Source: Haloterrigena gelatinilytica
GTDB lineage: Archaea; Halobacteriota; Halobacteria; Halobacteriales; Natrialbaceae
Direction: 5' to 3'
Assembly: GCF_013342145.1 (NCBI RefSeq)
Contig: NZ_JABUQZ010000001.1
Coordinates: 2,480,001 to 2,544,000, forward strand
DNA length: 64,000 bases
Shown piece after piece: positions 1 through 64,000 of the stretch. The notes below the pieces were generated by a model. It saw only the letters and a list, made by a program, of their open reading frames with translations. It was not told the origin of the DNA and searched no databases. The position numbers were made by a program, and so were the translations under genes. The first letter of the stretch is position 1; the number at the start of each line of letters is the position of its first letter.

Positions 1-339
1 GTCGAGCGCGACGACCGAACCTTCCGGATCGATCCCGCCGTCAAACGGAACGTCACGTTCGCGTGCCACGACCTGATCAACGACGACCCCAAGACCGGAT
101 TCGATCTGGTCATCTGCCGGAACCTGTTTATCTACATCGACAACGAGTACAAGCAGTCGATGTTGGCGACGATCGCTCAGTCGCTCCGACAACAGGGGTA
201 CCTCGTTATCGGGAAGGCCGAGACGATCCCTCCGAACCTCAAATCCGCGTTCACCGTCCGCGACGCTCGGCTTCGCATCTACCACCGAGACACGCTGGAA
301 ACGGCCTCGCTGACCGGCGAACGGACACCGTCGAAGTAG
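1..339 (+). CDS. cheR: Chemotaxis protein methyltransferase CheR, C-terminal part
   Basis: Reading frame 1 is open from the window edge to TAG at 337-339, giving 112 residues. The segment FDLVICRNLFIYID followed by GYLVIGKAETIP is the end of the SAM-dependent methyltransferase fold of CheR, which methylates glutamates on chemoreceptor signalling domains in the cytoplasm. The NxFIYxD stretch is characteristic of the family. The N-terminal helical domain and the SAM-binding loop lie outside the window. A short tail ending TGERTPSK follows. Other chemotaxis genes are therefore expected to the left. The family call is secure from the motif; only the length is unknown. Confidence 0.9.
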   Translation, partial: VERDDRTFRIDPAVKRNVTFACHDLINDDPKTGFDLVICRNLFIYIDNEYKQSMLATIAQSLRQQGYLVIGKAETIPPNLKSAFTVRDARLRIYHRDTLETASLTGERTPSK

Positions 340-430
340 ACCGCGGCCGGTAACCGCGGTACGGTTCGCAATCCGTCTCCTGTAACACACAGCGACGCTT
401 ACGTATCGGGGCCGCGAAAACGGAATCGAG

Positions 431-1708
431 ATGAGTGCATTCGATCTCGACGCGTTCGTCGGTCGCTCTCGAGCGCTCGTCGAGTCCGCGCCGCCCGCGA
501 CGCGCCGGGAAACGCGTACGTGGCTCGTCGATCCCCTTCTCGAAACGCTGGGCTGGGACGTCCGCGCCGATACCTGTCTGCACGAGACGACCGTCGACGG
601 TACCCGACTCGAGTACGTCACCGCCGTCGGCGGGGTTCCCGCGCTGTTGGTCGCCGTCGAACCCTACGGGGAGTCGCTGGACCGAGACCGCGCCGTGTCC
701 CTCCTCGAGACGATGGCGTGGACGGGGATCGACCGCGCGATCTATACCGACGGCCGCGACTTCCTCCTGTTGGCCGGGACGACCGACGCCGATCGGCTGG
801 CCTGTCGGCTCACCGCGTTACCCGACCACGAGTCGGCGCTCGCCCACTACACGCGCGAGACTATCGGCCAGCGACTCGAGCGCCACTCCCGGCCGTTCGT
901 CGCCCGCCAACTCGCCGTCGCACGCGACGAGATCGTCGCGTCGATCGTCGACGAACTGACGGCCGTAACCGATCAGGGCGTCGCCTACCGCGCGGAGTTC
1001 GACTCCGCGGCCGGCCGGTTCGTCGAGCGCCTCGTCGCCGCCTTCAGCGACGACGGACAGCGACCCGTGGCCGGCGAGCTGGAGGCCGCCGACGCCGACG
1101 TGTCGTTCGAGTTCTCCGAATCCGGTTCCTCCAGCGACGAGAGCGAAGCGACTCGGGAACCGATGTCGACGGATGAGAGCCGGCCGAACAACCCTTCGAC
1201 CGGCGACCCGGACTCCTCGACGGACGAGACGAGCGCGACCGAGGACTGCGAGACCGACGCCGCCGCAGACGCTGCAGACGGGGACGAGTCACAACCGAAC
1301 GGGGGCGGCGCCGATGCCGCCCGCGCGAGTGCCTCGAGACCCGAACGAAGCGACGCCGACGTCGACGAGGGCGAGTACGTCGTTCGCTTCTTCAACGAGC
1401 GAGGCTCGATCGGCGCGATCGGCCACTCCAGATCCGATCGGGCGCTGGTCGCCGCCGCGGAGTACCTCTTCGAGCGGGGCCTTTCCGGACTCTCGGTCCC
1501 CTGGCGTCCCGACGACGGCGACGATACGCGAGCCGTCCTCCACGAGTCCCCGACGCATCCCGACGAGACACCGATGACCGCTCCCCGACAGCTCTCGAAC
1601 GGGCTCTACCTCGAGACCGGCGGTGACGCCGAGCGACGGGCCGACCGCGTCGAAGCGCTCGCCGCTCGAGCGGGGTTTCGGGCGATGCTGACCGGCGATT
1701 GGGAGTGA
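431..1708 (+). CDS. Haloarchaeal protein with decayed HsdR_N-like N-terminal domain
   Basis: 425 residues with three parts. Residues ~25-115 carry TRTWLVDPLLETLGWDV, then LEYVTAVGGVPALLVAVEPY, then AIYTDGRDFLLLA. This is the layout of the N-terminal nuclease-like domain of type I restriction HsdR proteins (IDPLLxxLGW, DY..PxxxVEAK, TNGxxW), but the catalytic lysine position reads Tyr/Pro. Residues ~215-310 are a low-complexity Ser/Asp/Glu linker. Residues ~315-425 form a second domain starting EYVVRFFNERGSIGAIG. No helicase or methyltransferase gene is adjacent, so a restriction role is unlikely; a binding or regulatory role is more plausible. It is transcribed alone, 92 bp after cheR and convergent with the pilus operon. 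The function is unknown. Confidence 0.75.
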   Translation: MSAFDLDAFVGRSRALVESAPPATRRETRTWLVDPLLETLGWDVRADTCLHETTVDGTRLEYVTAVGGVPALLVAVEPYGESLDRDRAVSLLETMAWTGIDRAIYTDGRDFLLLAGTTDADRLACRLTALPDHESALAHYTRETIGQRLERHSRPFVARQLAVARDEIVASIVDELTAVTDQGVAYRAEFDSAAGRFVERLVAAFSDDGQRPVAGELEAADADVSFEFSESGSSSDESEATREPMSTDESRPNNPSTGDPDSSTDETSATEDCETDAAADAADGDESQPNGGGADAARASASRPERSDADVDEGEYVVRFFNERGSIGAIGHSRSDRALVAAAEYLFERGLSGLSVPWRPDDGDDTRAVLHESPTHPDETPMTAPRQLSNGLYLETGGDAERRADRVEALAARAGFRAMLTGDWE

Positions 1709-1731
1709 AACGGACCGTCGGGGTCGACCGC

Positions 1732-2523
1732 TCAGTAGTCGATATCGGCTTCGACGATCGTGACGACGACGCGACCGTCGCCGTCGAAGTCACCGCAGCC
1801 GCCGTCGTCCTCGCTCCATCCCGACAGGATGTCGTCCCAGGCGGCTTCGTACGCGCCGTCGTCTTCGCGTTCGATAGTCACGTTATCGACGCCAGTATAG
1901 ATCTTACTGCTGCGATCTTCGACGGTCATCGTCACGCCGAGCGCGCTGCTAGCTTGGACCGACCGGTCGTCGGCGGAGATGGCGACCAGCGAGATGATCG
2001 CCGTCTTTTGGGCCGGCTTACACCGCAGCTGCGGTTCTCGGAGGACGACGCTTCCGGTCTCGTCCCCGCGAACGAGACCGCCGCCCTCGTACGCGATCGT
2101 GCTGTCGTCCGATTCGTAGGCGAATTCGCCGAGTTCAGCGGTGACGTTGTCGCCGTAGCCGGCGAACCGCTGATCGCCGCTCTTGGTACCGATCGGGTCG
2201 CGACCGTTAATCGAGATATTGAGCGCCGTTCCGCCGCTTCCGGTCGTGCTCTGCCCGTCTCGAAGCGAGAGCTCACCGTAGCGCTGGTTGACGCCGTTCG
2301 AGCGGAGCACGTCGTTGAAGTTGTCCGTCAGCGAATCCATCGCGCGCACGGCGTTGGTCTCCTGTTCGTTCGCCTGGTAATCCATCATCGCCCCGAACGC
2401 GGTCGTGTATAGCAAGCCGACCGAGCCGAGGATGATCGCGAAGGTGAGGATGAAGGCGACGACTTCGGAGACCCCGCGGTCGTCGAGTCCCAGGCCCGCC
2501 GTCGGTGTGGATCGCCGATCCAT
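1732..2523 (-). CDS. Pilin-like protein, last gene of pilus operon (probably DUF7289 family)
   Basis: 263 residues. An N-terminal type IV pilin-like signal, DDRGVSEVVAFILTFAIILG at residues ~15-34, has a charged stretch followed by a ~20-residue hydrophobic helix and then an extracellular, Asp/Ser-rich domain. Such helices are processed by the archaeal prepilin peptidase and packed into a filament core. It starts inside the stop codon of the upstream gene (TAATG), so it is translationally coupled and belongs to the pilB-pilC operon. It is the largest and last of five pilin-like genes and could be a tip or major subunit. The DUF number is from memory and unverified. Confidence 0.8.
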   Translation of the reverse strand: MDRRSTPTAGLGLDDRGVSEVVAFILTFAIILGSVGLLYTTAFGAMMDYQANEQETNAVRAMDSLTDNFNDVLRSNGVNQRYGELSLRDGQSTTGSGGTALNISINGRDPIGTKSGDQRFAGYGDNVTAELGEFAYESDDSTIAYEGGGLVRGDETGSVVLREPQLRCKPAQKTAIISLVAISADDRSVQASSALGVTMTVEDRSSKIYTGVDNVTIEREDDGAYEAAWDDILSGWSEDDGGCGDFDGDGRVVVTIVEADIDY

Positions 2524-3029
2524 TATCTGTCCGCCTCCGTGAGTTCGATTCGACTGCCAGAGCCATCATATACGATCTCGATCTTGCCGCTTTGAACCGT
2601 TCCCTCGAGGACGACTCCGTCGGTGATCTTCACCGGAACGTAAACCGTTACGTCGGTACTCGTGGCGTCCAACTCGAGACAGGGATTCGAACCGTCGAGC
2701 AGTGGTGCTTCCTGACACTGGTCTCCCGGTAACGCAGCGATAGTATACCCCGTACTCGCGACTGTCCGCGGCTGGTCAGAAATAAGCGAGACGGTGGACG
2801 CGTTCTCTCCGCCGGCGGCCATCCGATCGACGTTGTCGATATCGCCCGCCAGTCGGTCGCCGACGGTCTCGAGGGCGGTTTCGGTCGATCGCTCGGTCTC
2901 GGACTCGAGCATCGTGCTGCCGGCCATCAACAGCATGGCGATGAGGATCGTCGTGATACCGATCGTGAGGACGTGCGTGAGCGCGATGGACATCCCGCGG
3001 TCGGACGTGTGGTCGGGACGGCGGATCAT
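2523..3029 (-). CDS. Small pilin-like membrane-anchored protein (probably DUF7266 family)
   Basis: About 168 residues. The N-terminus DRGMSIALTHVLTIGITTIL is a pilin-type hydrophobic helix after a charged leader, followed by a polar, mostly beta domain with two Cys (DQCQEAP..NPCLELD) that may form a disulphide outside the cell. I chose the ATG at 3029 because it overlaps the TGA of the preceding gene as ATGA; an in-frame ATG at 3038 would add three residues and is also possible. It lies within the pilus operon. It is probably a minor pilin or filament-assembly component. Confidence 0.75.
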   Translation of the reverse strand: MIRRPDHTSDRGMSIALTHVLTIGITTILIAMLLMAGSTMLESETERSTETALETVGDRLAGDIDNVDRMAAGGENASTVSLISDQPRTVASTGYTIAALPGDQCQEAPLLDGSNPCLELDATSTDVTVYVPVKITDGVVLEGTVQSGKIEIVYDGSGSRIELTEADR

Positions 3030-3517
3030 GACGGACACTCCTCCGGAGCGACTTCCAGCGTTCGATTGTACCTCTGCTCGCTCGAATCATACGAGACGGT
3101 GACGGTCACATGACCTTCGAGCGTGCTGACACTGTCGGTAGTGGTGTAATTGATGGTCGACTCATTAACGTCGACAGTTACTGCCGCCGGCTGTGCGTGT
3201 GCCGTCGCGTTTTGGTACAACCCGTCGAAATCTTGTATCCCTTGAGTGAGGTTCGCTTTGTCCTCGCTCTCGGCTGCCAGACAGGCGATCCCCTGCCGGA
3301 CCTCGAGTTCGGTCGCCTCGGCACTGCTCGCGCTCTGGCTCGTCTCGCCTGACGACAGCGTCTCAGTGTAGAGGACGCCGTTGAAGACGACGACCACGCC
3401 GAGCACGATGAAGGCGAGCGCGACCGCGCCGATGAGGATCACCTGTCCCCTGTCCGGTCGGTCGTCCGATCGATCACCGTCTCCGCTTGATCGCTCACAT
3501 GTACTGTCTGCTACCAT
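3026..3517 (-). CDS. Small pilin-like protein (probably DUF7261 family)
   Basis: 163 residues. After a charged leader, DRGQVILIGAVALAFIVLGV gives a single membrane helix at ~23-47. The rest is an extracytoplasmic domain rich in Thr/Ser/Asn with several N-glycosylation sequons (for example NLT, NAT, NES, NYT), as expected for a haloarchaeal surface protein. Two Cys are present (GIACLAAE and EECPS), one at the very C-terminus. It overlaps the upstream gene by 7 nt and the downstream gene by 4 nt, which implies co-translation. The order in the operon suggests a minor pilin. Its exact role is unknown. Confidence 0.75.
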   Translation of the reverse strand: MVADSTCERSSGDGDRSDDRPDRGQVILIGAVALAFIVLGVVVVFNGVLYTETLSSGETSQSASSAEATELEVRQGIACLAAESEDKANLTQGIQDFDGLYQNATAHAQPAAVTVDVNESTINYTTTDSVSTLEGHVTVTVSYDSSEQRYNRTLEVAPEECPS

Positions 3518-4152
3518 ACTGAAACGCGCACCTCCACGACGTTGTAGAGTTCAGAGTCGTCCGCCGGGTTCGCTTCTGGGATCGGATACGTTTTCGCACT
3601 GGAAATGTTACCTTCTTGACTGTCCGGTGTGAGTTTGTCTGCGTCGTAAAGCGTCACGGTGTAACTGGCCGTGACGGCTGCAGACTTGCCCTGATCGACG
3701 AACGGTTTGCTCCTGTACTCGTTACTCTCGTTCTGATAGACCAGTTCGACGCTGTAGCTTAACCCCCGTTCAGCGAACCGTTCTCGAAGGATTTTCCCGA
3801 GAACTGTCTTCTCATAGAACGTCGAGTTGCGTGATGTGTTGTAGGCGCCGTTACCTGCCTCGGGATCCGAATTGTAGAATTCACCCTCATCGTCATCCCA
3901 GTATCGGACCATCTCCGAGAGCGTCATGCTCTCGTTCGCAGCGGTCCCGTTCGCAGCGACCACCAGCGCGTCCTGTGCCTCCTGTTCGAGTTGCGCCTGT
4001 GACGTCCGGTCGGCGAGTCCGCCCGTCGTCGGCGTGATGACCACCGACTGGAGTGCGAACAGGACCGCCATCAGGACGACCATCGCCGAGACGAATCCCT
4101 CGAGGGTGTAGGCCTGCCCGCGGTCGGTTTCGGAGTGGGGTGTGTCTCGCAT
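3511..4152 (-). CDS. Pilin-like protein with class III-type signal (probably DUF7288 family)
   Basis: 213 residues. The N-terminus TDRGQAYTLEGFVSAMVVLM has a charged leader, a glutamate five residues into the mature helix region and a hydrophobic segment, matching the type IV pilin signal pattern. The ectodomain contains many NxS/T sequons (NGT, NES, NTS, NST) and a C-terminal strand ending VVEVRVSVW. Four bases separate it from the preceding gene, and its stop overlaps the next start by 7 nt. It is a probable structural or minor pilin of the filament driven by the adjacent PilB/PilC proteins. Confidence 0.75.
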   Translation of the reverse strand: MRDTPHSETDRGQAYTLEGFVSAMVVLMAVLFALQSVVITPTTGGLADRTSQAQLEQEAQDALVVAANGTAANESMTLSEMVRYWDDDEGEFYNSDPEAGNGAYNTSRNSTFYEKTVLGKILRERFAERGLSYSVELVYQNESNEYRSKPFVDQGKSAAVTASYTVTLYDADKLTPDSQEGNISSAKTYPIPEANPADDSELYNVVEVRVSVW

Positions 4153-4156
4153 CGGA

Positions 4157-4678
4157 TCACCACACCCTCACGACGAGCCGACAGGCCGGCTCGCAGCCGT
4201 CCGTCGGCCCTGTTCCGTCGGCAAACGTGACGATCCGTGCGGAGCTGGCCGCCGACTGGTTATCGTAGCCGTCGCCGACCGTCCAGTCGTCCCCGAGCGG
4301 TTCGCTTTCGTTGAGCGGCTCGAGGCGAACGTCGATCCGATCGTAGCGGGTTTCGTCTTCCCTGAGGCCGAGCCGTTCGGACAGATCGTCGTCCTCGTCG
4401 AAGAACCGCTCGAGTTCGGTCTCCGGCCCCGACTCCGTCGACAGATCGTGCACGGCTCGGTCGGCGACGCGGTCGGCCTGGGCCGTCTGCCCGCCGGAAA
4501 CCGACGAGTCGAACGGGGTCAGGATCGACGGGAGAAACGAGAAGACGAAGGCTACGGCCAGGATGAACACGCCGATCCCGATGGCGAAGTCCTGCGTGGT
4601 CTGGCCGCGCTCGCGCAGGGAGATCGACACCGTCTTCGGGCGTCGGTCGCGGTCGGTTCGGGTCCGTGTTCGGCTCAT
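4157..4678 (-). CDS. Pilin-like protein (probably DUF7287 family)
   Basis: 173 residues. The frame stays open far upstream inside pilC, but the start at 4678 (MSRTRTRTD) is chosen because it lies 2 bp after the pilC stop and yields an Arg-rich leader followed by RGQTTQDFAIGIGVFILAVA, a pilin-like signal and helix. The ectodomain is acidic and has a Cys pair near the end (DGCEPACRLVVRVW). It shares the terminal beta-strand pattern VxVRVW/VRVSVW with its neighbour at 3511-4152, so the two are likely paralogous. It is a component of the pilus operon. Confidence 0.75.
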   Translation of the reverse strand: MSRTRTRTDRDRRPKTVSISLRERGQTTQDFAIGIGVFILAVAFVFSFLPSILTPFDSSVSGGQTAQADRVADRAVHDLSTESGPETELERFFDEDDDLSERLGLREDETRYDRIDVRLEPLNESEPLGDDWTVGDGYDNQSAASSARIVTFADGTGPTDGCEPACRLVVRVW

Positions 4679-4680
4679 GA

Positions 4681-6762
4681 TTATGCCACCAGCGTCCAGC
4701 CGACGAGTGCGATCGTCGCCAGTATGACGGCGTATTTCAATCCGCTCAAGATGTCCGCATCGCGGATGTAGCCACAGATAATCCCGGAGAGGATCGCCTG
4801 CATCGTCACGGCGTGGAAGAACAACACCGACAGCATATCGACGTCGATGTTGTCGCTCAGGTCGGCCTCCCCGAGGCCGCCACCACCGCCGCCGCTGGCC
4901 GCGTCGGTACCGCCGCCGGTTGAACTCGAGAGACCGGCCATCGTGTCGATGAACTGCGTCTTGAGGATCGCGATCACCGCGAGGACGGTCATGAACGTCA
5001 TGATGATGATCACGACCTGCATCCGGGTGCGGGACTTGCGCTCGCGCTCGATATCGTCGTGGTTCTCGCTCGCGCGGGCGGCCGTCCGGAGCACGTCCGA
5101 GATCTGATTCGAGGCTTCCTGGGCCTCGGTGATCAGCCGCGTCGTTCGAGCCAGCCGCGGAATGTGGTACTTGTTGTTGAACTCGATGAGCGCCTGCTTC
5201 AGGCTGGTCCCGTAGTTGACCTTCGTGTGCATCATCTCGAACTCGCGGGCCAGCTTCCCGCTCGTGGTGTCGGAAACGGCCTTTAGCGACTCGAGCAGCG
5301 TCAGTCCGGTATCGTTCGAACTCGAGAGTTTCCGCAAGTCCTCGGAGAGTTGACTGACGACGGAGTTGCGGTATCGAACGTTCCACTCGCGGAAGACGGC
5401 GAGCGGGATCGCGATGACGTACAGCGGGACGTAGACGTAGATGAACGTCCCCCAGACGGCGTTCTCGAGGAGGCCGTCCCACGACGTGGGCGCCGAGCCG
5501 TTCATCATCGCCGTCGTAACGATCACGAGCGACGCCGGAACCGTCAGCGCGAGCGTGAACAACGGGTTGTCTCGGAAGAACAGGTGGGGCTTCCGCAGGA
5601 CCTCCATCGTCTCGTAGGTCCCCTCGCGGTTCTTGATCCGGTCGAAAACGCTGTGGTCGCCAGTGAACTTCTCGACCAGCCCGAGATCCAGCAGGCCCTG
5701 CCCCCCCTGGCTCTCGAGGCGGTCGTCGGTGTCCCCCATCGAGAGGTAGCCGTCACCCGGCTCGTCCTCTTTGACCGTCGAAACCATGATGAGAAAGCCG
5801 ACCCCGGTCAGCGGGATCAGTGCGTAGACGGTCATATAGAGCATCGTGTTCGTCACGCTCGCCTGCGGGATCATCTGCATGACGACCATGATGATGATCA
5901 GGAGCAACGGGAACAGCGACAGCGTCATGTACATCTCGCCGAACAGCTCGAGCGTCTCGAGGGTCAGTTCCTGCTCCTGTTTGGCGGTCCGCATGTGTTT
6001 TTCCTTCTTGTCCTCGAGGAAGCTCTCCATGTCACCGCCGCTGTTGACGATCGAGAGCATGTCGGTCAGGAACTGGGAGAGTTCGTCGCTGGGCGTCTCC
6101 AGCGCCTGCTTTCGAATGGCGGTCCGGTAGTCGATGTCGAAGTACTCGGTCTCCTTGACGATGCTCTGGAACTCCTTTGCGACCTCGCCGTAGGTGTCGT
6201 CGGCCTGGGCCATCGCCTCGATGATCTCGAGTTGGTTCAGACCGCCGACCGACAGCGCGTACATGAACGAGACGGAATCGGTCAGGAGCATGTTGATCTG
6301 GCGCTTGCGGGTCGAGGCACGCGAGTAGGGGATCGCAACCAGCGATCCGAACCCGATCGCGAAGCCGATCGAACCGAAGACGAGCCCGGTGAAGAAGACC
6401 AACGCCGGGATGCGGAGCGTGTCGATGATCTGGAGCACCAGATCGCTGCTGACGGGGAAACCGAGGATCTCGTCGACCTGAATGATGCCGGTGGCAAACA
6501 GCGTGTAGCCGAGCAGGAGGCCGAGCAGCCACAGCGCCAGGCCGCTGATGAAGCCGATCCCGAGGGCTCGGGAGAGGTAGAGTTCGACCGTGTCGGTCAT
6601 TCGAGCCTGGGCCAACTTCGTCTCGACGTCGCCGACGAACTCGCTATCGTCGGTGAACAACCAGTCGTAGAGGGGGTAGAACGTCTCGCCGAGCACGTCG
6701 GAGCCCCCCGAAATTCCGCCGGAACCGCCACCGCCGCCGTTGCTGTCGGTCTGGAGGCTCAT
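4681..6762 (-). CDS. pilC: Type IV pilus/secretion membrane protein, PilC/ArlJ (T2SSF) family
   Basis: 693 residues. Two T2SSF domains (about 150-300 and 465-600) are each followed by transmembrane helices, with additional helices near 65-145 and at the C-terminus, as in archaeal TadC/ArlJ/PilC proteins. The protein sits in the membrane and couples the ATPase to pilin assembly. The N-terminus is a Gly-rich stretch, and a second Gly run (SGGGGGGLGE) sits in a loop near 630. Its ATG overlaps the ATPase stop by 4 nt (6759-6762). Its length is above that of minimal ArlJ and fits the haloarchaeal PilC group. It could belong to an adhesion pilus rather than the archaellum, since no archaellin gene is nearby. 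Confidence 0.92.
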   Translation of the reverse strand: MSLQTDSNGGGGGSGGISGGSDVLGETFYPLYDWLFTDDSEFVGDVETKLAQARMTDTVELYLSRALGIGFISGLALWLLGLLLGYTLFATGIIQVDEILGFPVSSDLVLQIIDTLRIPALVFFTGLVFGSIGFAIGFGSLVAIPYSRASTRKRQINMLLTDSVSFMYALSVGGLNQLEIIEAMAQADDTYGEVAKEFQSIVKETEYFDIDYRTAIRKQALETPSDELSQFLTDMLSIVNSGGDMESFLEDKKEKHMRTAKQEQELTLETLELFGEMYMTLSLFPLLLIIIMVVMQMIPQASVTNTMLYMTVYALIPLTGVGFLIMVSTVKEDEPGDGYLSMGDTDDRLESQGGQGLLDLGLVEKFTGDHSVFDRIKNREGTYETMEVLRKPHLFFRDNPLFTLALTVPASLVIVTTAMMNGSAPTSWDGLLENAVWGTFIYVYVPLYVIAIPLAVFREWNVRYRNSVVSQLSEDLRKLSSSNDTGLTLLESLKAVSDTTSGKLAREFEMMHTKVNYGTSLKQALIEFNNKYHIPRLARTTRLITEAQEASNQISDVLRTAARASENHDDIERERKSRTRMQVVIIIMTFMTVLAVIAILKTQFIDTMAGLSSSTGGGTDAASGGGGGGLGEADLSDNIDVDMLSVLFFHAVTMQAILSGIICGYIRDADILSGLKYAVILATIALVGWTLVA

Positions 6763-9700
6763 GTGTCGGTATCCTCGGTATCGTCGGCGGGATCGGTTTC
6801 GCCGTCCGCCGGTCCGTCGTCCTCGCTCTCGGCCGGTTTGAAGATCGAATCGTCAGTCTCGGCCTGCGCCTGTTCGTCGTCGAACAGCGACCCGTCGTCG
6901 CTATCGTCCGTCGCCGACTCCTCGGAGAAGATCGAATCGGACTCGGTCCCGAAGATCGACTCCGATTCGACGCCATCGTCGTCGCCTTCCGCTGGCTCCG
7001 TCGGCTCGTCGCGATCCTCGCCGGGCGGATCGGCCGCGGTCGCCGTCGGCTCCTCGTCGGCCGACCGGTCGTCGCCGTCGCCCTCGAGACGCCCGTCGCG
7101 TTCGCTTCGGTCGTCCGCCGAGGATGTGGCGTCCGACTCCGACGCGTCGTCGGTCGGTTCGCCGGCCACGATACTGTCGCCGTCCTCGAGAGCGACGCCG
7201 TTGCCGCTGCCGTCGTCGACGATACTCGAGGAACCGGCGTCAGCTTCCGGCTCGACAATCTCCTCGGCGTCGTCGTCCGTCGCGGCGGAGTCGTCGGCCG
7301 CCCCTCCGAGGTCGATCGTCGGCGTCTCGTCGGCCTCGATACCTTCGTCGGTCGACGCTTCGGAACCGACCGTCGATGTCTCGTCGCCTTCGGCGGGGTC
7401 GTCGGCCGAGCCGCCGAGATCGATCGTCGGCGTCTCAGCGGTTTCGTCGGACGGCTCGAGGCCGTCGCCGACCGGCTCGTCGGCGATCGCCGGCTCGAAC
7501 TGATCGCTGAAGTCGCCGGCCGTCTCCGCGTCGGATTCGGGGTCGAAGATCGACTCGAGATCGTCCTCGGGGAACATCGAATCGAAGCCGGAGGTGTCGG
7601 GCTTGGCCGTCGACGCGGCGTCGGCCTCCGTTGGCGGTTCCGGCTGGCCGTCCGCGTCGAGCCGATCGATGGTGTCGTCCATGTCGTCGAACAGCCCGCC
7701 GAGATCCGCGTCGCCGGCGTCGTCGGTCGGCATGACGGTGGTCCCAGCCTCGTCGGCGGCCGCCGGCTGCGGGGTCTCGGCCTCCGCGTCCGCGCCGTTC
7801 GCGGTCGCCGCCGGCGCGGGCGGGCCGCTGACGCCGCCCGTCTCGTCGTCGATCTCGAATCCGTCGGACGTCTCGTCCGCGGTGTCGGCATCGGGCGACT
7901 CGGCCGCGATCCCGTCGCCGCCCGTCCCGGCGGTCGTTCCGTCGCCGACCGTCTCGGCGGCGGCCCCCTCGCCGGCGCTCGAAGCCGCTTCGGCGCTGTC
8001 GGCAGCGGCTTCGCCCTCGTCGCCGCCGATATCGAAGCCGGTGTCGTCGCTGAGCCACGCCGGTTCCCCGGCGTCCTCGCCGGCGCCGAACCCGCTCGAG
8101 CCGTCGCCGAGCTCCCACTCGTCGTCCTCGACCGAGTCGTCGACGTCGCCGGCGAAGTCGAACTCGTCGGCGTCGGCGCCGTCGACCTCGATCGCGTCCG
8201 CCGCCTCGGCTCCTCCGAGGGCGCTGTCCAGTCCGCTCGGCGTTTTGCCGCGGTACTCCTCGAACAGCGACTCCTCGGCGCGTTCCAGGAGGTCCATCGA
8301 GGTGTTGTACGTCTCGTCGGTCGCGTCCGGTCGCGGGACGAGTTCCTCTTTCTCCGGATCGACGTCGATCAGGACGCTCTCCATCTCCCGGAGGTCCTCG
8401 AGACTGTCCTCGAGCTGGCCGTTCGCGATGAGCGTGAGGATCGTGTCGGGGTCGTTGATGAACGCCTGCACCGTGGCGGCGACCTCCGCGTACGTGTTGA
8501 GTCCGTTCTTGATGAGGTAGGCGAGGATGACCTCGCGTTTGAACAGTTCCTCCTCGAGTTTCTCGCGGCTCCAGCCGCGGTCGAACTGGATCTCCTCTAA
8601 GGTGTTCGAGTCCCCCATCTTGAGGAACTCGTCGGTCTCGGCCTGCCACTGGTAGACGTCCTGAACGTTGATCTCGTCGTGTTCGGCCTCGTAGTGGTTG
8701 ATCTCGGTCAGCGACTTGTTCCGGCGGACCTTCCGGCCCTGGACCCGCGTCTGGGTCTGGATCGACACGAGGTCCAGGGCGGTGAACATCGTCTTCGAGA
8801 CGTTGATCGGATCCGTCGTGAACCGCTTGAGCACCTCGTCGACGGAGTCGGCGTGGAACGTGGTGTAGGTCGTGTGACCCGTCGACATGACCTGGAACAG
8901 CGTCCGCCCCTCTTCGCCCCGGATCTCACCCATGACGATGTAGTCGGGTCGCTGGCGAAGCGCGGCCTCCAGCAGGTCGAACTCGTCGACGTCGCCCTGC
9001 TCGTCGTCGGCGAAGGACGGTCGGGTGACGCTGGCGATCCAGTTTCGCTGCGGGAGTTCGACCTCCCGGGTGTCCTCGATGGAGACGATCTTGGCGCTCG
9101 AGGGGATGAACAGCGAGACCGCGTTCAGCGAGGTCGTCTTCCCGGAGGCGGTACCCCCGGCGAAGATCAGGCTCTTGTGGTTCTCGATACAGAGCCAGAG
9201 GAACGCCATCTCGTCGAGCGAGAAGGTGTTCCAGTTGATGAGGTCGATCGGAGTGAACGGGACGTCCTTGAACTGACGGATGGTGTAGTTGGTCCCGTGG
9301 TCGGACACCTCCTCTCCCAGCGTCAACTGGGCGCGCGAGCCGTCGGGGAGGGTCGCGTCGACCTGCGGCAGCCGTTTGCTGATCCCCTTTCCGGAGCGCT
9401 GGGCGAGTTTGACGACGAAGTCGTCGAGTTCGTCCTCGCCGTGGTAGACGTTCGAGATGATCTGCTCGTACTCCGAGTGGTAGACGAACACCGGCGAGTT
9501 GTAGCCGTCGACGGAGATGTCCTCGACGTTGATGTCGTGTTTGATCCCGTCGATGCGCTCGTAGCCGATGAAGTTGCGCTTGAGCAGGTAGAGCAGTTTC
9601 TCGACCTGATACTCGCTTAGCGTGTCCGGATCGTCCTCGAGGATCGCCGGCTCGGGCCGAACGGAGAGCCCCTCGAGCGGGTCGGGGCCGTCGTCCTCGC

Positions 9701-10805
9701 CGTCGCCGTCGCCCTCGTCGTCGTCGAGCAGATTCCGCAGCGTGTCGAGGATGCTCTCCTGGGACCCGCTGGCCGTCTTCTCGAACAGGTCGTAGCGCTT
9801 GAGCAGCTGGCGGGTCTCGTCCTCGATAACCGTCCGGCGTCCGTCCTCGGTCGCCTTCTCCTTGATCCCCTCGTCGGAGTACTTGATCGCGGTTCGCAGT
9901 TTGCCCGAGAGGAACTCCTGCAACTCGAGTTCGATCTCGTTCAGGTAGGGTTCGATCAGGTAGTACTTCTTCTCGTTTTCCTTCTCGGAGTGGAAGATAA
10001 CGACGCAGGCGTAGGGCTTGTTCACCCAGTAGCGCTCGACCTCCCGGAAGTGGGTCTTCTTGTCCATCGGGACGGCCTTTTCCAGGTCGTAGCGGTTGGT
10101 GACGGTCGTGTTGCCCGCGGCCGTCGAGAAGAACTCGTCCTCGTCGACCTCCTCCTGGACGTTGACGGTTCGTTCCTCGACGAGTTCGTCCAGTTCCATC
10201 GCGGCGTCGTCGGCCGCGGACAGGCGCTGTTCCAGCGTGTCCGGATCGAAGCCGAGCGACTCCTCCGTATCGTGGCGGACGATGTCGCCGTCGCTATCCC
10301 GCGGCCGGGAGCCGTCGTCCTCGTAGTAGTACTCCCACTTGTAGTGCTCCCAGGTCCAGGTGTCTTTGACGACCGGCGTCGTCTCCGGGTCGGCGTACTC
10401 CCGAAAGACGTCCCAGAGTTCCTCGGCGTTGTCGCCGGCGGTCGGTACGACCGTCGAGTCCAGATCGTCGGGGTGATAGCCGAGGTAGGACTCGGGATCG
10501 AACTCGACTTGGGTCCAATCCTCGCCAGACGGGACCGTTCGTTCGGGCCCTTCGTCGGTATCTAACCCCAGTTGGTCGTCCGACACCGCCTCTCCGGGAT
10601 CGTCGGGATACAGAACCGACGCGTCGTCGCCGTACCCGTACTCTTCCATGAACTCCTCCCACGTGTAGTCGCCGACGCGAACGCCCCCGTCCGAGTTCGC
10701 GTCGCCGTCCGACCCGCGAGATCGATTCGCCTCCGACGCAGACTCGGACGCCTCACCCTCAGAAAAGTCCCCGGCATCCGACTGGTCGGCCTCGTCAATA
10801 GCCAT
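6759..10805 (-). CDS. pilB: Type II/IV secretion ATPase, PilB/ArlI family, with long acidic C-terminal tail
   Basis: 1,348 residues from the ATG at 10805 (an ATG at 10826 would add seven). The core shows Walker A GGTASGKT near residue 550, the Asp box SIEDTREVELP, Walker B YIVMGEIRGEE, and the His box GHTTYTTFHADS near 640. This is the hexameric ATPase that powers pilus assembly with PilC. The family core ends near residue 850; the remaining ~500 residues are Asp/Glu/Ser/Thr-rich and probably disordered, with recurrent ESIF, DSIF, SLF and LGGLFDD motifs and two copies of ETPTIDLGG. The N-terminal ~100 residues are also acidic. It is the first gene of the operon; a GGGTGA sequence lies a few bases upstream of the start. 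Confidence 0.93.
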   Translation of the reverse strand: MAIDEADQSDAGDFSEGEASESASEANRSRGSDGDANSDGGVRVGDYTWEEFMEEYGYGDDASVLYPDDPGEAVSDDQLGLDTDEGPERTVPSGEDWTQVEFDPESYLGYHPDDLDSTVVPTAGDNAEELWDVFREYADPETTPVVKDTWTWEHYKWEYYYEDDGSRPRDSDGDIVRHDTEESLGFDPDTLEQRLSAADDAAMELDELVEERTVNVQEEVDEDEFFSTAAGNTTVTNRYDLEKAVPMDKKTHFREVERYWVNKPYACVVIFHSEKENEKKYYLIEPYLNEIELELQEFLSGKLRTAIKYSDEGIKEKATEDGRRTVIEDETRQLLKRYDLFEKTASGSQESILDTLRNLLDDDEGDGDGEDDGPDPLEGLSVRPEPAILEDDPDTLSEYQVEKLLYLLKRNFIGYERIDGIKHDINVEDISVDGYNSPVFVYHSEYEQIISNVYHGEDELDDFVVKLAQRSGKGISKRLPQVDATLPDGSRAQLTLGEEVSDHGTNYTIRQFKDVPFTPIDLINWNTFSLDEMAFLWLCIENHKSLIFAGGTASGKTTSLNAVSLFIPSSAKIVSIEDTREVELPQRNWIASVTRPSFADDEQGDVDEFDLLEAALRQRPDYIVMGEIRGEEGRTLFQVMSTGHTTYTTFHADSVDEVLKRFTTDPINVSKTMFTALDLVSIQTQTRVQGRKVRRNKSLTEINHYEAEHDEINVQDVYQWQAETDEFLKMGDSNTLEEIQFDRGWSREKLEEELFKREVILAYLIKNGLNTYAEVAATVQAFINDPDTILTLIANGQLEDSLEDLREMESVLIDVDPEKEELVPRPDATDETYNTSMDLLERAEESLFEEYRGKTPSGLDSALGGAEAADAIEVDGADADEFDFAGDVDDSVEDDEWELGDGSSGFGAGEDAGEPAWLSDDTGFDIGGDEGEAAADSAEAASSAGEGAAAETVGDGTTAGTGGDGIAAESPDADTADETSDGFEIDDETGGVSGPPAPAATANGADAEAETPQPAAADEAGTTVMPTDDAGDADLGGLFDDMDDTIDRLDADGQPEPPTEADAASTAKPDTSGFDSMFPEDDLESIFDPESDAETAGDFSDQFEPAIADEPVGDGLEPSDETAETPTIDLGGSADDPAEGDETSTVGSEASTDEGIEADETPTIDLGGAADDSAATDDDAEEIVEPEADAGSSSIVDDGSGNGVALEDGDSIVAGEPTDDASESDATSSADDRSERDGRLEGDGDDRSADEEPTATAADPPGEDRDEPTEPAEGDDDGVESESIFGTESDSIFSEESATDDSDDGSLFDDEQAQAETDDSIFKPAESEDDGPADGETDPADDTEDTDT

Positions 10806-11101
10806 TGACTTCACCCAAACTCTCACCCTTCAAAAAATTCATCCATACATTACCACTTCTGATAATCCCCTGTATACAGTCTCCTTCTCGACGTATCAGT
10901 ACGTGTCTCCCCGCTATCACAAACCAATTCACGCTACTGTCACTCTCAAATACACTCCCGTTTTCAGATCCATCCTACATATATTGTCGGACGACGTTAT
11001 CTATTTCTAATGGAAACCCGTCCGCATTTGAAACGAGTGTTGGGCAAAGCGGTCCCGACGGGAGAACAGCTATGGGTTCGGCACCAGTATCGGTCGGGTA
11101 A

Positions 11102-11869
11102 ATGAACGACCAGTTCAGTCTCGAGGACCGCGTCGCGGTCGTCACCGGCGGCGGGAGAGGGATCGGCCGCGCGATCGCGATCGAACTCGCCGACGCCGGG
11201 GCCGCAGTCGTCCCGTCGGCGCGCTCGAGCGACGAGATCGAGGCGGTCGCCGACGAGATCGAGGCCGCGGGCGGCGACGCGGTCGCCGTCCCCGCGGACG
11301 TGACGGATCCCGACGCGGTCGAGGACGTCATCGACCGGGCGGACGACGCCTTCGGCGGGGTCGACGTCGTCGTCAACAACGCCGGATTCAACCCCGACGA
11401 CGCGCTCGGCCGGCCGGAGGACGTCGAGACCGAGAGCCTCGATCGGGTGCTGGACGTCAACCTGAACGGCGCCTACGAGGTGACCCGCACCGCGGCCGAC
11501 CGCCTCCTCGAGAGCGACGGCGGGTCAGTGATCAACGTCGCCAGCGTCGGCGGCCTCGTCGGCCTCCCCCGCCAGCACCCCTACGTCGCCTCGAAGCACG
11601 GACTGGTTGGCCTCACCAAGAGCATGTCCTTGGACTGGGCCCCCGAGGTGAGAGTCAACGCCGTCGCTCCCGGCTACGTCTCGACGGCCCTGACCGACGA
11701 CCTCGAGGCCGACGATCGACTCCGGCAGTCGATCATCGACCGCACGCCCCTCGAACGGTTCGCCGACCCCGAGGAAATCGCCGGCCCGGTCGTTTTCCTC
11801 GCGAGCGACGCCGCGAGATACGTAACCGGGGCCTGTCTGGCCGTCGACGGCGGCTGGACCGCCCGATAG
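11102..11869 (+). CDS. SDR-family oxidoreductase (FabG-like)
   Basis: 255 residues, the normal length of a classical short-chain dehydrogenase. Visible motifs are the cofactor loop TGGGRGIG at ~15-22, NNAG at ~95, the catalytic Ser in NVASVGG, and YVASK at ~160, followed by VNAVAPGYV and the C-terminal signature VTGACLAVDGGW. It is a cytosolic NAD(P)-dependent reductase or dehydrogenase; the substrate cannot be told. It is followed 179 bp later by an acyl-CoA dehydrogenase, which suggests a role in acyl-chain metabolism, though 3-oxoacyl-ACP reductase annotation is only generic. A TATA-like tract (catatattg, around 10977) lies well upstream. Confidence 0.92.
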   Translation: MNDQFSLEDRVAVVTGGGRGIGRAIAIELADAGAAVVPSARSSDEIEAVADEIEAAGGDAVAVPADVTDPDAVEDVIDRADDAFGGVDVVVNNAGFNPDDALGRPEDVETESLDRVLDVNLNGAYEVTRTAADRLLESDGGSVINVASVGGLVGLPRQHPYVASKHGLVGLTKSMSLDWAPEVRVNAVAPGYVSTALTDDLEADDRLRQSIIDRTPLERFADPEEIAGPVVFLASDAARYVTGACLAVDGGWTAR

Positions 11870-12048
11870 CGCGCGGCGTTCGTCTGACCGGCCGGGACCT
11901 GTTTTCCATCGATAGCCATCTCAGACGGAGTGTCTCTTTTGGATCCGGATTCGAGAGCTACGTTTTCCAACGAAAATACCTTTGGGAGAGTTCCACAGTC
12001 ACGGTAGTTTCCACCGGCTCCTATCGCCGCGCCGGACCCAGTGGCCGT

Positions 12049-13290
12049 ATGGACTACGCCGACTCCGACCGCGCACAGGAGCTCGCCGACCGCGCCCGCG
12101 AGTTGATGGAGGCGGTCGTCCTCCCGGTCGAGCGGGAGCGAGCCGGCGGGATGGCCGTCTCGAGCGGGACGATCGCGGAGCTTCGGGACGCCGCCCGCGA
12201 GTACGACATCTACGCGCCCCAGATCGCCGCGGAGTACGGCGGCATGGGCGAACGCTTCCGCGATGTCTTGCCCGTCTTCGAGGAGGCCGGCCGCAGCCTC
12301 CTCGGCGCCGCCGCGATGCGCGTCGACGCCCCCGACGAGGGGAACATGCACCTGCTGGAACTGGCGGGCGACGAGCTACAGAAAGAGACCTACCTCGAGC
12401 CGCTCGTGGAGGGCGAGATCGCGTCGGGGTTCTCGATGACCGAACCGCCGGACGGAGCCGGCTCGGACCCGAAGATGATCCGGACCACCGCGGAGAGAGA
12501 CGGCGACGAGTGGGTCATCGACGGCCACAAGTGGTGGACGTCGAACGGCGTCGAGGCCGACGTCCTGATCGTCCTCGCGCGCACCGACCCCGACGCCCAT
12601 CCCTACGAGGGCTGTTCGCTCTTCCTCGTTCCCGCCGACGCGGACGGCGTCGATATCGTGCGCGACGTTCCCCACATGGGGGGCGGCGCTCGCGGCGCCT
12701 CCCACGCCGAAATCGTCTACGAGAACGTTCGCATCCCCGAGGAACACCTTCTCGGCGATCTGAACGAGGGATTTTCCCACGCCCAGGCGCGACTCGGTCC
12801 GGCCCGCCTCACCCACTGTATGCGCTTTTCCGGAATGGCCCGGCGAGCCCTCGAGATCGCGAAGGCCTACACCAGCGAGCGCGAGGGATTCGGGTCGGCT
12901 CTGTCGGACAAACAGTCGCTGCGCCACCGGATCGCCGACGCCGAGACGCGGCTCTACGTCGCCCGGACCGCGATCCGCGACGCGGCCGACCGGATCGCGG
13001 ACGGCGACGAAGCCCGCGTGCCCGTCTCGATGTGCAAGGTCTTCACCGCGAACGCCACGCAGGAGGCCGTCGACCTCGCCGTCCAGTGCTGTGGCGCCAA
13101 CGGCATCGGGAAGGACCTCCCGCTGGCGGACTTCTACGAGGCCGTCCGCAAGTTCCGCATCGTCGACGGCGCCGACGAGGTCCACCGACGGGTCATCGCC
13201 CGCGACGCCTTCGCGGACGTGAATCGCGAGGAACTCGAGCCGCTAACCCGATTCGGCGATCCGAACACGCGACGCGGCAACGGCCACTAA
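12049..13290 (+). CDS. Acyl-CoA dehydrogenase, ACAD10/11-like variant
   Basis: 413 residues with the three-part acyl-CoA dehydrogenase fold: helical N-domain, beta-domain (FSMTEPPDGAGSDPKMI near 130, WVIDGHKWWTSNG near 160) and helical C-domain. It oxidises an acyl-CoA to the 2-enoyl-CoA with FAD. Unlike the two other paralogues in this window, the C-terminal signature reads IVDGADEVHRRVIARDAF instead of YEGTxxIQ, the form seen in ACAD10/11-type enzymes, so the substrate may be branched or long. It stands downstream of an SDR gene on the same strand. Confidence 0.9.
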   Translation: MDYADSDRAQELADRARELMEAVVLPVERERAGGMAVSSGTIAELRDAAREYDIYAPQIAAEYGGMGERFRDVLPVFEEAGRSLLGAAAMRVDAPDEGNMHLLELAGDELQKETYLEPLVEGEIASGFSMTEPPDGAGSDPKMIRTTAERDGDEWVIDGHKWWTSNGVEADVLIVLARTDPDAHPYEGCSLFLVPADADGVDIVRDVPHMGGGARGASHAEIVYENVRIPEEHLLGDLNEGFSHAQARLGPARLTHCMRFSGMARRALEIAKAYTSEREGFGSALSDKQSLRHRIADAETRLYVARTAIRDAADRIADGDEARVPVSMCKVFTANATQEAVDLAVQCCGANGIGKDLPLADFYEAVRKFRIVDGADEVHRRVIARDAFADVNREELEPLTRFGDPNTRRGNGH

Positions 13291-13464
13291 CCGAGTACGG
13301 GCATCGTCCGGGTCTGCTGTCTCGTCGGTCGTAGAGGGATGAAGAGACGGACTCAGTCTCCGGAAATCCGCTCGCTACAGCGACCGACGCGGTGATGGCT
13401 GTGCGCGACCGGTCGTTCGAATTCCGCCATGCCGGTTCGCTCGCCACTTCGTGGCTCGCTACAC

Positions 13465-13536
13465 GGGCGTGGCGGGATTCGAACCCACGATCAGAAGGTT
13501 AGGAACCTCCTGCCCTCTCCGCTAGGCCACACGCCC
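13465..13536 (-). tRNA. tRNA-Arg (anticodon CCU)
   Basis: On the minus strand a 72-nt cloverleaf is visible: acceptor stem GGGCGTG/CACGCCC, D-arm beginning GCCTAGC, anticodon stem GGAGG/CCTTC around the loop TTCCTAA (anticodon CCT, reading AGG), and T-arm GTGGGTTCGAATCCCGC. CCA is not encoded. No intron is present. It lies 14 bp downstream of tatA on the same strand and may be on the same transcript. Confidence 0.95.
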
Positions 13537-13550
13537 TCGAGAAAAAACCG

Positions 13551-13844
13551 TCAGTTGGTCTCGGTTTCCGTTTCCGTCTCGTCCTCCTCGGTGACGGGCT
13601 CGGTGTCGACGAAGTCGTCGTCCTCGTTTTCGATCTCCTCTTCGAAGCCGGATTCGCGCATCTCCTCGAGTTCGGTCTCGACCTTCTCACGCCCCTTCTG
13701 GAACTCGCCCATGGCCTCGCCGGTGGACCGAGCCAGTTTCGGGATCTTGTTGGCCCCGAACAACAAGATCGCGACGAAGAGGATGATCAGGAGTTCTGGT
13801 GCCCCCGGGGTAGGGACGAACAACGGTGCGGTTTCGATTGCCAT
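13551..13844 (-). CDS. tatA: Twin-arginine translocase subunit TatA
   Basis: 97 residues from the ATG at 13844 (MAIETAPLF); a further upstream ATG at 13871 overlaps the TATA box and is rejected. A short N-terminal segment precedes the membrane helix PELLIILFVAILLFGANKIP, followed by the hinge and the amphipathic helix KLARSTGEAMGEFQKGRE, the TatA/E pattern, and then an acidic tail ending in a Glu-Thr repeat. TatA oligomers form the channel for folded proteins carrying RR signals; haloarchaea send most secreted proteins this way. No tatC lies adjacent. Confidence 0.93.
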   Translation of the reverse strand: MAIETAPLFVPTPGAPELLIILFVAILLFGANKIPKLARSTGEAMGEFQKGREKVETELEEMRESGFEEEIENEDDDFVDTEPVTEEDETETETETN

Positions 13845-13870
13845 CTCTATACGTGGCTTACCCGCTGGCA

Positions 13871-13880
13871 ATTATAACCT
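13871..13880 (-). promoter_or_regulatory. TATA box of tatA
   Basis: On the minus strand AGGTTATAAT lies 27 bp before the tatA start codon, the spacing for a leaderless or nearly leaderless haloarchaeal transcript. Confidence 0.6.
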
Positions 13881-14094
13881 TTTTGGACCACTAAGTATAG
13901 CAAGTTTCAGCGAAAGTCCAGTTACGCCCCATAAGTCGGCTAAGAACAATAGTCGGGTAGAGGGGAATGTACCCCCGCTAAACAGCAATTAACCGTTCGT
14001 CCCCGAACGTCCCGACGCCGGTTCGACCGCCGCCGGACGGACGATTCGTCCGCGAACGAAACTGTCTTTCCCGGTTACCCACAAAGGGAGGACG

Positions 14095-14574
14095 ATGCCA
14101 GAAACTGGAGACGCCGCACCCGACTTCACGGCACCGCTCGCAAACGGCGACATCGAGGAGTTCACGCTTTCCGACCGCCTCGAGGACGAGGCGCCGATCG
14201 TGCTCGCCTTCTTCCCGGGCGCGTTCACCGGCGTCTGCACCACCGAGATGTGTACGTTCCAGGATCGGCTCGCCGCGTTCAACGACCTCGACGCCAACGT
14301 CTACGGCGTCAGCCGCGACTCGCCGTTCACGCTCAACGAGTTCCGCGAGCAGAACGACCTCGAGTTCGGCCTCATCAGCGACTACAACAAGGAGATCATC
14401 GACGACTACGGCATCGAGATGGACTTCGCCGACCTGGGCGTCTACGGCGTCGCCAAGCGCTCGGTGTTCGTCGTCGACGACGACGGCGAGGTCGCCTACT
14501 CGTGGGTCAGCGACGATCCGGGCGTCGAACCCGACTACGACGAGGTCGAGGCCGCCGTCGAGGAACTGGCCTAA
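14095..14574 (+). CDS. Peroxiredoxin (AhpC/TSA, BCP-like)
   Basis: 159 residues with a thioredoxin fold. The active-site stretch FFPGAFTGVCTTEMCTF near 40-56 holds the peroxidatic Cys (TGVCT) and a second Cys five residues later, the arrangement of BCP/PrxQ-type atypical 2-Cys enzymes. It reduces hydrogen peroxide and organic peroxides in the cytosol using thioredoxin-like donors. The start is supported by a GGGAGG Shine-Dalgarno sequence (14086-14091) just upstream. It is a single-gene unit. Confidence 0.93.
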   Translation: MPETGDAAPDFTAPLANGDIEEFTLSDRLEDEAPIVLAFFPGAFTGVCTTEMCTFQDRLAAFNDLDANVYGVSRDSPFTLNEFREQNDLEFGLISDYNKEIIDDYGIEMDFADLGVYGVAKRSVFVVDDDGEVAYSWVSDDPGVEPDYDEVEAAVEELA

Positions 14575-14697
14575 ACGACCGTCGATACCGCACCCGACAA
14601 TAGCGTCCTCCGGCACCGACGCCCCGTCGATCGCCGGTTCGCGACTGGCGGCTCGGTCCGTCGCAGGGCTTTTTTAGCACGCAAGCGATGGTCACTT

Positions 14698-15513
14698 ATG
14701 AGCGATTCTATCGGCGACGACACCGCTCGCCGCGTTTACTCCCCCGATGCCGATCACAACTTTCCGGACGCGAAACTGAACCGAGTTCTCGAGTTCATCA
14801 CTAGCGACGAGGAGATCCAGACCTACCTCGAGGCCCAGAACGTCAACGCCGTCGACCGAATGCGGTACAACGACCACGGCGCGAAACACATCGAAATCGT
14901 CCGCAACCGCGCGCTGTGTCTCTACGACCTGCTCAAGGCCGGCGGGGTCGACTTCAACGGCGCTCGCCAGCAGGACCTCGAGGAGGCCGACGAGGCGGTC
15001 ATCATCGCGCTCGCGGCGACGCTCCACGACGTCGGTCACGTCGTTCACCGCGACCAGCACGCCTACTACTCGATCCCGCTGGCCGCCGACATCCTCGACC
15101 GAATCCTCCCCGAGTTCTACGACGTCGCCGAAACCGTCCGCATGAGGGGCGAAGTCCTCCACGCGATCCTCTGTCACCACCGCTCGGAGACGCCGCTGAC
15201 GACCGAGGCGGGCGTCATCCGCGTCGCCGACGCCCTGGACATGGAACGGGGCCGCTCCCGGATCCCCTACGAACACGGCGGTCGCGGCATCAACACCCTC
15301 TCGAGCCAGGCGATCAGCCGCGTCTCCCTTCAGGAGGGCGAGGACAGCCCCGTCATGGTCGAGATCGCCATGACCAACGCCGCCGGCGTCTACCAGGTCG
15401 ACAACCTGCTCAAGGCGAAACTCGAGGGCTCGGGCCTCGAGGAGGAGATCCGCATCGTCGCCGTCAACACGAACGAGAACCGCGACCAGTTAGTCGAGCG
15501 GATCGAGCTCTAA
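14698..15513 (+). CDS. HD-domain phosphohydrolase-like protein
   Basis: 271 residues. The HD superfamily metal-binding pattern is visible: HGAKHIEIV (first His), LHDVGHVVHRDQHA (HD pair) and ILCHHRSETPL, followed by RVADALDMERGR with the last Asp. The C-terminal ~70 residues form a separate small alpha/beta domain. HD proteins hydrolyse phosphate esters, often nucleotides; the substrate here is unknown. A T-rich tract, cttttttagc, lies ~25 bp before the start and likely serves as the TATA element of a leaderless mRNA. The 3' flank is a mosaic hairpin repeat. Confidence 0.85.
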   Translation: MSDSIGDDTARRVYSPDADHNFPDAKLNRVLEFITSDEEIQTYLEAQNVNAVDRMRYNDHGAKHIEIVRNRALCLYDLLKAGGVDFNGARQQDLEEADEAVIIALAATLHDVGHVVHRDQHAYYSIPLAADILDRILPEFYDVAETVRMRGEVLHAILCHHRSETPLTTEAGVIRVADALDMERGRSRIPYEHGGRGINTLSSQAISRVSLQEGEDSPVMVEIAMTNAAGVYQVDNLLKAKLEGSGLEEEIRIVAVNTNENRDQLVERIEL

Positions 15514-15521
15514 GAAACAAC

Positions 15522-15790
15522 CTTTTGCTCTGCGTGCGGTCGCTGCGCGACCGCACTCGGCAAAATCTCGAGAGAGCTTTGCTCTCTCGGACCTCGCGGG
15601 AGCTTCGCTCCCGCTTAGCGTTGATGAAAAGCACTCCTCCCTCCGTTCCCTCACTCCTTGCAGTCGTTCGTTCACATCGGTCGTCGGCCCGCTCGCGCCC
15701 TCCGGGCGCTCGCGGTAATCGACCGTGCAACCGTCTGCCCTCCCCCGAGTCGCGGGGTCGCCGTCATTTCGGCGACCCCGCTCCCGGCCA
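15522..15790 (+). repeat. Mosaic hairpin repeat element, copy A
   Basis: This fills most of the 313-bp gap between two convergent genes. Blocks shared with copy B (38778-39025, opposite strand) are CTTTTGCnCTGCG at 15522-15534, ctcggcaaaa at 15556-15565, a 28-29 nt core at 15621-15649, a 24-nt block at 15673-15696 and a block ending at 15752. Between them are perfect hairpins: TGCGGTCGC-tgc-GCGACCGCA (15535-15555), GAGAGAGC-ttt-GCTCTCTC, GCGGGAGC-ttc-GCTCCCGC and an 11-bp stem at about 15752-15780. No credible protein is encoded. It begins 8 bp after the upstream stop codon, so it would be transcribed as a 3' UTR. Confidence 0.8.
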
Positions 15791-15826
15791 GTTCGCTGAG
15801 TTAGAGAGAGTGAGAAATCCGCGTCT

Positions 15827-16051
15827 TTAGGCCAGTTTGAAGCCGGAGTCGGTCCGCTCGAGGTGGCCGCGGTCTCGAAGGGTGCTGGTGATCGAGAGGA
15901 CCGTTCCCTTCTTGACGCAGAGATCGTCGCAGAGGCGTTCGGCCGTCGCGGTGCCGCTCGCGGCGACGTAGAGGTAGACCAGTTTCGCCTGTGCAGAATC
16001 CAGACTCGTCGGTATCGAAACGTCGATCCCCTGTGGTGACTGTGACGCCAT
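15827..16051 (-). CDS. Small winged-helix transcriptional regulator
   Basis: 74 residues. The whole protein is a TrmB/MarR-type helix-turn-helix: a first helix SLDSAQAKLVYLYVAAS, then TATAERLCDDLCVKKGTVLSI and a wing ending LERTDSGFKLA. It is short for a MarR protein and has no sensor domain, so it probably binds DNA as a dimer. The promoter has a perfect 15-bp inverted repeat that brackets its TATA box (16062-16111), which suggests that it represses itself. Two Cys (LCDDLC) could in principle sense redox or metal. Confidence 0.85.
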   Translation of the reverse strand: MASQSPQGIDVSIPTSLDSAQAKLVYLYVAASGTATAERLCDDLCVKKGTVLSITSTLRDRGHLERTDSGFKLA

Positions 16052-16061
16052 ACGCCAGAGT

Positions 16062-16111
16062 CTGTATTTCGACGATAATAAATCTCGTCTACAACGATCG
16101 TCGAAATACAG
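16062..16111 (-). promoter_or_regulatory. Inverted-repeat operator flanking TATA box of HTH gene
   Basis: CTGTATTTCGACGAT at 16062-16076 is repeated as its exact reverse complement at 16097-16111, with a 20-bp spacer. On the minus strand the spacer edge contains TTTATTAT (about 16074-16081), some 27 bp before the HTH start codon at 16051. A dimeric repressor at the two arms would cover both sides of the TATA box. Confidence 0.75.
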
Positions 16112-16317
16112 CGGGCGATGCGGAGACGGTCGGCAGTTCGACGGACCGGAATACGGATGGAGACGGACTGAGGGGCCCCGATATCGACCGCTCTCGAGAT
16201 GAGACGATCGACGTGACCGAGATCGCGCGTGTGGACTGCCAGCACACGGCTCTGATCGGCGGAACGCGGGGAGCTAGACGCATCGCTTTTGTAGATACCG
16301 GAGCAAACCAACACGAA

Positions 16318-16512
16318 ATGTCGACCCAGCTCGCCGTTCTCGCCCTGCTAACCGGAGCGGTCACCGGTGCGCTCTTTCGCCTCCTCAACGTTCCGATCCC
16401 CGCGCCGCCGGAGCTCCCCGGGATCATGGGGATCGTCGGTATCTACGTCGGCTACAAAGTGATCGACCACTTCGGCGTCGGCATCGATCTCCTCGAGACG
16501 CTGAGTCTGTGA
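16318..16512 (+). CDS. XapX-domain small membrane protein
   Basis: 64 residues from the ATG at 16318 (MSTQLAVLALLTG); the frame is open upstream but has no recognisable sequence there. It has two hydrophobic segments separated by LNVPIPAPPELPGIMGIVG, the Pro-rich signature of the XapX family, ending YKVIDHFGV. The family consists of small inner-membrane proteins of unknown function. It is a monocistronic unit downstream of the HTH promoter region, divergently transcribed from the regulator, which could therefore influence it. Confidence 0.85.
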   Translation: MSTQLAVLALLTGAVTGALFRLLNVPIPAPPELPGIMGIVGIYVGYKVIDHFGVGIDLLETLSL

Positions 16513-16540
16513 GTCCCGTCCGGGACGATCCTCGGGCCGC

Positions 16541-16729
16541 TCAGGTGTTTTGGCCGAACGTCTCTAGCTGGGAGAGCAGCCACGTAATGCAGATGATACC
16601 GGCGAAGATGCAGTAACCGGCGACGGGAATGTACAGAATCAGGGGTATCGAGTCGCGCAACAGGTAGCCACTGGTCACGAGCACCGGCAGGAGAATCAGA
16701 TTCAGACGGACGAACCGTTCGAGACCCAT
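16541..16729 (-). CDS. Small hypothetical membrane protein
   Basis: 62 residues with two predicted membrane helices (LILLPVLVTSGYLLR and LILYIPVAGYCIFAGIICIT) and polar ends. I recognise no family. The start MGLERFVRLNLI and the clean hydrophobic profile argue that it is real. It is convergent with xapX and lies 83 bp upstream of the sdhA stop codon on the other side. Confidence 0.55.
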   Translation of the reverse strand: MGLERFVRLNLILLPVLVTSGYLLRDSIPLILYIPVAGYCIFAGIICITWLLSQLETFGQNT

Positions 16730-16812
16730 CTAGGTACACCAAACGGGAGCGGACATATAGCAGTATTGCTGTGCCGCGGCGGGCGACGACGGCCGAAATC
16801 GCAGCGAACGCG

Positions 16813-18651
16813 TTAGTAGCTGCGCTCTTTCGGCTCGTAGGTCTTGTCCTGGCCCTCGAGGATGACCGGCCGGTAGAAGATGTCCGGCTGGCCGTCGTTC
16901 CAGGAGATCAGCGTGTGCTTGAGCCACTCGTCGTCCTTGCGCTCCTGATGTTCCTTGCGCCAGTGGGCGCCGCGGAACTCGTCGCGGACGAGCGCGCCGA
17001 GCGCGATGGTCTCGGCGACGTCGATCAGGTTGCGCGTCTCGATGGTCTGCTGGAGGTCGGTGTTGAACGTCCGCGAGGGGTCGTCGACGTAGACGTTCTG
17101 GTACTCCTCGCGGCACTCGCGGATGATCCGCAGCGCCTTCTTGACGCCCTCTTCCGTCCGGAAGACGTTCACGTAATCCGTCATCGCGTTCTGGAGTTTC
17201 TGACGGATCTCCGCGTGCTGGACGCCGTCGTCGCGGTCCATAAGAGTGTCTACGCGCGTGCGGGCCTGTTCGACCTTGCGCTCGACGATCCCCTCGGCGT
17301 CGGTTGCGACGCCGCCGTCGGCCGCGACACCGCTCGAGGTATCGAGGCCGGCGTCGCCAGGCTGGACGGGCAGTTCGGTCTCGGTCTCGTCCTCGACGTC
17401 GTCGCCGTAACCCGTCTTGATCTGGGGCTCGCCCAGGTCCTCGCCGGCGGCGTGGCGACCTGCGCGCTTGCCGAAGACGATCAGTTCCGGCAGGGCGTTG
17501 CCGCCCAGGCGGTTCCCGCCGTGGACGGAGACGCAGGCGCACTCGCCGGCCGCGTAGAGGCCGTCGACGCAGGTCTGGCCGTTCTCGTCGACCTCGATGC
17601 CGCCCATCGCGTAGTGCTGGCCGGGCTTGACCGGCATCGGCTCGACGAGGCCGTCGACGCCCTCGAAGTCCTCCGCGAGGTGGAGGATGTTCTCGAGGCG
17701 GTCCATGATGCGTTCCTCGCCCAGGTGGCGCATGTCGAGGTGGACGTACTCGTCGTCGACGCCCCGGCCCTCGTTGACCTCGGTCAGTTCGGCGCGGGCG
17801 ACGACGTCCCGGGAGGCGAGCTCCCCGGAGTTGTTCGCGTAGCCGTACTCGAACATGAACCGCTCTCCGTTCGCGTTGTAGAGGATACCCCCTTCGCCGC
17901 GGACACCCTCACTGATGAGGACGCCCGTCGAAGGCAGCGAGGTCGGGTGGAACTGGATGAACTCCATGTCCTCGAGCGGCGCGCCGGCGCGGTAGGCCAT
18001 CGCGTGGCCGTCGCCGGTACAGGAGACGGCGTTGGTGGTGTGATCGAAGGCCTGTCCGGGGCCGCCGGTCGCGAGGACGACGCCGTCGTTGGCCTTGAAG
18101 CCCTCGACGTTGCCGGACTGGACGTCGTAGGCGACGACGCCGTGACAGCTTCGGTCGTTGGGGTCGTCCTCGTCGGAGGTGGCCAGCTCCATGACGTACC
18201 ACTCGTCGTAGACCTGGATCCCCCGCTTGACGACCTGCTCGTACATCGTGTGCAGCAGGTGGTGGCCCGTCTCCGCGCCCGCGTACGTGGTGCGGGGGTA
18301 GGAGAGGCCGCCGAACGGTCGCTGGGAGACGCGTCCGTCCTCCTCGCGGGAGAACGGCATCCCCCAGTGTTCGAGGCGCATCGTGTCCTCGGGGGCGTCC
18401 TGGGCGAGGGTCTCGACCGCGGGGGCGTCCCCGAGGTAGTCAGACCCCTTCATCGTGTCGTAGGCGTGGAGTTCCCAGTCGTCGCCCTCCTGGAGCGCGG
18501 CGTTGATGCCACCCTCGGCCGCGCCGGTGTGGCTGCGGACCGGGTGGAGTTTCGAGACGATCGCCACGTCCGATCCCGCCTCGTGCGCTGCGATCGCTGC
18601 CCGGAGGCCGGCACCGCCGGCGCCGACCACGATTACGTCGTGTTCGTACAT
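16813..18651 (-). CDS. sdhA: Succinate dehydrogenase flavoprotein subunit
   Basis: 612 residues from the ATG at 18651 (MYEHDVIVVGAGGAGLRAAI), two bases after the sdhB stop; the longer open frame has no SdhA sequence. Visible are the FAD-binding GAGGAG loop, SHTGAAEGGINAAL with the His that carries covalent FAD, the substrate-binding HPTSLPSTG and RGEGG regions, and the C-terminal helical domain with RGAHWRKEH. It oxidises succinate to fumarate on the cytoplasmic face of the membrane and passes electrons to SdhB. An acidic insertion around residues 405-450 is a haloarchaeal trait. Confidence 0.96.
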   Translation of the reverse strand: MYEHDVIVVGAGGAGLRAAIAAHEAGSDVAIVSKLHPVRSHTGAAEGGINAALQEGDDWELHAYDTMKGSDYLGDAPAVETLAQDAPEDTMRLEHWGMPFSREEDGRVSQRPFGGLSYPRTTYAGAETGHHLLHTMYEQVVKRGIQVYDEWYVMELATSDEDDPNDRSCHGVVAYDVQSGNVEGFKANDGVVLATGGPGQAFDHTTNAVSCTGDGHAMAYRAGAPLEDMEFIQFHPTSLPSTGVLISEGVRGEGGILYNANGERFMFEYGYANNSGELASRDVVARAELTEVNEGRGVDDEYVHLDMRHLGEERIMDRLENILHLAEDFEGVDGLVEPMPVKPGQHYAMGGIEVDENGQTCVDGLYAAGECACVSVHGGNRLGGNALPELIVFGKRAGRHAAGEDLGEPQIKTGYGDDVEDETETELPVQPGDAGLDTSSGVAADGGVATDAEGIVERKVEQARTRVDTLMDRDDGVQHAEIRQKLQNAMTDYVNVFRTEEGVKKALRIIRECREEYQNVYVDDPSRTFNTDLQQTIETRNLIDVAETIALGALVRDEFRGAHWRKEHQERKDDEWLKHTLISWNDGQPDIFYRPVILEGQDKTYEPKERSY

Positions 18652-18653
18652 GG

Positions 18654-19535
18654 TTACCAGAACTTCAGGTTCTTCTTGACTGCTTCCCGCTTGAGCTCCT
18701 GAATGTGCTCGGTGAGCGGAATATCCTTCGGACACACCTCGGTACAGGAGAACTGGGTCTGGCACCGCCAGACGCCGTGTTCCTGCTCGAGAATGCGGAG
18801 TCGGTGCTCCTTGATCTCCTCGCCCTCGCGGTCGTCCATCGCGAACTTGTAGGCCTTGTTGATCGCCGCCGGGCCGAGGTAGTCGTTGTCGCCGGCCGCG
18901 ATGTTACAGCTGGACATACAGGCGCCACACCAGATACACCGCGAGGACATCTTGATCTTCTCGCGGTTCTCGGGGCTCTGGCGCTGCTCCTCTAGGTCGG
19001 CCGGATCCGGCGTGTCCTCGTCCTGGAAGTACGGCTCGACGGTGTGCATCTGGTCGTAGAAGTGGTCCATGTCGACGACCAGGTCCTTGACGACCTCCTG
19101 GTGGGGCAGCGGCTCGATGCGGATCGGCTGTTCCAGATCCGCGATCTGGGTCTTACAACCCAGTCGCTGCTTGCCGTTGACGAAGAAGGCGTCGGAGCCG
19201 CAGACGGCCTGCCGACAGGAGTGTCGGAAGGTCAGCGACGAGTCGTAGGTGTCCCGCGCGTACATGACCGCGTCGAGGACGGTCATCCCCTTCTCGAAGG
19301 GGACGTGGAAGTCGTCGAACCGCGGTTCCTGTTTGCCCTCGACCTCGGGGTCGTAGCGGAACACCTTGATGTGTACCGTCTCGCCCTCGAGTTCGTCCTC
19401 CGGCGTCGTCTGCTGGTCGATGTCGCCGCCCTGCTTTTCCTTCTCGTCGACGGGCGACTCGGCCCCTCGCATTTCGGGGTCTTCCGGTGCCTCTTGGCTC
19501 TGCGGTTCCTCCGGTTGTTGTTGTTGTGTACTCAT
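18654..19535 (-). CDS. sdhB: Succinate dehydrogenase iron-sulfur subunit
   Basis: 293 residues from the ATG at 19535 (MSTQQQQPEEP). The N-terminal ~60 residues are an acidic Gln/Glu-rich extension. A plant-type [2Fe-2S] domain is marked by SCRQAVCGSD and the last Cys in RLGC. The C-terminal ferredoxin domain has CIWCGACMSSCN and CTEVCPKDIP for the [4Fe-4S] and [3Fe-4S] clusters. It transfers electrons from the flavin to quinone. It is separated from sdhD by one base and from sdhA by two. Confidence 0.96.
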   Translation of the reverse strand: MSTQQQQPEEPQSQEAPEDPEMRGAESPVDEKEKQGGDIDQQTTPEDELEGETVHIKVFRYDPEVEGKQEPRFDDFHVPFEKGMTVLDAVMYARDTYDSSLTFRHSCRQAVCGSDAFFVNGKQRLGCKTQIADLEQPIRIEPLPHQEVVKDLVVDMDHFYDQMHTVEPYFQDEDTPDPADLEEQRQSPENREKIKMSSRCIWCGACMSSCNIAAGDNDYLGPAAINKAYKFAMDDREGEEIKEHRLRILEQEHGVWRCQTQFSCTEVCPKDIPLTEHIQELKREAVKKNLKFW

Positions 19536-19536
19536 A

Positions 19537-19902
19537 TTAGGTCCACCCGGCCATAGTGGTTGCAACGTAGGTTCCCTGCGCGATGAGTGCAAGGCTCGCG
19601 ATAACAAGCACTGCAAGCACGACTTTCTTCTGCGTTCCGTCGAGGCCCTGGTTGATCAGTGCGTTGTAGACGCCGTTGACGCCGTGGAAGGTGCCCGCGA
19701 TCAGGAACAACACCATGGTCAGGAAGTAGCCGACGTTCTCCATGCGGGCCTGGGTCCCGGCGAACTCGATCTCCGCGGCGTGGTTGACGAAGTGCAGGAG
19801 GAAGAAGTGGAAGGCGAGTACCACGACGAGAAATGCCGCCGTGATTCGCTGGAGCAGCCACGCGGTGCCGCCCGGCGCGAAAGAGGAGTATCGTTCCGCC
19901 AT
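19537..19902 (-). CDS. sdhD: Succinate dehydrogenase membrane anchor SdhD
   Basis: 121 residues with three membrane helices (LLQRITAAFLVVVLAFHFF, GYFLTMVLFLIAGTFHGVNG, LAVLVIASLALIAQGTYVA). His residues in the first and second helices (AFHFFLLHF, GTFHGVNGVY) are the expected haem/quinone-site positions. With SdhC it anchors the catalytic subunits and reduces menaquinone. Its start overlaps the sdhC stop by one base. Confidence 0.92.
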   Translation of the reverse strand: MAERYSSFAPGGTAWLLQRITAAFLVVVLAFHFFLLHFVNHAAEIEFAGTQARMENVGYFLTMVLFLIAGTFHGVNGVYNALINQGLDGTQKKVVLAVLVIASLALIAQGTYVATTMAGWT

Positions 19903-20297
19903 TAGAGGGTCACCCCGTCGAGGAAGGTCGGCACGCTCGCGACGGTGATGATCGCCGTCAACACCAGCGAGGCGTAGAAACTCTTGTCCTGGGCCTCCAG
20001 ACCGACGCCGAGGTCGACCATCAGCAGGCGAAGCCCGTTCAGGATGTGAAAGACTGCGACGGCGAGCAGTCCGACCTCGAGCACTCGAACGATAAACAGT
20101 GACTCGAGTCCGCCGATCGTGTTCGTATACGCCTCCGGGCCGGTTAGCGAACTACTCAACACGGCGATGTGGGTAAACAGGTAGCCGATCAGCATCCACC
20201 CGGTGAACTTGTGGAAGATCCACGCCCACATGCCCGCCGAGAACTCCTTCCAGCGACCGAAGTCCTCGATGAGACCGCGATTGTAAGACTGACTCAT
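19902..20297 (-). CDS. sdhC: Succinate dehydrogenase cytochrome b subunit SdhC
   Basis: 131 residues from the ATG at 20297 (MSQSYNRGL), preferred over the long upstream extension because the TATA box lies just before it. Three helices are present, with His ligands in [16 protein letters not shown] and [16 protein letters not shown]. It is the first gene of the order sdhC-sdhD-sdhB-sdhA, the arrangement of archaeal four-subunit enzymes with two membrane anchors. Confidence 0.93.
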
Positions 20298-20337
20298 GCG
20301 CTCATGTGGACCGTTAGACCGCGGGGGTATAGAAGTT

Positions 20338-20346
20338 ACTTTTATC
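20338..20346 (-). promoter_or_regulatory. TATA box of sdhCDBA
   Basis: GATAAAAGT on the minus strand lies about 41 bp before the sdhC start, giving a predicted 5' UTR of roughly 15 nt. Confidence 0.5.
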
Positions 20347-20490
20347 TCTCTCACCAAACCTTCCCTGCAGATATTATTTAGAAGAAATGAATTTGCACCG
20401 GTCACAAACCGCGAATTCGTTCGGGACGCGAGCGATCGCGTGCCCGTTTGGCACAGACCGGCGTCGGCCATCGTCGATCGGGGGCGCGGA

Positions 20491-21591
20491 TTACGCGTCG
20501 TCCGGACCGGCCGGGCGGAGTTCCGACCGCGAGCTCGCCGTGGTCCGCTCGCGCTCTAAGGCCGTCCGCGTGTCCGGCGACAGCCCGACCAAGTGACACA
20601 GCGGGTTGCCGGGGTAGACCACGGGGTTCTCGAGAACGCCGACGATTAGCCCCGTGAACGGCGCCTCGACGGTGACGATGTCGTCTTCCTCCTTGAACGG
20701 GTTGGTGATCGTACAGATCACCTCGCCCTCGCGGACGAACTCGCCGCGGCCGCGTTTCATGTCGACGATGCCGCCGGCGTCGGCGCGGATCCAGGTCTTC
20801 TCGTTGTCGTCGTCGATGACGGTCCGCCAGCCGGGCCAGTGGACCGACGAGTCGGGGTGGCAGCCGAACTCGGCGAGGACGCTCGCGACGCCGGTCAGCG
20901 CGCGGTCGATCAGCCGGCGCTGGAACCGGTGGGCTTCGCCCATCTCGACGGTGATCGTCGGGATGCCGGCCAGGGTCGCTTCGCGGCGCAGCGTCCCCGA
21001 GGGACCCTCGCCGGCGATGATGACGTTCGAACTGAACGCCTTCGCGAGTCGGTCGACCGTCGGCTCCTCCATGTTGGCCCGCACGTGGAGCATGTTCGTC
21101 CGCCCCCGCGTCGACGTGTGAAAGTCGATGCCGAGGTCGCAGGGCTCGATGAAGTTCGTGAAAATCTGGTAGGCCATCCGCCGGGCGCTCGTCGAGCCCT
21201 CGCGACCGGGAAACGACCGGTTCAGGTCCCGGTCGTAGATCGGGAGGTACCGCTCCTGAGCGAGAAAACCGGGGACGTTCATCACGGGCAGACAGATGAG
21301 CGTCCCGTGGAGTTCCGAGTGGTCCCAGTCGTGGGCCACCTCGCGGACCACCTCGATGCCGTTGAGTTCGTCCCCGTGGGCGGCCGCGGAGAGAAACACC
21401 GTCGGCCCGGGGCGTTCGCCGTTGACGACCGTGACCGGGATCCTGACGGGATCGCCGAGATACGTCTCGCTGATTCCGTACCGGATGTTGGCCGACTCGC
21501 CGGGATCGACCCGGCCGCCGTTGTACGTGAACGGCTCGGCCGTGCGGTCGGACGGACCGTCGTCGGGCGGTTCGTCCGTAACGTCGCTCAT
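20491..21591 (-). CDS. Succinylglutamate desuccinylase/aspartoacylase-family deacylase
   Basis: 366 residues from the ATG at 21591. It is an M14-like zinc carboxypeptidase fold: zinc ligands in [11 protein letters not shown] (~73-83) and DFHTSTRGR (~180), Arg motif [11 protein letters not shown], and the catalytic Glu in [10 protein letters not shown]. The C-terminal ~90 residues ([20 protein letters not shown] onward) are a lipoyl/biotinyl-like barrel, as in COG3608 proteins. It probably removes an acyl or aminoacyl group from an amino acid or peptide; the substrate is unknown. It is 2.95 kb from an ATP-grasp/aspartyl-protease fusion, a combination reported for RimK-type ligase systems. Confidence 0.88.
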
Positions 21592-21764
21592 AACGATGGC
21601 TCGGCGGGTGGCAATGTGAATCTTCCCCTCGAGACCGGACGTAACGGTGCCGGAAACCGCCGGTGTAGATTTTACGTCGAGACGGCTCGTTCCGCTGAAC
21701 TGAAGACGGGGAAAATCTCTCCCCGTGGGCATACGTTTTGTATGAAGACATGGTAGCATCGGGC

Positions 21765-22514
21765 ATGGAGATTCGCGAAGCGACAGCCGACGATATCGAC
21801 GCGATCCGATCGATCGCCCAGCGCTCGCTCGAGTCGACCTACACCGAGTTCCTCGACGAGGACACCGTCGCCGACGCGATCGAGCAGTGGTACGGCGACT
21901 CTTTCGACGACGCGCTCGAGGACGATCACTCGCTGATCCTCGTCGTCGAAGACGACGGCGACGTCGTCGGCTTCTCGCAGAACGACCTGATCGGCCAGCG
22001 CTACGACACCGGACGGATCCTCTGGCTTCACATCGATCCCGATCACCGCGGCGGCGGCACGGGCGTTCGGCTGCTCGTCCGCACCCGCGAGCGGTTGCTC
22101 GACGAAGGCGCCGACCACGTCCAGGGGCTCGTCCTCGAGGACAACGAGGGCGGCAACGAGTTCTACGCCGACAACGGCTTCGAACGGGCCGGCCAGCGGG
22201 AGGTCGAGATCGGCGACGAGACGTTCACGGAGAACGTCTACGCCGAAGACGAGATCGGTGAGGAGGGGTGGGGCGCCGTCGACGAACTCGAGACCGACGG
22301 CGAGACTATCTACGTGAGCTACGGGGAAGCCGCTCGCGGCGCCAAGGCGCCGTTCTACAGCGCCTACAAGAGCGAGGGTCGACAGGACCTGTACGGCTGG
22401 TTCTGTGGTAACTGCGACTCGCTCGAGAACACCATGGACACGATGGGCCGGATCGAGTGTAACAACTGCGGGAATCGCCGAAAGGCGACCCGCTGGGACG
22501 CGTCGTACCTCTAG
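21765..22514 (+). CDS. GNAT N-acetyltransferase with C-terminal zinc ribbon (DUF5816-like)
   Basis: 249 residues from the ATG at 21765 (MEIREATADD). The GNAT domain (1-~155) has IDPDHRGGGTGVRLL for acetyl-CoA binding and GNEFYADNGFERAG. The C-terminal ~80 residues hold a CxxC pair of knuckles (WFCGNCDSLE, IECNNCGNRRKATRW) expected to bind zinc; I recall this tail as DUF5816 but cannot verify the number. The fusion suggests that the ribbon recruits a protein or nucleic-acid partner for acetylation. The start lies 173 bp from the divergent deacylase gene. Confidence 0.88.
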   Translation: MEIREATADDIDAIRSIAQRSLESTYTEFLDEDTVADAIEQWYGDSFDDALEDDHSLILVVEDDGDVVGFSQNDLIGQRYDTGRILWLHIDPDHRGGGTGVRLLVRTRERLLDEGADHVQGLVLEDNEGGNEFYADNGFERAGQREVEIGDETFTENVYAEDEIGEEGWGAVDELETDGETIYVSYGEAARGAKAPFYSAYKSEGRQDLYGWFCGNCDSLENTMDTMGRIECNNCGNRRKATRWDASYL

Positions 22515-22645
22515 GGACCGTTACGGCGGTCGCGGTGGGCCGTCAGGTCCGTTCCCTCGAACTGATCGGATCGTTTTCCGTCGCGGCGGCGACCGTATTC
22601 TGAACGATACCGTTCAGCGGGCAGTTCTTTCGTTGATTCCGACAT
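22511..22645 (-). CDS. Possible small charged protein
   Basis: A 44-residue frame starting MSESTKELPAERYRSEYGRR, highly charged, with no membrane segment and no family I know. Support comes from a TATA-like GTAATAAAC (minus strand, 22664-22672) placed 19-27 bp before the ATG, as for leaderless genes. It ends with a 4-bp convergent overlap with the GNAT gene. Chance occurrence cannot be excluded. Confidence 0.35.
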   Translation of the reverse strand: MSESTKELPAERYRSEYGRRRDGKRSDQFEGTDLTAHRDRRNGP

Positions 22646-22922
22646 CCGCTCGTCAAACCGGTTGTTTATTACACAATACGGTGTCCCTACGGGACGAGAC
22701 GGGCGAACGGGCGTCCGAAGCGCCCGATTCTTGCGTCCTGAACCGGCCGATTCAGTCACGGGACCGACGACGTAAGACGCCGTTTCAGCGGCGGTACCGG
22801 GACGTTACACCTGTTGTCCCCGCATTACAATTGCCGACTCAGTCGTCGGCGTAGAGACGACGGGTTCCCACGGTCGAGCGGCTGATCGACCGCGCGCAAC
22901 CGAATACTCCCTCCCCTAGCAT
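22646..22922. other. Intergenic region upstream of flippase gene
   Basis: 277 bp holding the putative small-gene promoter near 22661-22672 and the upstream region of the flippase. I see no hairpin, tRNA or further coding sequence. Confidence 0.4.
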
Positions 22923-24392
22923 ATGAGTCGAGAGGACCACATCGTCCGCGGGTTCAAGGCAACGCTGCTCGCTCGAGCGATCTACATGCTCTCGAGCGCG
23001 CTGTTGATGTTCGTACTGGCGCGCTATCTCCTCGATCCCGACGGCTACGGGACGTTGTACTGGGTGATCGGGATACTGGCGATGGTCCGGCTGGTCGCGG
23101 ATCTCGGGATCGGCAAATCCGCTGCGCGATACCTCTCGGAGTACCGTGAGGACGATCCGAGCCAGATTCCGCACCTGCTCAGATCGACGATCACGTTCAA
23201 GATCGTCGTCATGGCGCTGGTCGGCTACCTCCTCTTGGTGTTCCACGAGCAGCTCGCGGCCGCGCTGGGTCGGCCGGACGCCGCGCCGTTTCTCGCGGCC
23301 GGCGTGCTCTACGTCGCCGTCTTCTCCTTTAGCACGTTCACGGAGGTCGCCTTCCAGGGGTTCAACCACCTCCCGTACAGCGCCGCCGTCAGGGCGATCA
23401 GCGGCTTCTCTCGACTGGTCTTCGCCGTCGGCTTCGCGCTCATGGGACTGGGGGCGCTGGGCGCGTTCTTCGGCTACGTCGTCGGCTACGCGCTGTCGGC
23501 CGCGGTCGGGCTCGCGGTCCTTTACTACGCCTTCTACGCGCGGTACGACGCCGCGGAGACCCACGAAGAGGGGCTGACGCGACGGATGATCGAGTACAGC
23601 GTGCCGCTGACCGCGACGCGAAGCGCCAACGTCATCGACAAACAGGTCGACACCGTGCTCGTCGGCGTCATCCTGACGCCGACCGCGGTCGCGTTCTACA
23701 CGCTCGGCAAGCAGATCACCGACTTCGTGCTCGCGCCCGCCGAATCGCTCGGCTTCACGATCTCGCCGAACTTCGGCGAACAGAAGGCCTCGGACCAACT
23801 CGAGCAGGCCAGGCAGATCTACGAGACGGCGCTGACGAACACGATGATGGTGTACATCCCCGCGGCAGCCGGGCTCGTGATCGTCGCCGATCCGTTCATC
23901 CCGATGGTCATCGGCGCCGAGTACGCGGGTGCGGTGCCGGTCCTGCAGGTCCTGGCCGCGTTCATCATCCTGCAGGCGATCACGAACCTGACCAGCGACA
24001 GCTTAGATTACCTCGGGCGTGCGCGCCACCGAGCGATGGCGAAAGGGGGGACGGCCGTCGCCAACTTCCTGTTGAACCTCGTTCTCATCCCGACGATCGG
24101 CGTCGTCGGCGCGGCTATCGCGACCGTCGCGACGCATTCGGTGTACGTGGCGGTGAACCTCTACATCGTCCACTTGGAACTCGATCTCCGGCTCAAACGA
24201 CTCGCCCGGTCGATCGGCGTCATCTGCGTGATCACCGGGATCATGGCCGGCGCCGTGTTGCTCGTGACGCCGCTGGTCTCGAGTCTCGCGATGTTGGCGG
24301 GCGCGATCGCGCTGGGTGCGATCACGTGGGCCGTCCTCGTCGTCGCGAGCGGACTGGTCGATCCCAACGAGGTCCGGGCGGCGATCACGTGA
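22923..24392 (+). CDS. Polysaccharide/oligosaccharide flippase (MATE/MOP superfamily)
   Basis: 489 residues with about 12-14 membrane helices. The N-terminus GFKATLLARAIYMLSSALLM and the motifs YWVIGILAMVRLVADLGIGKSAARYLSE and YLGRARHRAMAKG match Wzx/AglR-type flippases that move lipid-linked sugars across the membrane for glycoprotein or exopolysaccharide synthesis. No glycosyltransferase is adjacent, so its sugar substrate and pathway are open. The gene lies between the GNAT gene and the ATP-grasp gene, all on the plus strand. Confidence 0.9.
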   Translation: MSREDHIVRGFKATLLARAIYMLSSALLMFVLARYLLDPDGYGTLYWVIGILAMVRLVADLGIGKSAARYLSEYREDDPSQIPHLLRSTITFKIVVMALVGYLLLVFHEQLAAALGRPDAAPFLAAGVLYVAVFSFSTFTEVAFQGFNHLPYSAAVRAISGFSRLVFAVGFALMGLGALGAFFGYVVGYALSAAVGLAVLYYAFYARYDAAETHEEGLTRRMIEYSVPLTATRSANVIDKQVDTVLVGVILTPTAVAFYTLGKQITDFVLAPAESLGFTISPNFGEQKASDQLEQARQIYETALTNTMMVYIPAAAGLVIVADPFIPMVIGAEYAGAVPVLQVLAAFIILQAITNLTSDSLDYLGRARHRAMAKGGTAVANFLLNLVLIPTIGVVGAAIATVATHSVYVAVNLYIVHLELDLRLKRLARSIGVICVITGIMAGAVLLVTPLVSSLAMLAGAIALGAITWAVLVVASGLVDPNEVRAAIT

Positions 24393-24542
24393 CGGCGCGG
24401 CGATCGCTCGTCCGGACCGCACGCCGATCGCGCGCCCGGCCCTCGGCCGGCATGAGTCCGCCAATCCGCGAGCGACGACCGGACGCCGGCGGTGACTGCT
24501 GCTGACAGTACCCTTTTCCCACCCGTCGTCGTGTGTTCGGGT

Positions 24543-25919
24543 ATGGCTGTTTCCGATCCTGTCACTGTCGGGGTACTGAGTCTACATACGAGCAAGGAAA
24601 CGAAAGCGATTCTCAACGCCGTCGAGGAGTTGGGCCACGACACCGAGTGGCTGCGGTCGGAGAACACGTCCATCAGCGTCACCGACGGCAGCGTCGTCCT
24701 CGAGCCGGACGTCGACGTCATCGCGAACCGGATGCTGCTGTCGAACACCGAACAGCCCGCCGAGGAACTCGGGCTGGCGAACACGTTCGCGCAACTGGTG
24801 CCGACGCTCAACGAGCCGTCGACGGTGTTGACGGCGATCCACAAGCTCTCGACGGCGACGACCCTCGCGGCCAACGACGTCCGAACCCCCGACGTCACCC
24901 TCGCGCTCAGCGGCGATCAGCTCAACGCGGCACGGGATCGGTACGGCGAAGAAGCGGTCTACAAGACGGCGATCGGTACCCACGGCGGCGGGACGTGGAA
25001 GGTCGGCCCCAACGATCCGATCAACGCGAAGGTCGGCAACCGCTACGCCTTCCTGCAGGAACTCATCGACCGCGAGGACGTCCGCCACCGCGACGTCCGC
25101 GTCTACGTCGTCGGCGGCGAGATCATCAGCGCGATGTACCGCTACGCGCCGGACAACGACTGGCGGACCAACGTCGCGCTCGGCGGCAGCGTCGAGGACG
25201 CGACCGACGACCTCCCCGAGGAGGCCCGCGACATGGCCCGCCGCGCGGCCGACGCCATCGGCCTCGACTACGCCGGCGTCGATCTCGTCGAGGGCGACGA
25301 GGGCTGGTTCGTCCTCGAGGTCAACCCGACGGCCGGATTCAAGGGCCTCTACGAGGCGACCCAGGTCAGTCCGGCCCCCTATATCGCGAAGTTGGCGATC
25401 GAACGCGCCGGCGGCGAGGTCGACGAGGACCGCGTCAGCGACATCTCGAACGTCCTCGACGACTCCCGACCGACGGCCCAGCCCGTCGAGACGTCGTCGC
25501 CGGACACGGAACCGAGCGTGATCGGCTACACCGAGGAGATCGTGCTCTCGGGGACCAGCGGCTCGAAGACCGTCCTCGCGAAGTCCGACACGGGCGCGAC
25601 GCGGACGAGCATCGACACCGCCCTCGCCGCCGACATCGGCGCCGGGCCGATCAAGTCCATCACCCGCATCCGATCGGGCAGCAGCAAACAGTCCAAGAGC
25701 CGCCCCGTCGTCGACGTCGTCGTCGGCGTCGGCGGCACCCAGCACACCGTCACCGCCAGCGTCGAGGACCGCAGCCACATGGACTACCCCGTCATCCTCG
25801 GCCGGGACATCCTCGGGAACTACCAGGTCGACGTCGGCCGTCGCGCGGACCGGGACGCGCCGGACACGCCCGAAGAGGAGGAAGAAGAAGCGGAAGTCGA
25901 CGAAGCGACGGACGCGTAA
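24543..25919 (+). CDS. RimK-type ATP-grasp ligase fused to retropepsin-like aspartyl protease
   Basis: 458 residues from the ATG at 24543. Residues ~95-290 are the ATP-grasp domain: YKTAIGTHGGGTWKVG, a flexible loop, AADAIGLDYAGVDLVEG and FVLEVNPTAGFKG with the metal-binding Glu and Asn. Residues ~325-440 are a RimB-like retropepsin domain: KSDTGATRTSID holds the catalytic DTG and DYPVILGRDILGNY is the flap/ILGR motif. A strongly acidic tail ends it. RimK-type enzymes add amino acids, often Glu, to peptides or proteins; the protease may trim or condition the product. Having both in one chain points to linked ligation and cleavage. The substrate is unknown. Confidence 0.88.
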   Translation: MAVSDPVTVGVLSLHTSKETKAILNAVEELGHDTEWLRSENTSISVTDGSVVLEPDVDVIANRMLLSNTEQPAEELGLANTFAQLVPTLNEPSTVLTAIHKLSTATTLAANDVRTPDVTLALSGDQLNAARDRYGEEAVYKTAIGTHGGGTWKVGPNDPINAKVGNRYAFLQELIDREDVRHRDVRVYVVGGEIISAMYRYAPDNDWRTNVALGGSVEDATDDLPEEARDMARRAADAIGLDYAGVDLVEGDEGWFVLEVNPTAGFKGLYEATQVSPAPYIAKLAIERAGGEVDEDRVSDISNVLDDSRPTAQPVETSSPDTEPSVIGYTEEIVLSGTSGSKTVLAKSDTGATRTSIDTALAADIGAGPIKSITRIRSGSSKQSKSRPVVDVVVGVGGTQHTVTASVEDRSHMDYPVILGRDILGNYQVDVGRRADRDAPDTPEEEEEEAEVDEATDA

Positions 25920-26020
25920 CGGAAACGCTCGAGCGGCGGCCGATAGCGGTATTAACGAGGTTTGTTTTCAGTATCGGAAATAATATGGGGCGAATCGTGA
26001 ATCGGAAGTCGCGATCGGTA

Positions 26021-26029
26021 CATATATTA
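26021..26029 (+). promoter_or_regulatory. TATA box upstream of katG
   Basis: CATATATTA sits 35 bp before the 20-codon leader ORF and ~95 bp before katG; a start site near 26050 is expected. Confidence 0.55.
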
Positions 26030-26063
26030 TTCCCTGATCCCATCTTCCCTTTGTAGAGAAATC

Positions 26064-28261
<2,198 letters not shown>

Positions 28262-28355
28262 GGACTCGAATCGGAGCCGCTACGTCTTTTCGTCTCTGTG
28301 ACGCACCGTCGCGGCGCGTCGCGCCGAACGCGTGTCGATATCGCGTCGACCCCGA

Positions 28356-29735
28356 CTACTCGACGTCCGCGCGTTCCTCGTCGGTGCGGTGCTGGACGAT
28401 CACTTCGCGGTCGGTGATCTCGTTGATCTCCGACGCTTCGATGGGGTAGTCCTCGTCGTCGTGACCGCCCCAGTTCATCCGCGCCTTGAGCCGATCCGTC
28501 AGTCCCGGCTCGGGATCGACGTAGGCGGTCTGGCCCTCGACTTCCGCGACGATACCGATCTGTTCGCCCGTCTCGTCGACGACGTCTTTTCCTTGATCGT
28601 CTTCGGAGAGCTCGACCCGGCCCATGTCGCCCGTGTCGGCGGACGAGCCGCCGGTTCCGGACTCGACCTCGACGTCCGGAGTGGGGTCGCCGGCCCCTTC
28701 CTCGCCGGTTCCGGCTCCGCCGCCGGCGCCGGCGCCCATCCCGGCACCGGTGCCCGTACCGGCCTCATCGGCTTCGTCCGACGTCTCGATCGCACCGTAC
28801 TCCTCGACGTCGATGATCTCGCCCTCGATGACGTCGCTGCCGATCACTTCCGACTCGAGCAGGTCGGTCTCTTCTAGGGTGAAGAGCATGCGCGTCCGCT
28901 CGTCGATCTGTTCTTCGACCGTGCGCCGCTCGAGCAGTTCGCTCCGGACGGTGTCACCTTCGCCGCGCTTGCTCCGGATGACCTCCCGGTCGATGACGTC
29001 GTCGGCGGTCGCGTCGGTGCGGACGACGTCGCTCTCGAGGATCGACCGCTGGACGCTCTCGAGTTCGACCCCGGTCTCGATCTCGTCGCGCTCGATTTCG
29101 TCGTGCCGGTCGATGTCGACGTCGACGACCCGGCTCTCGATCGTGTAGCGTTCGATCTCCTCGACCGTGTCGAGGCGGCTCTCCTCGGTGACGACCTCGA
29201 TCTCGTCGGCGGTGACGAACTCGGTGTCGACGATCTCCCGGCTCAGCAGCTCCGAGTCGACGACGTGGCGCTCGGCGATCTCGGTGTCGACGACCTCGCT
29301 CTCGATCGTGTCCCGTTCGACGACTTCCGTCTCGACGACCTGCGTTTCGACGATTTCGGTCGTGACCGTCTCGCCCTCGCGAAGCTGGTCCTCGAGTTCG
29401 TCGCGACCGAGGTCGGCGCGTTCGAACGCCCGTTCGCGTTCGACGAGTTCGAAGTGGCCCAGCCCCTCCTCCGTGGGCTCGTCCTCGTGGTAGACGAACA
29501 CCAGATCCTCGTCTCGGAACGTCTCGATGAACTCGTCCCACGTGTACTCCTCGTGGTCCGCTCCGAGGTCGTCCCGACGGGCGAAGGAGTGACCGTGTCC
29601 CTCGCTGTCGCGGATCGTTACGGGGACCGCGTCGCGCGCCTCCGCCCACTCCCTGATGCGCTCGGGATCGGTGGTCATTCGCCGCTGTGCTGAGTCGCCT
29701 GTCGACGGTTCGTCCGCGGGCATATCGTTTGCCAT
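28356..29735 (-). CDS. Pentad-repeat acidic protein with C-terminal PRC-barrel-like domain
   Basis: 459 residues. Residues ~22-100 form a small domain beginning RIREWAEARDAVPVTIRD, resembling a widespread short domain often mislabelled as a glucan branching enzyme. Residues ~135-320 are a low-complexity beta-prone region with five-residue periodicity (VVETE VVERD TIESE VVDTE units). A Gly/Ala/Thr linker (~325-360) leads to a C-terminal barrel-like domain with KDVVDETGEQIGIVAEV and a DYPIEASEINEITDREVIV end. There is no signal peptide. ATG codons at 29723 and 29678 are alternative starts. The function is unknown. It could be a scaffold or stress protein. Confidence 0.75.
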   Translation of the reverse strand: MANDMPADEPSTGDSAQRRMTTDPERIREWAEARDAVPVTIRDSEGHGHSFARRDDLGADHEEYTWDEFIETFRDEDLVFVYHEDEPTEEGLGHFELVERERAFERADLGRDELEDQLREGETVTTEIVETQVVETEVVERDTIESEVVDTEIAERHVVDSELLSREIVDTEFVTADEIEVVTEESRLDTVEEIERYTIESRVVDVDIDRHDEIERDEIETGVELESVQRSILESDVVRTDATADDVIDREVIRSKRGEGDTVRSELLERRTVEEQIDERTRMLFTLEETDLLESEVIGSDVIEGEIIDVEEYGAIETSDEADEAGTGTGAGMGAGAGGGAGTGEEGAGDPTPDVEVESGTGGSSADTGDMGRVELSEDDQGKDVVDETGEQIGIVAEVEGQTAYVDPEPGLTDRLKARMNWGGHDDEDYPIEASEINEITDREVIVQHRTDEERADVE

Positions 29736-29979
29736 ACGTCCGTTCCCGGTCGAATCACACTTGAGTCAGCGGGGCCTTCTCATCGGTCAGTATCTCGTTT
29801 CCCGAGACCCCTGCGCGGGCATGAATTATCGGGCTCGTAATCGCCGGTTAGTCGTCGCGTCGGGTCGATCCCACCGTCCGGGGCGCAGATAGGAGCGTAT
29901 TACCGCGTTCGGTCGGCTCGCGAGGGGCAGAACAACGACCGTTTCTCCACGCGAAACAAGCGTTTGCGCGCTCGAGCCG

Positions 29980-30570
29980 TCAGTCCGACTCGTACTCGGC
30001 CCACAGATACCGCGTCGCGGCGCTTCGGTACGGTCGCCACTGTTCGGCGATCTCGCGCATCTCGGCGCGGGACATGTCATCGCCGTCGCCGTAGAGCTCC
30101 TCGATCGCGCGGCGGATCGCGAGATCGCCCAGCGGCAACACGTCCTCGCGTTGCAGCACGAACAGGAGGTACATGCGGGCGGTCCACTCCCCGACGCCTT
30201 TGATCTCGGTCAGCGAATCGATAACCTCGTCGTTCGAGTGGTCGGCGAGCCCCGCTCGAGTGTAGTCGTTCTCCCGGAAGGCCCGCGCGGCGTTGCGCAT
30301 GTACTCGATCTTGCTCTCTGAGAGCCCGGCCGCTCGCAGGGCCTCGTCCTCCGCCTCGAGGACGGTCTCGGGGGTCACCTCGTCGCGGAGCAGTTCGAAG
30401 ACCCGCTCGCGGACGGCGGTCGCGCTCGCGGTCGACAGCTGCTGGTTGATGATGGAGATACAGAGCCGTTCGAACTCGTTCCAGTCGGGTTCGACGTAGG
30501 GGTCGTGTCGCTCGATGAGTTCCGCCATCACGGGGTCGGTCCGGATAACGGGTTCGGCCTCGTCTAACAT
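29980..30570 (-). CDS. DNA-3-methyladenine glycosylase family (HhH-GPD)
   Basis: 196 residues, typical of the short AlkA-like group. The helix-hairpin-helix LTEIKGVGEWTARMYLLFVL and the catalytic Asp in LPLGDLAIRRAIEELYG are visible. It excises alkylated bases from DNA as the first step of base excision repair. The gene starts 88 bp after the stop of the orphan flavoprotein on the same strand and may be co-transcribed with it. It lacks the iron-sulfur Cys motif of EndoIII, which supports the AlkA assignment. Confidence 0.9.
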   Translation of the reverse strand: MLDEAEPVIRTDPVMAELIERHDPYVEPDWNEFERLCISIINQQLSTASATAVRERVFELLRDEVTPETVLEAEDEALRAAGLSESKIEYMRNAARAFRENDYTRAGLADHSNDEVIDSLTEIKGVGEWTARMYLLFVLQREDVLPLGDLAIRRAIEELYGDGDDMSRAEMREIAEQWRPYRSAATRYLWAEYESD

Positions 30571-30658
30571 CTACGTAGAGGAAGGGGAGGGCTCGAAGGA
30601 TGAAAGGACTCTCGGTCGTCGAGTTCGCGGTTCGGTCTCGCGGTTCGGTCGCGGTCCG

Positions 30659-32539
30659 TTACTCGAGGTGGTGGTAGTCGAGTTCGTACCCTTCCGCGAG
30701 CGCCTCGCGGACCGGGTCGCTCGGTTCGGCGACGCCGCGACGGTCGATCTCGAGGCCGCCCTCGTCGGCCGAAACGAGCAGGTTCACGCGCCAGTCCGGG
30801 TCGGTCTCCGGGTAGTCCGTCCGGTAGTGTGCGCCCCTGGATTCGGTCCGAGCCAGGGCCGCTCGGAGCATCGCTTCGGCGACGGTGAGGCTGAACGAGA
30901 GGTCGACCGCGAACTCGAACGATCGCGAGGTGAGTCCGCCCTCGACGCGCAGCTCCCCCGTTCGATCGCGGAGCGCCTCGAGTTCCTCGAGTCCGGCTCG
31001 AAGCCCGGCCTCGTCGCGGAGAATGCCCGCGCGATCCCACAGCAACTCGCGGAGGTCCGCCAGGAGGGCCGTGGGCGTAACCTCGCCGTCGGCGTCCGCG
31101 AGCGACGCGAGCGCCCGAAACTCCCGTTCGGCCAGGGCTCGCTGTTCGTCGGTCACCGCTGGCTCGGCGTCCGATCCGTCGACTGCGGTTGCGACGTGCT
31201 CGCCGACGAGCTTGCCGATCGCGACGGTCTCGGCGAGCGAGTTGCCGCCGAGACGGTTCGCACCGTGGACGCCGGCGACGGCCTCGCCGACGGCGTACAA
31301 GCCCTCGACGCCGGTTTCACCGGTTCGGAAGTCGATGTCGACGCCGCCCATCGTGTAGTGGGCGGTCGGCGCGACCTCGATCGGTTCCGCGGTGATGTCG
31401 ACGCCGAGCGACGCGAAGCGCTCGACCATCCGCGGCAGCCGTTCCCGGACGTAGTCGGCGTCCCGATGGGAGATGTCGAGATAGACGCCGCCGTTCTCGG
31501 TTCCCCGTCCCGCGTCGATCTCTCGACCGATCGCCCGCGCGACGACGTCGCGAGCGTCGAGTTCCATCTGATCCGGCGAGTACCGTTCCATGAACCGTTC
31601 GTTCTCGGCGTTGTAGAGCCGTCCGCCCTCGCCGCGCACGGCTTCGGTGACGAGTCGGCCGTCCCACTCCTCCCCGTAGCGTTCGCCGACCATCCCCGTC
31701 GGGTGGAACTGGACGAACTCGAGGTCCATCAGTCGAGCGCCCGCCTCGAGAGCCAGCGCCTGGGCGTCCCCGTTGTTCTCGTCGTCCCGCGAGGAGTGGC
31801 GATCGTAGAGCGCGGAGAAGCCGCCCGCGGCGAGGACGACGTGGTTCGACCGGAACAGCAGCCCGCGGCCGGTCTCCATGTCGAAACCGGCGGCGCCGAA
31901 GACGCGCCGCCCGTCCGAGAGCAGCCGCGTGATCATCACGTTCTCGCGGTAGGGGATCTCGAGGTCGCGAGCCCGCCCGATCAGCGTTTCGAGCATCGCC
32001 TCGCCGGTCCGGTCGCCGACGAAACAGGTCCGGCGGTACGACTGGGCGCCGAAGTACCGCTGGTTGATCGCCCCGTCGTCGGTCCGGTCGAACGGCATCC
32101 CCCACTCCTCGAGTTCGCGGATCCGGTCCGGCAGCTCGCGCGCGGTCAGTTCGACCGCCTCGGGGTCGTTCAGATGGTGCCCCTCGTTCAGCGTGTCCGC
32201 GGCGTGGATCGTCCAGTCGTCTTCGTCGTCCAGCGAGCCGAGCGCGGCGTTGATCCCGCCGGCCGCCCAGGTCGTGTGCGCGTCGCCGTGGTCTCGCTTC
32301 CCGATCACCAGCGGCTCGAGGCCGGCTTCGGCGAGACCGATCGCGACGCGGGCGCCCGCCGCCCCCACGCCGACGACGAGTACCGGCGTCGTGACGACGT
32401 CGTACTCGAGACCGTCCGACGACGCCGATCGGTTCGCTCGTCCGATTCGGCTCGATACGCCGCCGAGGTCGGCTACCGCGGCCGATCCCCGACGCGAGCT
32501 CTCCGCCGGTCGACGGTCGTCAGCGGGTGTTTCTGTCAT
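30659..32539 (-). CDS. Orphan fumarate reductase/succinate dehydrogenase-type flavoprotein
   Basis: 626 residues from the ATG at 32539 (MTETPADDRRP). FAD loop VGVGAAGARVAIGLAEAG, THTTW-like AHTTWAAGGINAALG, FQFHPTGMVG, RGEGGRLYN and HGANRLGGNSLAE are those of the SdhA/FrdA/NadB family. The His before AGGINAAL that binds FAD covalently in SdhA is not clearly aligned (AHTTWAAGG). There is no iron-sulfur or membrane subunit next to it, so it is not a classical SDH. L-aspartate oxidase or a soluble fumarate reductase-like enzyme is possible. The N-terminal ~40 residues are low-complexity. Confidence 0.85.
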   Translation of the reverse strand: MTETPADDRRPAESSRRGSAAVADLGGVSSRIGRANRSASSDGLEYDVVTTPVLVVGVGAAGARVAIGLAEAGLEPLVIGKRDHGDAHTTWAAGGINAALGSLDDEDDWTIHAADTLNEGHHLNDPEAVELTARELPDRIRELEEWGMPFDRTDDGAINQRYFGAQSYRRTCFVGDRTGEAMLETLIGRARDLEIPYRENVMITRLLSDGRRVFGAAGFDMETGRGLLFRSNHVVLAAGGFSALYDRHSSRDDENNGDAQALALEAGARLMDLEFVQFHPTGMVGERYGEEWDGRLVTEAVRGEGGRLYNAENERFMERYSPDQMELDARDVVARAIGREIDAGRGTENGGVYLDISHRDADYVRERLPRMVERFASLGVDITAEPIEVAPTAHYTMGGVDIDFRTGETGVEGLYAVGEAVAGVHGANRLGGNSLAETVAIGKLVGEHVATAVDGSDAEPAVTDEQRALAEREFRALASLADADGEVTPTALLADLRELLWDRAGILRDEAGLRAGLEELEALRDRTGELRVEGGLTSRSFEFAVDLSFSLTVAEAMLRAALARTESRGAHYRTDYPETDPDWRVNLLVSADEGGLEIDRRGVAEPSDPVREALAEGYELDYHHLE

Positions 32540-32682
32540 ACGAGTAATGTAAGGGGCGAGCGTACTTAGGGAGCGCCCCAAACGATACAATTCGGTGGAG
32601 GAAACGGCCGTAGGGTGCGTTTCGGCGTCAGTCGTCGGCCGATCTCTTACCCGACTCGAGGCCGTCGGATCGATCGAAGCGA

Positions 32683-33207
32683 ATGCAACCGATCGTCCAT
32701 CTCGCCGTCGGTTATCTCTGTTACGCCGGCTACGTCCGCTGGCGCGAGGGGACGCCCCCGGGAGAGCGGGCGACGATCGTCGCAGTCTTCGGCGCGGTCC
32801 TGCCGGATCTGCTCGACAAACCGCCGTGGCTGCTCGGCCTCACCGTCGGCCGAACGATGGGCCACTCGCTGCTGTTCGCCGTCCCGCTGGTCCTCGCGGG
32901 CTGGTCGCCGGCGCGCTCGAGCGGTCGATCGTCGCTCGGAGTCGCCTTCGCGATCGGCGTCGCCTCCCATCTGGCGACCGACGTCCCGTGGCACGTGATC
33001 GCCGGCGACTACGACGAACTCGGCTTTCTCCTGTGGCCGATCACGCCGATGCCGCCGTACAGCGGAACGAAATCGCTGGCGACCGTCGGCGGGCTCGAGG
33101 TGACGACGCTCTGGCTCGAGGCCGTAATTCTGGTCGCCGGCGCCGCGCTGTGGTGGGTCGACGGACGGCCGGGACTCGATCCGAGCCGGCGGCGCTCCGA
33201 CGGATAG
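32683..33207 (+). CDS. YdjM-like membrane-bound metal-dependent hydrolase family protein
   Basis: 174 residues with about four membrane helices. Conserved polar residues sit at membrane edges: QPIVHLAVGYL, VLPDLLDKPPW, GRTMGHSLLF and ASHLATDVPWH, the His/Asp pattern of the YdjM (LexA-binding, DUF457-type) family, where they may bind metal. The enzymatic role is unproven in the family. It is divergent from the orphan flavoprotein (start-to-start 143 bp). Confidence 0.8.
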   Translation: MQPIVHLAVGYLCYAGYVRWREGTPPGERATIVAVFGAVLPDLLDKPPWLLGLTVGRTMGHSLLFAVPLVLAGWSPARSSGRSSLGVAFAIGVASHLATDVPWHVIAGDYDELGFLLWPITPMPPYSGTKSLATVGGLEVTTLWLEAVILVAGAALWWVDGRPGLDPSRRRSDG

Positions 33208-33292
33208 TAGCGGTACAGTGGCGAGTTCTCCCGCTCCGAACACCGACGTAATTCGGCGAGCCAGTTTTCGTTTCGGACCGTCTACTACGCGT

Positions 33293-33451
33293 ATGTCGAC
33301 GACATCCGCTGTCTTCTGTTACGTGTGCAACGAAGAGATGGTCCTCGACGAGGACCTCGAACACCACCTCGTGTACCGACACAAACCGCGGGAGTTGGCC
33401 AAGCAACTCGTCGCCGAGTGGGAAGCGGAGGAACTCGGCGAAGCCGTCTGA
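33293..33451 (+). CDS. Small C2H2-type zinc-finger protein
   Basis: 52 residues from the ATG at 33293 (MSTTSAVFCYVC); a longer frame from 33218 is rejected because the added residues look like shifted noncoding sequence. CYVCNEEMVLDEDLEHHLVYRHKP gives a Cys-x2-Cys and two His positions for one zinc. Tiny zinc-finger proteins are frequent in haloarchaea and some regulate motility or pigments; the role here is unknown. It ends 15 bp from the convergent metal ATPase gene. Confidence 0.85.
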   Translation: MSTTSAVFCYVCNEEMVLDEDLEHHLVYRHKPRELAKQLVAEWEAEELGEAV

Positions 33452-33466
33452 GTCGGCTCGCCCGCC

Positions 33467-36064
<2,598 letters not shown>

Positions 36065-36099
36065 TATCGGTCAGTAGTCACCCCGTCGCAATACGGGTT

Positions 36100-36117
36100 A
36101 TTTGGCGTGCGCCAAAT
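36100..36117 (-). promoter_or_regulatory. Palindromic operator candidate before metal ATPase
   Basis: ATTTGGCGTGCGCCAAAT is a perfect 8-2-8 palindrome 36-53 bp upstream of the ATPase start. On the minus strand an AT-rich AAATAACCC overlaps its proximal edge and may be the TATA region, so a bound repressor would block transcription. A lone half-site CGCCAAA occurs about 80 bp further upstream. Confidence 0.65.
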
Positions 36118-36491
36118 CGGATGTCGACTCGAGCTACCGGATCGCCACTCGAGAATCGACTTCGATTGACCGTCGGATCCGCCGATCGACCGAGTGAGCG
36201 CCAAAGTGCGGTGAGGAACGCCGTGCGAGGTACAGCGGGTGCATCTCGTAAAGTCCGTCGTGCTGAGATGAAATCGAACGCGGGTCGACGACGACCACGC
36301 ATAACACTATCGTGCCCGAGACCGTAATCATCTATAATGGGGTATGGCCCGAATGACGTTCACCGACTATCAGGATGCCCCGCCACGGAGACTCGCCACA
36401 CTCGGTCGACGTCGTGCTCGGGCACCACAGCTGATGACCAGCGTGAGAGACACCGGGAACAACGCGATGGCCTGCAAAGAGAGGGGACAGC
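36118..36491. other. Intergenic region upstream of methyltransferase
   Basis: 374 bp with no recognised gene. It contains a 53-codon open frame (36344-36505, beginning MARMTFTDYQDAPPRRLATL) that overlaps the methyltransferase start; it is basic, matches nothing I know and may be spurious or a gene remnant. The tract CTATAATGG near 36331-36339 is TATA-like. Confidence 0.4.
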
Positions 36492-37358
36492 ATGTCGACC
36501 GATGAATCAGAAACGGACACCGCCGACGAGGCGGCCTTGAACGAACACTACGGCGTGACGGACCTCGGCGGCGAAATCCTCGCCGCCCTCGAAGCCGCCG
36601 GCAAAGACGTCGACGCGCTCACTCGAGACGATATCGCGTCGTTCGACGAGTTCCACATCCGCGGCCGCGAGGCGACCCGAGAAGTCGCCGACCTCGCGGC
36701 GGTCGAAGAGAACTCTCGCGTCCTCGACGTCGGGTGTGGGATCGGCGGACCCGCTCGCACCCTCGCTTCCGACTTCGATTGCGACGTCGTCGGGGTCGAT
36801 GTAGTCGAGGAGTACTGCCGAGCAGCGACGCTCTTTACCGAGCGAGTGGGGTTGGCCGACAGCGTCCGCTTCCAGCGCGGGAACGCCCTCGACCTGCCGT
36901 TCGGGGACGAGGAGTTCGACGTCGTCTGGTTCGAGCACACGCTGCTGAACGTCGAGGCGAAGGGAGTGGCGATCGAAGAAGCGGGCCGCGTCCTCAGACC
37001 CGGGGGAACGCTCGCACTGTACGAAATTTGTGCCGGACCCGGGGGCGAACCGGTGTTCCCGGTCCCCTGGGCGTCAGACGGGTCCCTCAGCCACCTCGAT
37101 TCACCCGAGCGGCTCCGAGAGATCGTCCTCGCTCGCGGCTTCGACGAGGTCGCCTGGCGGGACGTCACGGGGCCGAGCCTCGAGTGGTTCCGGAACGTGG
37201 TGGAGTCGATGCGATCGCGGCCGGCGGACGCACCGCCACCGCTCGGACTCAACCTTCTGATGGGAGCCGAAACGCCGGTCAAAGCGGCGAACGTCGTCCG
37301 GAACCTCGAAGAAGACCGGATCGCCGTCGTTCAGGCCGTGTACGAGCGTGCCAATTAG
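36492..37358 (+). CDS. Class I SAM-dependent methyltransferase
   Basis: 288 residues. The N-terminal ~60 residues are helical (LNEHYGVTDLGGEILAALEA). SAM-binding motif I is VLDVGCGIGGPART (~78-91), followed by an acidic VVGVDVVEEYC, motif II FDVVWFEHTLLNV and RVLRPGGTLALYEI. The architecture is that of ubiquinone/sterol/sarcosine-type small-molecule methyltransferases (Methyltransf_11). The substrate is not evident. The neighbouring metal transporter and Cys-rich regulator do not make it an arsenite methyltransferase: the Cys trio of ArsM is missing. Confidence 0.88.
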   Translation: MSTDESETDTADEAALNEHYGVTDLGGEILAALEAAGKDVDALTRDDIASFDEFHIRGREATREVADLAAVEENSRVLDVGCGIGGPARTLASDFDCDVVGVDVVEEYCRAATLFTERVGLADSVRFQRGNALDLPFGDEEFDVVWFEHTLLNVEAKGVAIEEAGRVLRPGGTLALYEICAGPGGEPVFPVPWASDGSLSHLDSPERLREIVLARGFDEVAWRDVTGPSLEWFRNVVESMRSRPADAPPPLGLNLLMGAETPVKAANVVRNLEEDRIAVVQAVYERAN

Positions 37359-37403
37359 CAGGTGTACATTCCATCCTAGAGTCCGATCGGCTAATCTACT
37401 GTT

Positions 37404-38150
37404 TCACAGCCCGGCTACCAGCGTCTCGAGCGAATCGTCCGCTTCCACGAAGCTCGTCGCGAGGCTCGATTCGGCCCGTCGCAGTCGATACGAAAGCGTC
37501 GATCGCGGAATCTCGAGTTTCTCCGCGAGTTCCCCGAGTTCGATCCGGCGCGGGGTCTCGTAGTAGCCGTGTTCGACGGCCGCTCGCAGCGCCTCGCGCT
37601 GCTCGGCCGGGAGCGCCTGCTCGGGTTCGATGTGATTGCGATCGGGATCGAGTTCCGTCAATCGCAGCATCTCGATGCCGGTACACTCGCCGACCTCGTC
37701 GCCCAGCGCGTCGAAGAACTCGTGGATCGGCGCGTCGCTGCCCAGCACGATCCGCCAGCGGTAGCGCCGCTCCTCGCGGTAGGTTTCGAACAGCAGCCCC
37801 TCCCCTAAGTGCTCGAGGGCGACGTGGGGAACGGACGTACAGACGTCAGTGCGGTCCCAGTAGGTGTAGACCACGAGCGTGTCGTTCGATCGATCCAGCA
37901 CCTGCACCTCGCAGTCGGCCCCGCAGTCGTCCTTCACGAGACAGTCCGCGAAGAAGTCCGCGTTCTTGTAGGCGTCCTCGAGGGCCTCGAGCGCGTCCGC
38001 CGACCCCTCGGCGTGGTCGACCCGCCAGAGGCTGTCCGCGGTGACGTGACACGACAGCGAGCGGATCGAGGCGTCCGGGTACGCCGCCAGCACGTCGGCG
38101 ACGGGGTTCGTGCCCGGTTCGTACTCGAGGGCGAAGACGAACTCTCTCAT
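37404..38150 (-). CDS. Bacterio-opsin-activator-type HTH regulator, Cys-rich sensor
   Basis: 248 residues from the ATG at 38150 (MREFVFALEYEPG). Residues 1-~180 are an alpha/beta sensor domain with a Cys cluster: ADCLVKDDCGADCEVQVLD plus TDVCTSVPHV and GECTGIEML. The C-terminal ~55 residues are the Bat-type HTH: QREALRAAVEHGYYETPRRI then LGELAEKLEIPRSTLSYRLR. Such proteins regulate genes in response to metabolic or redox cues; the Cys pattern hints at metal or redox sensing. It sits between the methyltransferase and a membrane protein, 1.3 kb from the metal ATPase. Confidence 0.88.
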   Translation of the reverse strand: MREFVFALEYEPGTNPVADVLAAYPDASIRSLSCHVTADSLWRVDHAEGSADALEALEDAYKNADFFADCLVKDDCGADCEVQVLDRSNDTLVVYTYWDRTDVCTSVPHVALEHLGEGLLFETYREERRYRWRIVLGSDAPIHEFFDALGDEVGECTGIEMLRLTELDPDRNHIEPEQALPAEQREALRAAVEHGYYETPRRIELGELAEKLEIPRSTLSYRLRRAESSLATSFVEADDSLETLVAGL

Positions 38151-38212
38151 TACCCGTTCGTAGGGGCCCACACGACAAAGGGGTTTCTCGCTGGAGCGCG
38201 TACGATCCCGTA

Positions 38213-38743
38213 ATGGCATCGCCGGTGGTGATCCCGACCGTCACGGGACAGGTTCGCGAGTTCTGGGTATTCTATCGGCGCTACACGGACACGACGATCC
38301 ACACGGCCGCGACCGCGGCGCTGACGATCTTCGGCCTGCTGATCTTCCTCGACCCGTGGTTCGCGGCGCTGGCCATCGGCTCGTACGTCGGTCCGCCCGT
38401 TGCGTTGTACCTCCTCGAGGACGAACCGGTTCCCGAAACCGAGCCCGAACCCGGGCGCGAGGGGCGGCCCGACCGCCGAACGGCAGACAGGGCTGGCCGG
38501 ACCGTCAACGCCACGCCGGCAGAATCGGACCGTCGCTCGAGCGAGCGCGTCTCCTCGAGACCACCGCCGAGCGCAACGGTCGGAGACGGCGATACTGACA
38601 CCGACAGCGATTCCGATGACGGCGACACCGATTCGGACACGGACGGCACCGATACGGACACCGATTCCGACAGCGACGGAACGGACACCGACAGCGACAG
38701 CGATTCCGACGACGGTGATACCGACTCGGATAGCGATAGTTGA
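38213..38743 (+). CDS. Membrane protein with Asp-Ser-Thr repeat tail
   Basis: 176 residues. Residues ~25-67 contain two membrane helices (AATAALTIFGLLIFLDPW and AALAIGSYVGPPVALYLL). From ~70 to the end it is low complexity: Pro/Glu/Arg, then ~55 residues made of Asp with Ser, Thr and some Gly (DTDSDSDDGDTDSDTDGT). The DNA under the tail is repetitive and may vary in length between strains. The function is unknown; the acidic tail could bind cations or remain outside as a polyanion. Confidence 0.75.
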   Translation: MASPVVIPTVTGQVREFWVFYRRYTDTTIHTAATAALTIFGLLIFLDPWFAALAIGSYVGPPVALYLLEDEPVPETEPEPGREGRPDRRTADRAGRTVNATPAESDRRSSERVSSRPPPSATVGDGDTDTDSDSDDGDTDSDTDGTDTDTDSDSDGTDTDSDSDSDDGDTDSDSDS

Positions 38744-38777
38744 CTCGAGACGGAACGGCGAGAAGTGGCCGGGAGCG

Positions 38778-39025
38778 GACGCGGCGAACCTCGCCGCGTC
38801 AGCGACCCGGGGGAGGGCAGGCCGTCGACCGAAATCTGCCGCGAGCGAAGCGAGGCGGCGAAGCCGCCTCGGGTACGCGAACGGCGCAGCCGTGAGCGAG
38901 GCCGACGGCCGAGCGAGCGGGCCGACGACCGATGTGGAGGCCCGCTCAGCGGGCCGGAACGGAGGGAGGAGTGCTTTTCATCAAAGTTTTGCCGAGGGCC
39001 GGCTTTGCCGGCCCGCAGCGCAAAA
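38778..39025 (-). repeat. Mosaic hairpin repeat element, copy B
   Basis: Reading on the minus strand, CTTTTGCGCTGC (39014-39025) starts 7 bp after the stop of the acyl-CoA dehydrogenase gene; then come GGGCCGGC-ttt-GCCGGCCC (38996-39014), the 28-29 nt core (38956-38984), hairpin GGCCCGCT-c-AGCGGGCC (38939-38955), a 24-nt block identical to copy A (38913-38936), hairpin GAGGCGGC-gaa-GCCGCCTC (38852-38870) and a final 10-bp stem GACGCGGCGA/TCGCCGCGTC (38778-38800). The blocks match copy A; the stems do not, but stay paired. Confidence 0.8.
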
Positions 39026-39031
39026 GTTTGG

Positions 39032-40183
39032 CTAGAACCCTTTTCCCAGCAGCTCGCGCGCGATAACGTTCTTCTGGATTTCGCTGGTTCCCTCGTAGAT
39101 CTGGGTGATTTTCGAGTCGCGGTAGAAGCGCTCGACGGGGAAGTCGTTGACGTAGCCGGAGCCGCCGTGGATCTGGACGGCCTCGTTGGCGACGTCGACG
39201 GCGATGCGGGAGGCGTACTCCTTGGCCATCGAGGCGCCCATGGTGATGTCGTTCTCCTGGTCGACGTTCCAGGCGGCCTTGTAGGTCAGGTTCCGCGCGG
39301 CCTCGGTCTTGGTCGCCATGTCGGCGAGTTTGTGCTGGATGGCCTGGAACTCGCTGATCGGCTGGCCGAACTGCTCGCGATCCTCGGCGTACTCGAGGGC
39401 GGCTCGAAGCGCGCCCTTCGCGATGCCGACCCCCTGTGCGGCGACGCCGGTTCGGGTGGCGTCGAAGAACTGCATCTGCTGGAGGAAGGCGGCGCCCTGG
39501 TCGCCGATGAGGTTCTCCTCGGGGACGCGGACGTCGTCGAGGATGAGTTCGGCGGTGTCGGAGGCGCGGATCCCGAGTTTGCCGGTGATCTTCTCGGACG
39601 TGAAGCCGTCGCGGTCGGCCTCGACGACGATCTGGCTGAAGCCGTCGTAGCGACCCTCGGCGTCCGGGTCGGTCTTACAGAGCATGACGAAGAAGTCGCC
39701 GACGGTGCCGTTGGTGATCCACATCTTGTTGCCGTTGATCACCCACTCGTCGCCGTCCTTCTCGGCGCGCGTCGAGACCGAGGAGACGTCCGACCCGGTG
39801 TCCGGCTCCGAGATGGCGGCCCCGGAGATCTTCTCGCCGCGCGCGACGGGCTCGAGGAAGCGCTCCTTCTGGTCTTCGTTGCCGAACTCCCGAATGGCCT
39901 CGGTCCCGAACGAGCAGGCGAGGATCGAGAGCGCGATGCCGGGGTCGTAGGAGAACAGTTCCTCGGCGATGATCGCCGACTCGAGCGTCGAGTAGCCCGC
40001 GCCGCCGTACTCGATCGGAATCGAGGCGCCGACCAGTCCCATCTCGGCGGCCTCGTCGACGATGTCGTGGGGGAACTTCTCCTCGGTGTCGTACTCCTCG
40101 GCGTGGGGAACGATTTCGTTCTCCGCGAACCGCGCGACTTCGTCGCGAATCTGTTCCTGTTCTTCTGAGAGCCCGAATTCCAT
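39032..40183 (-). CDS. Acyl-CoA dehydrogenase
   Basis: 383 residues, full length for short/medium-chain enzymes. Motifs: [13 protein letters not shown] (FAD/substrate region, ~125), [37 protein letters not shown] and the C-terminal [18 protein letters not shown] holding the catalytic Glu. It performs the first step of beta-oxidation, passing electrons to ETF. It is divergently transcribed from the HAD/ECH fusion gene across a 115-bp shared promoter region, so the first three beta-oxidation steps are probably co-regulated. Confidence 0.95.
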
Positions 40184-40298
40184 GTGATGGTATTCCTACC
40201 CCATCGATAAAGAGGTTTGTAACCGGAAATAAACCGAACTATAGTTTCTTGTACGAATGAGGGAAACGTTCAAACACGTGCACATTGCAACTGTGACC

Positions 40299-42272
40299 AT
40301 GGAGCTGGAAGACATCAACACCGTCGCAGTTCTCGGCGCAGGGAATATGGGCCACGGCATCGCGGAGGTACTCGCGATGGCGGGCTACGACGTGAACATG
40401 CGGGATATCAAAGACGAGTTCGTTCAGAACGGCTACGAGCAGATCGAGTGGTCGCTGAACAAGCTCGCCGAGAACGACCAGCTCACCGAGGACGAGGCCG
40501 AGGCCGCCCTCGAGCGAGTGACGCCGCTGGTCGACATGGCGGAGGCCTGCGGCGACGCCGACGTCGTCATCGAGGCCGTCCCCGAGCAGATGGACATCAA
40601 AAAGGACGTCTACGCCGAACTCGAGGAGGTCGCCGCCGACGACGCCATCTTCGCGACCAACACCTCGAGCCTCGCGATTACGGACCTCGCGGAGGTCACC
40701 GAGCGCCCCGAGCGGTTCTGCGGGATGCACTTCTTCAACCCGCCGGTCCGCATGGACCTCGTCGAGGTCATCTCGGGGGCCGACTCCGCCGAGGAGACCC
40801 TCGAGACGATCGAGGCGCTGGCCGAGGACATCGGCAAGACGCCCGTGCGCGTCCACAAGGACTCGCCCGGCTTCATCGTGAACCGCGTGCTCGTTCCCCT
40901 GATGAACGAGGCCTGTTGGCTCGTCCACAACGACGAGGCGACCATCGCCGAGGTCGACTCGACGACGAAGTACGGGATGGGGCTGCCGATGGGGAGCTTC
41001 GAACTCGCCGACCTCACCGGCATCGACGTCGGCTATCACGTGCTCGACTACATGAACGAGGTGCTCGGCGAAGCCTACGAGCCGAGCCCGCTGTTCGAGC
41101 AGAAGGTCGAAGACGAGGAACTCGGCAAGAAGACGGGCAAGGGATTCTACGACTACGAGGACGGCGAGGGCGCCCAGATCCCGACCGACGAGCAGTCCGA
41201 CCTCGTCGAGAAGCGACTGATCGCGACGCTGGCCAACGAGTCCGCCAAGCTGATCGGCAACGACGTCGCGCCGCCCGAATCGATCGACGAGGCGACCAAG
41301 CTCGGCGCCGGCTTCCCGGACGGCCCCGTCAAGATGGTCGACGAGTTCGGGATCGAGAACGCCCTCGAGGCCCTCGAGGAGGCCTACGAGGAGACCGGCC
41401 ATCCGCGCTACGAGCCGGCCGACTACCTCGAGGAACGCGCCGAAGCGGGCGGGTTCTACGAACAGGGCGGCGACGCCGAAGCGACCGAGTTCGAGACGAT
41501 CCGAATCGAGTACCCCGGCGACATGGTCGGCCACGTCGTCCTCGACCGGCCCCACCGGATGAACACGATCAGCGACGACCTGCTCGAGGAACTCTCCGAG
41601 GCCGTCGACCTGCTCGAGGACGACGACGAGGTGCGCTCGATTCTGCTCACCGGCGAGGGCGGGAAGGCCTTCTCCGCGGGCGCGGACGTCCAGAGCATGG
41701 CCGGCAGCGGCGCCGACCCGCTCGAGATCACCGAACTCTCGAAGGCCGGGCAGGAAGCGTTCGGAAAACTCGAGTCCTGCGAGATGCCCGTCGTGGCCGG
41801 AATCGACGGCTTCTGTCTCGGCGGCGGGATGGAGCTGGCCACCTGCGCCGACCTCCGGATCGCCAGCGAGCGCTCCGAGTTCGGCCAGCCCGAACTAAAT
41901 CTCGGCCTCATCCCCGGGTGGGGCGGCACCCAGCGGCTCAAACACGTCGTCGGCGAGGGCCGCGCGAAGGAGATCATCCTCACCGCCGAGCGATTCGACG
42001 CGGAGACGATGGAAGACTACGGCTTCGTCAACGAGGTCGCCGACAACGACGACCTCGAGGAGCGCGCGCTCGAACTGGCGACCGACCTCGCGGGCGGCCC
42101 GCCGATCGCCCAGAAGTTCGCCAAGCGAGCGATGCTCGCCGGTCGCGACGACACCGATGCCGGCCTCGAGTACGAGGCCTCCGCCTTCGGACAACTGATG
42201 GCGACCGACGACCTCATGGAGGGAATCACGGCCTTCATGGAAGACGAAGAGCCGGAGTTCGAAGGTCAGTAA
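40299..42272 (+). CDS. 3-hydroxyacyl-CoA dehydrogenase/enoyl-CoA hydratase fusion
   Basis: 657 residues from the ATG at 40299 (MELEDINTVAVLG). Residues ~5-290 are the NAD-dependent hydroxyacyl-CoA dehydrogenase with VLGAGNMGHGIAEVLAMAG and FFNPPVRMDLVEV; residues ~295-390 are its second C-terminal domain; residues ~400-657 are a crotonase with FSAGADVQSMAG, GFCLGGGMELATCADLRIA and the catalytic Glu region LGLIPGWGGTQRL. The order HAD-ECH is the reverse of bacterial FadB and typical of archaeal fusions. It hydrates enoyl-CoA and oxidises the product. The gene is divergent from an acyl-CoA dehydrogenase. Confidence 0.95.
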   Translation: MELEDINTVAVLGAGNMGHGIAEVLAMAGYDVNMRDIKDEFVQNGYEQIEWSLNKLAENDQLTEDEAEAALERVTPLVDMAEACGDADVVIEAVPEQMDIKKDVYAELEEVAADDAIFATNTSSLAITDLAEVTERPERFCGMHFFNPPVRMDLVEVISGADSAEETLETIEALAEDIGKTPVRVHKDSPGFIVNRVLVPLMNEACWLVHNDEATIAEVDSTTKYGMGLPMGSFELADLTGIDVGYHVLDYMNEVLGEAYEPSPLFEQKVEDEELGKKTGKGFYDYEDGEGAQIPTDEQSDLVEKRLIATLANESAKLIGNDVAPPESIDEATKLGAGFPDGPVKMVDEFGIENALEALEEAYEETGHPRYEPADYLEERAEAGGFYEQGGDAEATEFETIRIEYPGDMVGHVVLDRPHRMNTISDDLLEELSEAVDLLEDDDEVRSILLTGEGGKAFSAGADVQSMAGSGADPLEITELSKAGQEAFGKLESCEMPVVAGIDGFCLGGGMELATCADLRIASERSEFGQPELNLGLIPGWGGTQRLKHVVGEGRAKEIILTAERFDAETMEDYGFVNEVADNDDLEERALELATDLAGGPPIAQKFAKRAMLAGRDDTDAGLEYEASAFGQLMATDDLMEGITAFMEDEEPEFEGQ

Positions 42273-42573
42273 GCCGAACGGGCCGAGCGCCACCGGCTCG
42301 CTGCGATCGCGAGCCCGTCGCCGGTACCGAGTCGCGAGGGAGATAGTGAGTATATATTGATAGTATACCGGTTCGATTAAACGTAATTTTCTATATAGAT
42401 ATCCGTTCGGAGAGAACGGGCTCTAGCTTCGAACGCGATATATCCGATCTCTGTCGTCTGTGGTTCATCTGAAATATGGTAAGAAATATGATATCTGGTC
42501 GCGAGATTTATCACGAAGAGGTACCATGGGTGACCCGTGGCTGTAACGATGCAGAGAACGGAGGGGGGTCCCA
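42273..42573. other. AT-rich intergenic region before HalX regulator
   Basis: 301 bp, much richer in A/T than the rest of the window from about 42345 to 42520 (runs such as gtatatattgatagtatac). It holds a short hairpin CCGTTC-ggaga-GAACGG (42403-42419). A Shine-Dalgarno-like GGAGGGGGG at 42560-42568 precedes the regulator. I see no coding sequence; it probably contains the terminator of the upstream gene and a long 5' leader. Confidence 0.5.
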
Positions 42574-43146
42574 ATGAGTGACGACCTCGAGATTCTCGTC
42601 GTCGACGACGAGGCGCGCCTCGCGGATCTGTTCGCCGCGTGGCTCCAGAGCGAGTGGAGCGTCGACACGGCCTACGACGGCGAAGAGGCCCTCGAGAAGA
42701 TGTCCGACTCCGTCGAAGTCGTCCTGCTGGACCGTCGAATGCCGGGTCTTTCGGGCGACGAGGTGCTCGAGCGAATCAGGGACGCCGGCTACGAGTCCCG
42801 GGTGGTGATGGTGACGGCGGTCGATCCCGACTTCGATATCATCGAGATGGGGTTCGACGATTACCTCGTCAAACCGGTCTCGAAGGACGAACTGATCGAG
42901 ATCGTCGACGACGTCGCCGACCGAACGGAGTACGAATCGGATATTCAGGAGTACTACGCGCTCGTCTCGAAGAAGGCGCTGCTGGAATCCGAGAAGGCCG
43001 ATCGAGAGCTCGCGAACAACGAGGAGTACCAGGACCTCTGTGACCACGTCGAGGAACTCGAGGCCCGCGTCGACGAGACCGTCTCCGGAATGTCGTCCCA
43101 CGACGACTTCGTCGGCGCGTTTCAGGACCTGCAGTCAGAACACTAA
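42574..43146 (+). CDS. Response regulator with HalX domain
   Basis: 190 residues. Receiver domain (~5-118): ILVVDDEARL, the phospho-acceptor Asp in VVLLDRRMPGLSG, and the conserved Lys in DDYLVKPVSKDEL. The C-terminal ~65 residues are the HalX domain (YYALVSKKALLESEKADREL), a helical module found mostly in haloarchaeal response regulators. There is no DNA-binding domain, so it works through protein contacts. Its gene is convergent with a histidine kinase gene and they overlap by 4 bp. Confidence 0.93.
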   Translation: MSDDLEILVVDDEARLADLFAAWLQSEWSVDTAYDGEEALEKMSDSVEVVLLDRRMPGLSGDEVLERIRDAGYESRVVMVTAVDPDFDIIEMGFDDYLVKPVSKDELIEIVDDVADRTEYESDIQEYYALVSKKALLESEKADRELANNEEYQDLCDHVEELEARVDETVSGMSSHDDFVGAFQDLQSEH

Positions 43147-45104
43147 TCGCTTTCGTCGAACGCGAACTCGAACCGAGCCCCCCCGTCGACGCTTTCGGTC
43201 GCGGTAACCGACCATCCGTGTCCGGTAGCGACTTCTCTGACGACCCAGAGTCCGATTCCGAGCCCCCCGGCGGCGGTCGAGACCGACGGATCGAACAGGT
43301 CGTCGTTGATCTCGTCGGGTAACCCCGTCCCGTCGTCCGCGACGAAAAAGCCGCGACCGGAGCCGCTCTCGGACTCGAGGGCGCCGACGCGAACGGCGAC
43401 GTCTTTGCCGCCGTGCTCGATCGAATTCCGGAAGAGGTTCTCGAGTAAGCGCAGCAGTCGCGATCGGTCGGCCTCGATAGCCATCGTCTCCGCGACCGAA
43501 AGCGTCGCGTCGGCCGTCGAAACGTACTCCCAGGCGTCGTCGGCGACCGACTCGAGGTCGACGGGTTCGGAGTCGGTCGCCCACTCCCCGTCGCGTGCGA
43601 TCGCCAGGACGTCCTCGATGATCGCCTCCATCCGATCGAGTCCGTCGCGAACGCTGTCGACGTACTCGAGCGATTCGGTCTCCTCGAGCAACTCGAGATA
43701 CCCCTGCGCGACGCCGAGCGGATTGCGCAGGTCGTGGCTGACGATCCGCGCGAAGGCGTCCAGCCGCTCGTTCTGTTCGCGGAGCTTTCGCTCGCTGCGC
43801 TTCCGTTCGGTGATATCGCGGACGACGCCGACCGAGCCCACGAACTCCTCCTCGCGGACGAGGACGGCGATCTGGGCCTCGCAGGGGATTCGCTCGCCGG
43901 CTTTCGTCTCGAGGGAGAGTTCGACCGTGTCCGTACTGTCGCCGCTGGAGAGCAGCGAGCGGATCATCTCCCTGCCGGCGTCGACGTCGGCCTCGTCGAA
44001 GACGATCGAGGCGTGCTCGCCGAGCAGCCCCTCGCGGCTGTAGCCGGTCATCGCCGTCAGCGCGTCGTTGACGGTCATGAAGTGGCCCTGTTCGTCGAGG
44101 ACGTACATCCCGTCGCCGGCCGTCTCGACGAGGCGCTCGTACCGCTGGAGCGCCCGCTCCTGTTGTTCGAGTTGGCCGCGGATCGCGATCGTCTCGAGGA
44201 CGTGAGAGGCCGTTCCGGCGACCATCTCGATCCCCGCCCGTTCGGCCTCCGAGAGCGTCTCGAGCGCGTAGACGACGAACACCCCGTACCGCTCGTCGCC
44301 GGAGGCGAGCGGCGCGACGGCGGCGGCGCGAACGCCCCGGTCGACGGCGTGCTCGCCGAACGGAACCGCACCGCACCGGTCGGCGACGTGCTGGTGGCTC
44401 TGGAACTCGTCCGTTCGGATCGCCCGCTCGAGGAGCGGCTGGTCGCCGTCGCCGATCCCGAAGGTTCGTTGCATCGGCCACTCCATGCTGTCGGGGTCGG
44501 TCAGCCAGGGGACGATCTCCCCCTCGCCCTGATCGTACTCGCCGACCCAGGCGAACGCGTAGCGGTCGGTCGCGGTAAACTCCTCGCGGAGAATTCGCTC
44601 GACGGCGACGGGAGAGGTCACATCGACCAGTCGTCGCCTGACCGCGGAGACGATCGCCGCGATGTCGTCGGGCAACGACGCGAGGCCGCCGTCCGTTTCG
44701 GAGTCGGTATCGGCCGCCTCGAGATCGTCGGGCGCGGTTCGCGAGTCGGCGCCGACGCGTTCGGTGATCGTCTCGGCGAGGCGATCGGGCCGGTCGGTCT
44801 CGTCGGTCCGAGCGACCACCTCGCTGAGGACGGCGACGGACGCGTCGCTCTCGTCGTCGCCCCAGCGGACGAACGCCGGCGTCGACGGCGCCTCCGCTTC
44901 GACGGCGTCGACGAGTTGCGGTACGTTCGGGATCGAACTCGCGTCGATGACGACGGCGTCGATCGCTCCCCGCTCGAGTCGGTCGACGGCCTCGGCCGCG
45001 CGCTGGGCGATGACGACGTTGACCGGCGCGTCGGTCAACGCGAGCGTGACGGACGCACGCGTGGATCGATCGTTGCTGACACAGAGGACGCGTGGCCGAC
45101 TCAT
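43143..45104 (-). CDS. Sensor histidine kinase with GAF and PAS domains
   Basis: 653 residues, no membrane helices. The first ~110 residues look like a degenerate receiver (VLCVSNDRSTRASVTLALTD, AVVIDASSIP). A GAF domain spans ~155-305, PAS ~315-430, then HisKA with the phospho-accepting His in RIVSHDLRNPLGVAQGYLEL, and a HATPase domain with LLENLFRNSIEHGG, VADDGTGLPD and GGLGIGLWVVREV. It is a cytosolic sensor; ligand unknown. The convergent 4-bp overlap with the HalX gene at the 3' ends makes them plausible partners. Confidence 0.93.
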   Translation of the reverse strand: MSRPRVLCVSNDRSTRASVTLALTDAPVNVVIAQRAAEAVDRLERGAIDAVVIDASSIPNVPQLVDAVEAEAPSTPAFVRWGDDESDASVAVLSEVVARTDETDRPDRLAETITERVGADSRTAPDDLEAADTDSETDGGLASLPDDIAAIVSAVRRRLVDVTSPVAVERILREEFTATDRYAFAWVGEYDQGEGEIVPWLTDPDSMEWPMQRTFGIGDGDQPLLERAIRTDEFQSHQHVADRCGAVPFGEHAVDRGVRAAAVAPLASGDERYGVFVVYALETLSEAERAGIEMVAGTASHVLETIAIRGQLEQQERALQRYERLVETAGDGMYVLDEQGHFMTVNDALTAMTGYSREGLLGEHASIVFDEADVDAGREMIRSLLSSGDSTDTVELSLETKAGERIPCEAQIAVLVREEEFVGSVGVVRDITERKRSERKLREQNERLDAFARIVSHDLRNPLGVAQGYLELLEETESLEYVDSVRDGLDRMEAIIEDVLAIARDGEWATDSEPVDLESVADDAWEYVSTADATLSVAETMAIEADRSRLLRLLENLFRNSIEHGGKDVAVRVGALESESGSGRGFFVADDGTGLPDEINDDLFDPSVSTAAGGLGIGLWVVREVATGHGWSVTATESVDGGARFEFAFDESD

Positions 45105-45278
45105 ATCACTCAGTCACTCTCGGATTCGGTATCGGTCGTCGATACCGCTGCCTACCGGGGCGAAACGGATTGTTCTTTCGGCGTGTCAGTCACGCCACTG
45201 GACCATCGATCGGTTGCGGACGCATCGACTGGCCGGAGGTCGACGGTCGGCGAACGCGGGAGTTCCGCCGGCCCGACG

Positions 45279-46430
45279 TTACGGCGCCTGTCCGTAGATC
45301 AGGTTGCGCTGAATCTCGTTCGCTCCCTCGTAGATGACCGGAATGCGGACGTCGCGGTAGACGCGGGCGATCCGCCGCTCGTCCAGGATCGACCGCCCGC
45401 CGTGGAACTGCATCCCCTGTTCGGCGACCGAGGTCGCGGTCTCGGTCGCGTTGGTCTTCGACAGCGCCGCCCAGTAGCCCTCGTTCTCGCCGTTTTGTAC
45501 TTTCTCGCAGGCTCGCCAGGTGAGCGAACGGGCGCTCTCGAACTCGATCAGCATGTCCGAGAGGCCGTGCTGGACCGCCTGAAAGTCGCTGATCGTCCGG
45601 CCGAACTGCTCGCGGTCGTGGACGAACTCCCAGGTGGACTCGATGGCCGCCGCCGCGAGGCCGATCCCGTGTCCGGAGACGGCGATCCGGCCGTGGTTGA
45701 AGAAGTCCGCGAGCATCCAGAACCCCTCGCCCTCCTCGCCGATCAGATTCTCTTCGGGGATCCGGCAGTCCTCGAGTTCGATGTGGGCCTGTTTCGAGGC
45801 GCGCATCGCCATCTTCTCGGGGATGTGTTCGGCCTCGTAGCCGTCGGTGTCGGTCGGGACGATAAAGAGCGAGTAGTTGGCGTAGGGGTTCGACTCGTCG
45901 TCGCCGGTGCGCGCGTAGAGGGTGATCCAGTCGGCCTCGACGCCGTTGCCGATCCAGTACTTCTCGCCGTTGATCACGTACTCGTCGCCGTCCTTCTCCG
46001 CCGTGGTCTCCATCCCCGCGAGGTCGCTGCCGGTGTCGGGTTCGGAGACGCCCAGCCCCGAGCGCTGCTCGCCCTCGGCGACCGGCCGGATGTACTCCTC
46101 GCACTGCTCGTCGGTGCCGTACTCGTAGGTGAGCTCGCAGCCGAAACTCGCCAGCTGCAGCGTCAGCGCGATCCCCGCGTCCGCGCGGTAGAACTCCTCG
46201 GTCAGCGCCAGCAGTTGCGGGAGATCGAGCCCCCGGCCGCCCCACTCCTCGGGAATGTCCTGCGCGACGAGGTTCGCCTCCTGACCCGCCTCGAGGATCT
46301 CCTCCGGATACTCGCCGGCCTGGTAGTACTCCTGTGCGTTCGGTTCGATGTGCTCGCGCGCGAACTCCCGGGCTTCGGCCTTGATATCGCGGGCGTGCTC
46401 CGGGACGATACTGTCGTCGAGTAGGTCCAT
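45279..46430 (-). CDS. Acyl-CoA dehydrogenase
   Basis: 383 residues. Motifs [58 protein letters not shown] and PVIYEGANEIQRNLIYGQAP (catalytic Glu) define the family. It shares length and layout with 39032-40183 but clearly differs in sequence, so the two probably act on different chain types. It lies 174 bp upstream of the histidine kinase gene on the same strand, without clear coupling. Confidence 0.94.
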   Translation of the reverse strand: MDLLDDSIVPEHARDIKAEAREFAREHIEPNAQEYYQAGEYPEEILEAGQEANLVAQDIPEEWGGRGLDLPQLLALTEEFYRADAGIALTLQLASFGCELTYEYGTDEQCEEYIRPVAEGEQRSGLGVSEPDTGSDLAGMETTAEKDGDEYVINGEKYWIGNGVEADWITLYARTGDDESNPYANYSLFIVPTDTDGYEAEHIPEKMAMRASKQAHIELEDCRIPEENLIGEEGEGFWMLADFFNHGRIAVSGHGIGLAAAAIESTWEFVHDREQFGRTISDFQAVQHGLSDMLIEFESARSLTWRACEKVQNGENEGYWAALSKTNATETATSVAEQGMQFHGGRSILDERRIARVYRDVRIPVIYEGANEIQRNLIYGQAP

Positions 46431-46707
46431 GTGCCGTCACAGGACAGCGCGATAAATATAGGTGCGGTGATCCGTTGCAAGCCCCAGACCGGGAGGCGGC
46501 GGGGCGGTCCGGCCCCCCGGCGTCGCCGGCCGGTACCGCTCACGGTGGCGACGAATCGCCATTCGCCGAAACGGCGTCCTGCGGAGCGCTCGACGGTTCC
46601 GTCGGGTACCGTCCCCCCGGAAGTCGCCGTCGGAAACGTTCGTGAACCGTTCTGTCCGTTCAGAACGACTGTCACCCTTTTAGCGACCCGCCTTCGACGG
46701 ACGGCCT

Positions 46708-47697
46708 ATGACGACCGATCCGACGAACGACGATCGAGACGACGAGGCGTACGACCCCGATATCGACCGCCGGGCGTTCATCGCCGCGGGCGGTGCCGTC
46801 GGCGCGACGATGCTGGCCGGCTGTGCCGGCGATGCGACGCCCGACGACTCGAGCGACGCGCCAGACGACGAGGAGGCCGACGGGTCGACGACCGCGGACG
46901 CGGCGAACTTTCGACTGCTCATCAGCGACAGACCTGCCGACATCGGCGACTTCGACCGACTCGACGTTTCGTTCGATAACGCCCGCATCTTCGACGGCGA
47001 GGGCGAGGAGTCGGACGACGGCGAGACTGACGAGTCCGAGACCGACAGCGAAGACGCCGAAACCGACGACGAGGAACCGTCCGAGGACGGCGACGACGAT
47101 GTATCGACGGGTGACGAATCCGGCGACGAATCGGACGCGAACGACGGCGAATCGGACGCAGACGGTGACGAATCCGACTCGAGCGACGACGCCGTCGAGC
47201 GACGCCGCGGATTCTACTGGCTCGACCTCGAGGGCGCGACGGTCGACCTGACGCAGGTCGTCGGCGAGAAGGCCGTCTCGGTCTTCGAGGGCGGCCTCTC
47301 GGCGGGCAGCTACGAGAAGATCGAACTCCACGTCGCGGACGTCGAGGGCGTCGTCGACGGCGAGACGGTGCCCGTGAAGGTGCCGAGCGAGAAACTCCAG
47401 ATCACCCACGCCTTCGAGGTTCGCGAGGACGAACCGCTCGAGTTCGTGTTCGACATCAACGTGGTCAAGAAAGGAAACGGCGGCTACAACCTGAAACCCG
47501 TTATCTCGGAGAGCGGCGTCGCTGGCGAGGACGTCGACGTCGAAGAGATCGACGACGAATCCGACGGCGAGAGCGACGAGGACGCCGACGGCCGTGGCGA
47601 CGCCGAGGAGAACGACGGCGATACCGGCGGCTCCGGCGGGAACGAAACGAACGACGGCGATGCGGACGACGGCAACGAGAGCGAGACGAACCCGTAG
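46708..47697 (+). CDS. DUF4382 Tat lipoprotein
   Basis: 329 residues. The N-terminus has the twin-arginine signal DRRAFIAAGGAVGATMLAGC with a lipobox, so it is exported folded by the Tat system (tatA is in this window) and anchored by lipid on Cys. The DUF4382 domain (~65-90 and ~165-275: FRLLISDRPADIGDFDRLDV; GSYEKIELHVADVEG) is interrupted by a ~70-residue Asp/Glu/Ser insertion and followed by an acidic Gly/Asn tail. The role of DUF4382 is unknown; it is beta-rich and extracytoplasmic. Confidence 0.88.
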   Translation: MTTDPTNDDRDDEAYDPDIDRRAFIAAGGAVGATMLAGCAGDATPDDSSDAPDDEEADGSTTADAANFRLLISDRPADIGDFDRLDVSFDNARIFDGEGEESDDGETDESETDSEDAETDDEEPSEDGDDDVSTGDESGDESDANDGESDADGDESDSSDDAVERRRGFYWLDLEGATVDLTQVVGEKAVSVFEGGLSAGSYEKIELHVADVEGVVDGETVPVKVPSEKLQITHAFEVREDEPLEFVFDINVVKKGNGGYNLKPVISESGVAGEDVDVEEIDDESDGESDEDADGRGDAEENDGDTGGSGGNETNDGDADDGNESETNP

Positions 47698-47828
47698 TTC
47701 TACCGGCGCAATTGAATCGCGCCGGCGGCGGAGCCGGGTCGCTGTTCACCGCTTCCGCTGCGAGACGGTGTCGTTACTGGCGGTGGCGCCGCTCGGACGG
47801 GACGACCGACGGCCGAGTGTCGACGCTG

Positions 47829-48167
47829 CTATCGAAGCTCCCGAACGAGGTCGTTGACCGTGGCCGATTTTGCCGCGTGGTCCTCGAGTCGCCAGCGGTC
47901 CCACACCACGTCGCAGACGACGTGGACGTAGAGGACGACGCCGGTCACGATCGCGAGCGATCGGCTCGCGAGCGCCAGCAGCGGGACGACGGTGCCGATG
48001 ATGAGGAGGTGGCTCAACAGCCGCGAGAGGACGCCGACGTCGCCGTGCTCGAAGATCTGCCCCTGGTCGGCGACGGCCGCGATCGGATTCGCGAGGCAGA
48101 ACCTGACGGCGTCCCAGCTCCCGGTCTTGACCCGCGCGATGAGCAAGTGATCGACGTCGATGAGCAC
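47829..48167 (-). CDS. Membrane protein, metal-dependent-hydrolase-like, with damaged or misplaced start
   Basis: From the first in-frame start codon (GTG at 48167) 112 residues follow, beginning LIDVDHLLIARVKTGSW with an Asp-x-Asp-His motif and including a membrane helix near RLLSHLLIIGTVVPLLAL. The same frame is open and protein-like upstream to 48305 (PPIYSKHHAAISLVVAGVLA, an added His-rich start and helix), but no start codon lies there. A GTG at 48307-48309 would fit if one base (48306) were removed. So the gene is either frameshifted right after its start or starts late. The stop and family (four-helix, YdjM-like) are reasonably sure. Confidence 0.6.
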   Translation of the reverse strand: MLIDVDHLLIARVKTGSWDAVRFCLANPIAAVADQGQIFEHGDVGVLSRLLSHLLIIGTVVPLLALASRSLAIVTGVVLYVHVVCDVVWDRWRLEDHAAKSATVNDLVRELR

Positions 48168-48426
48168 GCCGACGGCGGTGCCGTAGGCGACGACCGCGAC
48201 GGCGGGGAGTTCGACGCCCGAGACGCTGATCGGCGACAGTACGGCGGCGAGAACGCCGGCGACGACGAGCGAGATGGCGGCGTGGTGTTTCGAGTAGATC
48301 GGCGGTCACCTGGGCGTCGAAACCACGGCGAGGCACAAAACCGTCCCGCTGTCTCTCGATTCGTCGGCCGATCGCGACCGAGCGCGACACCCCGCGGCGC
48401 GGTTCGATCGAAGCGTCGCTGCGATC

Positions 48427-48804
48427 TCAGCCGGCGAAGCCCGAAAGCGACCACTCCCCGTTGTCGCCGTCTTCCTCGGCGATACTCGGGGCGCTGACGA
48501 GCACGAACGCGCTCTCCGCGTCGCCGTTGCGGATCTGGCGGGTCGACGACGGGGGGATCCACAGCGCGTCGCCGGTCTCCATCGCGACCGGTTCGCCGTC
48601 GATGACGACCGTCGCCTCCCCCTCGATCAGCACGTAGACCTCTTCGTGGCCGTTCTCCGTGTGGTCGTGGGGTTTGCTGTTCCAACCGGGATCACAGCGA
48701 GCGACCGTCACCCCTACCTGCTCGGTCTCGAGCGGATCCGATAAGAAGTGCATCGCGCTCGAGACCTGCTCGACGTCCTCGTAGTTCACCTTCCGGTAGG
48801 TCAT
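48427..48804 (-). CDS. Cupin-domain protein
   Basis: 125 residues forming one cupin barrel. Motif 1 is KPHDHTENGHEEVYVLIEGE (metal-binding His, His, Glu) and motif 2 is GDALWIPPSSTRQIRNGD, where the usual last His is replaced by Arg/Gln-containing sequence. Small single-domain cupins bind sugars or metals; the role is unknown. It lies 57 bp downstream of nikR on the same strand, so they could be co-transcribed. Confidence 0.88.
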   Translation of the reverse strand: MTYRKVNYEDVEQVSSAMHFLSDPLETEQVGVTVARCDPGWNSKPHDHTENGHEEVYVLIEGEATVVIDGEPVAMETGDALWIPPSSTRQIRNGDAESAFVLVSAPSIAEEDGDNGEWSLSGFAG

Positions 48805-48860
48805 GTCCGTGTGTTCGACTGCCGTACAGTAAAACTAGTCGTTCGGTCGAACCAGAGGTG

Positions 48861-49289
48861 TCAGTTGCCCTGTGCGAACGGATCGAAATCGTCGACGGGA
48901 ATTACCGAGTAGTCGACCGTCAGCGCGTCCTTGGTCGCGCGGATCTTGCCGACGAACGTCGAGATGTCCTCGAGTTCGCCCTCGAGGACGAACAGTTCCA
49001 TACAGTAGTGGTCGCCGACGTGGCTGTGGAAGTTCGAGGCGACGAGGTCCTCGTGTTCGTGGCGCAGGTGCATCATCTGTTCCTCGACGCTGGTCGTTTC
49101 GTAGTCGAAGAGGACGGTGACGATCCCCATCAGATCGCGCTCCTCGAGACGGGTGTCCTCGAACTCGCCGAGGAGGTTCCGCGAGGCCTCCCGGACGACC
49201 TCGCTCCGGCCGGTGTAGCCGTGTTCGTCCGCGAACTGATCGAGTCGCTCGAGGAGCTCGTCGGGCATCGAGACGCTGACGACTGCCAT
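48861..49289 (-). CDS. nikR: Nickel-responsive regulator NikR
   Basis: 142 residues from the ATG at 49289 ([16 protein letters not shown]). The N-terminal ribbon-helix-helix (~1-50) binds DNA; the ACT-like domain carries the nickel ligands in [20 protein letters not shown] and [11 protein letters not shown], matching the His, His-x-His, Cys set of NikR. Nickel binding lets the tetramer repress nickel-uptake genes. No nickel transporter lies in the window, so targets are elsewhere; an inverted repeat at its own promoter suggests autoregulation. Confidence 0.93.
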
Positions 49290-49329
49290 ATAATAACTCT
49301 CGGGGCATAATCTATTAAGAGTTATCATA
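49289..49329 (-). promoter_or_regulatory. Inverted-repeat operator of nikR bracketing its TATA box
   Basis: TATAATAACTCT (49289-49300) and AGAGTTATCATA (49318-49329) are inverted repeats, 11 of 12 bases paired, with the inner 8 bp perfect and a 17-bp spacer. The spacer contains TTAATAG on the minus strand about 25 bp before the start codon. Spaced half-sites of this length resemble the NikR operator of enteric bacteria (6-bp arms, 16-bp spacer). Confidence 0.75.
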
Positions 49330-49474
49330 ATAGCCCGTCTGAAATCGGCTCGAATAGCAATTGAACCGGTCGATCGACCCGGCGAATTGCGTCGAGGACA
49401 ACATCTCGAGGCGGACCGGCGGCGACGGGTTCCGCAGCACCTACTGTTTTCCTGCTTCGCCGAGAGCGTCGACT

Positions 49475-50266
49475 ATGTACCTCGCCAACCGGAGTTGGCC
49501 GGAACTCGGCGACTACGTCGCGGACGAGTCGTTAGCGGTCGTCCCGCTGGGCTCGACCGAGCAGCACGGCCCGCACCTCCCCGAAGGAACGGACCACATG
49601 ATCGCCGAGGCGCTGGCCCGCGAAGCGACCGATCGAACCGGGTACCTCTGTACGCCGCCGATCCCGATCGGCGTCAGCTCCCACCACCGGCAGTTCCCCG
49701 GGACGATGTGGGTCGAGGCGCCGATCTTCCGGGACTACGTGGAGAGCCTCTCGCGAAACCTCACCTACCACGGCATCGACCGCATCGTCTACGTCAACGC
49801 CCACGGCGGCAACGTCGCCCACCTCCGGGAGGTCGGTCGGCGGCTCCACGACGACGGCACCGCCTACGCCATCGAGTGGATGTGGGACGAGTCCATCCCC
49901 GAACTGATCGAGGAGGTCTTCGAGACCCCCGGCCCCCACGGCGGTCCCAAGGAGACGGCGATGATCATGCACATCGCGAACGAACTCGTCCGCGAGGACC
50001 GCCTCGAGGACGCCCGCGACGGCGGCGCGGTCTTCGACTACGACGCCGAGCGCGTACACGGCGCGACCACGTTCTACGACTGCATCGAGAACAGCCCCAA
50101 CGGCGTCTTCGGCGACCAGACCGACGCGACTCCCGAAATCGGCGAAGAGCTGTTCGAGGCCGCGACCGAGCAACTGGTGGCGCTGCTCGAGTGGCTCGAC
50201 GAGCAGCCGATCGAGGAGCTCATGCCGGAACCGCAGCTGGAACCGGGACCCGGTCACCGCAGATAG
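49475..50266 (+). CDS. Creatininase-family amidohydrolase
   Basis: 263 residues from the ATG at 49475 (MYLANRSWPELGDYV). Metal-site motifs are PLGSTEQHGPHLPEGTDH (Glu, His, Asp), SHHRQFPGTMWVE and NAHGGNVAHLRE, plus the late Glu in GGPKETAMIMH. The family includes creatininase, MftE-type peptidases and FAPy deformylase (ArfB), all metal-dependent amide hydrolases. The actual substrate cannot be told. Transcribed divergently from nikR. Confidence 0.9.
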   Translation: MYLANRSWPELGDYVADESLAVVPLGSTEQHGPHLPEGTDHMIAEALAREATDRTGYLCTPPIPIGVSSHHRQFPGTMWVEAPIFRDYVESLSRNLTYHGIDRIVYVNAHGGNVAHLREVGRRLHDDGTAYAIEWMWDESIPELIEEVFETPGPHGGPKETAMIMHIANELVREDRLEDARDGGAVFDYDAERVHGATTFYDCIENSPNGVFGDQTDATPEIGEELFEAATEQLVALLEWLDEQPIEELMPEPQLEPGPGHRR

Positions 50267-50844
50267 ATCGGCGTAAACGCCCCGCAGACGGTTCCGTTCT
50301 GCCGATGGACGACCGACCCTCGGCCGCGCTCGGTCCTCGGCAGCCGGACCGATTCGCCGTCGTCGCTAATCCGCTATTACGGCCGTCGGGATGACTAGAC
50401 ACCGAAACGGCCGCTCACGGAGCGACCGCGAACGACCGCTCCGAATCGGCGGGCGAATCGGACCGAGTCGTGAATCGAACCGACCTCGAGCCCCGTCTCG
50501 AAGCGCGGATAGTACCGGGTATCGTCATGCACGAAACCCGGTAGTTACCGTCCGAGATTCGTCTCCGAATTCGACGTGTCGTCGCGCGATCTGTCGGCGG
50601 GTCGGCGACAGGATCGCCAAACCCTCATTATCGCACGCCGGCGAGACGACAACGGCGAGATCATCGGCGGTGTACGCGTCGTCGCGGCTCGAAACCGATA
50701 CCGCTCCGTTACCGTCCGTTCGACGCGCAATTCGGGACAACGGACACTTCAATTGAGGCGCCATCGCCGGGCCGAACGGGTTGCTTTCACTACATTTCGA
50801 TAGGGACTCAATTACGAAACCCCGCGGGGACGACGCGTCGGTGT
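50267..50844. other. Long intergenic region without recognised gene
   Basis: 578 bp. A 79-codon frame on the minus strand (50525-50764) has lower third-position GC than real genes nearby and no recognisable domain, so I do not call it. Plus-strand frames are also weak. It may be decayed coding sequence. No hairpin repeat, tRNA or IS end is seen. Confidence 0.45.
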
Positions 50845-51660
50845 ATGGTTCAACCGCAACTCGCCCAGCAAGGACAGGTCCCCGATTGGTTACAGGATCC
50901 GATCGCGGAACTCGTCACGTTCCTTCCGCGGCTGATCGGCGCGCTGGTGATCCTCTTCATCGGCTGGATTATCGGTCGCGTCGCCGCGCGCGCCGTTCGA
51001 AGCCTCGCCGACGGGATCGAACTCGACAGGATGGTCCTCGAGACGCCGCTGGGGCGCATCCTCGGCGGGACGGAACGGGCCGTCTCCAGCGCCTTCGGCT
51101 CGCTCGCGAAGTGGTTCGTCTACGCCCTGGCCATCCTCGCGGCCGCCAACGCCCTCGCGATCCAGTTGCTGTCGGAGTGGATCGCGACGGCCGTCTCGTA
51201 CCTACCGGCCTTCATCGCCGGACTGCTCGTCATCGTCATCGGCTTCGTCGTCGCCGACTTCGTCGGTGACATCATCGAGCGGACGCGAGCGGCGGCCGAG
51301 ACGGTCTACGGGAACTGGTTCGCCAACGGCGCCCGCATGTTCCTCTACTTCACCGCGATCGTCATCGGGCTCGACACGATGGGGATCGACGTCAGCATCC
51401 TCTACGTCTTCGCGCGAGCGCTCGCGTGGGGTCTCGCCGCGGCGGTCGCCATCGGCGCCGGCGTCGCCTTCGGCTGGGGCGGCAAGGACTACGTCGCCGA
51501 GAACATCGGTCGCTGGATGGGACGCACCGCCACCGTCGCGCCCGACGAAGAGGGCTCGAGCGGGGGCCGCTCGACCGGAAGCGATCGGTCCACCGGCGGT
51601 CAGTCTCGCCGCTCCGATCGGGACCCCGGCTCCGAGCCCGGACCGACCGACGACGACTGA
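50845..51660 (+). CDS. Conserved TM-helix (mechanosensitive-channel-like) membrane protein
   Basis: 271 residues. Repeated units of helix plus amphipathic segment, GALVILFIGWIIGRVAARAV and AGLLVIVIGFVVADFVGDII, are the conserved TM-helix repeat (PF05552) found in small-conductance channel-like proteins; a further helix pair ends with WGLAAAVAIGAGVAFGWGGK. The beta domain of MscS is missing; instead there is a ~50-residue Ser/Gly/Arg/Asp tail. It may form a pore or an osmotic-stress protein; the function is unproven. Confidence 0.85.
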   Translation: MVQPQLAQQGQVPDWLQDPIAELVTFLPRLIGALVILFIGWIIGRVAARAVRSLADGIELDRMVLETPLGRILGGTERAVSSAFGSLAKWFVYALAILAAANALAIQLLSEWIATAVSYLPAFIAGLLVIVIGFVVADFVGDIIERTRAAAETVYGNWFANGARMFLYFTAIVIGLDTMGIDVSILYVFARALAWGLAAAVAIGAGVAFGWGGKDYVAENIGRWMGRTATVAPDEEGSSGGRSTGSDRSTGGQSRRSDRDPGSEPGPTDDD

Positions 51661-51699
51661 TCGCCGCGCGACGATCACCGTCCGCCGCGCCGGACGCCG

Positions 51700-52110
51700 T
51701 CACTCGACGATCGACTCGATCCGCGGCTCGTCGGCCGTTCGATCGGGTGGAAACAGCGGCTTGACCGGGACGACGACGTGGGACTTGACGAGCCGGTCGT
51801 CGGACGGCCGCCACTTCTCGACTCGCGCGAGCGAGCGCACCTCGTAACAGTCCTCGAGGGACTCGAGGGCGGCCTCGAACGCGTCGGCATCGAACCGGTC
51901 GGCCGAGACGGGGTCGGAAACGACCGCGAGTCGGCGCGCCCGCGCGTACACGTCGAGACGCCCTTCGAAGACGTGTTCCAGGCGTTCGATACAGTCGTGC
52001 ACCTCACCGAACGACGGGGCGTCGTCGCTCGTCGGGAGGGAGACGTACGCCTGATACTCGTCCGGCCGCTTCCGGACGTGTCGTTTCCAGAGCCGGGTTA
52101 CGAACCGCAC
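51700..52110 (-). CDS. Haloarchaeal hypothetical protein
   Basis: 136 residues without membrane segments. It begins RFVTRLWKRHVRKRPDEYQA and has an alpha/beta pattern with DCIERLEHVFEGRLDVYARA and ALESLEDCYEVRSLARVEKW. Composition and third-position GC are those of a real gene. I do not recognise a family. It ends 39 bp from the convergent TM-helix gene. Confidence 0.6.
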   Translation of the reverse strand: MRFVTRLWKRHVRKRPDEYQAYVSLPTSDDAPSFGEVHDCIERLEHVFEGRLDVYARARRLAVVSDPVSADRFDADAFEAALESLEDCYEVRSLARVEKWRPSDDRLVKSHVVVPVKPLFPPDRTADEPRIESIVE

Positions 52111-52383
52111 GAATCACCCTCCGGAGTCGGCCGAAAGGGAACGGTCGGTCTCGGCGAACGACCGAACGGATCCGCGCGGATCGCCGTCCGTCGGTCCGCA
52201 CCGACGGACGTCCGACTCGCACTCGGTTGCGTCTCGGGCCACATCATTCTCACCTTCGTCTCGTCGACGTCGGTAATACGTTCTTTGTTGTCGACCGCGA
52301 CCGAACTGTGGTCACGATCCGCGCGGTCGAGCGCAGCCGGTTCGCGAGAGTTTTGTACAACGGCTCGCTACCGCTTTGCAGCT

Positions 52384-52836
52384 ATGAAACGATCGTTCGC
52401 GTCACGCCCCGGTTCGTTGCTCGTCGGGTCCGTCGCGCTCGTCGCCGTCGGCGTCGCGAGTAATATCGGGTTGGACTCGCCGTACCGGTTGTTCCCCTCC
52501 CTGCTCCTGATGGCGCTCGGCGTCGCCGGCGTCGCGACCCAGGTCCGCGACGACAGCGACGCTCAACTTCGCCTGGCGGCGAAGCGCTGGTGGGTCGTCG
52601 CGTTCGTCGCGTTTCTCCCCTACGCGCTGGTCGCGGCCCCCGAAAGCGATTCGGCGGCGGCCGTCGCCGACGGACTCGCCGCCCCGCCGATCCCGCTCGT
52701 CCTCGAGTCGATCTCCGGCGCGGTCGTCTGCTGTGCGGTGGCGGTGACGGTGCTGTACGGCTTCGCCAGCTACGGCGTCCATCCCGGCCGACCCTCGCCC
52801 GAGGAACGCGTTCTCGCGGACGGCGGAGACGACTAG
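52384..52836 (+). CDS. Four-helix membrane protein, paralogue 1 of tandem pair
   Basis: 150 residues from the ATG at 52384 (MKRSFASRPGSLL). Four helices are visible, the last followed by FASYGVHPGRPSPEERVLAD. That tail matches the next plus-strand gene (FREYGATTSADSPEEQVLEG), so the two are paralogues. The function is unknown. The open frame upstream lacks protein-like composition and is rejected. Confidence 0.7.
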   Translation: MKRSFASRPGSLLVGSVALVAVGVASNIGLDSPYRLFPSLLLMALGVAGVATQVRDDSDAQLRLAAKRWWVVAFVAFLPYALVAAPESDSAAAVADGLAAPPIPLVLESISGAVVCCAVAVTVLYGFASYGVHPGRPSPEERVLADGGDD

Positions 52837-53094
52837 CGCGAATCGACGCCGAACCGGTCGCGACGGAGACCGGCGCCGCTCGACGGAACGGGGCCGTGTA
52901 CCGGAGCCGCCGCGAACCCACCTCGAGTCCGAGCCCGGCGAGGAACCGACGGTTTCGGTGACGCTGCCGGCCGCCGCCGACCGAGCTATCAGTCGCGTCG
53001 CAGCTCGCGATCCGAGTGCGGACCGATCGCGGTCGATTTCGCCAGCGGCCGGCCGATCGTCGCCGCTCGCGCCGGCCGACGAATCGAGCCAACA

Positions 53095-53102
53095 GCTATA
53101 TA
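53095..53102 (+). promoter_or_regulatory. TATA box of second four-helix gene
   Basis: GCTATATA(T), ~30 bp before the GTG at 53132, a strong TATA match at leaderless spacing. Confidence 0.6.
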
Positions 53103-53131
53103 TCCGACCGCCTATTCATCCCGGCAAAGCG

Positions 53132-53587
53132 GTGCACGACGTGATTCCGACCTCCATCCGTTCGGATCGGCTGTTGCTGGCCGTATCGTTCGCCTGCTTC
53201 GCCGTCGCCGGCATGGCAACCGGTACCGTCGAGGCGCTCGTGCCGACGGTCGGAGCGACCGCGGTCGCCGTCGCGGGCGTCTACTGCGTGGCCCAGTACG
53301 CGACCCGCGTCTCCCGACGAACGTTGGCCGGGCTTTCGGCCGCCTTCTGGCTCGGTTTTCTCGCGACCGCCGCGCTCCACGGCGTCGGACTCGAGACCGT
53401 CGGCGCGACCGTCCCGGGCGACGACGCGACGATCGCCGGCTCGCTGACCGCGGTCACGTGGGCGACGCTGCTGACCGCCGTCGCCGCGACGACGTTCCTC
53501 GGCTTCCGCGAGTACGGCGCCACCACCAGCGCCGATTCGCCCGAGGAGCAGGTCCTCGAGGGCGACTCCGACTACTCGACGCAGTAA
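53132..53587 (+). CDS. Four-helix membrane protein, paralogue 2 of tandem pair
   Basis: 151 residues from GTG at 53132 (VHDVIPTSIRSDRLL); GTG at 53141 is an alternative. No ATG precedes the first helix downstream of the TATA box, so a GTG start is needed. Four membrane helices (LLLAVSFACFAVAGMAT through LLTAVAATTFLGF) are followed by REYGATTSADSPEEQVLEGD, the same conserved C-terminal tail as the gene at 52384. The conserved cytoplasmic tail suggests a shared docking role. The function is unknown. Confidence 0.7.
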   Translation: MHDVIPTSIRSDRLLLAVSFACFAVAGMATGTVEALVPTVGATAVAVAGVYCVAQYATRVSRRTLAGLSAAFWLGFLATAALHGVGLETVGATVPGDDATIAGSLTAVTWATLLTAVAATTFLGFREYGATTSADSPEEQVLEGDSDYSTQ

Positions 53588-53722
53588 CGCTCGTTTTCGG
53601 TCCCGTCGGTCGGTGTCTTTGCCCGAGTTTCGATGAAAGTGTCGGATATTCGATTGGAAGGGGACGATAAGTAACGCTGCTACCGAACCTCGTACAACAG
53701 CAGGCGACTCCCTCGAGACGCC

Positions 53723-54391
53723 TCACTCGAGCCGGTAGCTGATCGCGATCCCCTCGCCCAGCGGCAGCGCGATCGTCTCGAAGTCGGGGTCATCGGTTAC
53801 CCGCTCGAGGTAGTCGGCGATCCCCTGCGTGTGCTCGTCGACGTCGCCGGGATCCTCGCCCTCGACGAGCGCGAGCAGTTGGTCGAAGTCCATCGGGGCC
53901 GCGGTGATCGCGTTGTCCGCGACGACGACGCCGCCCGGCGACAGCTTCTCGCGGACGGCCTCGAACGCGTCGCGGTAGCGGTGTTTCTGGCAGTCGATCA
54001 GGACGACGTCGAACGGGCCGTCGTAGTCGTCGATCGTCTCGAGCGCGTCGCCCAGTTCGTACCGCGCGCGGTCGTCGTAGCCGCCCTCGCGCATGTAGTC
54101 GCGGGCCAGCTCGAGTTCGTCTTCGTCGACCTCGGTGAGGACGATCTCGCCGTCGTCGGGAAGCGCCTCGGCCATCCAGTAGGCCGAGTAGCCGTAGCCG
54201 GAACCGAACTCGAAGATCCGCTCGGCGTCGGTCAGGCGGGCGAGCAGGCGGAGGGTGGCGCCGACCTCGGGGCCCACGTATGGGAACCCCTCCTCGCGGG
54301 CGTAGTCGCCCATCTCGCGCAACGTTTCGTCCGGGTTCGGCCCGACCGCACGAACGAAGCGACCGATGTCGTCCGAAAGCACGTCGACCAT
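53723..54391 (-). CDS. SAM-dependent O-methyltransferase (family 3)
   Basis: 222 residues. FEFGSGYGYSAYWMAEALPD is motif I with the YSxxW variation seen in caffeoyl-CoA/catechol O-methyltransferase-like enzymes; VLTEVDEDELELARDYM follows, and VVLIDCQKHRYRDAFE and GGVVVADNAI provide the metal-binding acidic residues. It methylates a hydroxyl on a small molecule, substrate unknown. The gene starts 121 bp from the divergent LysE-family exporter. Confidence 0.9.
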   Translation of the reverse strand: MVDVLSDDIGRFVRAVGPNPDETLREMGDYAREEGFPYVGPEVGATLRLLARLTDAERIFEFGSGYGYSAYWMAEALPDDGEIVLTEVDEDELELARDYMREGGYDDRARYELGDALETIDDYDGPFDVVLIDCQKHRYRDAFEAVREKLSPGGVVVADNAITAAPMDFDQLLALVEGEDPGDVDEHTQGIADYLERVTDDPDFETIALPLGEGIAISYRLE

Positions 54392-54512
54392 GGCTCGCCC
54401 TTCGTCGGCCCGGGTATCAAAGCCGTCGACTCGAGCGAATCGTTGTCACGGGTCGAGAACTCATACGGAATCGAAGTCAGCGTGCTTTTCACGGCTGGTA
54501 GCCCACTCGAGT

Positions 54513-55199
54513 GTGAGAACCGTGACCGTCCTCACGACGGCGCTCGCGGGCGTGGTCTTCGGGCTCGCGCTCGCCGCGCCACCGGGACCGATGAACGCGA
54601 TTATCGCCGAGGAGAGCGTCATCCGCGGCCGGATCGCCGGCTTCCGGGCCGGGCTGGGCGCGATGAGCGCGGACGCGCTGTTCTTCGTCCTGACGCTGGC
54701 CGGCGCCGTCGCGGTGATCGACCGCTATCCGGCCGCCCGGCCCGCGCTCTACCTCGCCGGCGGACTGCTGATGCTGTACTTCGCCGTGGGTGCGGTAGAA
54801 GAGGCCAGAAGCGCCACCACCTTCACCGGCGGCCGCGAGGACGGGTCGTCGGGCTTTCGCAAGACGTTCGTCCTCTCGCTGACCAACCCCTACCAGATCG
54901 GCTTCTGGCTCACCGTCGGCGTCGGCCTGCTCCAACCCGGAACGCTCGACGTCCTCTCGCACGTCCCCGCCGCCGGGTCGGCCCTCGAGGGGGTGTTGGT
55001 CGTCGAGACCGGCTCTCCCGCGCTGTTGACCGGCTTCTTCGCGGGGATCGCGCTCTGGATCGTCGTCTATCCGGTAACGCTGGACGCGGTCGGCCGTCGC
55101 GTCGACGCTTTCGCGCCCGTCGTCGCGGCGTTGAGCGCCGTCGTCCTCGTCGGGTTCGGGCTGGTCTTCTTGGCGATCGGAACGCTGCGAGTCGTCTGA
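54513..55199 (+). CDS. LysE-family transporter
   Basis: 228 residues from GTG at 54513 (VRTVTVLTTALAG), chosen because the upstream frame is hydrophilic and shadows the methyltransferase promoter. About six helices; the first ends with LALAAPPGPMNAIIAEESVI, the family signature (PGP), and SLTNPYQIGFWLTVGVGLL is also typical. It exports amino acids or related small molecules. Divergent from the O-methyltransferase gene. Confidence 0.9.
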   Translation: MRTVTVLTTALAGVVFGLALAAPPGPMNAIIAEESVIRGRIAGFRAGLGAMSADALFFVLTLAGAVAVIDRYPAARPALYLAGGLLMLYFAVGAVEEARSATTFTGGREDGSSGFRKTFVLSLTNPYQIGFWLTVGVGLLQPGTLDVLSHVPAAGSALEGVLVVETGSPALLTGFFAGIALWIVVYPVTLDAVGRRVDAFAPVVAALSAVVLVGFGLVFLAIGTLRVV

Positions 55200-55203
55200 G
55201 AAC

Positions 55204-55776
55204 TCAGCACCGAATCATCTCGAACGGGCTGTCGGCGGCCCGTTCGTCGCCGTATTGCCCGTCTTCGCTCTCGTTCGCGGCACCGTCTTCGCTCTCGTTT
55301 TCGGCGCCGTCGTCGTTCCCGGCGACCTCGCCGGCGCCGAGTCCGCTCGAGGCCATCTCGAGCATCGGCAACTGGAAGTCGAACCCGCTGATCAGTTCGA
55401 CCGACTCCCCGGGACTCGAGAGGAGATCGAGGAAGCCGTCGCCGACGAACTGGATCCCGGCGACGACCTCGACGATCGAGGTCCCCCCGGTCGAGCCGAT
55501 CATTTCGGCGCCGATCGCCCAGCCGGAATCGGTGAGCGGCCCGGCGTGGAGGCGGACCCAGATGTTCGTCCCGTCCGACGAACCGATAACGAACTCGGAG
55601 CCTCCGGCGTCGAAGCAAGCCGACGCCTGCCCGTCGGCGTCGACCTCGGTCTGGCTCGCAGCCGGTGATCCGTCGGCGACGGCCGCCGACTGCTGTACGG
55701 CCCCGACGACCGGCCCGACTGTCAGTATAGCTAGGCAACAACACACGACGAGGCCGGTTCGGCGAACGCGTCCCAT
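55204..55776 (-). CDS. Secreted haloarchaeal protein of unknown function
   Basis: 190 residues from the ATG at 55776 (MGRVRRTGLVVCCCLAI). A Sec-type signal is seen: Arg-rich start, hydrophobic core with three Cys, and a cleavage site near VVGAVQQ. The mature part has SACFDAGGSEFVIGSSDGTN, IWVRLHAGPLTDSGWAIG and LLSSPGESVELISGFDFQLP, then an acidic Asn/Glu/Asp stretch and a terminal Cys (FEMIRC). Two Cys could form a disulphide. I do not know the role. Convergent with the lysE-like gene, 4 bp apart. Confidence 0.75.
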   Translation of the reverse strand: MGRVRRTGLVVCCCLAILTVGPVVGAVQQSAAVADGSPAASQTEVDADGQASACFDAGGSEFVIGSSDGTNIWVRLHAGPLTDSGWAIGAEMIGSTGGTSIVEVVAGIQFVGDGFLDLLSSPGESVELISGFDFQLPMLEMASSGLGAGEVAGNDDGAENESEDGAANESEDGQYGDERAADSPFEMIRC

Positions 55777-56051
55777 TACCACCGATTCGAGGCTACACTG
55801 TCATGAACGCAACGGCCGTCTCGATCCGATATGATTCGTATCTGAAACGCCTCGTTCGTCCGTCGAGACGCAATCGACACCGATCGGCCGCCGAAGCGTT
55901 TCCCCTTTCGCGCCCGGACGGGACTGAGAGCGTCGCTCTCGAGCGGAGGCGATTCTCGTGCAGAAGTCGACGGCTCTCGTCTGGAATCGGCGGGACCGGG
56001 CGCTCGAGAAGGGTGTTTCATCGACCGGTCGGACGGGATGGGGCCGGCGCT

Positions 56052-56726
56052 CTAGTCGCCCATCGCGGCGATTTCGTCCTCGAGCCACTCGCGGAACCAC
56101 TTGACGCGCTTGAGGCGCCGGTGGGCGATCCCCTCGGCGGTGTCGCTCTGGACGCGCGAGGCGGCATCGTAGCCGCGCTCGAGGACGCGCTCGACCATCT
56201 CGTCGCAGTCCATGTGGGTCCGCGCCTCGTAGCCCATCCGCAACAGCATCAGGGCGGTGCCGTTGGCGCCGACCTTGTCGAGCAGGTCGGCCTCGATGAG
56301 ACACTGGGCCTCGAGCGCGAGATCGGTCAGGTCGCCCTGGTAGGAGTGGTGTTCGATGGCCCGACAGACCTGCTCGATGAACGATTCGGGGTAGTCCGCG
56401 CGGGACTCGAGGTACTCACGGGCGACGCGCGCGCCGGCCTCGGCGTGGAGCTCCTGATCGGTCTCGAGTTTGGCGACGTCGTGAAAGAGCGCGGCGACGC
56501 GGGTGACGTCGACGTCGGCGCCCTCCTCGCGCGCGATATCCGTCGCGAGTTCGACCACGTTGAGGATGTGGTTGTGTCGGTACTCCGCCGAGTGCCACGG
56601 GTACCAGCGCATCCGACCGCCCTCCTCTTCCTTCTCGACGCTGGCCGCGAGATACTCGAAGACGAACCCTTTCATCTCCTCGAACTCGGCGTCGGATACC
56701 CTGGTCTCTTTTATTTCGACGCCCAC
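56052..56726 (-). CDS. HD-domain phosphohydrolase
   Basis: 224 residues. HD ligands appear as YRHNHILNVV (first His), LFHDVAKLETDQELHAE (HD), RAIEHHSYQGD (further His) and IEADLLDKVG (last Asp). The layout is that of YedJ/yfbR-like HD proteins that cleave nucleotides or cyclic nucleotides. The substrate is unknown. It is a distinct family from the HD protein at 14698-15513. Confidence 0.88.
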   Translation of the reverse strand: MGVEIKETRVSDAEFEEMKGFVFEYLAASVEKEEEGGRMRWYPWHSAEYRHNHILNVVELATDIAREEGADVDVTRVAALFHDVAKLETDQELHAEAGARVAREYLESRADYPESFIEQVCRAIEHHSYQGDLTDLALEAQCLIEADLLDKVGANGTALMLLRMGYEARTHMDCDEMVERVLERGYDAASRVQSDTAEGIAHRRLKRVKWFREWLEDEIAAMGD

Positions 56727-56918
56727 GAGAGATCCCTCCGCAGTAAACGAACGATAGTCATTATTCGAATGTTAGGTCGTTACGTTCTTTAGCCTTTGGT
56801 TCGGGGGAGTTTCTCTCACGAGACGGCCGTTTCCGCGGTATCGGTTCGACCGATATCACTCGGTTCGTCTCGTCGGCTCGCGGTTCGCACCCGACCCCGA
56901 ACAGATGTCAGGGCGCCT

Positions 56919-57138
56919 CCGAACGCGGTTGCGGTCGTTACGGGCGGCGCTCACGGACTCGGCGACCCGCCGCGATTCGCTGAGAAAACCGCGTGTCGCC
57001 CCGCCGGACTGGACGGAGTACGACTCCGCGAAAGGCAGGCTGGCCTCAATGACGAACGACATGGCCTGTGATCACGGCGGCGACGGGATCCGGGTCAACG
57101 CGTCGGCGCCGTGTGAGGTCACCGAGTTAGTCGATTAC
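56919..57138 (+). pseudogene. Decayed SDR-family dehydrogenase fragment
   Basis: Two SDR pieces lie in different frames. NAVAVVTGGAHGLGD (56922-56966) is the cofactor loop of a short-chain dehydrogenase. In the +1 frame, EYDSAKGRLASMTNDMACDH (from ~57016) is the YxxxK active site and helix, followed by GDGIRVNASAPCEVTELV, equal to the GIRVNAVAPGxV motif of intact enzymes. The ~140 residues normally between them are missing, and the C-terminus is lost. It is thus a deleted, frameshifted remnant. Confidence 0.75.
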
Positions 57139-57257
57139 CGAAGCAGTTTACGAGTCGATCGACGCGAGGACTCGCGTCGAGTCGTCGGTCGGTCGCGTCG
57201 AACGATGACCACGTATTCAGTAAGCGATCAGCACCATCTGTCCGGATCGCTGGTGAT

Positions 57258-57902
57258 TCAGCCGTCGTCCGTCTCACCCGTGAGATCGTCTCGAAGCGCT
57301 TCGAGCGCCCGAATGCCCTCGTCGATGTGTTGTGCCGCCTTCTCGGACGATCCGAGCTCCGCGATATCTTCGTAGGTATGCTCGAGTCCGGACAGGAACA
57401 GCTCCGCCCGTTCACCGAAGGAGTACTCCTGGTGTCCCGCCGCGATTTCGAGCACCATCCACCACCCGATCGGTTGGTTCGAATCCTCGTTCGGATAGGT
57501 ATCGATCGGCGCGGGCCGAGTGTCGAACGTCTCGAACGCGGCGCTCGTCAGCTGGTTCGCAACGTCGTGGCACTGCAGTAGCAACTCGCCGCCCTGCTCG
57601 CCGGCGGTCTCGTACCAGTCCTCCGTAACTTCCGTCACGTCCCATTCCGAGACGAGGTCCGCTTCGACGAGCGCGTCCCACGCCTCGGATTCGTGTTCGA
57701 CGAGGGCGTCACTATCGCCAGCGACCGTGAGCCACACGTTACTACCGTCGACCGCCTCGTGCGTAACGGGCATGAACGCCGCGTACTCACAGCACGGCAA
57801 CTCCGGGAGCCTATCGATCGCGTCGACGACGTACCGTTCGATGAGCCGTCTATTCTCGGCTTCGCCGACCGTCTTGAAGCGTATTTCACTGATTTCTCGC
57901 AT
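57258..57902 (-). CDS. Haloarchaeal hypothetical protein
   Basis: 214 residues, acidic, no membrane helices. Notable segments are LPELPCCEYAAFMPVTHEAV with two adjacent Cys, GGELLLQCHDVANQLTSAAF, and a helical C-terminus GWWMVLEIAAGHQEYSFGER. It resembles no family I can name. The upstream region carries two small palindromes (57974-58008) close to the start codon. Base composition is normal, so it is probably a real gene of restricted distribution. Confidence 0.65.
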   Translation of the reverse strand: MREISEIRFKTVGEAENRRLIERYVVDAIDRLPELPCCEYAAFMPVTHEAVDGSNVWLTVAGDSDALVEHESEAWDALVEADLVSEWDVTEVTEDWYETAGEQGGELLLQCHDVANQLTSAAFETFDTRPAPIDTYPNEDSNQPIGWWMVLEIAAGHQEYSFGERAELFLSGLEHTYEDIAELGSSEKAAQHIDEGIRALEALRDDLTGETDDG

Positions 57903-58218
57903 GCGTCTCGATCCTCGATGGCGGAGCGAAAAGCCGTGTTCAATAGCACAATTACGACCCCAAAGACCAAGGGGTTACAAGTAACAATATAGAATGTCCG
58001 AACGGACAAATTACGGATTCTCTCGATTCCCGATTCCGTCAGCAGCTACTGTACGACGGGTTTCACCGCAGCGAATGAGAGTCGGTTCGCGGAGCCCGGC
58101 ACGGGCCCAAATCGCCGACTCGATCCTGTTCCCGCTCGGGAACGGATCTCCCCATCCTTCATAGTCTTCCATTAATGTCTTCCGTTAAAGTCAAACGGTC
58201 GGACGAAGAACCCCCGCT
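57903..58218. promoter_or_regulatory. Divergent promoter region with palindromes and direct repeat
   Basis: 316 bp between divergent genes. Contains GTTACAAGTAAC (57974-57985) and TGTCCGAACGGACA (57995-58008), both perfect, near the hypothetical gene; GTTCCCGCTCGGGAAC (58128-58143); and a 13-bp-period direct repeat TCTTCCATTAA/TCTTCCGTTAA (58165-58188) 30 bp before the methylmalonyl-CoA mutase gene, overlapping where its TATA element should be. Confidence 0.55.
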
Positions 58219-58635
58219 ATGAGCAGCGAACAGGAACAGGAGTCGATCCGGTGTCTCGTCGCCAAAGTCGGTCTCGACGGCCACGATCGGGGGGCCCACG
58301 TCATCGCGCGGGCGTTCCGCGACGCCGGCTTCGAGGTTATTTACTCCGGGCTGCACAAGGCGCCCGAGGAGATCGTTCAGGCGGCCGTCCAGGAGGACGT
58401 CGACGTGCTCGGAATTTCCATCCTCTCGGGGGCCCACGACACGCTCATCCCGAAGATCATGGACGGACTCGAAGAGTACGGCGCCAAGGAGGACACGCTC
58501 GTGCTGGCCGGCGGCGTCATCCCCGAGGAGGACCGCGCCGAACTGAAGGCGGAGGGCGTCGCGGCCATCTTCGGCCCCGGGACGTCGGTCGAGGAGACCA
58601 TCGAGTTCGTCCGCGAGAACGCCCCCGAGCGATGA
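58219..58635 (+). CDS. mcmA2: Methylmalonyl-CoA mutase small subunit, B12-binding domain
   Basis: 138 residues, a stand-alone cobalamin-binding domain. AKVGLDGHDRGAHVIARAF contains the DxHxxG motif whose His binds cobalt, followed by GISILSGAHDTLIPKIMD and the Gly-rich VLAGGVIPEED. With the large subunit (not in this window) it interconverts methylmalonyl-CoA and succinyl-CoA for propionate use. Its stop overlaps the meaB start (ATGA), showing coupling. Confidence 0.93.
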   Translation: MSSEQEQESIRCLVAKVGLDGHDRGAHVIARAFRDAGFEVIYSGLHKAPEEIVQAAVQEDVDVLGISILSGAHDTLIPKIMDGLEEYGAKEDTLVLAGGVIPEEDRAELKAEGVAAIFGPGTSVEETIEFVRENAPER

Positions 58636-59711
58636 ACGCGGACGAGGAGTTACTCGAGGACCTGCTCGCGGGGGAACACCGCGCGCTGGCTCGAGTCATC
58701 TCGAAGATCGAGAACCGGTCGTCGGGCTACCGGGACCTCGTCTCCGAACTGTACGCCCACACCGGCGACGCCGACGTGATCGGCGTCACGGGCAGCCCCG
58801 GCGCGGGGAAGTCGACGCTGGTCGACAAACTCGCGGAGACCTACCGCGACCGCGGCGAGACGGTCGGCGTCATCGCGATCGACCCCTCCTCGCCGTTCAC
58901 GGGCGGCGCGGTGCTCGGCGACCGCATCCGGATGGCCTCGACCGTCGGCGACATGGACGTCTTCGTCCGCTCGATGAGCGCCCGCGGGACGCTGGGCGGG
59001 CTGTCGACCGCCACCGCGGACGCCGTCAAGGCGATGGACGCCTTCGGCAAGGACAAGATCATCATCGAGACCGTCGGCGCCGGCCAGAACGAGATCGACA
59101 TCGTCCGCACCGCCGACACCGTTGCCGTCCTCGTCCCGCCCGGCTCGGGCGACGAGATCCAGACGCTGAAGGCGGGGATCCTCGAGATCGCGGACGTCTT
59201 CGTGGTCAACAAGGCCGACCGCGACGGCGCCGACCGGACCGTCCAGGAGCTGCGCGATATGATCCAGCTCGACGAGGGCGGCGGCATGGCCGGCGGGGGC
59301 GGCCACCACAGCCAGGAGGTCATCGACGCCCACGACGACTGGGATCCCGAGGACGACGTCGACGACGCCGACGCCGATGCCGAGACGTGGACCACCCCCA
59401 TCGTCGAGACCGTCGCCACGCGCGGCGAGGGGGTCGACGACCTCCTCGAGGCGTTCGCCGACCACCGGCAGTACCTCGTTGACTCCGGCGAGCACGCCGA
59501 ACAGGTCCGCGGCCGCTACGCCGAGGAGATCCGCACACTGCTGCGCGAGGACGTCCACGCCATGCTCGAGGACCGACTCGCGGCCGCCGGGGGCGTCGAC
59601 GACCTCGCCGAGGCGGTCCGGCAGGGCGAGACCGATCCCTACTCCATCGCCGACGACGTGCTGGCCCCCGTCGAGACCTGTCTCGAGGACCTCGAGATCG
59701 ACGACGGCTGA
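58632..59711 (+). CDS. meaB: Methylmalonyl-CoA mutase-associated GTPase MeaB
   Basis: 359 residues from the ATG at 58632. Walker A is GVTGSPGAGKSTLVDKL (~52), followed by IAIDPSSPFTGGAVLGDRIR, the switch region RGTLGGLSTAT, IIIETVGAGQNE and the guanine specificity motif VVNKADRDGADR. It protects and reloads B12 in methylmalonyl-CoA mutase, consistent with the overlap with the B12-subunit gene. A ~40-residue Gly/His/Asp insertion near 220-260 is unusual relative to bacterial MeaB. Confidence 0.95.
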   Translation: MNADEELLEDLLAGEHRALARVISKIENRSSGYRDLVSELYAHTGDADVIGVTGSPGAGKSTLVDKLAETYRDRGETVGVIAIDPSSPFTGGAVLGDRIRMASTVGDMDVFVRSMSARGTLGGLSTATADAVKAMDAFGKDKIIIETVGAGQNEIDIVRTADTVAVLVPPGSGDEIQTLKAGILEIADVFVVNKADRDGADRTVQELRDMIQLDEGGGMAGGGGHHSQEVIDAHDDWDPEDDVDDADADAETWTTPIVETVATRGEGVDDLLEAFADHRQYLVDSGEHAEQVRGRYAEEIRTLLREDVHAMLEDRLAAAGGVDDLAEAVRQGETDPYSIADDVLAPVETCLEDLEIDDG

Positions 59712-59801
59712 CGGAATCGACGCGATACCGGCGGCGATCCCGGTGTCGGCGACCGCGTTCCAACCGCAAATCTAAGACGTTCGCGGTCGTACCGATCGGT
59801 C

Positions 59802-60764
59802 ATGAAAGCCCGAACAGTCCTCGGCGCAGCGGTCGGCACCGTCGGCGCAGCTGTCCTCGGCAATCGCCTCCTCGAAAACCGAGCGGGCGACCTCGAGAAC
59901 CCACTCGTCGGGATCGAGCGGACGTATCGCTGGCGCGGCATCGAGACGCGCTACACCGTCGCCGGCGATCCGAACGATCCCGACCTGCTCCTCTGTCACG
60001 GGATCTACGCGGGCGCGAGCAGCCACGAGTTCCGGCCGATCGTCGAGCGACTGGCGGAGGACTACCACGTGATCGCCGTCGACCTTCCCGGGTTCGGCCG
60101 CTCCGAGCGACCGCCGCTGGTCTACTCGGCGACGCTCTACGCCGAGTTCCTCCGCGACTTCGCCGACGAGGTGACCGACGAACCGATCGTCGTCGCCTCC
60201 TCGCTGACCGGCGCCTTCGCCGTCGGGGCCGCCGCGGAGACCGAATCCTCCGACCGGGACGACTTCGAACAGCTCGTGTTGATCTGCCCGACCGACGAGA
60301 CCGCCGACGAACGGCCGTGGGTTCGGACTCTCGTTCGATCGCCCGTCGTCGGGACGACGCTCTACAACCTGCTGGCGAGCAAACCCTCGATTCGCTACTT
60401 CTACGACCGCGACGGCTACTACGATTCCGACCGGATCGACGACGAGACGGTCGACTACGCGTGGCGGAGCGCCCACCAGCCCGGCGCCCGCTACGCGCCC
60501 GCCTCGTTCAGCAGCGGCACCCTCGACCCCGACTTCGACCTGCAGACCGAACTGGCCGGCCTCGAGACTCCGACCACGCTCGTCTGGGGTCGCGACGCCG
60601 ATCTCGTGCCGCTGCGCGAGGGCCGGGACCTCGCCGAGGCCGCCGACACCGACCTCGTCGTCGTCGACTACGCGACGCAACTGCCCCACGCCGAGCACCC
60701 CGACAAGTTCGTCGAGTATCTGACCGCTGAACTGCCACACGTCGACCTCGATATCGGGGATTAA
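59802..60764 (+). CDS. Alpha/beta hydrolase
   Basis: 320 residues with a short hydrophobic N-terminus (VLGAAVGTVGAAVLGNRLLE) that may anchor it. Core motifs: LLLCHGIYAGASSHEF (oxyanion HG), VIAVDLPGFGRSERP, nucleophile region VVASSLTGAFAVG (Ser in SxSLTG), VWGRDADLVPL with the acid and QLPHAEHPDKF with the His. It hydrolyses an ester or related bond; the substrate is unknown. No operon partner is evident; it lies 91 bp after meaB. Confidence 0.9.
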   Translation: MKARTVLGAAVGTVGAAVLGNRLLENRAGDLENPLVGIERTYRWRGIETRYTVAGDPNDPDLLLCHGIYAGASSHEFRPIVERLAEDYHVIAVDLPGFGRSERPPLVYSATLYAEFLRDFADEVTDEPIVVASSLTGAFAVGAAAETESSDRDDFEQLVLICPTDETADERPWVRTLVRSPVVGTTLYNLLASKPSIRYFYDRDGYYDSDRIDDETVDYAWRSAHQPGARYAPASFSSGTLDPDFDLQTELAGLETPTTLVWGRDADLVPLREGRDLAEAADTDLVVVDYATQLPHAEHPDKFVEYLTAELPHVDLDIGD

Positions 60765-60905
60765 CGACGGTCACGGCGGGATTGACCGAGCTCCGCGACA
60801 GGAGACCCGTCTCTTCTGCCGCCGTTCGGTGCGGACGACTCACCGTTCGAGTCGCGAACTGAGCCACAAAGCATATTTCGTGGAAGTGTGATTCGTCGAG
60901 TAGGA

Positions 60906-60947
60906 CGGTGGACAGCGGGTAGGGGTACTCGCAGTTTCTGTCCACCG
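60906..60947. repeat. Nested inverted repeat (42 nt)
   Basis: Outer arms CGGTGGACAG (60906-60915) and CTGTCCACCG (60938-60947) pair perfectly; inside, gcgggta and tactcgc form a second 7-bp stem (one G-T) around GGGG. It lies in the 364-bp gap between two convergent genes (60765-61128), which otherwise holds nothing I recognise. It is too far (142 bp) from the upstream stop to be a simple terminator hairpin. Confidence 0.6.
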
Positions 60948-61128
60948 ATTTATCTCACGTCGTGGCGGGGGAGACTCCGTCCGTCCGGAGCGACGCGCTA
61001 ATCGTTCCGAGTGCGTCGCACAGCTGGACGAGAGAGTGTCCCGTACTGAGAAACGCGGCCGAGAAAATCGTCTGCGAACCGCGTCTGCGAAGGCGTAGCG
61101 AACGGCGCCGCAGACCGCGATTCGCCCG

Positions 61129-61524
61129 CTATACCGGGCTGAACCCGAGCACGCGTTCGCCCGTCGTCTCCGACACCGTGACCTCGATCTCGACCTCGAG
61201 TCCGGTCTCGACGTCCTCGAGGTCGATGCCGACGACCTGGCCCGTGATCCGCACGGGACCGAAGCGCGCGACGGCCGTCGCGTAGGGGGCGTCCTCCTCG
61301 AAGGCCGGCGTCGGGACGTGCGTGACGGTGAACGTCCGGATCTCGCCGCTGTCGGGTAACTCGAGGTCCTCGAGTTCGGTCGCGCCGCAGTCGGGACAGA
61401 CCCGACGGGGCGGCAGGGAGCCGTGGTCGTTCGGACACGCGAGGTAGTACGCTCGGTCCTCCTCTGCGGCGTCGAGCCACTCGTCGAAGCCGGCGTCTCG
61501 GGTTTCGGAGTCGGTTTCGCTCAT
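61129..61524 (-). CDS. DUF35 zinc-ribbon/OB-fold protein, thiolase partner
   Basis: 131 residues. N-terminal helix FDEWLDAAEEDRAYYLA, zinc ribbon with ACPNDHGSLPP and RVCPDCGATELED, then an OB-fold (GEIRTFTVTHVPTP; ITGQVVGIDLEDV). DUF35 proteins bind acyl-CoA and bridge thiolase with HMG-CoA synthase in archaea. It is coupled to the thiolase gene by a TAATG overlap, so they form a complex. Confidence 0.93.
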   Translation of the reverse strand: MSETDSETRDAGFDEWLDAAEEDRAYYLACPNDHGSLPPRRVCPDCGATELEDLELPDSGEIRTFTVTHVPTPAFEEDAPYATAVARFGPVRITGQVVGIDLEDVETGLEVEIEVTVSETTGERVLGFSPV

Positions 61525-62690
61525 TACTCGCTCACCTCCAGGACGTGAACGGTCGCACTCGCGACGGTGCCGCCCGCGTTGTGGGCGACGCCGGTCGTCG
61601 CACCGTCGACGAACTCGCTGTTGGGGTGTTTTCCGGAGAGCAGTTTGGTTACTTCGGCGATCTGGGAGGCGCCGGTCGCGCCGACCGGGTGGCCCTTGGC
61701 CTTCAGGCCGCCCGAGAGGTTGATCGGCGTCTCGCCGTCGGCGGTCGTCCGGCCGTCGCGGGCCGCCGAGACCCCCTCGCCGATCGGGAACAGATCGAGC
61801 GACTCGATCGCGAGCACTTCGGCGATCGTGAAGCAGTCGTGGACCTCCGCGAAGTCGACGTCCGCGGGGTCGACGCCGGCGTCGGCGTACGCTTCGTCGC
61901 CCGCCTCGCGGGCCGCGGGCGAGCGCGCGAGGTACTCGCGGTCGTGGAGGGCCATCCGATCGCCGCCCTGTCCGGTGCCGCTGATCGAGACGGGCGCCTC
62001 GAGGCCGTGCTCTTCGGCGTACGCCTCGCTCGTGAGGACCACCGCGGCGGCGCCGTCGGAGATCGGACAGGAGTCGTACAGTCCCAGCGGGCTGGAGACC
62101 TGGGGGGCCTCGAGGACGTCGCTGACCTCGATCGCGCTCTGGTACTGGGCCTTTTCGTTGTTCAGGGCGTTCTCGTGGTTCTTGACGGCGACGTGGGCGA
62201 GGTCCTCGTGTTCGCCGCCGTACTCGTCGAAGTAGGCCTGGGCCATCAGCGCGTAGGCGCCGGGGAAGGTCATTCCCGCGCGGACCTCCCAGAGGTCGTC
62301 GGCGGCGATCGCGAGCGCCTCGGTCGCGCCCGCGGTGCCGAGGTTGGTCATCCGCTCGGCGCCGCCGACGAGGATCACGTCGTCCTCGCCGTTGCGGATT
62401 CGCATGACCGCGTCCCGGACGGCCGCCCCGCTCGAGGCGCAGGCGGACTCGTAGCGGGTCGCCGGCGCCCGTACGCCCGCGGCCTCGGCCATGAGGGGGC
62501 CGTGGTGGCCCTGGTGTTCGGACAGTTCGCCCATGAAGTTCCCGTAGAGGAGGGCGTCCACGTCGTCTCGAGGGACGCCGCTGTCCTCGAACGCCGTGAT
62601 ACTCGCTTCCGCGAAGAGGTCCCGGCTGGTCCGCTCGGGCGCGTTTCCGAACGGGGTCAGGCCGACACCTGCGACACGTACGTCACTCAT
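61524..62690 (-). CDS. Thiolase-family protein (acetyl-CoA acetyltransferase-like)
   Basis: 388 residues from the ATG at 62690 (MSDVRVAGVGLTPFG). The nucleophilic Cys lies in YESACASSGAAVRDA (~87); the His and second active-site region are AEVHDCFTIAEVLAIE and GGLKAKGHPVGATGASQ. It is the archaeal SCP2-like type without a C-terminal Cys-Gly motif, paired with a DUF35 protein. It probably condenses or cleaves acetyl-CoA units in fatty-acid or isoprenoid metabolism. The longer open frame upstream lacks thiolase sequence. Confidence 0.94.
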   Translation of the reverse strand: MSDVRVAGVGLTPFGNAPERTSRDLFAEASITAFEDSGVPRDDVDALLYGNFMGELSEHQGHHGPLMAEAAGVRAPATRYESACASSGAAVRDAVMRIRNGEDDVILVGGAERMTNLGTAGATEALAIAADDLWEVRAGMTFPGAYALMAQAYFDEYGGEHEDLAHVAVKNHENALNNEKAQYQSAIEVSDVLEAPQVSSPLGLYDSCPISDGAAAVVLTSEAYAEEHGLEAPVSISGTGQGGDRMALHDREYLARSPAAREAGDEAYADAGVDPADVDFAEVHDCFTIAEVLAIESLDLFPIGEGVSAARDGRTTADGETPINLSGGLKAKGHPVGATGASQIAEVTKLLSGKHPNSEFVDGATTGVAHNAGGTVASATVHVLEVSE

Positions 62691-62840
62691 ATACACACGT
62701 CTAGCGGACCACCGCGTTAATACTCCGCGGTTAATATGGAAACCCGCCACGACCGTCACGAGTAATTCGCACGCGTGGCCCGCGAACGACCCGCGAATCG
62801 GTTTCGCGCACCGAACTCGCCGAGGGCTCGTCATCCGCGG

Positions 62841-62850
62841 GTTTATAATC
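62841..62850 (+). promoter_or_regulatory. TATA box of M42 peptidase gene
   Basis: GTTTATAATC, 22-31 bp before the ATG at 62872, the spacing of a leaderless transcript. Confidence 0.65.
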
Positions 62851-62871
62851 GAACCCATCACAAGATCGGTC

Positions 62872-63939
62872 ATGGCATCCGCCCCGTTCGATTTCGAGTT
62901 TCTCACGGAACTGACCGAGACGAGTGGCGTCCCCGGCTACGAGGACCGCGTCCGTGACCTCGTCGTCGACGCGTTCGAGGAGCACGTCGACCGGATCCGA
63001 ACCGACGCGATGGGCAACGTCGTCGGAACGCTCGAGGGCGATTCGGACTACTCCGTCGCCGTCGCGGCCCACATGGACGAAATCGGCTTCATGGTTCGCC
63101 ACCTCAAGGGCGACGACGAGGGCTTCGGGTTCGTCGAACTCGACGCGCTGGGCGGCTGGGACGCGCGCGTCCTCAAGGCCCAGCGAGTGACGATCCACAC
63201 CGACGACGGCGACCTGCCGGGGGTCATCGGCTCGCCGCCGCCGCACACCTTGAGCGACGAACAACGGGAGCAGACCCCCGAGGTCGAGGACGTCGTCGTC
63301 GACGTCGGCCTCCCCTACGAGGAACTCGAGGAGCGGGTCTCGCCCGGCGACCTCGTGACGATGGATCAGACGACCGAGCGCGTCGGCGAGACGGTCACCG
63401 GCAAGGCGCTCGACGACCGGATCTGCCTGTTCGCGATGCTCGAGGCGGCCGGCCGGCTCGAGGATCCCGACGTGACGATCCACTTCTGTGCGACCGTCCA
63501 GGAGGAGGTCGGCCTGCGGGGCGCCCGCGCGCTGGGCGTCGACGTCGACCCCGATCTGGCGATCGCGCTCGACGTCACCGTCGCCAACGACATCCCCGGC
63601 TTCGAGGCCGGCGACCGCGTCACCGAACTCGGCGACGGCGCGGCGATCAAGCTCAAGGACGGAAGCGTCATCACGAACCCGAAGGTCCACAAGCGGCTCC
63701 AGTCGGTCGCCGACGAGGCGGAGATCGACTACCAGCGCGAGATCCTCCCCGCCGGCGGCACCGATACGGCCGGCTTCCAGCTCTCGAACGGCGCCAAACC
63801 CGTCGGCGCGATCTCGATCCCGACGCGGTACCTCCACACGCCGACCGAGGCCGCCCACGTCGACGACGTCGCAGCGACGATCGACCTCCTCGAGGCGTTC
63901 CTCTCGAGCGAGGACGGCGGTGAGGACTACACCCTCTGA
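62872..63939 (+). CDS. M42-family metallo-aminopeptidase
   Basis: 355 residues from the ATG at 62872 (MASAPFDFEFLTEL). Metal and catalytic residues: VAVAAHMDEIGFMVRHL (first His and Asp), KALDDRICLFAMLEA (bridging Asp), CATVQEEVGLRGARALG (catalytic Glu-Glu), IALDVTVANDIPG and PTRYLHTPTEAAHVDD (last His). It is the TET-like cobalt/zinc aminopeptidase fold that assembles into dodecamers in archaea and trims peptides. An upstream open frame is rejected because the TATA box lies inside it. Confidence 0.94.
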   Translation: MASAPFDFEFLTELTETSGVPGYEDRVRDLVVDAFEEHVDRIRTDAMGNVVGTLEGDSDYSVAVAAHMDEIGFMVRHLKGDDEGFGFVELDALGGWDARVLKAQRVTIHTDDGDLPGVIGSPPPHTLSDEQREQTPEVEDVVVDVGLPYEELEERVSPGDLVTMDQTTERVGETVTGKALDDRICLFAMLEAAGRLEDPDVTIHFCATVQEEVGLRGARALGVDVDPDLAIALDVTVANDIPGFEAGDRVTELGDGAAIKLKDGSVITNPKVHKRLQSVADEAEIDYQREILPAGGTDTAGFQLSNGAKPVGAISIPTRYLHTPTEAAHVDDVAATIDLLEAFLSSEDGGEDYTL

Positions 63940-64000
63940 GACCGACCCCGGGAGGTCTCGGGCGATCGTCGTCGATCACGCTATTTCGGTCCGCCCGTAT

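Follow-up and report, generated by a model that had tools for sequence, protein, structure and literature searches.

In Haloferax volcanii, T-stretches terminate transcription, and an upstream RNA hairpin can do so too (PMC7237163). The terminators described there are plain T-stretches; the first 3' UTR has a median length of 97 nt. The haloarchaeal element reported here resembles them in having a T-run shortly behind a gene, in intergenic DNA, together with hairpins, which can contribute to termination in H. volcanii; it fulfils the positional criterion for archaeal T-stretch terminators, a T-run behind the gene on the sense strand. It differs in its 5–9 nt spacing from the stop codon, its long palindrome and its second, antisense half. 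Like bacterial bidirectional intrinsic terminators, the element may serve two convergent genes, and the antisense strand of its domain III reads as a stable predicted RNA hairpin followed by GTGC-TTTT, which fulfils the bacterial-type criterion. However, its helices are broken by tandem G.A, and its module I has a T-run before the hairpin in both directions (TTTTGC-stem-GCAAAA), whereas the bacterial order is A-run, hairpin, T-run.

Three groups of repeats are also close. E. coli REPs lie just behind stop codons; REP units are about 40 nt long. As a palindromic, extragenic repeat no more than 15 nt from stop codons, the element satisfies that REP/BIME criterion, and it shares with REP/BIME its dispersal and modular assembly, but it is 200–350 nt long and has several domains, one fixed orientation and a G.A ladder. 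Haloarchaea also contain palindromic, transposase-free PATEs (PMC3119063). The element resembles these and IS605-type ends in its palindromes, its lack of a transposase gene and its occurrence in the same group of organisms; unlike them, it had no related transposon in the fetched loci, its position is tied to stop codons, and its gene sites are shared across genera. Integron attC sites lie behind stop codons, fold on the strand opposite the gene and keep their structure despite sequence variation. The element has all three properties, but it does not occur in cassette arrays and is shared across housekeeping genes. We infer that it may work like a terminator or a REP; its function is untested, and membership of either family is not shown.

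We found no description of the element in the open-access literature searched, a search that left out most subscription journals. The relevant passages on H. volcanii 3' ends (Berkemer et al.), structured RNAs (Weinberg et al.), RepRanger and Haloquadratum repeats do not describe it. Rfam (release 15, gathering score) matched only a tRNA, at 13464–13536, in the window, by which we mean the whole 64,000-nt stretch of Haloterrigena gelatinilytica DNA analysed. The original prediction, made from the sequence alone, that no named family fits is thus supported within these searches.

Anatomy of the element and its two copies in the window

We collected 206 non-identical copies, of which 189 had a recognisable module I. 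Read in gene direction, the order is stop codon, 0–5 nt, module I, an optional module II, domains IIIa and IIIb, and sometimes domain IV. The features of the two window copies, A and B, and of the genes upstream of them are as follows.

14698–15513, + strand: gene upstream of copy A, HD-domain phosphohydrolase (ORF list, Pfam PF01966)
15518–15790, + strand: copy A, read in both orientations
15518–15528, + strand: copy A, module I, 5' strand of helix P1, CAACC-TTTT-GC (covariation a-4:c-5, a-2:c-7, a+4:b6)
15535–15555, + strand: copy A, module I, hairpin P2, TGCGGTCGC-TGC-GCGACCGCA, an exchangeable stem
15560–15565, + strand: copy A, module I, 3' strand of P1, GCAAAA, the antisense-strand T4 (covariation)
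15566–15618, + strand: copy A, optional module II, inserted into the P1 bulge
15619–15623, + strand: copy A, remaining 3' strand of P1, C-GTTG, pairing with CAAC at 15518–15521 (covariation)
15627–15632, + strand: copy A, AAAAGC, second antisense T4 tract, in essentially all copies
15634–15686, − strand: copy A, domain IIIa, blocks C-G / C-G / CY-RG / Y-G X1X2
15689–15715, − strand: copy A, domain IIIb hairpin, CCGC-GA-GCGCCC-GGA-GGGCGC-GA-GCGG (antisense reading)
15733–15790, − strand: copy A, domain IV hairpin and conserved flank (GTCTGCCCTCCCCCGAGTCGC...GCTCCCGGCCA on +)
38766–39030, − strand: copy B, whole (module I, no module II, core, IIIa, IIIb, IV)
39025–39022, − strand: copy B, module I TTTT
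38978–38975, − strand: copy B, core AAAA
39032–40183, − strand: gene upstream of copy B, acyl-CoA dehydrogenase

Each copy lies on the strand of its upstream gene: copy A starts 4 nt after the stop codon of the HD-domain gene (15511–15513), and copy B starts 1 nt after that of the acyl-CoA dehydrogenase gene (39034–39032). The original prediction had claimed that A and B share a 28–29 nt core, a 24-nt block and further blocks in the same order, and that the hairpins between them differ in sequence yet are perfectly paired. Both claims held when the two copies were re-read. The 29-nt core is TTGATGAAAAGCACTCCTCCCTCCGTTCC and the 24-nt block, in the same order relative to it, is CACATCGGTCGTCGGCCCGCTCGC; at the same place, copy A has the arms TGCGGTCGC/GCGACCGCA and copy B GGGCCGGC/GCCGGCCC, both perfectly paired. 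The resemblance is far beyond chance. Domain IIIb of copy B carries an extra inserted hairpin.

A covariance model of domain III matched A at E=3e-19 and B at 4e-20, and on the antisense strand of both copies the minimum-energy fold was the covariation-derived structure (z −3.0 and −3.4). Three further window matches to this model were weak (E≥0.002) and are probably due to chance. The best of them, at 48140–48216 (E=0.0024), was rejected as a third copy because it lies inside coding sequence. Separately, the gene convergent to copy B contains a repetitive TCGGAATCGCTGTCGG-type stretch at 38500–38743.

Module I is a hairpin in which conserved TTTT/AAAA arms sit inside freely covarying pairs, with the consensus C-R-A-A-X TTTT R C / K C T G C G / hairpin P2 / C T C G G Y AAAA. 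In copy A the sense T4 tract, which never flips, is at 15523–15526. About 32 of the 189 copies have an insert at the place of module II; that of copy A forms hairpins at 15569–15589 (loop TTT) and 15596–15614 (loop TTC). Module I or II is followed by X' T T Y G, ATZ, AAAAGCACTCCTCCYTCC, a variable hairpin and RTCRGTCGTCGGCCCG, the last of which makes up domain IIIa with the preceding core. Then come hairpin IIIb and 16–19 variable nt; about half of the copies continue into domain IV, which ends in CTCCCGGCCA. Modules III and IV are ladders of 1–8 bp helices whose separators, on the antisense strand, are tandem G.A mismatches; in IIIa, GA/GA lies between the helix blocks and the variable hairpin forms the cap. 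On the same strand, the AAAAGC of copy A lies directly 3' of hairpin IIIa.

Several variants were seen. In other families a second class of IIIa has GTCACCCCCTC...GAGGGTTCCTCGGCCCG in place of CTCCTCCYTCC...RTCRGTCGTCGGCCCG (L331–L333, L276, L317, L329 and L330). Two copies (L189 and L345) have extra hairpins between AAAAGCAC and the ACTCC of the core, possibly as if modules plug in at fixed joints. At L130, a single domain IV, itself nearly palindromic, appears common to two convergent copies.

Position behind genes, distribution and exchange of stems

The element is one of gene 3' ends. For 154 of the 189 module I copies, an ORF of 100 codons or more on the same strand ends within 40 nt, whereas only 10.6% of random control positions have any ORF end within 40 nt, and 133 of the 189 start 0–5 nt after a same-strand stop codon. 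The 154 copies sit behind 40 gene groups. Among these are groups that we take, by sequence reading, to be EngB, L10e, TFS, GyrB, proteasome ATPase, thermosome and DP2, and further PurF, TrkH, Lrp-type regulators and aIF1A/aIF5B; identities were read in this way except where Pfam was run. Two tRNA-Leu genes (L194 and L306) carry the element 7–8 nt after the tRNA 3' end, so translation is not required.

The downstream neighbour, convergent in 106 cases and tandem in 88, changes while the element stays. Domains III and IV were equally frequent before tandem and convergent genes, and tail-to-tail pairs of elements, one behind each convergent gene, recur. In six genomes (L031, L044, L084, L116, L135 and L174) the element lies between gyrB and gyrA, where no TATA-like box was visible by eye in the loci inspected; sense read-through must therefore occur there, and these copies probably lie inside a gyrBA operon. 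An element was also seen behind gyrB at L304 (family f6). TATA-like boxes were found for 21% of tandem neighbours behind an element, close to the 12% at random, and for 41–45% of element-free tandem neighbours, at larger gaps; gene starts are uncertain in this comparison.

Such positions would also suit an mRNA 3'-UTR element, with hairpins that shield the message from 3' exonucleases or slow translation termination. E. coli REPs within 15 nt of the stop codon, for which such effects are reported (PMC12306157), are a precedent, and the start 0–5 nt after the stop codon, the intercistronic gyrB–gyrA copies and the ability of module I to fold equally well in sense RNA support it. Nevertheless, this explanation is unlikely: domains III and IV fold on the antisense strand, not the sense strand, and tRNA genes also carry copies.

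The genome of H. gelatinilytica holds ~28 dispersed copies. BLAST with copy A gave 26 matches in this genome (E≤1e-3) and also hit 28 of the 41 genomes sampled. The exact two-block pattern occurred in 46 of the 293 genomes of the order, with copies in Natrinema, Haloterrigena, Natronorubrum, Halovivax, Natrialba, Natronococcus and one Halobacterium; the reversed control pattern gave zero matches in the rows listed. In the genome of H. gelatinilytica, exact block matches were confined to the main contig, and plasmid copies were noted in Natronorubrum bangense and Natrinema zhouii (L157 and L175).

R1, a covariance model of the antisense strand (threshold E≤0.001), matched 225 of the 293 genomes, and a single genome had as many as 58 matches. 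At least eight families gave strong matches (E below 1e-8). Weak matches are to be discounted, since a window match at E=0.002 falls in coding sequence. Outside the family, 56 of 70 copies follow an ORF, 46 of these have a T-run 4–12 nt after the stop codon, and 11 of the 70 stand behind homologues of the 40 gene groups. Stop codon and T-run are absent from the model, so their presence validates the out-of-family matches independently. No covariance-model match was found in genomes outside the order in the phylum sample. Viral contigs had 0 exact core matches, and a virus or provirus origin was rejected on that ground.

Presence at a given gene is patchy, as tested directly at two loci. The HD gene is followed by an intact or nearly intact element in 6 of 6 genomes of the genus, domain III being unrecognisable in one. 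Elsewhere in the family the element is present behind this gene in two genomes of two other genera, degraded in one genome, and absent from most other sampled genomes and genera. Some f1 and f7 genomes carry it behind EngB, and others lack it. The likely history is one of gain and loss at favoured gene ends rather than strict inheritance. The 40 gene groups had suggested strict vertical inheritance at fixed genes, an idea that the patchiness at these two loci weakens.

Stems also move. The 93 perfect P2 hairpins have only 23 distinct arms, the commonest of which occurs at 14 different gene groups, and orthologous copies share an arm hardly more often (15.5% of cases) than unrelated copies do (11.4%). 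Entire hairpins have been swapped between loci with pairing kept, the route probably being recombination.

The main rival to termination or insulation, and one that remains possible, is that the element is a REP/BIME-like or PATE-like palindromic repeat, dispersed and semi-mobile, which enters the 3' ends of genes. Its hairpins might be kept as the single-stranded or cruciform DNA substrate of a transposase or recombinase, with any effect on the host secondary. The dispersed copies, the stems exchanged between loci and the perfect palindromes with 3-nt loops (GNA/TNC) all favour it, the PATEs are a precedent, and because presence at a given gene is patchy, a REP-like mobile origin stays a serious rival. 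Against it stand the exact placement at stop codons in fixed orientation, the confinement of 154 copies to 40 gene groups with homologues of these recurring outside the family, the strand-specific G.U bias of III/IV (see below) and the lack of an exact core in viral contigs. In the fetched loci we saw neither a duplicated target site nor a transposase-bearing parent, although no systematic search was made. Filled and empty sites showed no obvious target duplication of the kind expected of a MITE, but their flanks are too divergent to exclude one. A mobile origin may in any case be compatible with a role in termination.

Selection on base pairing and the folded strand

In a mutual-information scan of 177 distinct copies, paired columns ranked top, each of them 89–96% Watson-Crick. 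The top pairs were a-4:c-5 (GC 102, AT 45, CG 12, TA 11), a+4:b6 (GC 110, AT 40, TA 10, CG 6), c+19:d-3, c+18:d-2, a-2:c-7 and c+14:d2. We then compared gapless or near-gapless alignments with 500 shuffles, using slid partners as a control. The covariation score was 0.224 against 0.105 for III and 0.278 against 0.082 for module I, values reached in 0/500 shuffles, and slid partners scored far lower in both. Among 84 out-of-family matches, scaffold pairs that are near-invariant inside the family changed together (76:183, CG 62 and GC 16; 81:178, CG 40 and UA 39), with double changes in 21 of 21 pairs; this alignment was fitted to the model and is biased towards it. Together, the covarying pairs, the shuffles and the out-of-family support show that base pairing is under selection.

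Columns c-8 and c-1 (15619 and 15626 in copy A) also covary (CG 76, GC 31, AT 15, otherwise T with C or T). The first precedes TTYG and the second AAAAGC, and they cannot pair if P1 forms. This covariation is unexplained; it could reflect an alternative pairing, a triple or subfamily history.

Several observations bear on which strand folds. The unpaired positions between the covarying pairs of III are almost always TC opposite TC, with 494 of 506 symmetric 2x2 mismatches in IIIa and 147 of 162 in IIIb; for single columns the figure is 202 or 203 of 203. Read on the antisense strand, these mismatches become GA opposite GA, that is, tandem G.A, a motif known for its stability; IIIb with its mismatches then reads CCGC-GA-GC-GA-CC(GAA)GG-GA-GC-GA-GCGG. 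G.U pairs favour the antisense over the sense strand by 45:7 in IV and 26:10 in IIIb; module I has no such bias, and outside the family that of III is weak (26:17). The RNA folding energy of IIIa was −16.8 kcal/mol for antisense and −10.1 kcal/mol for sense, with antisense better in 70 of 70. Together, the G.U bias, the tandem G.A and the energies mark the antisense strand as the one on which III and IV fold. Folding of their sense strand was rejected because it would turn the conserved mismatches into U.C/C.U, its energies are poor and the G.U bias favours the opposite strand. Readings of TGATGA as box C/D or a kink-turn were dropped, since a box D partner is lacking and the loops that hold the G.A pairs are symmetric.

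With generic DNA parameters the strand difference in folding energy was smaller, which favours RNA over DNA for III/IV without proving it. Mutational strand bias might explain part of the G.U asymmetry; if it were the cause, it would likewise point to antisense transcription of III/IV.

An account without selection would have template switching during replication keep the palindromes perfect while gene conversion homogenises the copies. Perfect stems drawn from a shared repertoire and the absence of strand bias in module I fit it. However, it cannot explain why TC/TC mismatches are conserved between covarying pairs, why 2-bp helices covary within the mismatch ladders, why the T:A tract does not flip or why copies lie behind stop codons, and we regard it as very unlikely.

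Alternatively, III/IV could be a structured antisense non-coding RNA that binds protein or acts in trans, with module I as its 3' end. The antisense fold tolerates G.U, long invariant stretches lie between helices, and large structured RNAs are typically conserved to such a degree. Against this, IV is missing from about half of the copies, and tens of copies per genome, each fixed to another gene, would be unusual for a trans-acting RNA. We also found no conserved antisense promoter, and one beyond domain IV was rejected on that ground. This explanation is unlikely as well.

The original prediction had also proposed selection on an RNA or on DNA secondary structure, to be refuted if hits were limited to the two loci or if stems in further copies were unpaired. 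Selection on structure is strongly supported by the compensatory pairs and controls above, and neither refutation was met, the H. gelatinilytica genome alone holding ~28 copies. Whether module I folds as RNA or as DNA is undecided; in III/IV, the G.U bias speaks for RNA. Three refinements are needed: the folded strand of III and IV is opposite to the one originally read, many of the hairpin differences are wholesale swaps from a limited stem repertoire rather than base-by-base drift, and the element belongs to gene 3' ends.

T-runs and the termination reading

The four P1 T:A pairs stay T:A in about 95–98% of copies, while the flanking pairs covary and use up to four pair types. Outside the family the run is T4–T8, always with T on the sense side. 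In L278 (family f10) and L383 (f7), a T8 or T7 run has an A6 partner run, with the modules otherwise recognisable. The sense T-run is set within a long modular palindrome, 5–9 nt behind the stop codon; only 0–3.6% of element-free genes have TTTT 4–10 nt after the stop codon. The core AAAAGC supplies a second antisense T-run, a few nt behind helix IIIa.

We infer that the element is most likely a bidirectional transcription-termination/insulation element at gene 3' borders; this reading leads its rivals but falls slightly short of even odds, and function is untested, with no transcript data available. It would work as follows. A polymerase leaving the gene would reach the sense T4–T8 tract 5–9 nt after the stop codon and terminate or pause. 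A polymerase coming from the other side would transcribe IV and III, whose RNA would fold into G.A-ladder hairpins immediately before GTGC-TTTT, and release would occur there and at the next T-run, that of module I. Antisense transcription would thereby be kept out of the gene. The T-runs on both strands, the placement behind genes including tRNA genes, the tail-to-tail pairs and the antisense hairpin followed by a T-run make termination/insulation the best explanation.

Several points speak against it. They are the gyrB–gyrA position without a visible TATA-like box, the few TATA-like boxes before tandem neighbours, the shortness of T4 for an archaeal terminator, the equal frequency of III/IV before tandem and convergent genes, the absence of a conserved antisense promoter and the weak G.U bias of III outside the family.

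A bolder reading is that the element is a previously unrecognised, order-wide class of gene punctuation in haloarchaea; on balance, we lean against it. Its content would be that RNA hairpins in which Watson-Crick blocks alternate with tandem sheared G.A stop antisense transcription at gene 3' borders. If true, it would mean an archaeal hairpin-dependent terminator, in contrast to the common view that a T-run alone suffices.

Tens of copies per genome stand across haloarchaea precisely behind the stop codons of core genes (L10e, TFS, gyrB, EngB, proteasome ATPase, thermosome and DNA polymerase D) and are apparently undescribed. If the element terminates or insulates, archaea would have in it a structured bidirectional punctuation signal that could readily serve as a genetic tool; a mobile element would instead be a repeat that recognises gene ends when choosing its sites. 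In both cases, the ladder of repeated tandem G.A is an unusual architecture for a natural nucleic acid, and hundreds of covarying examples of it are available.
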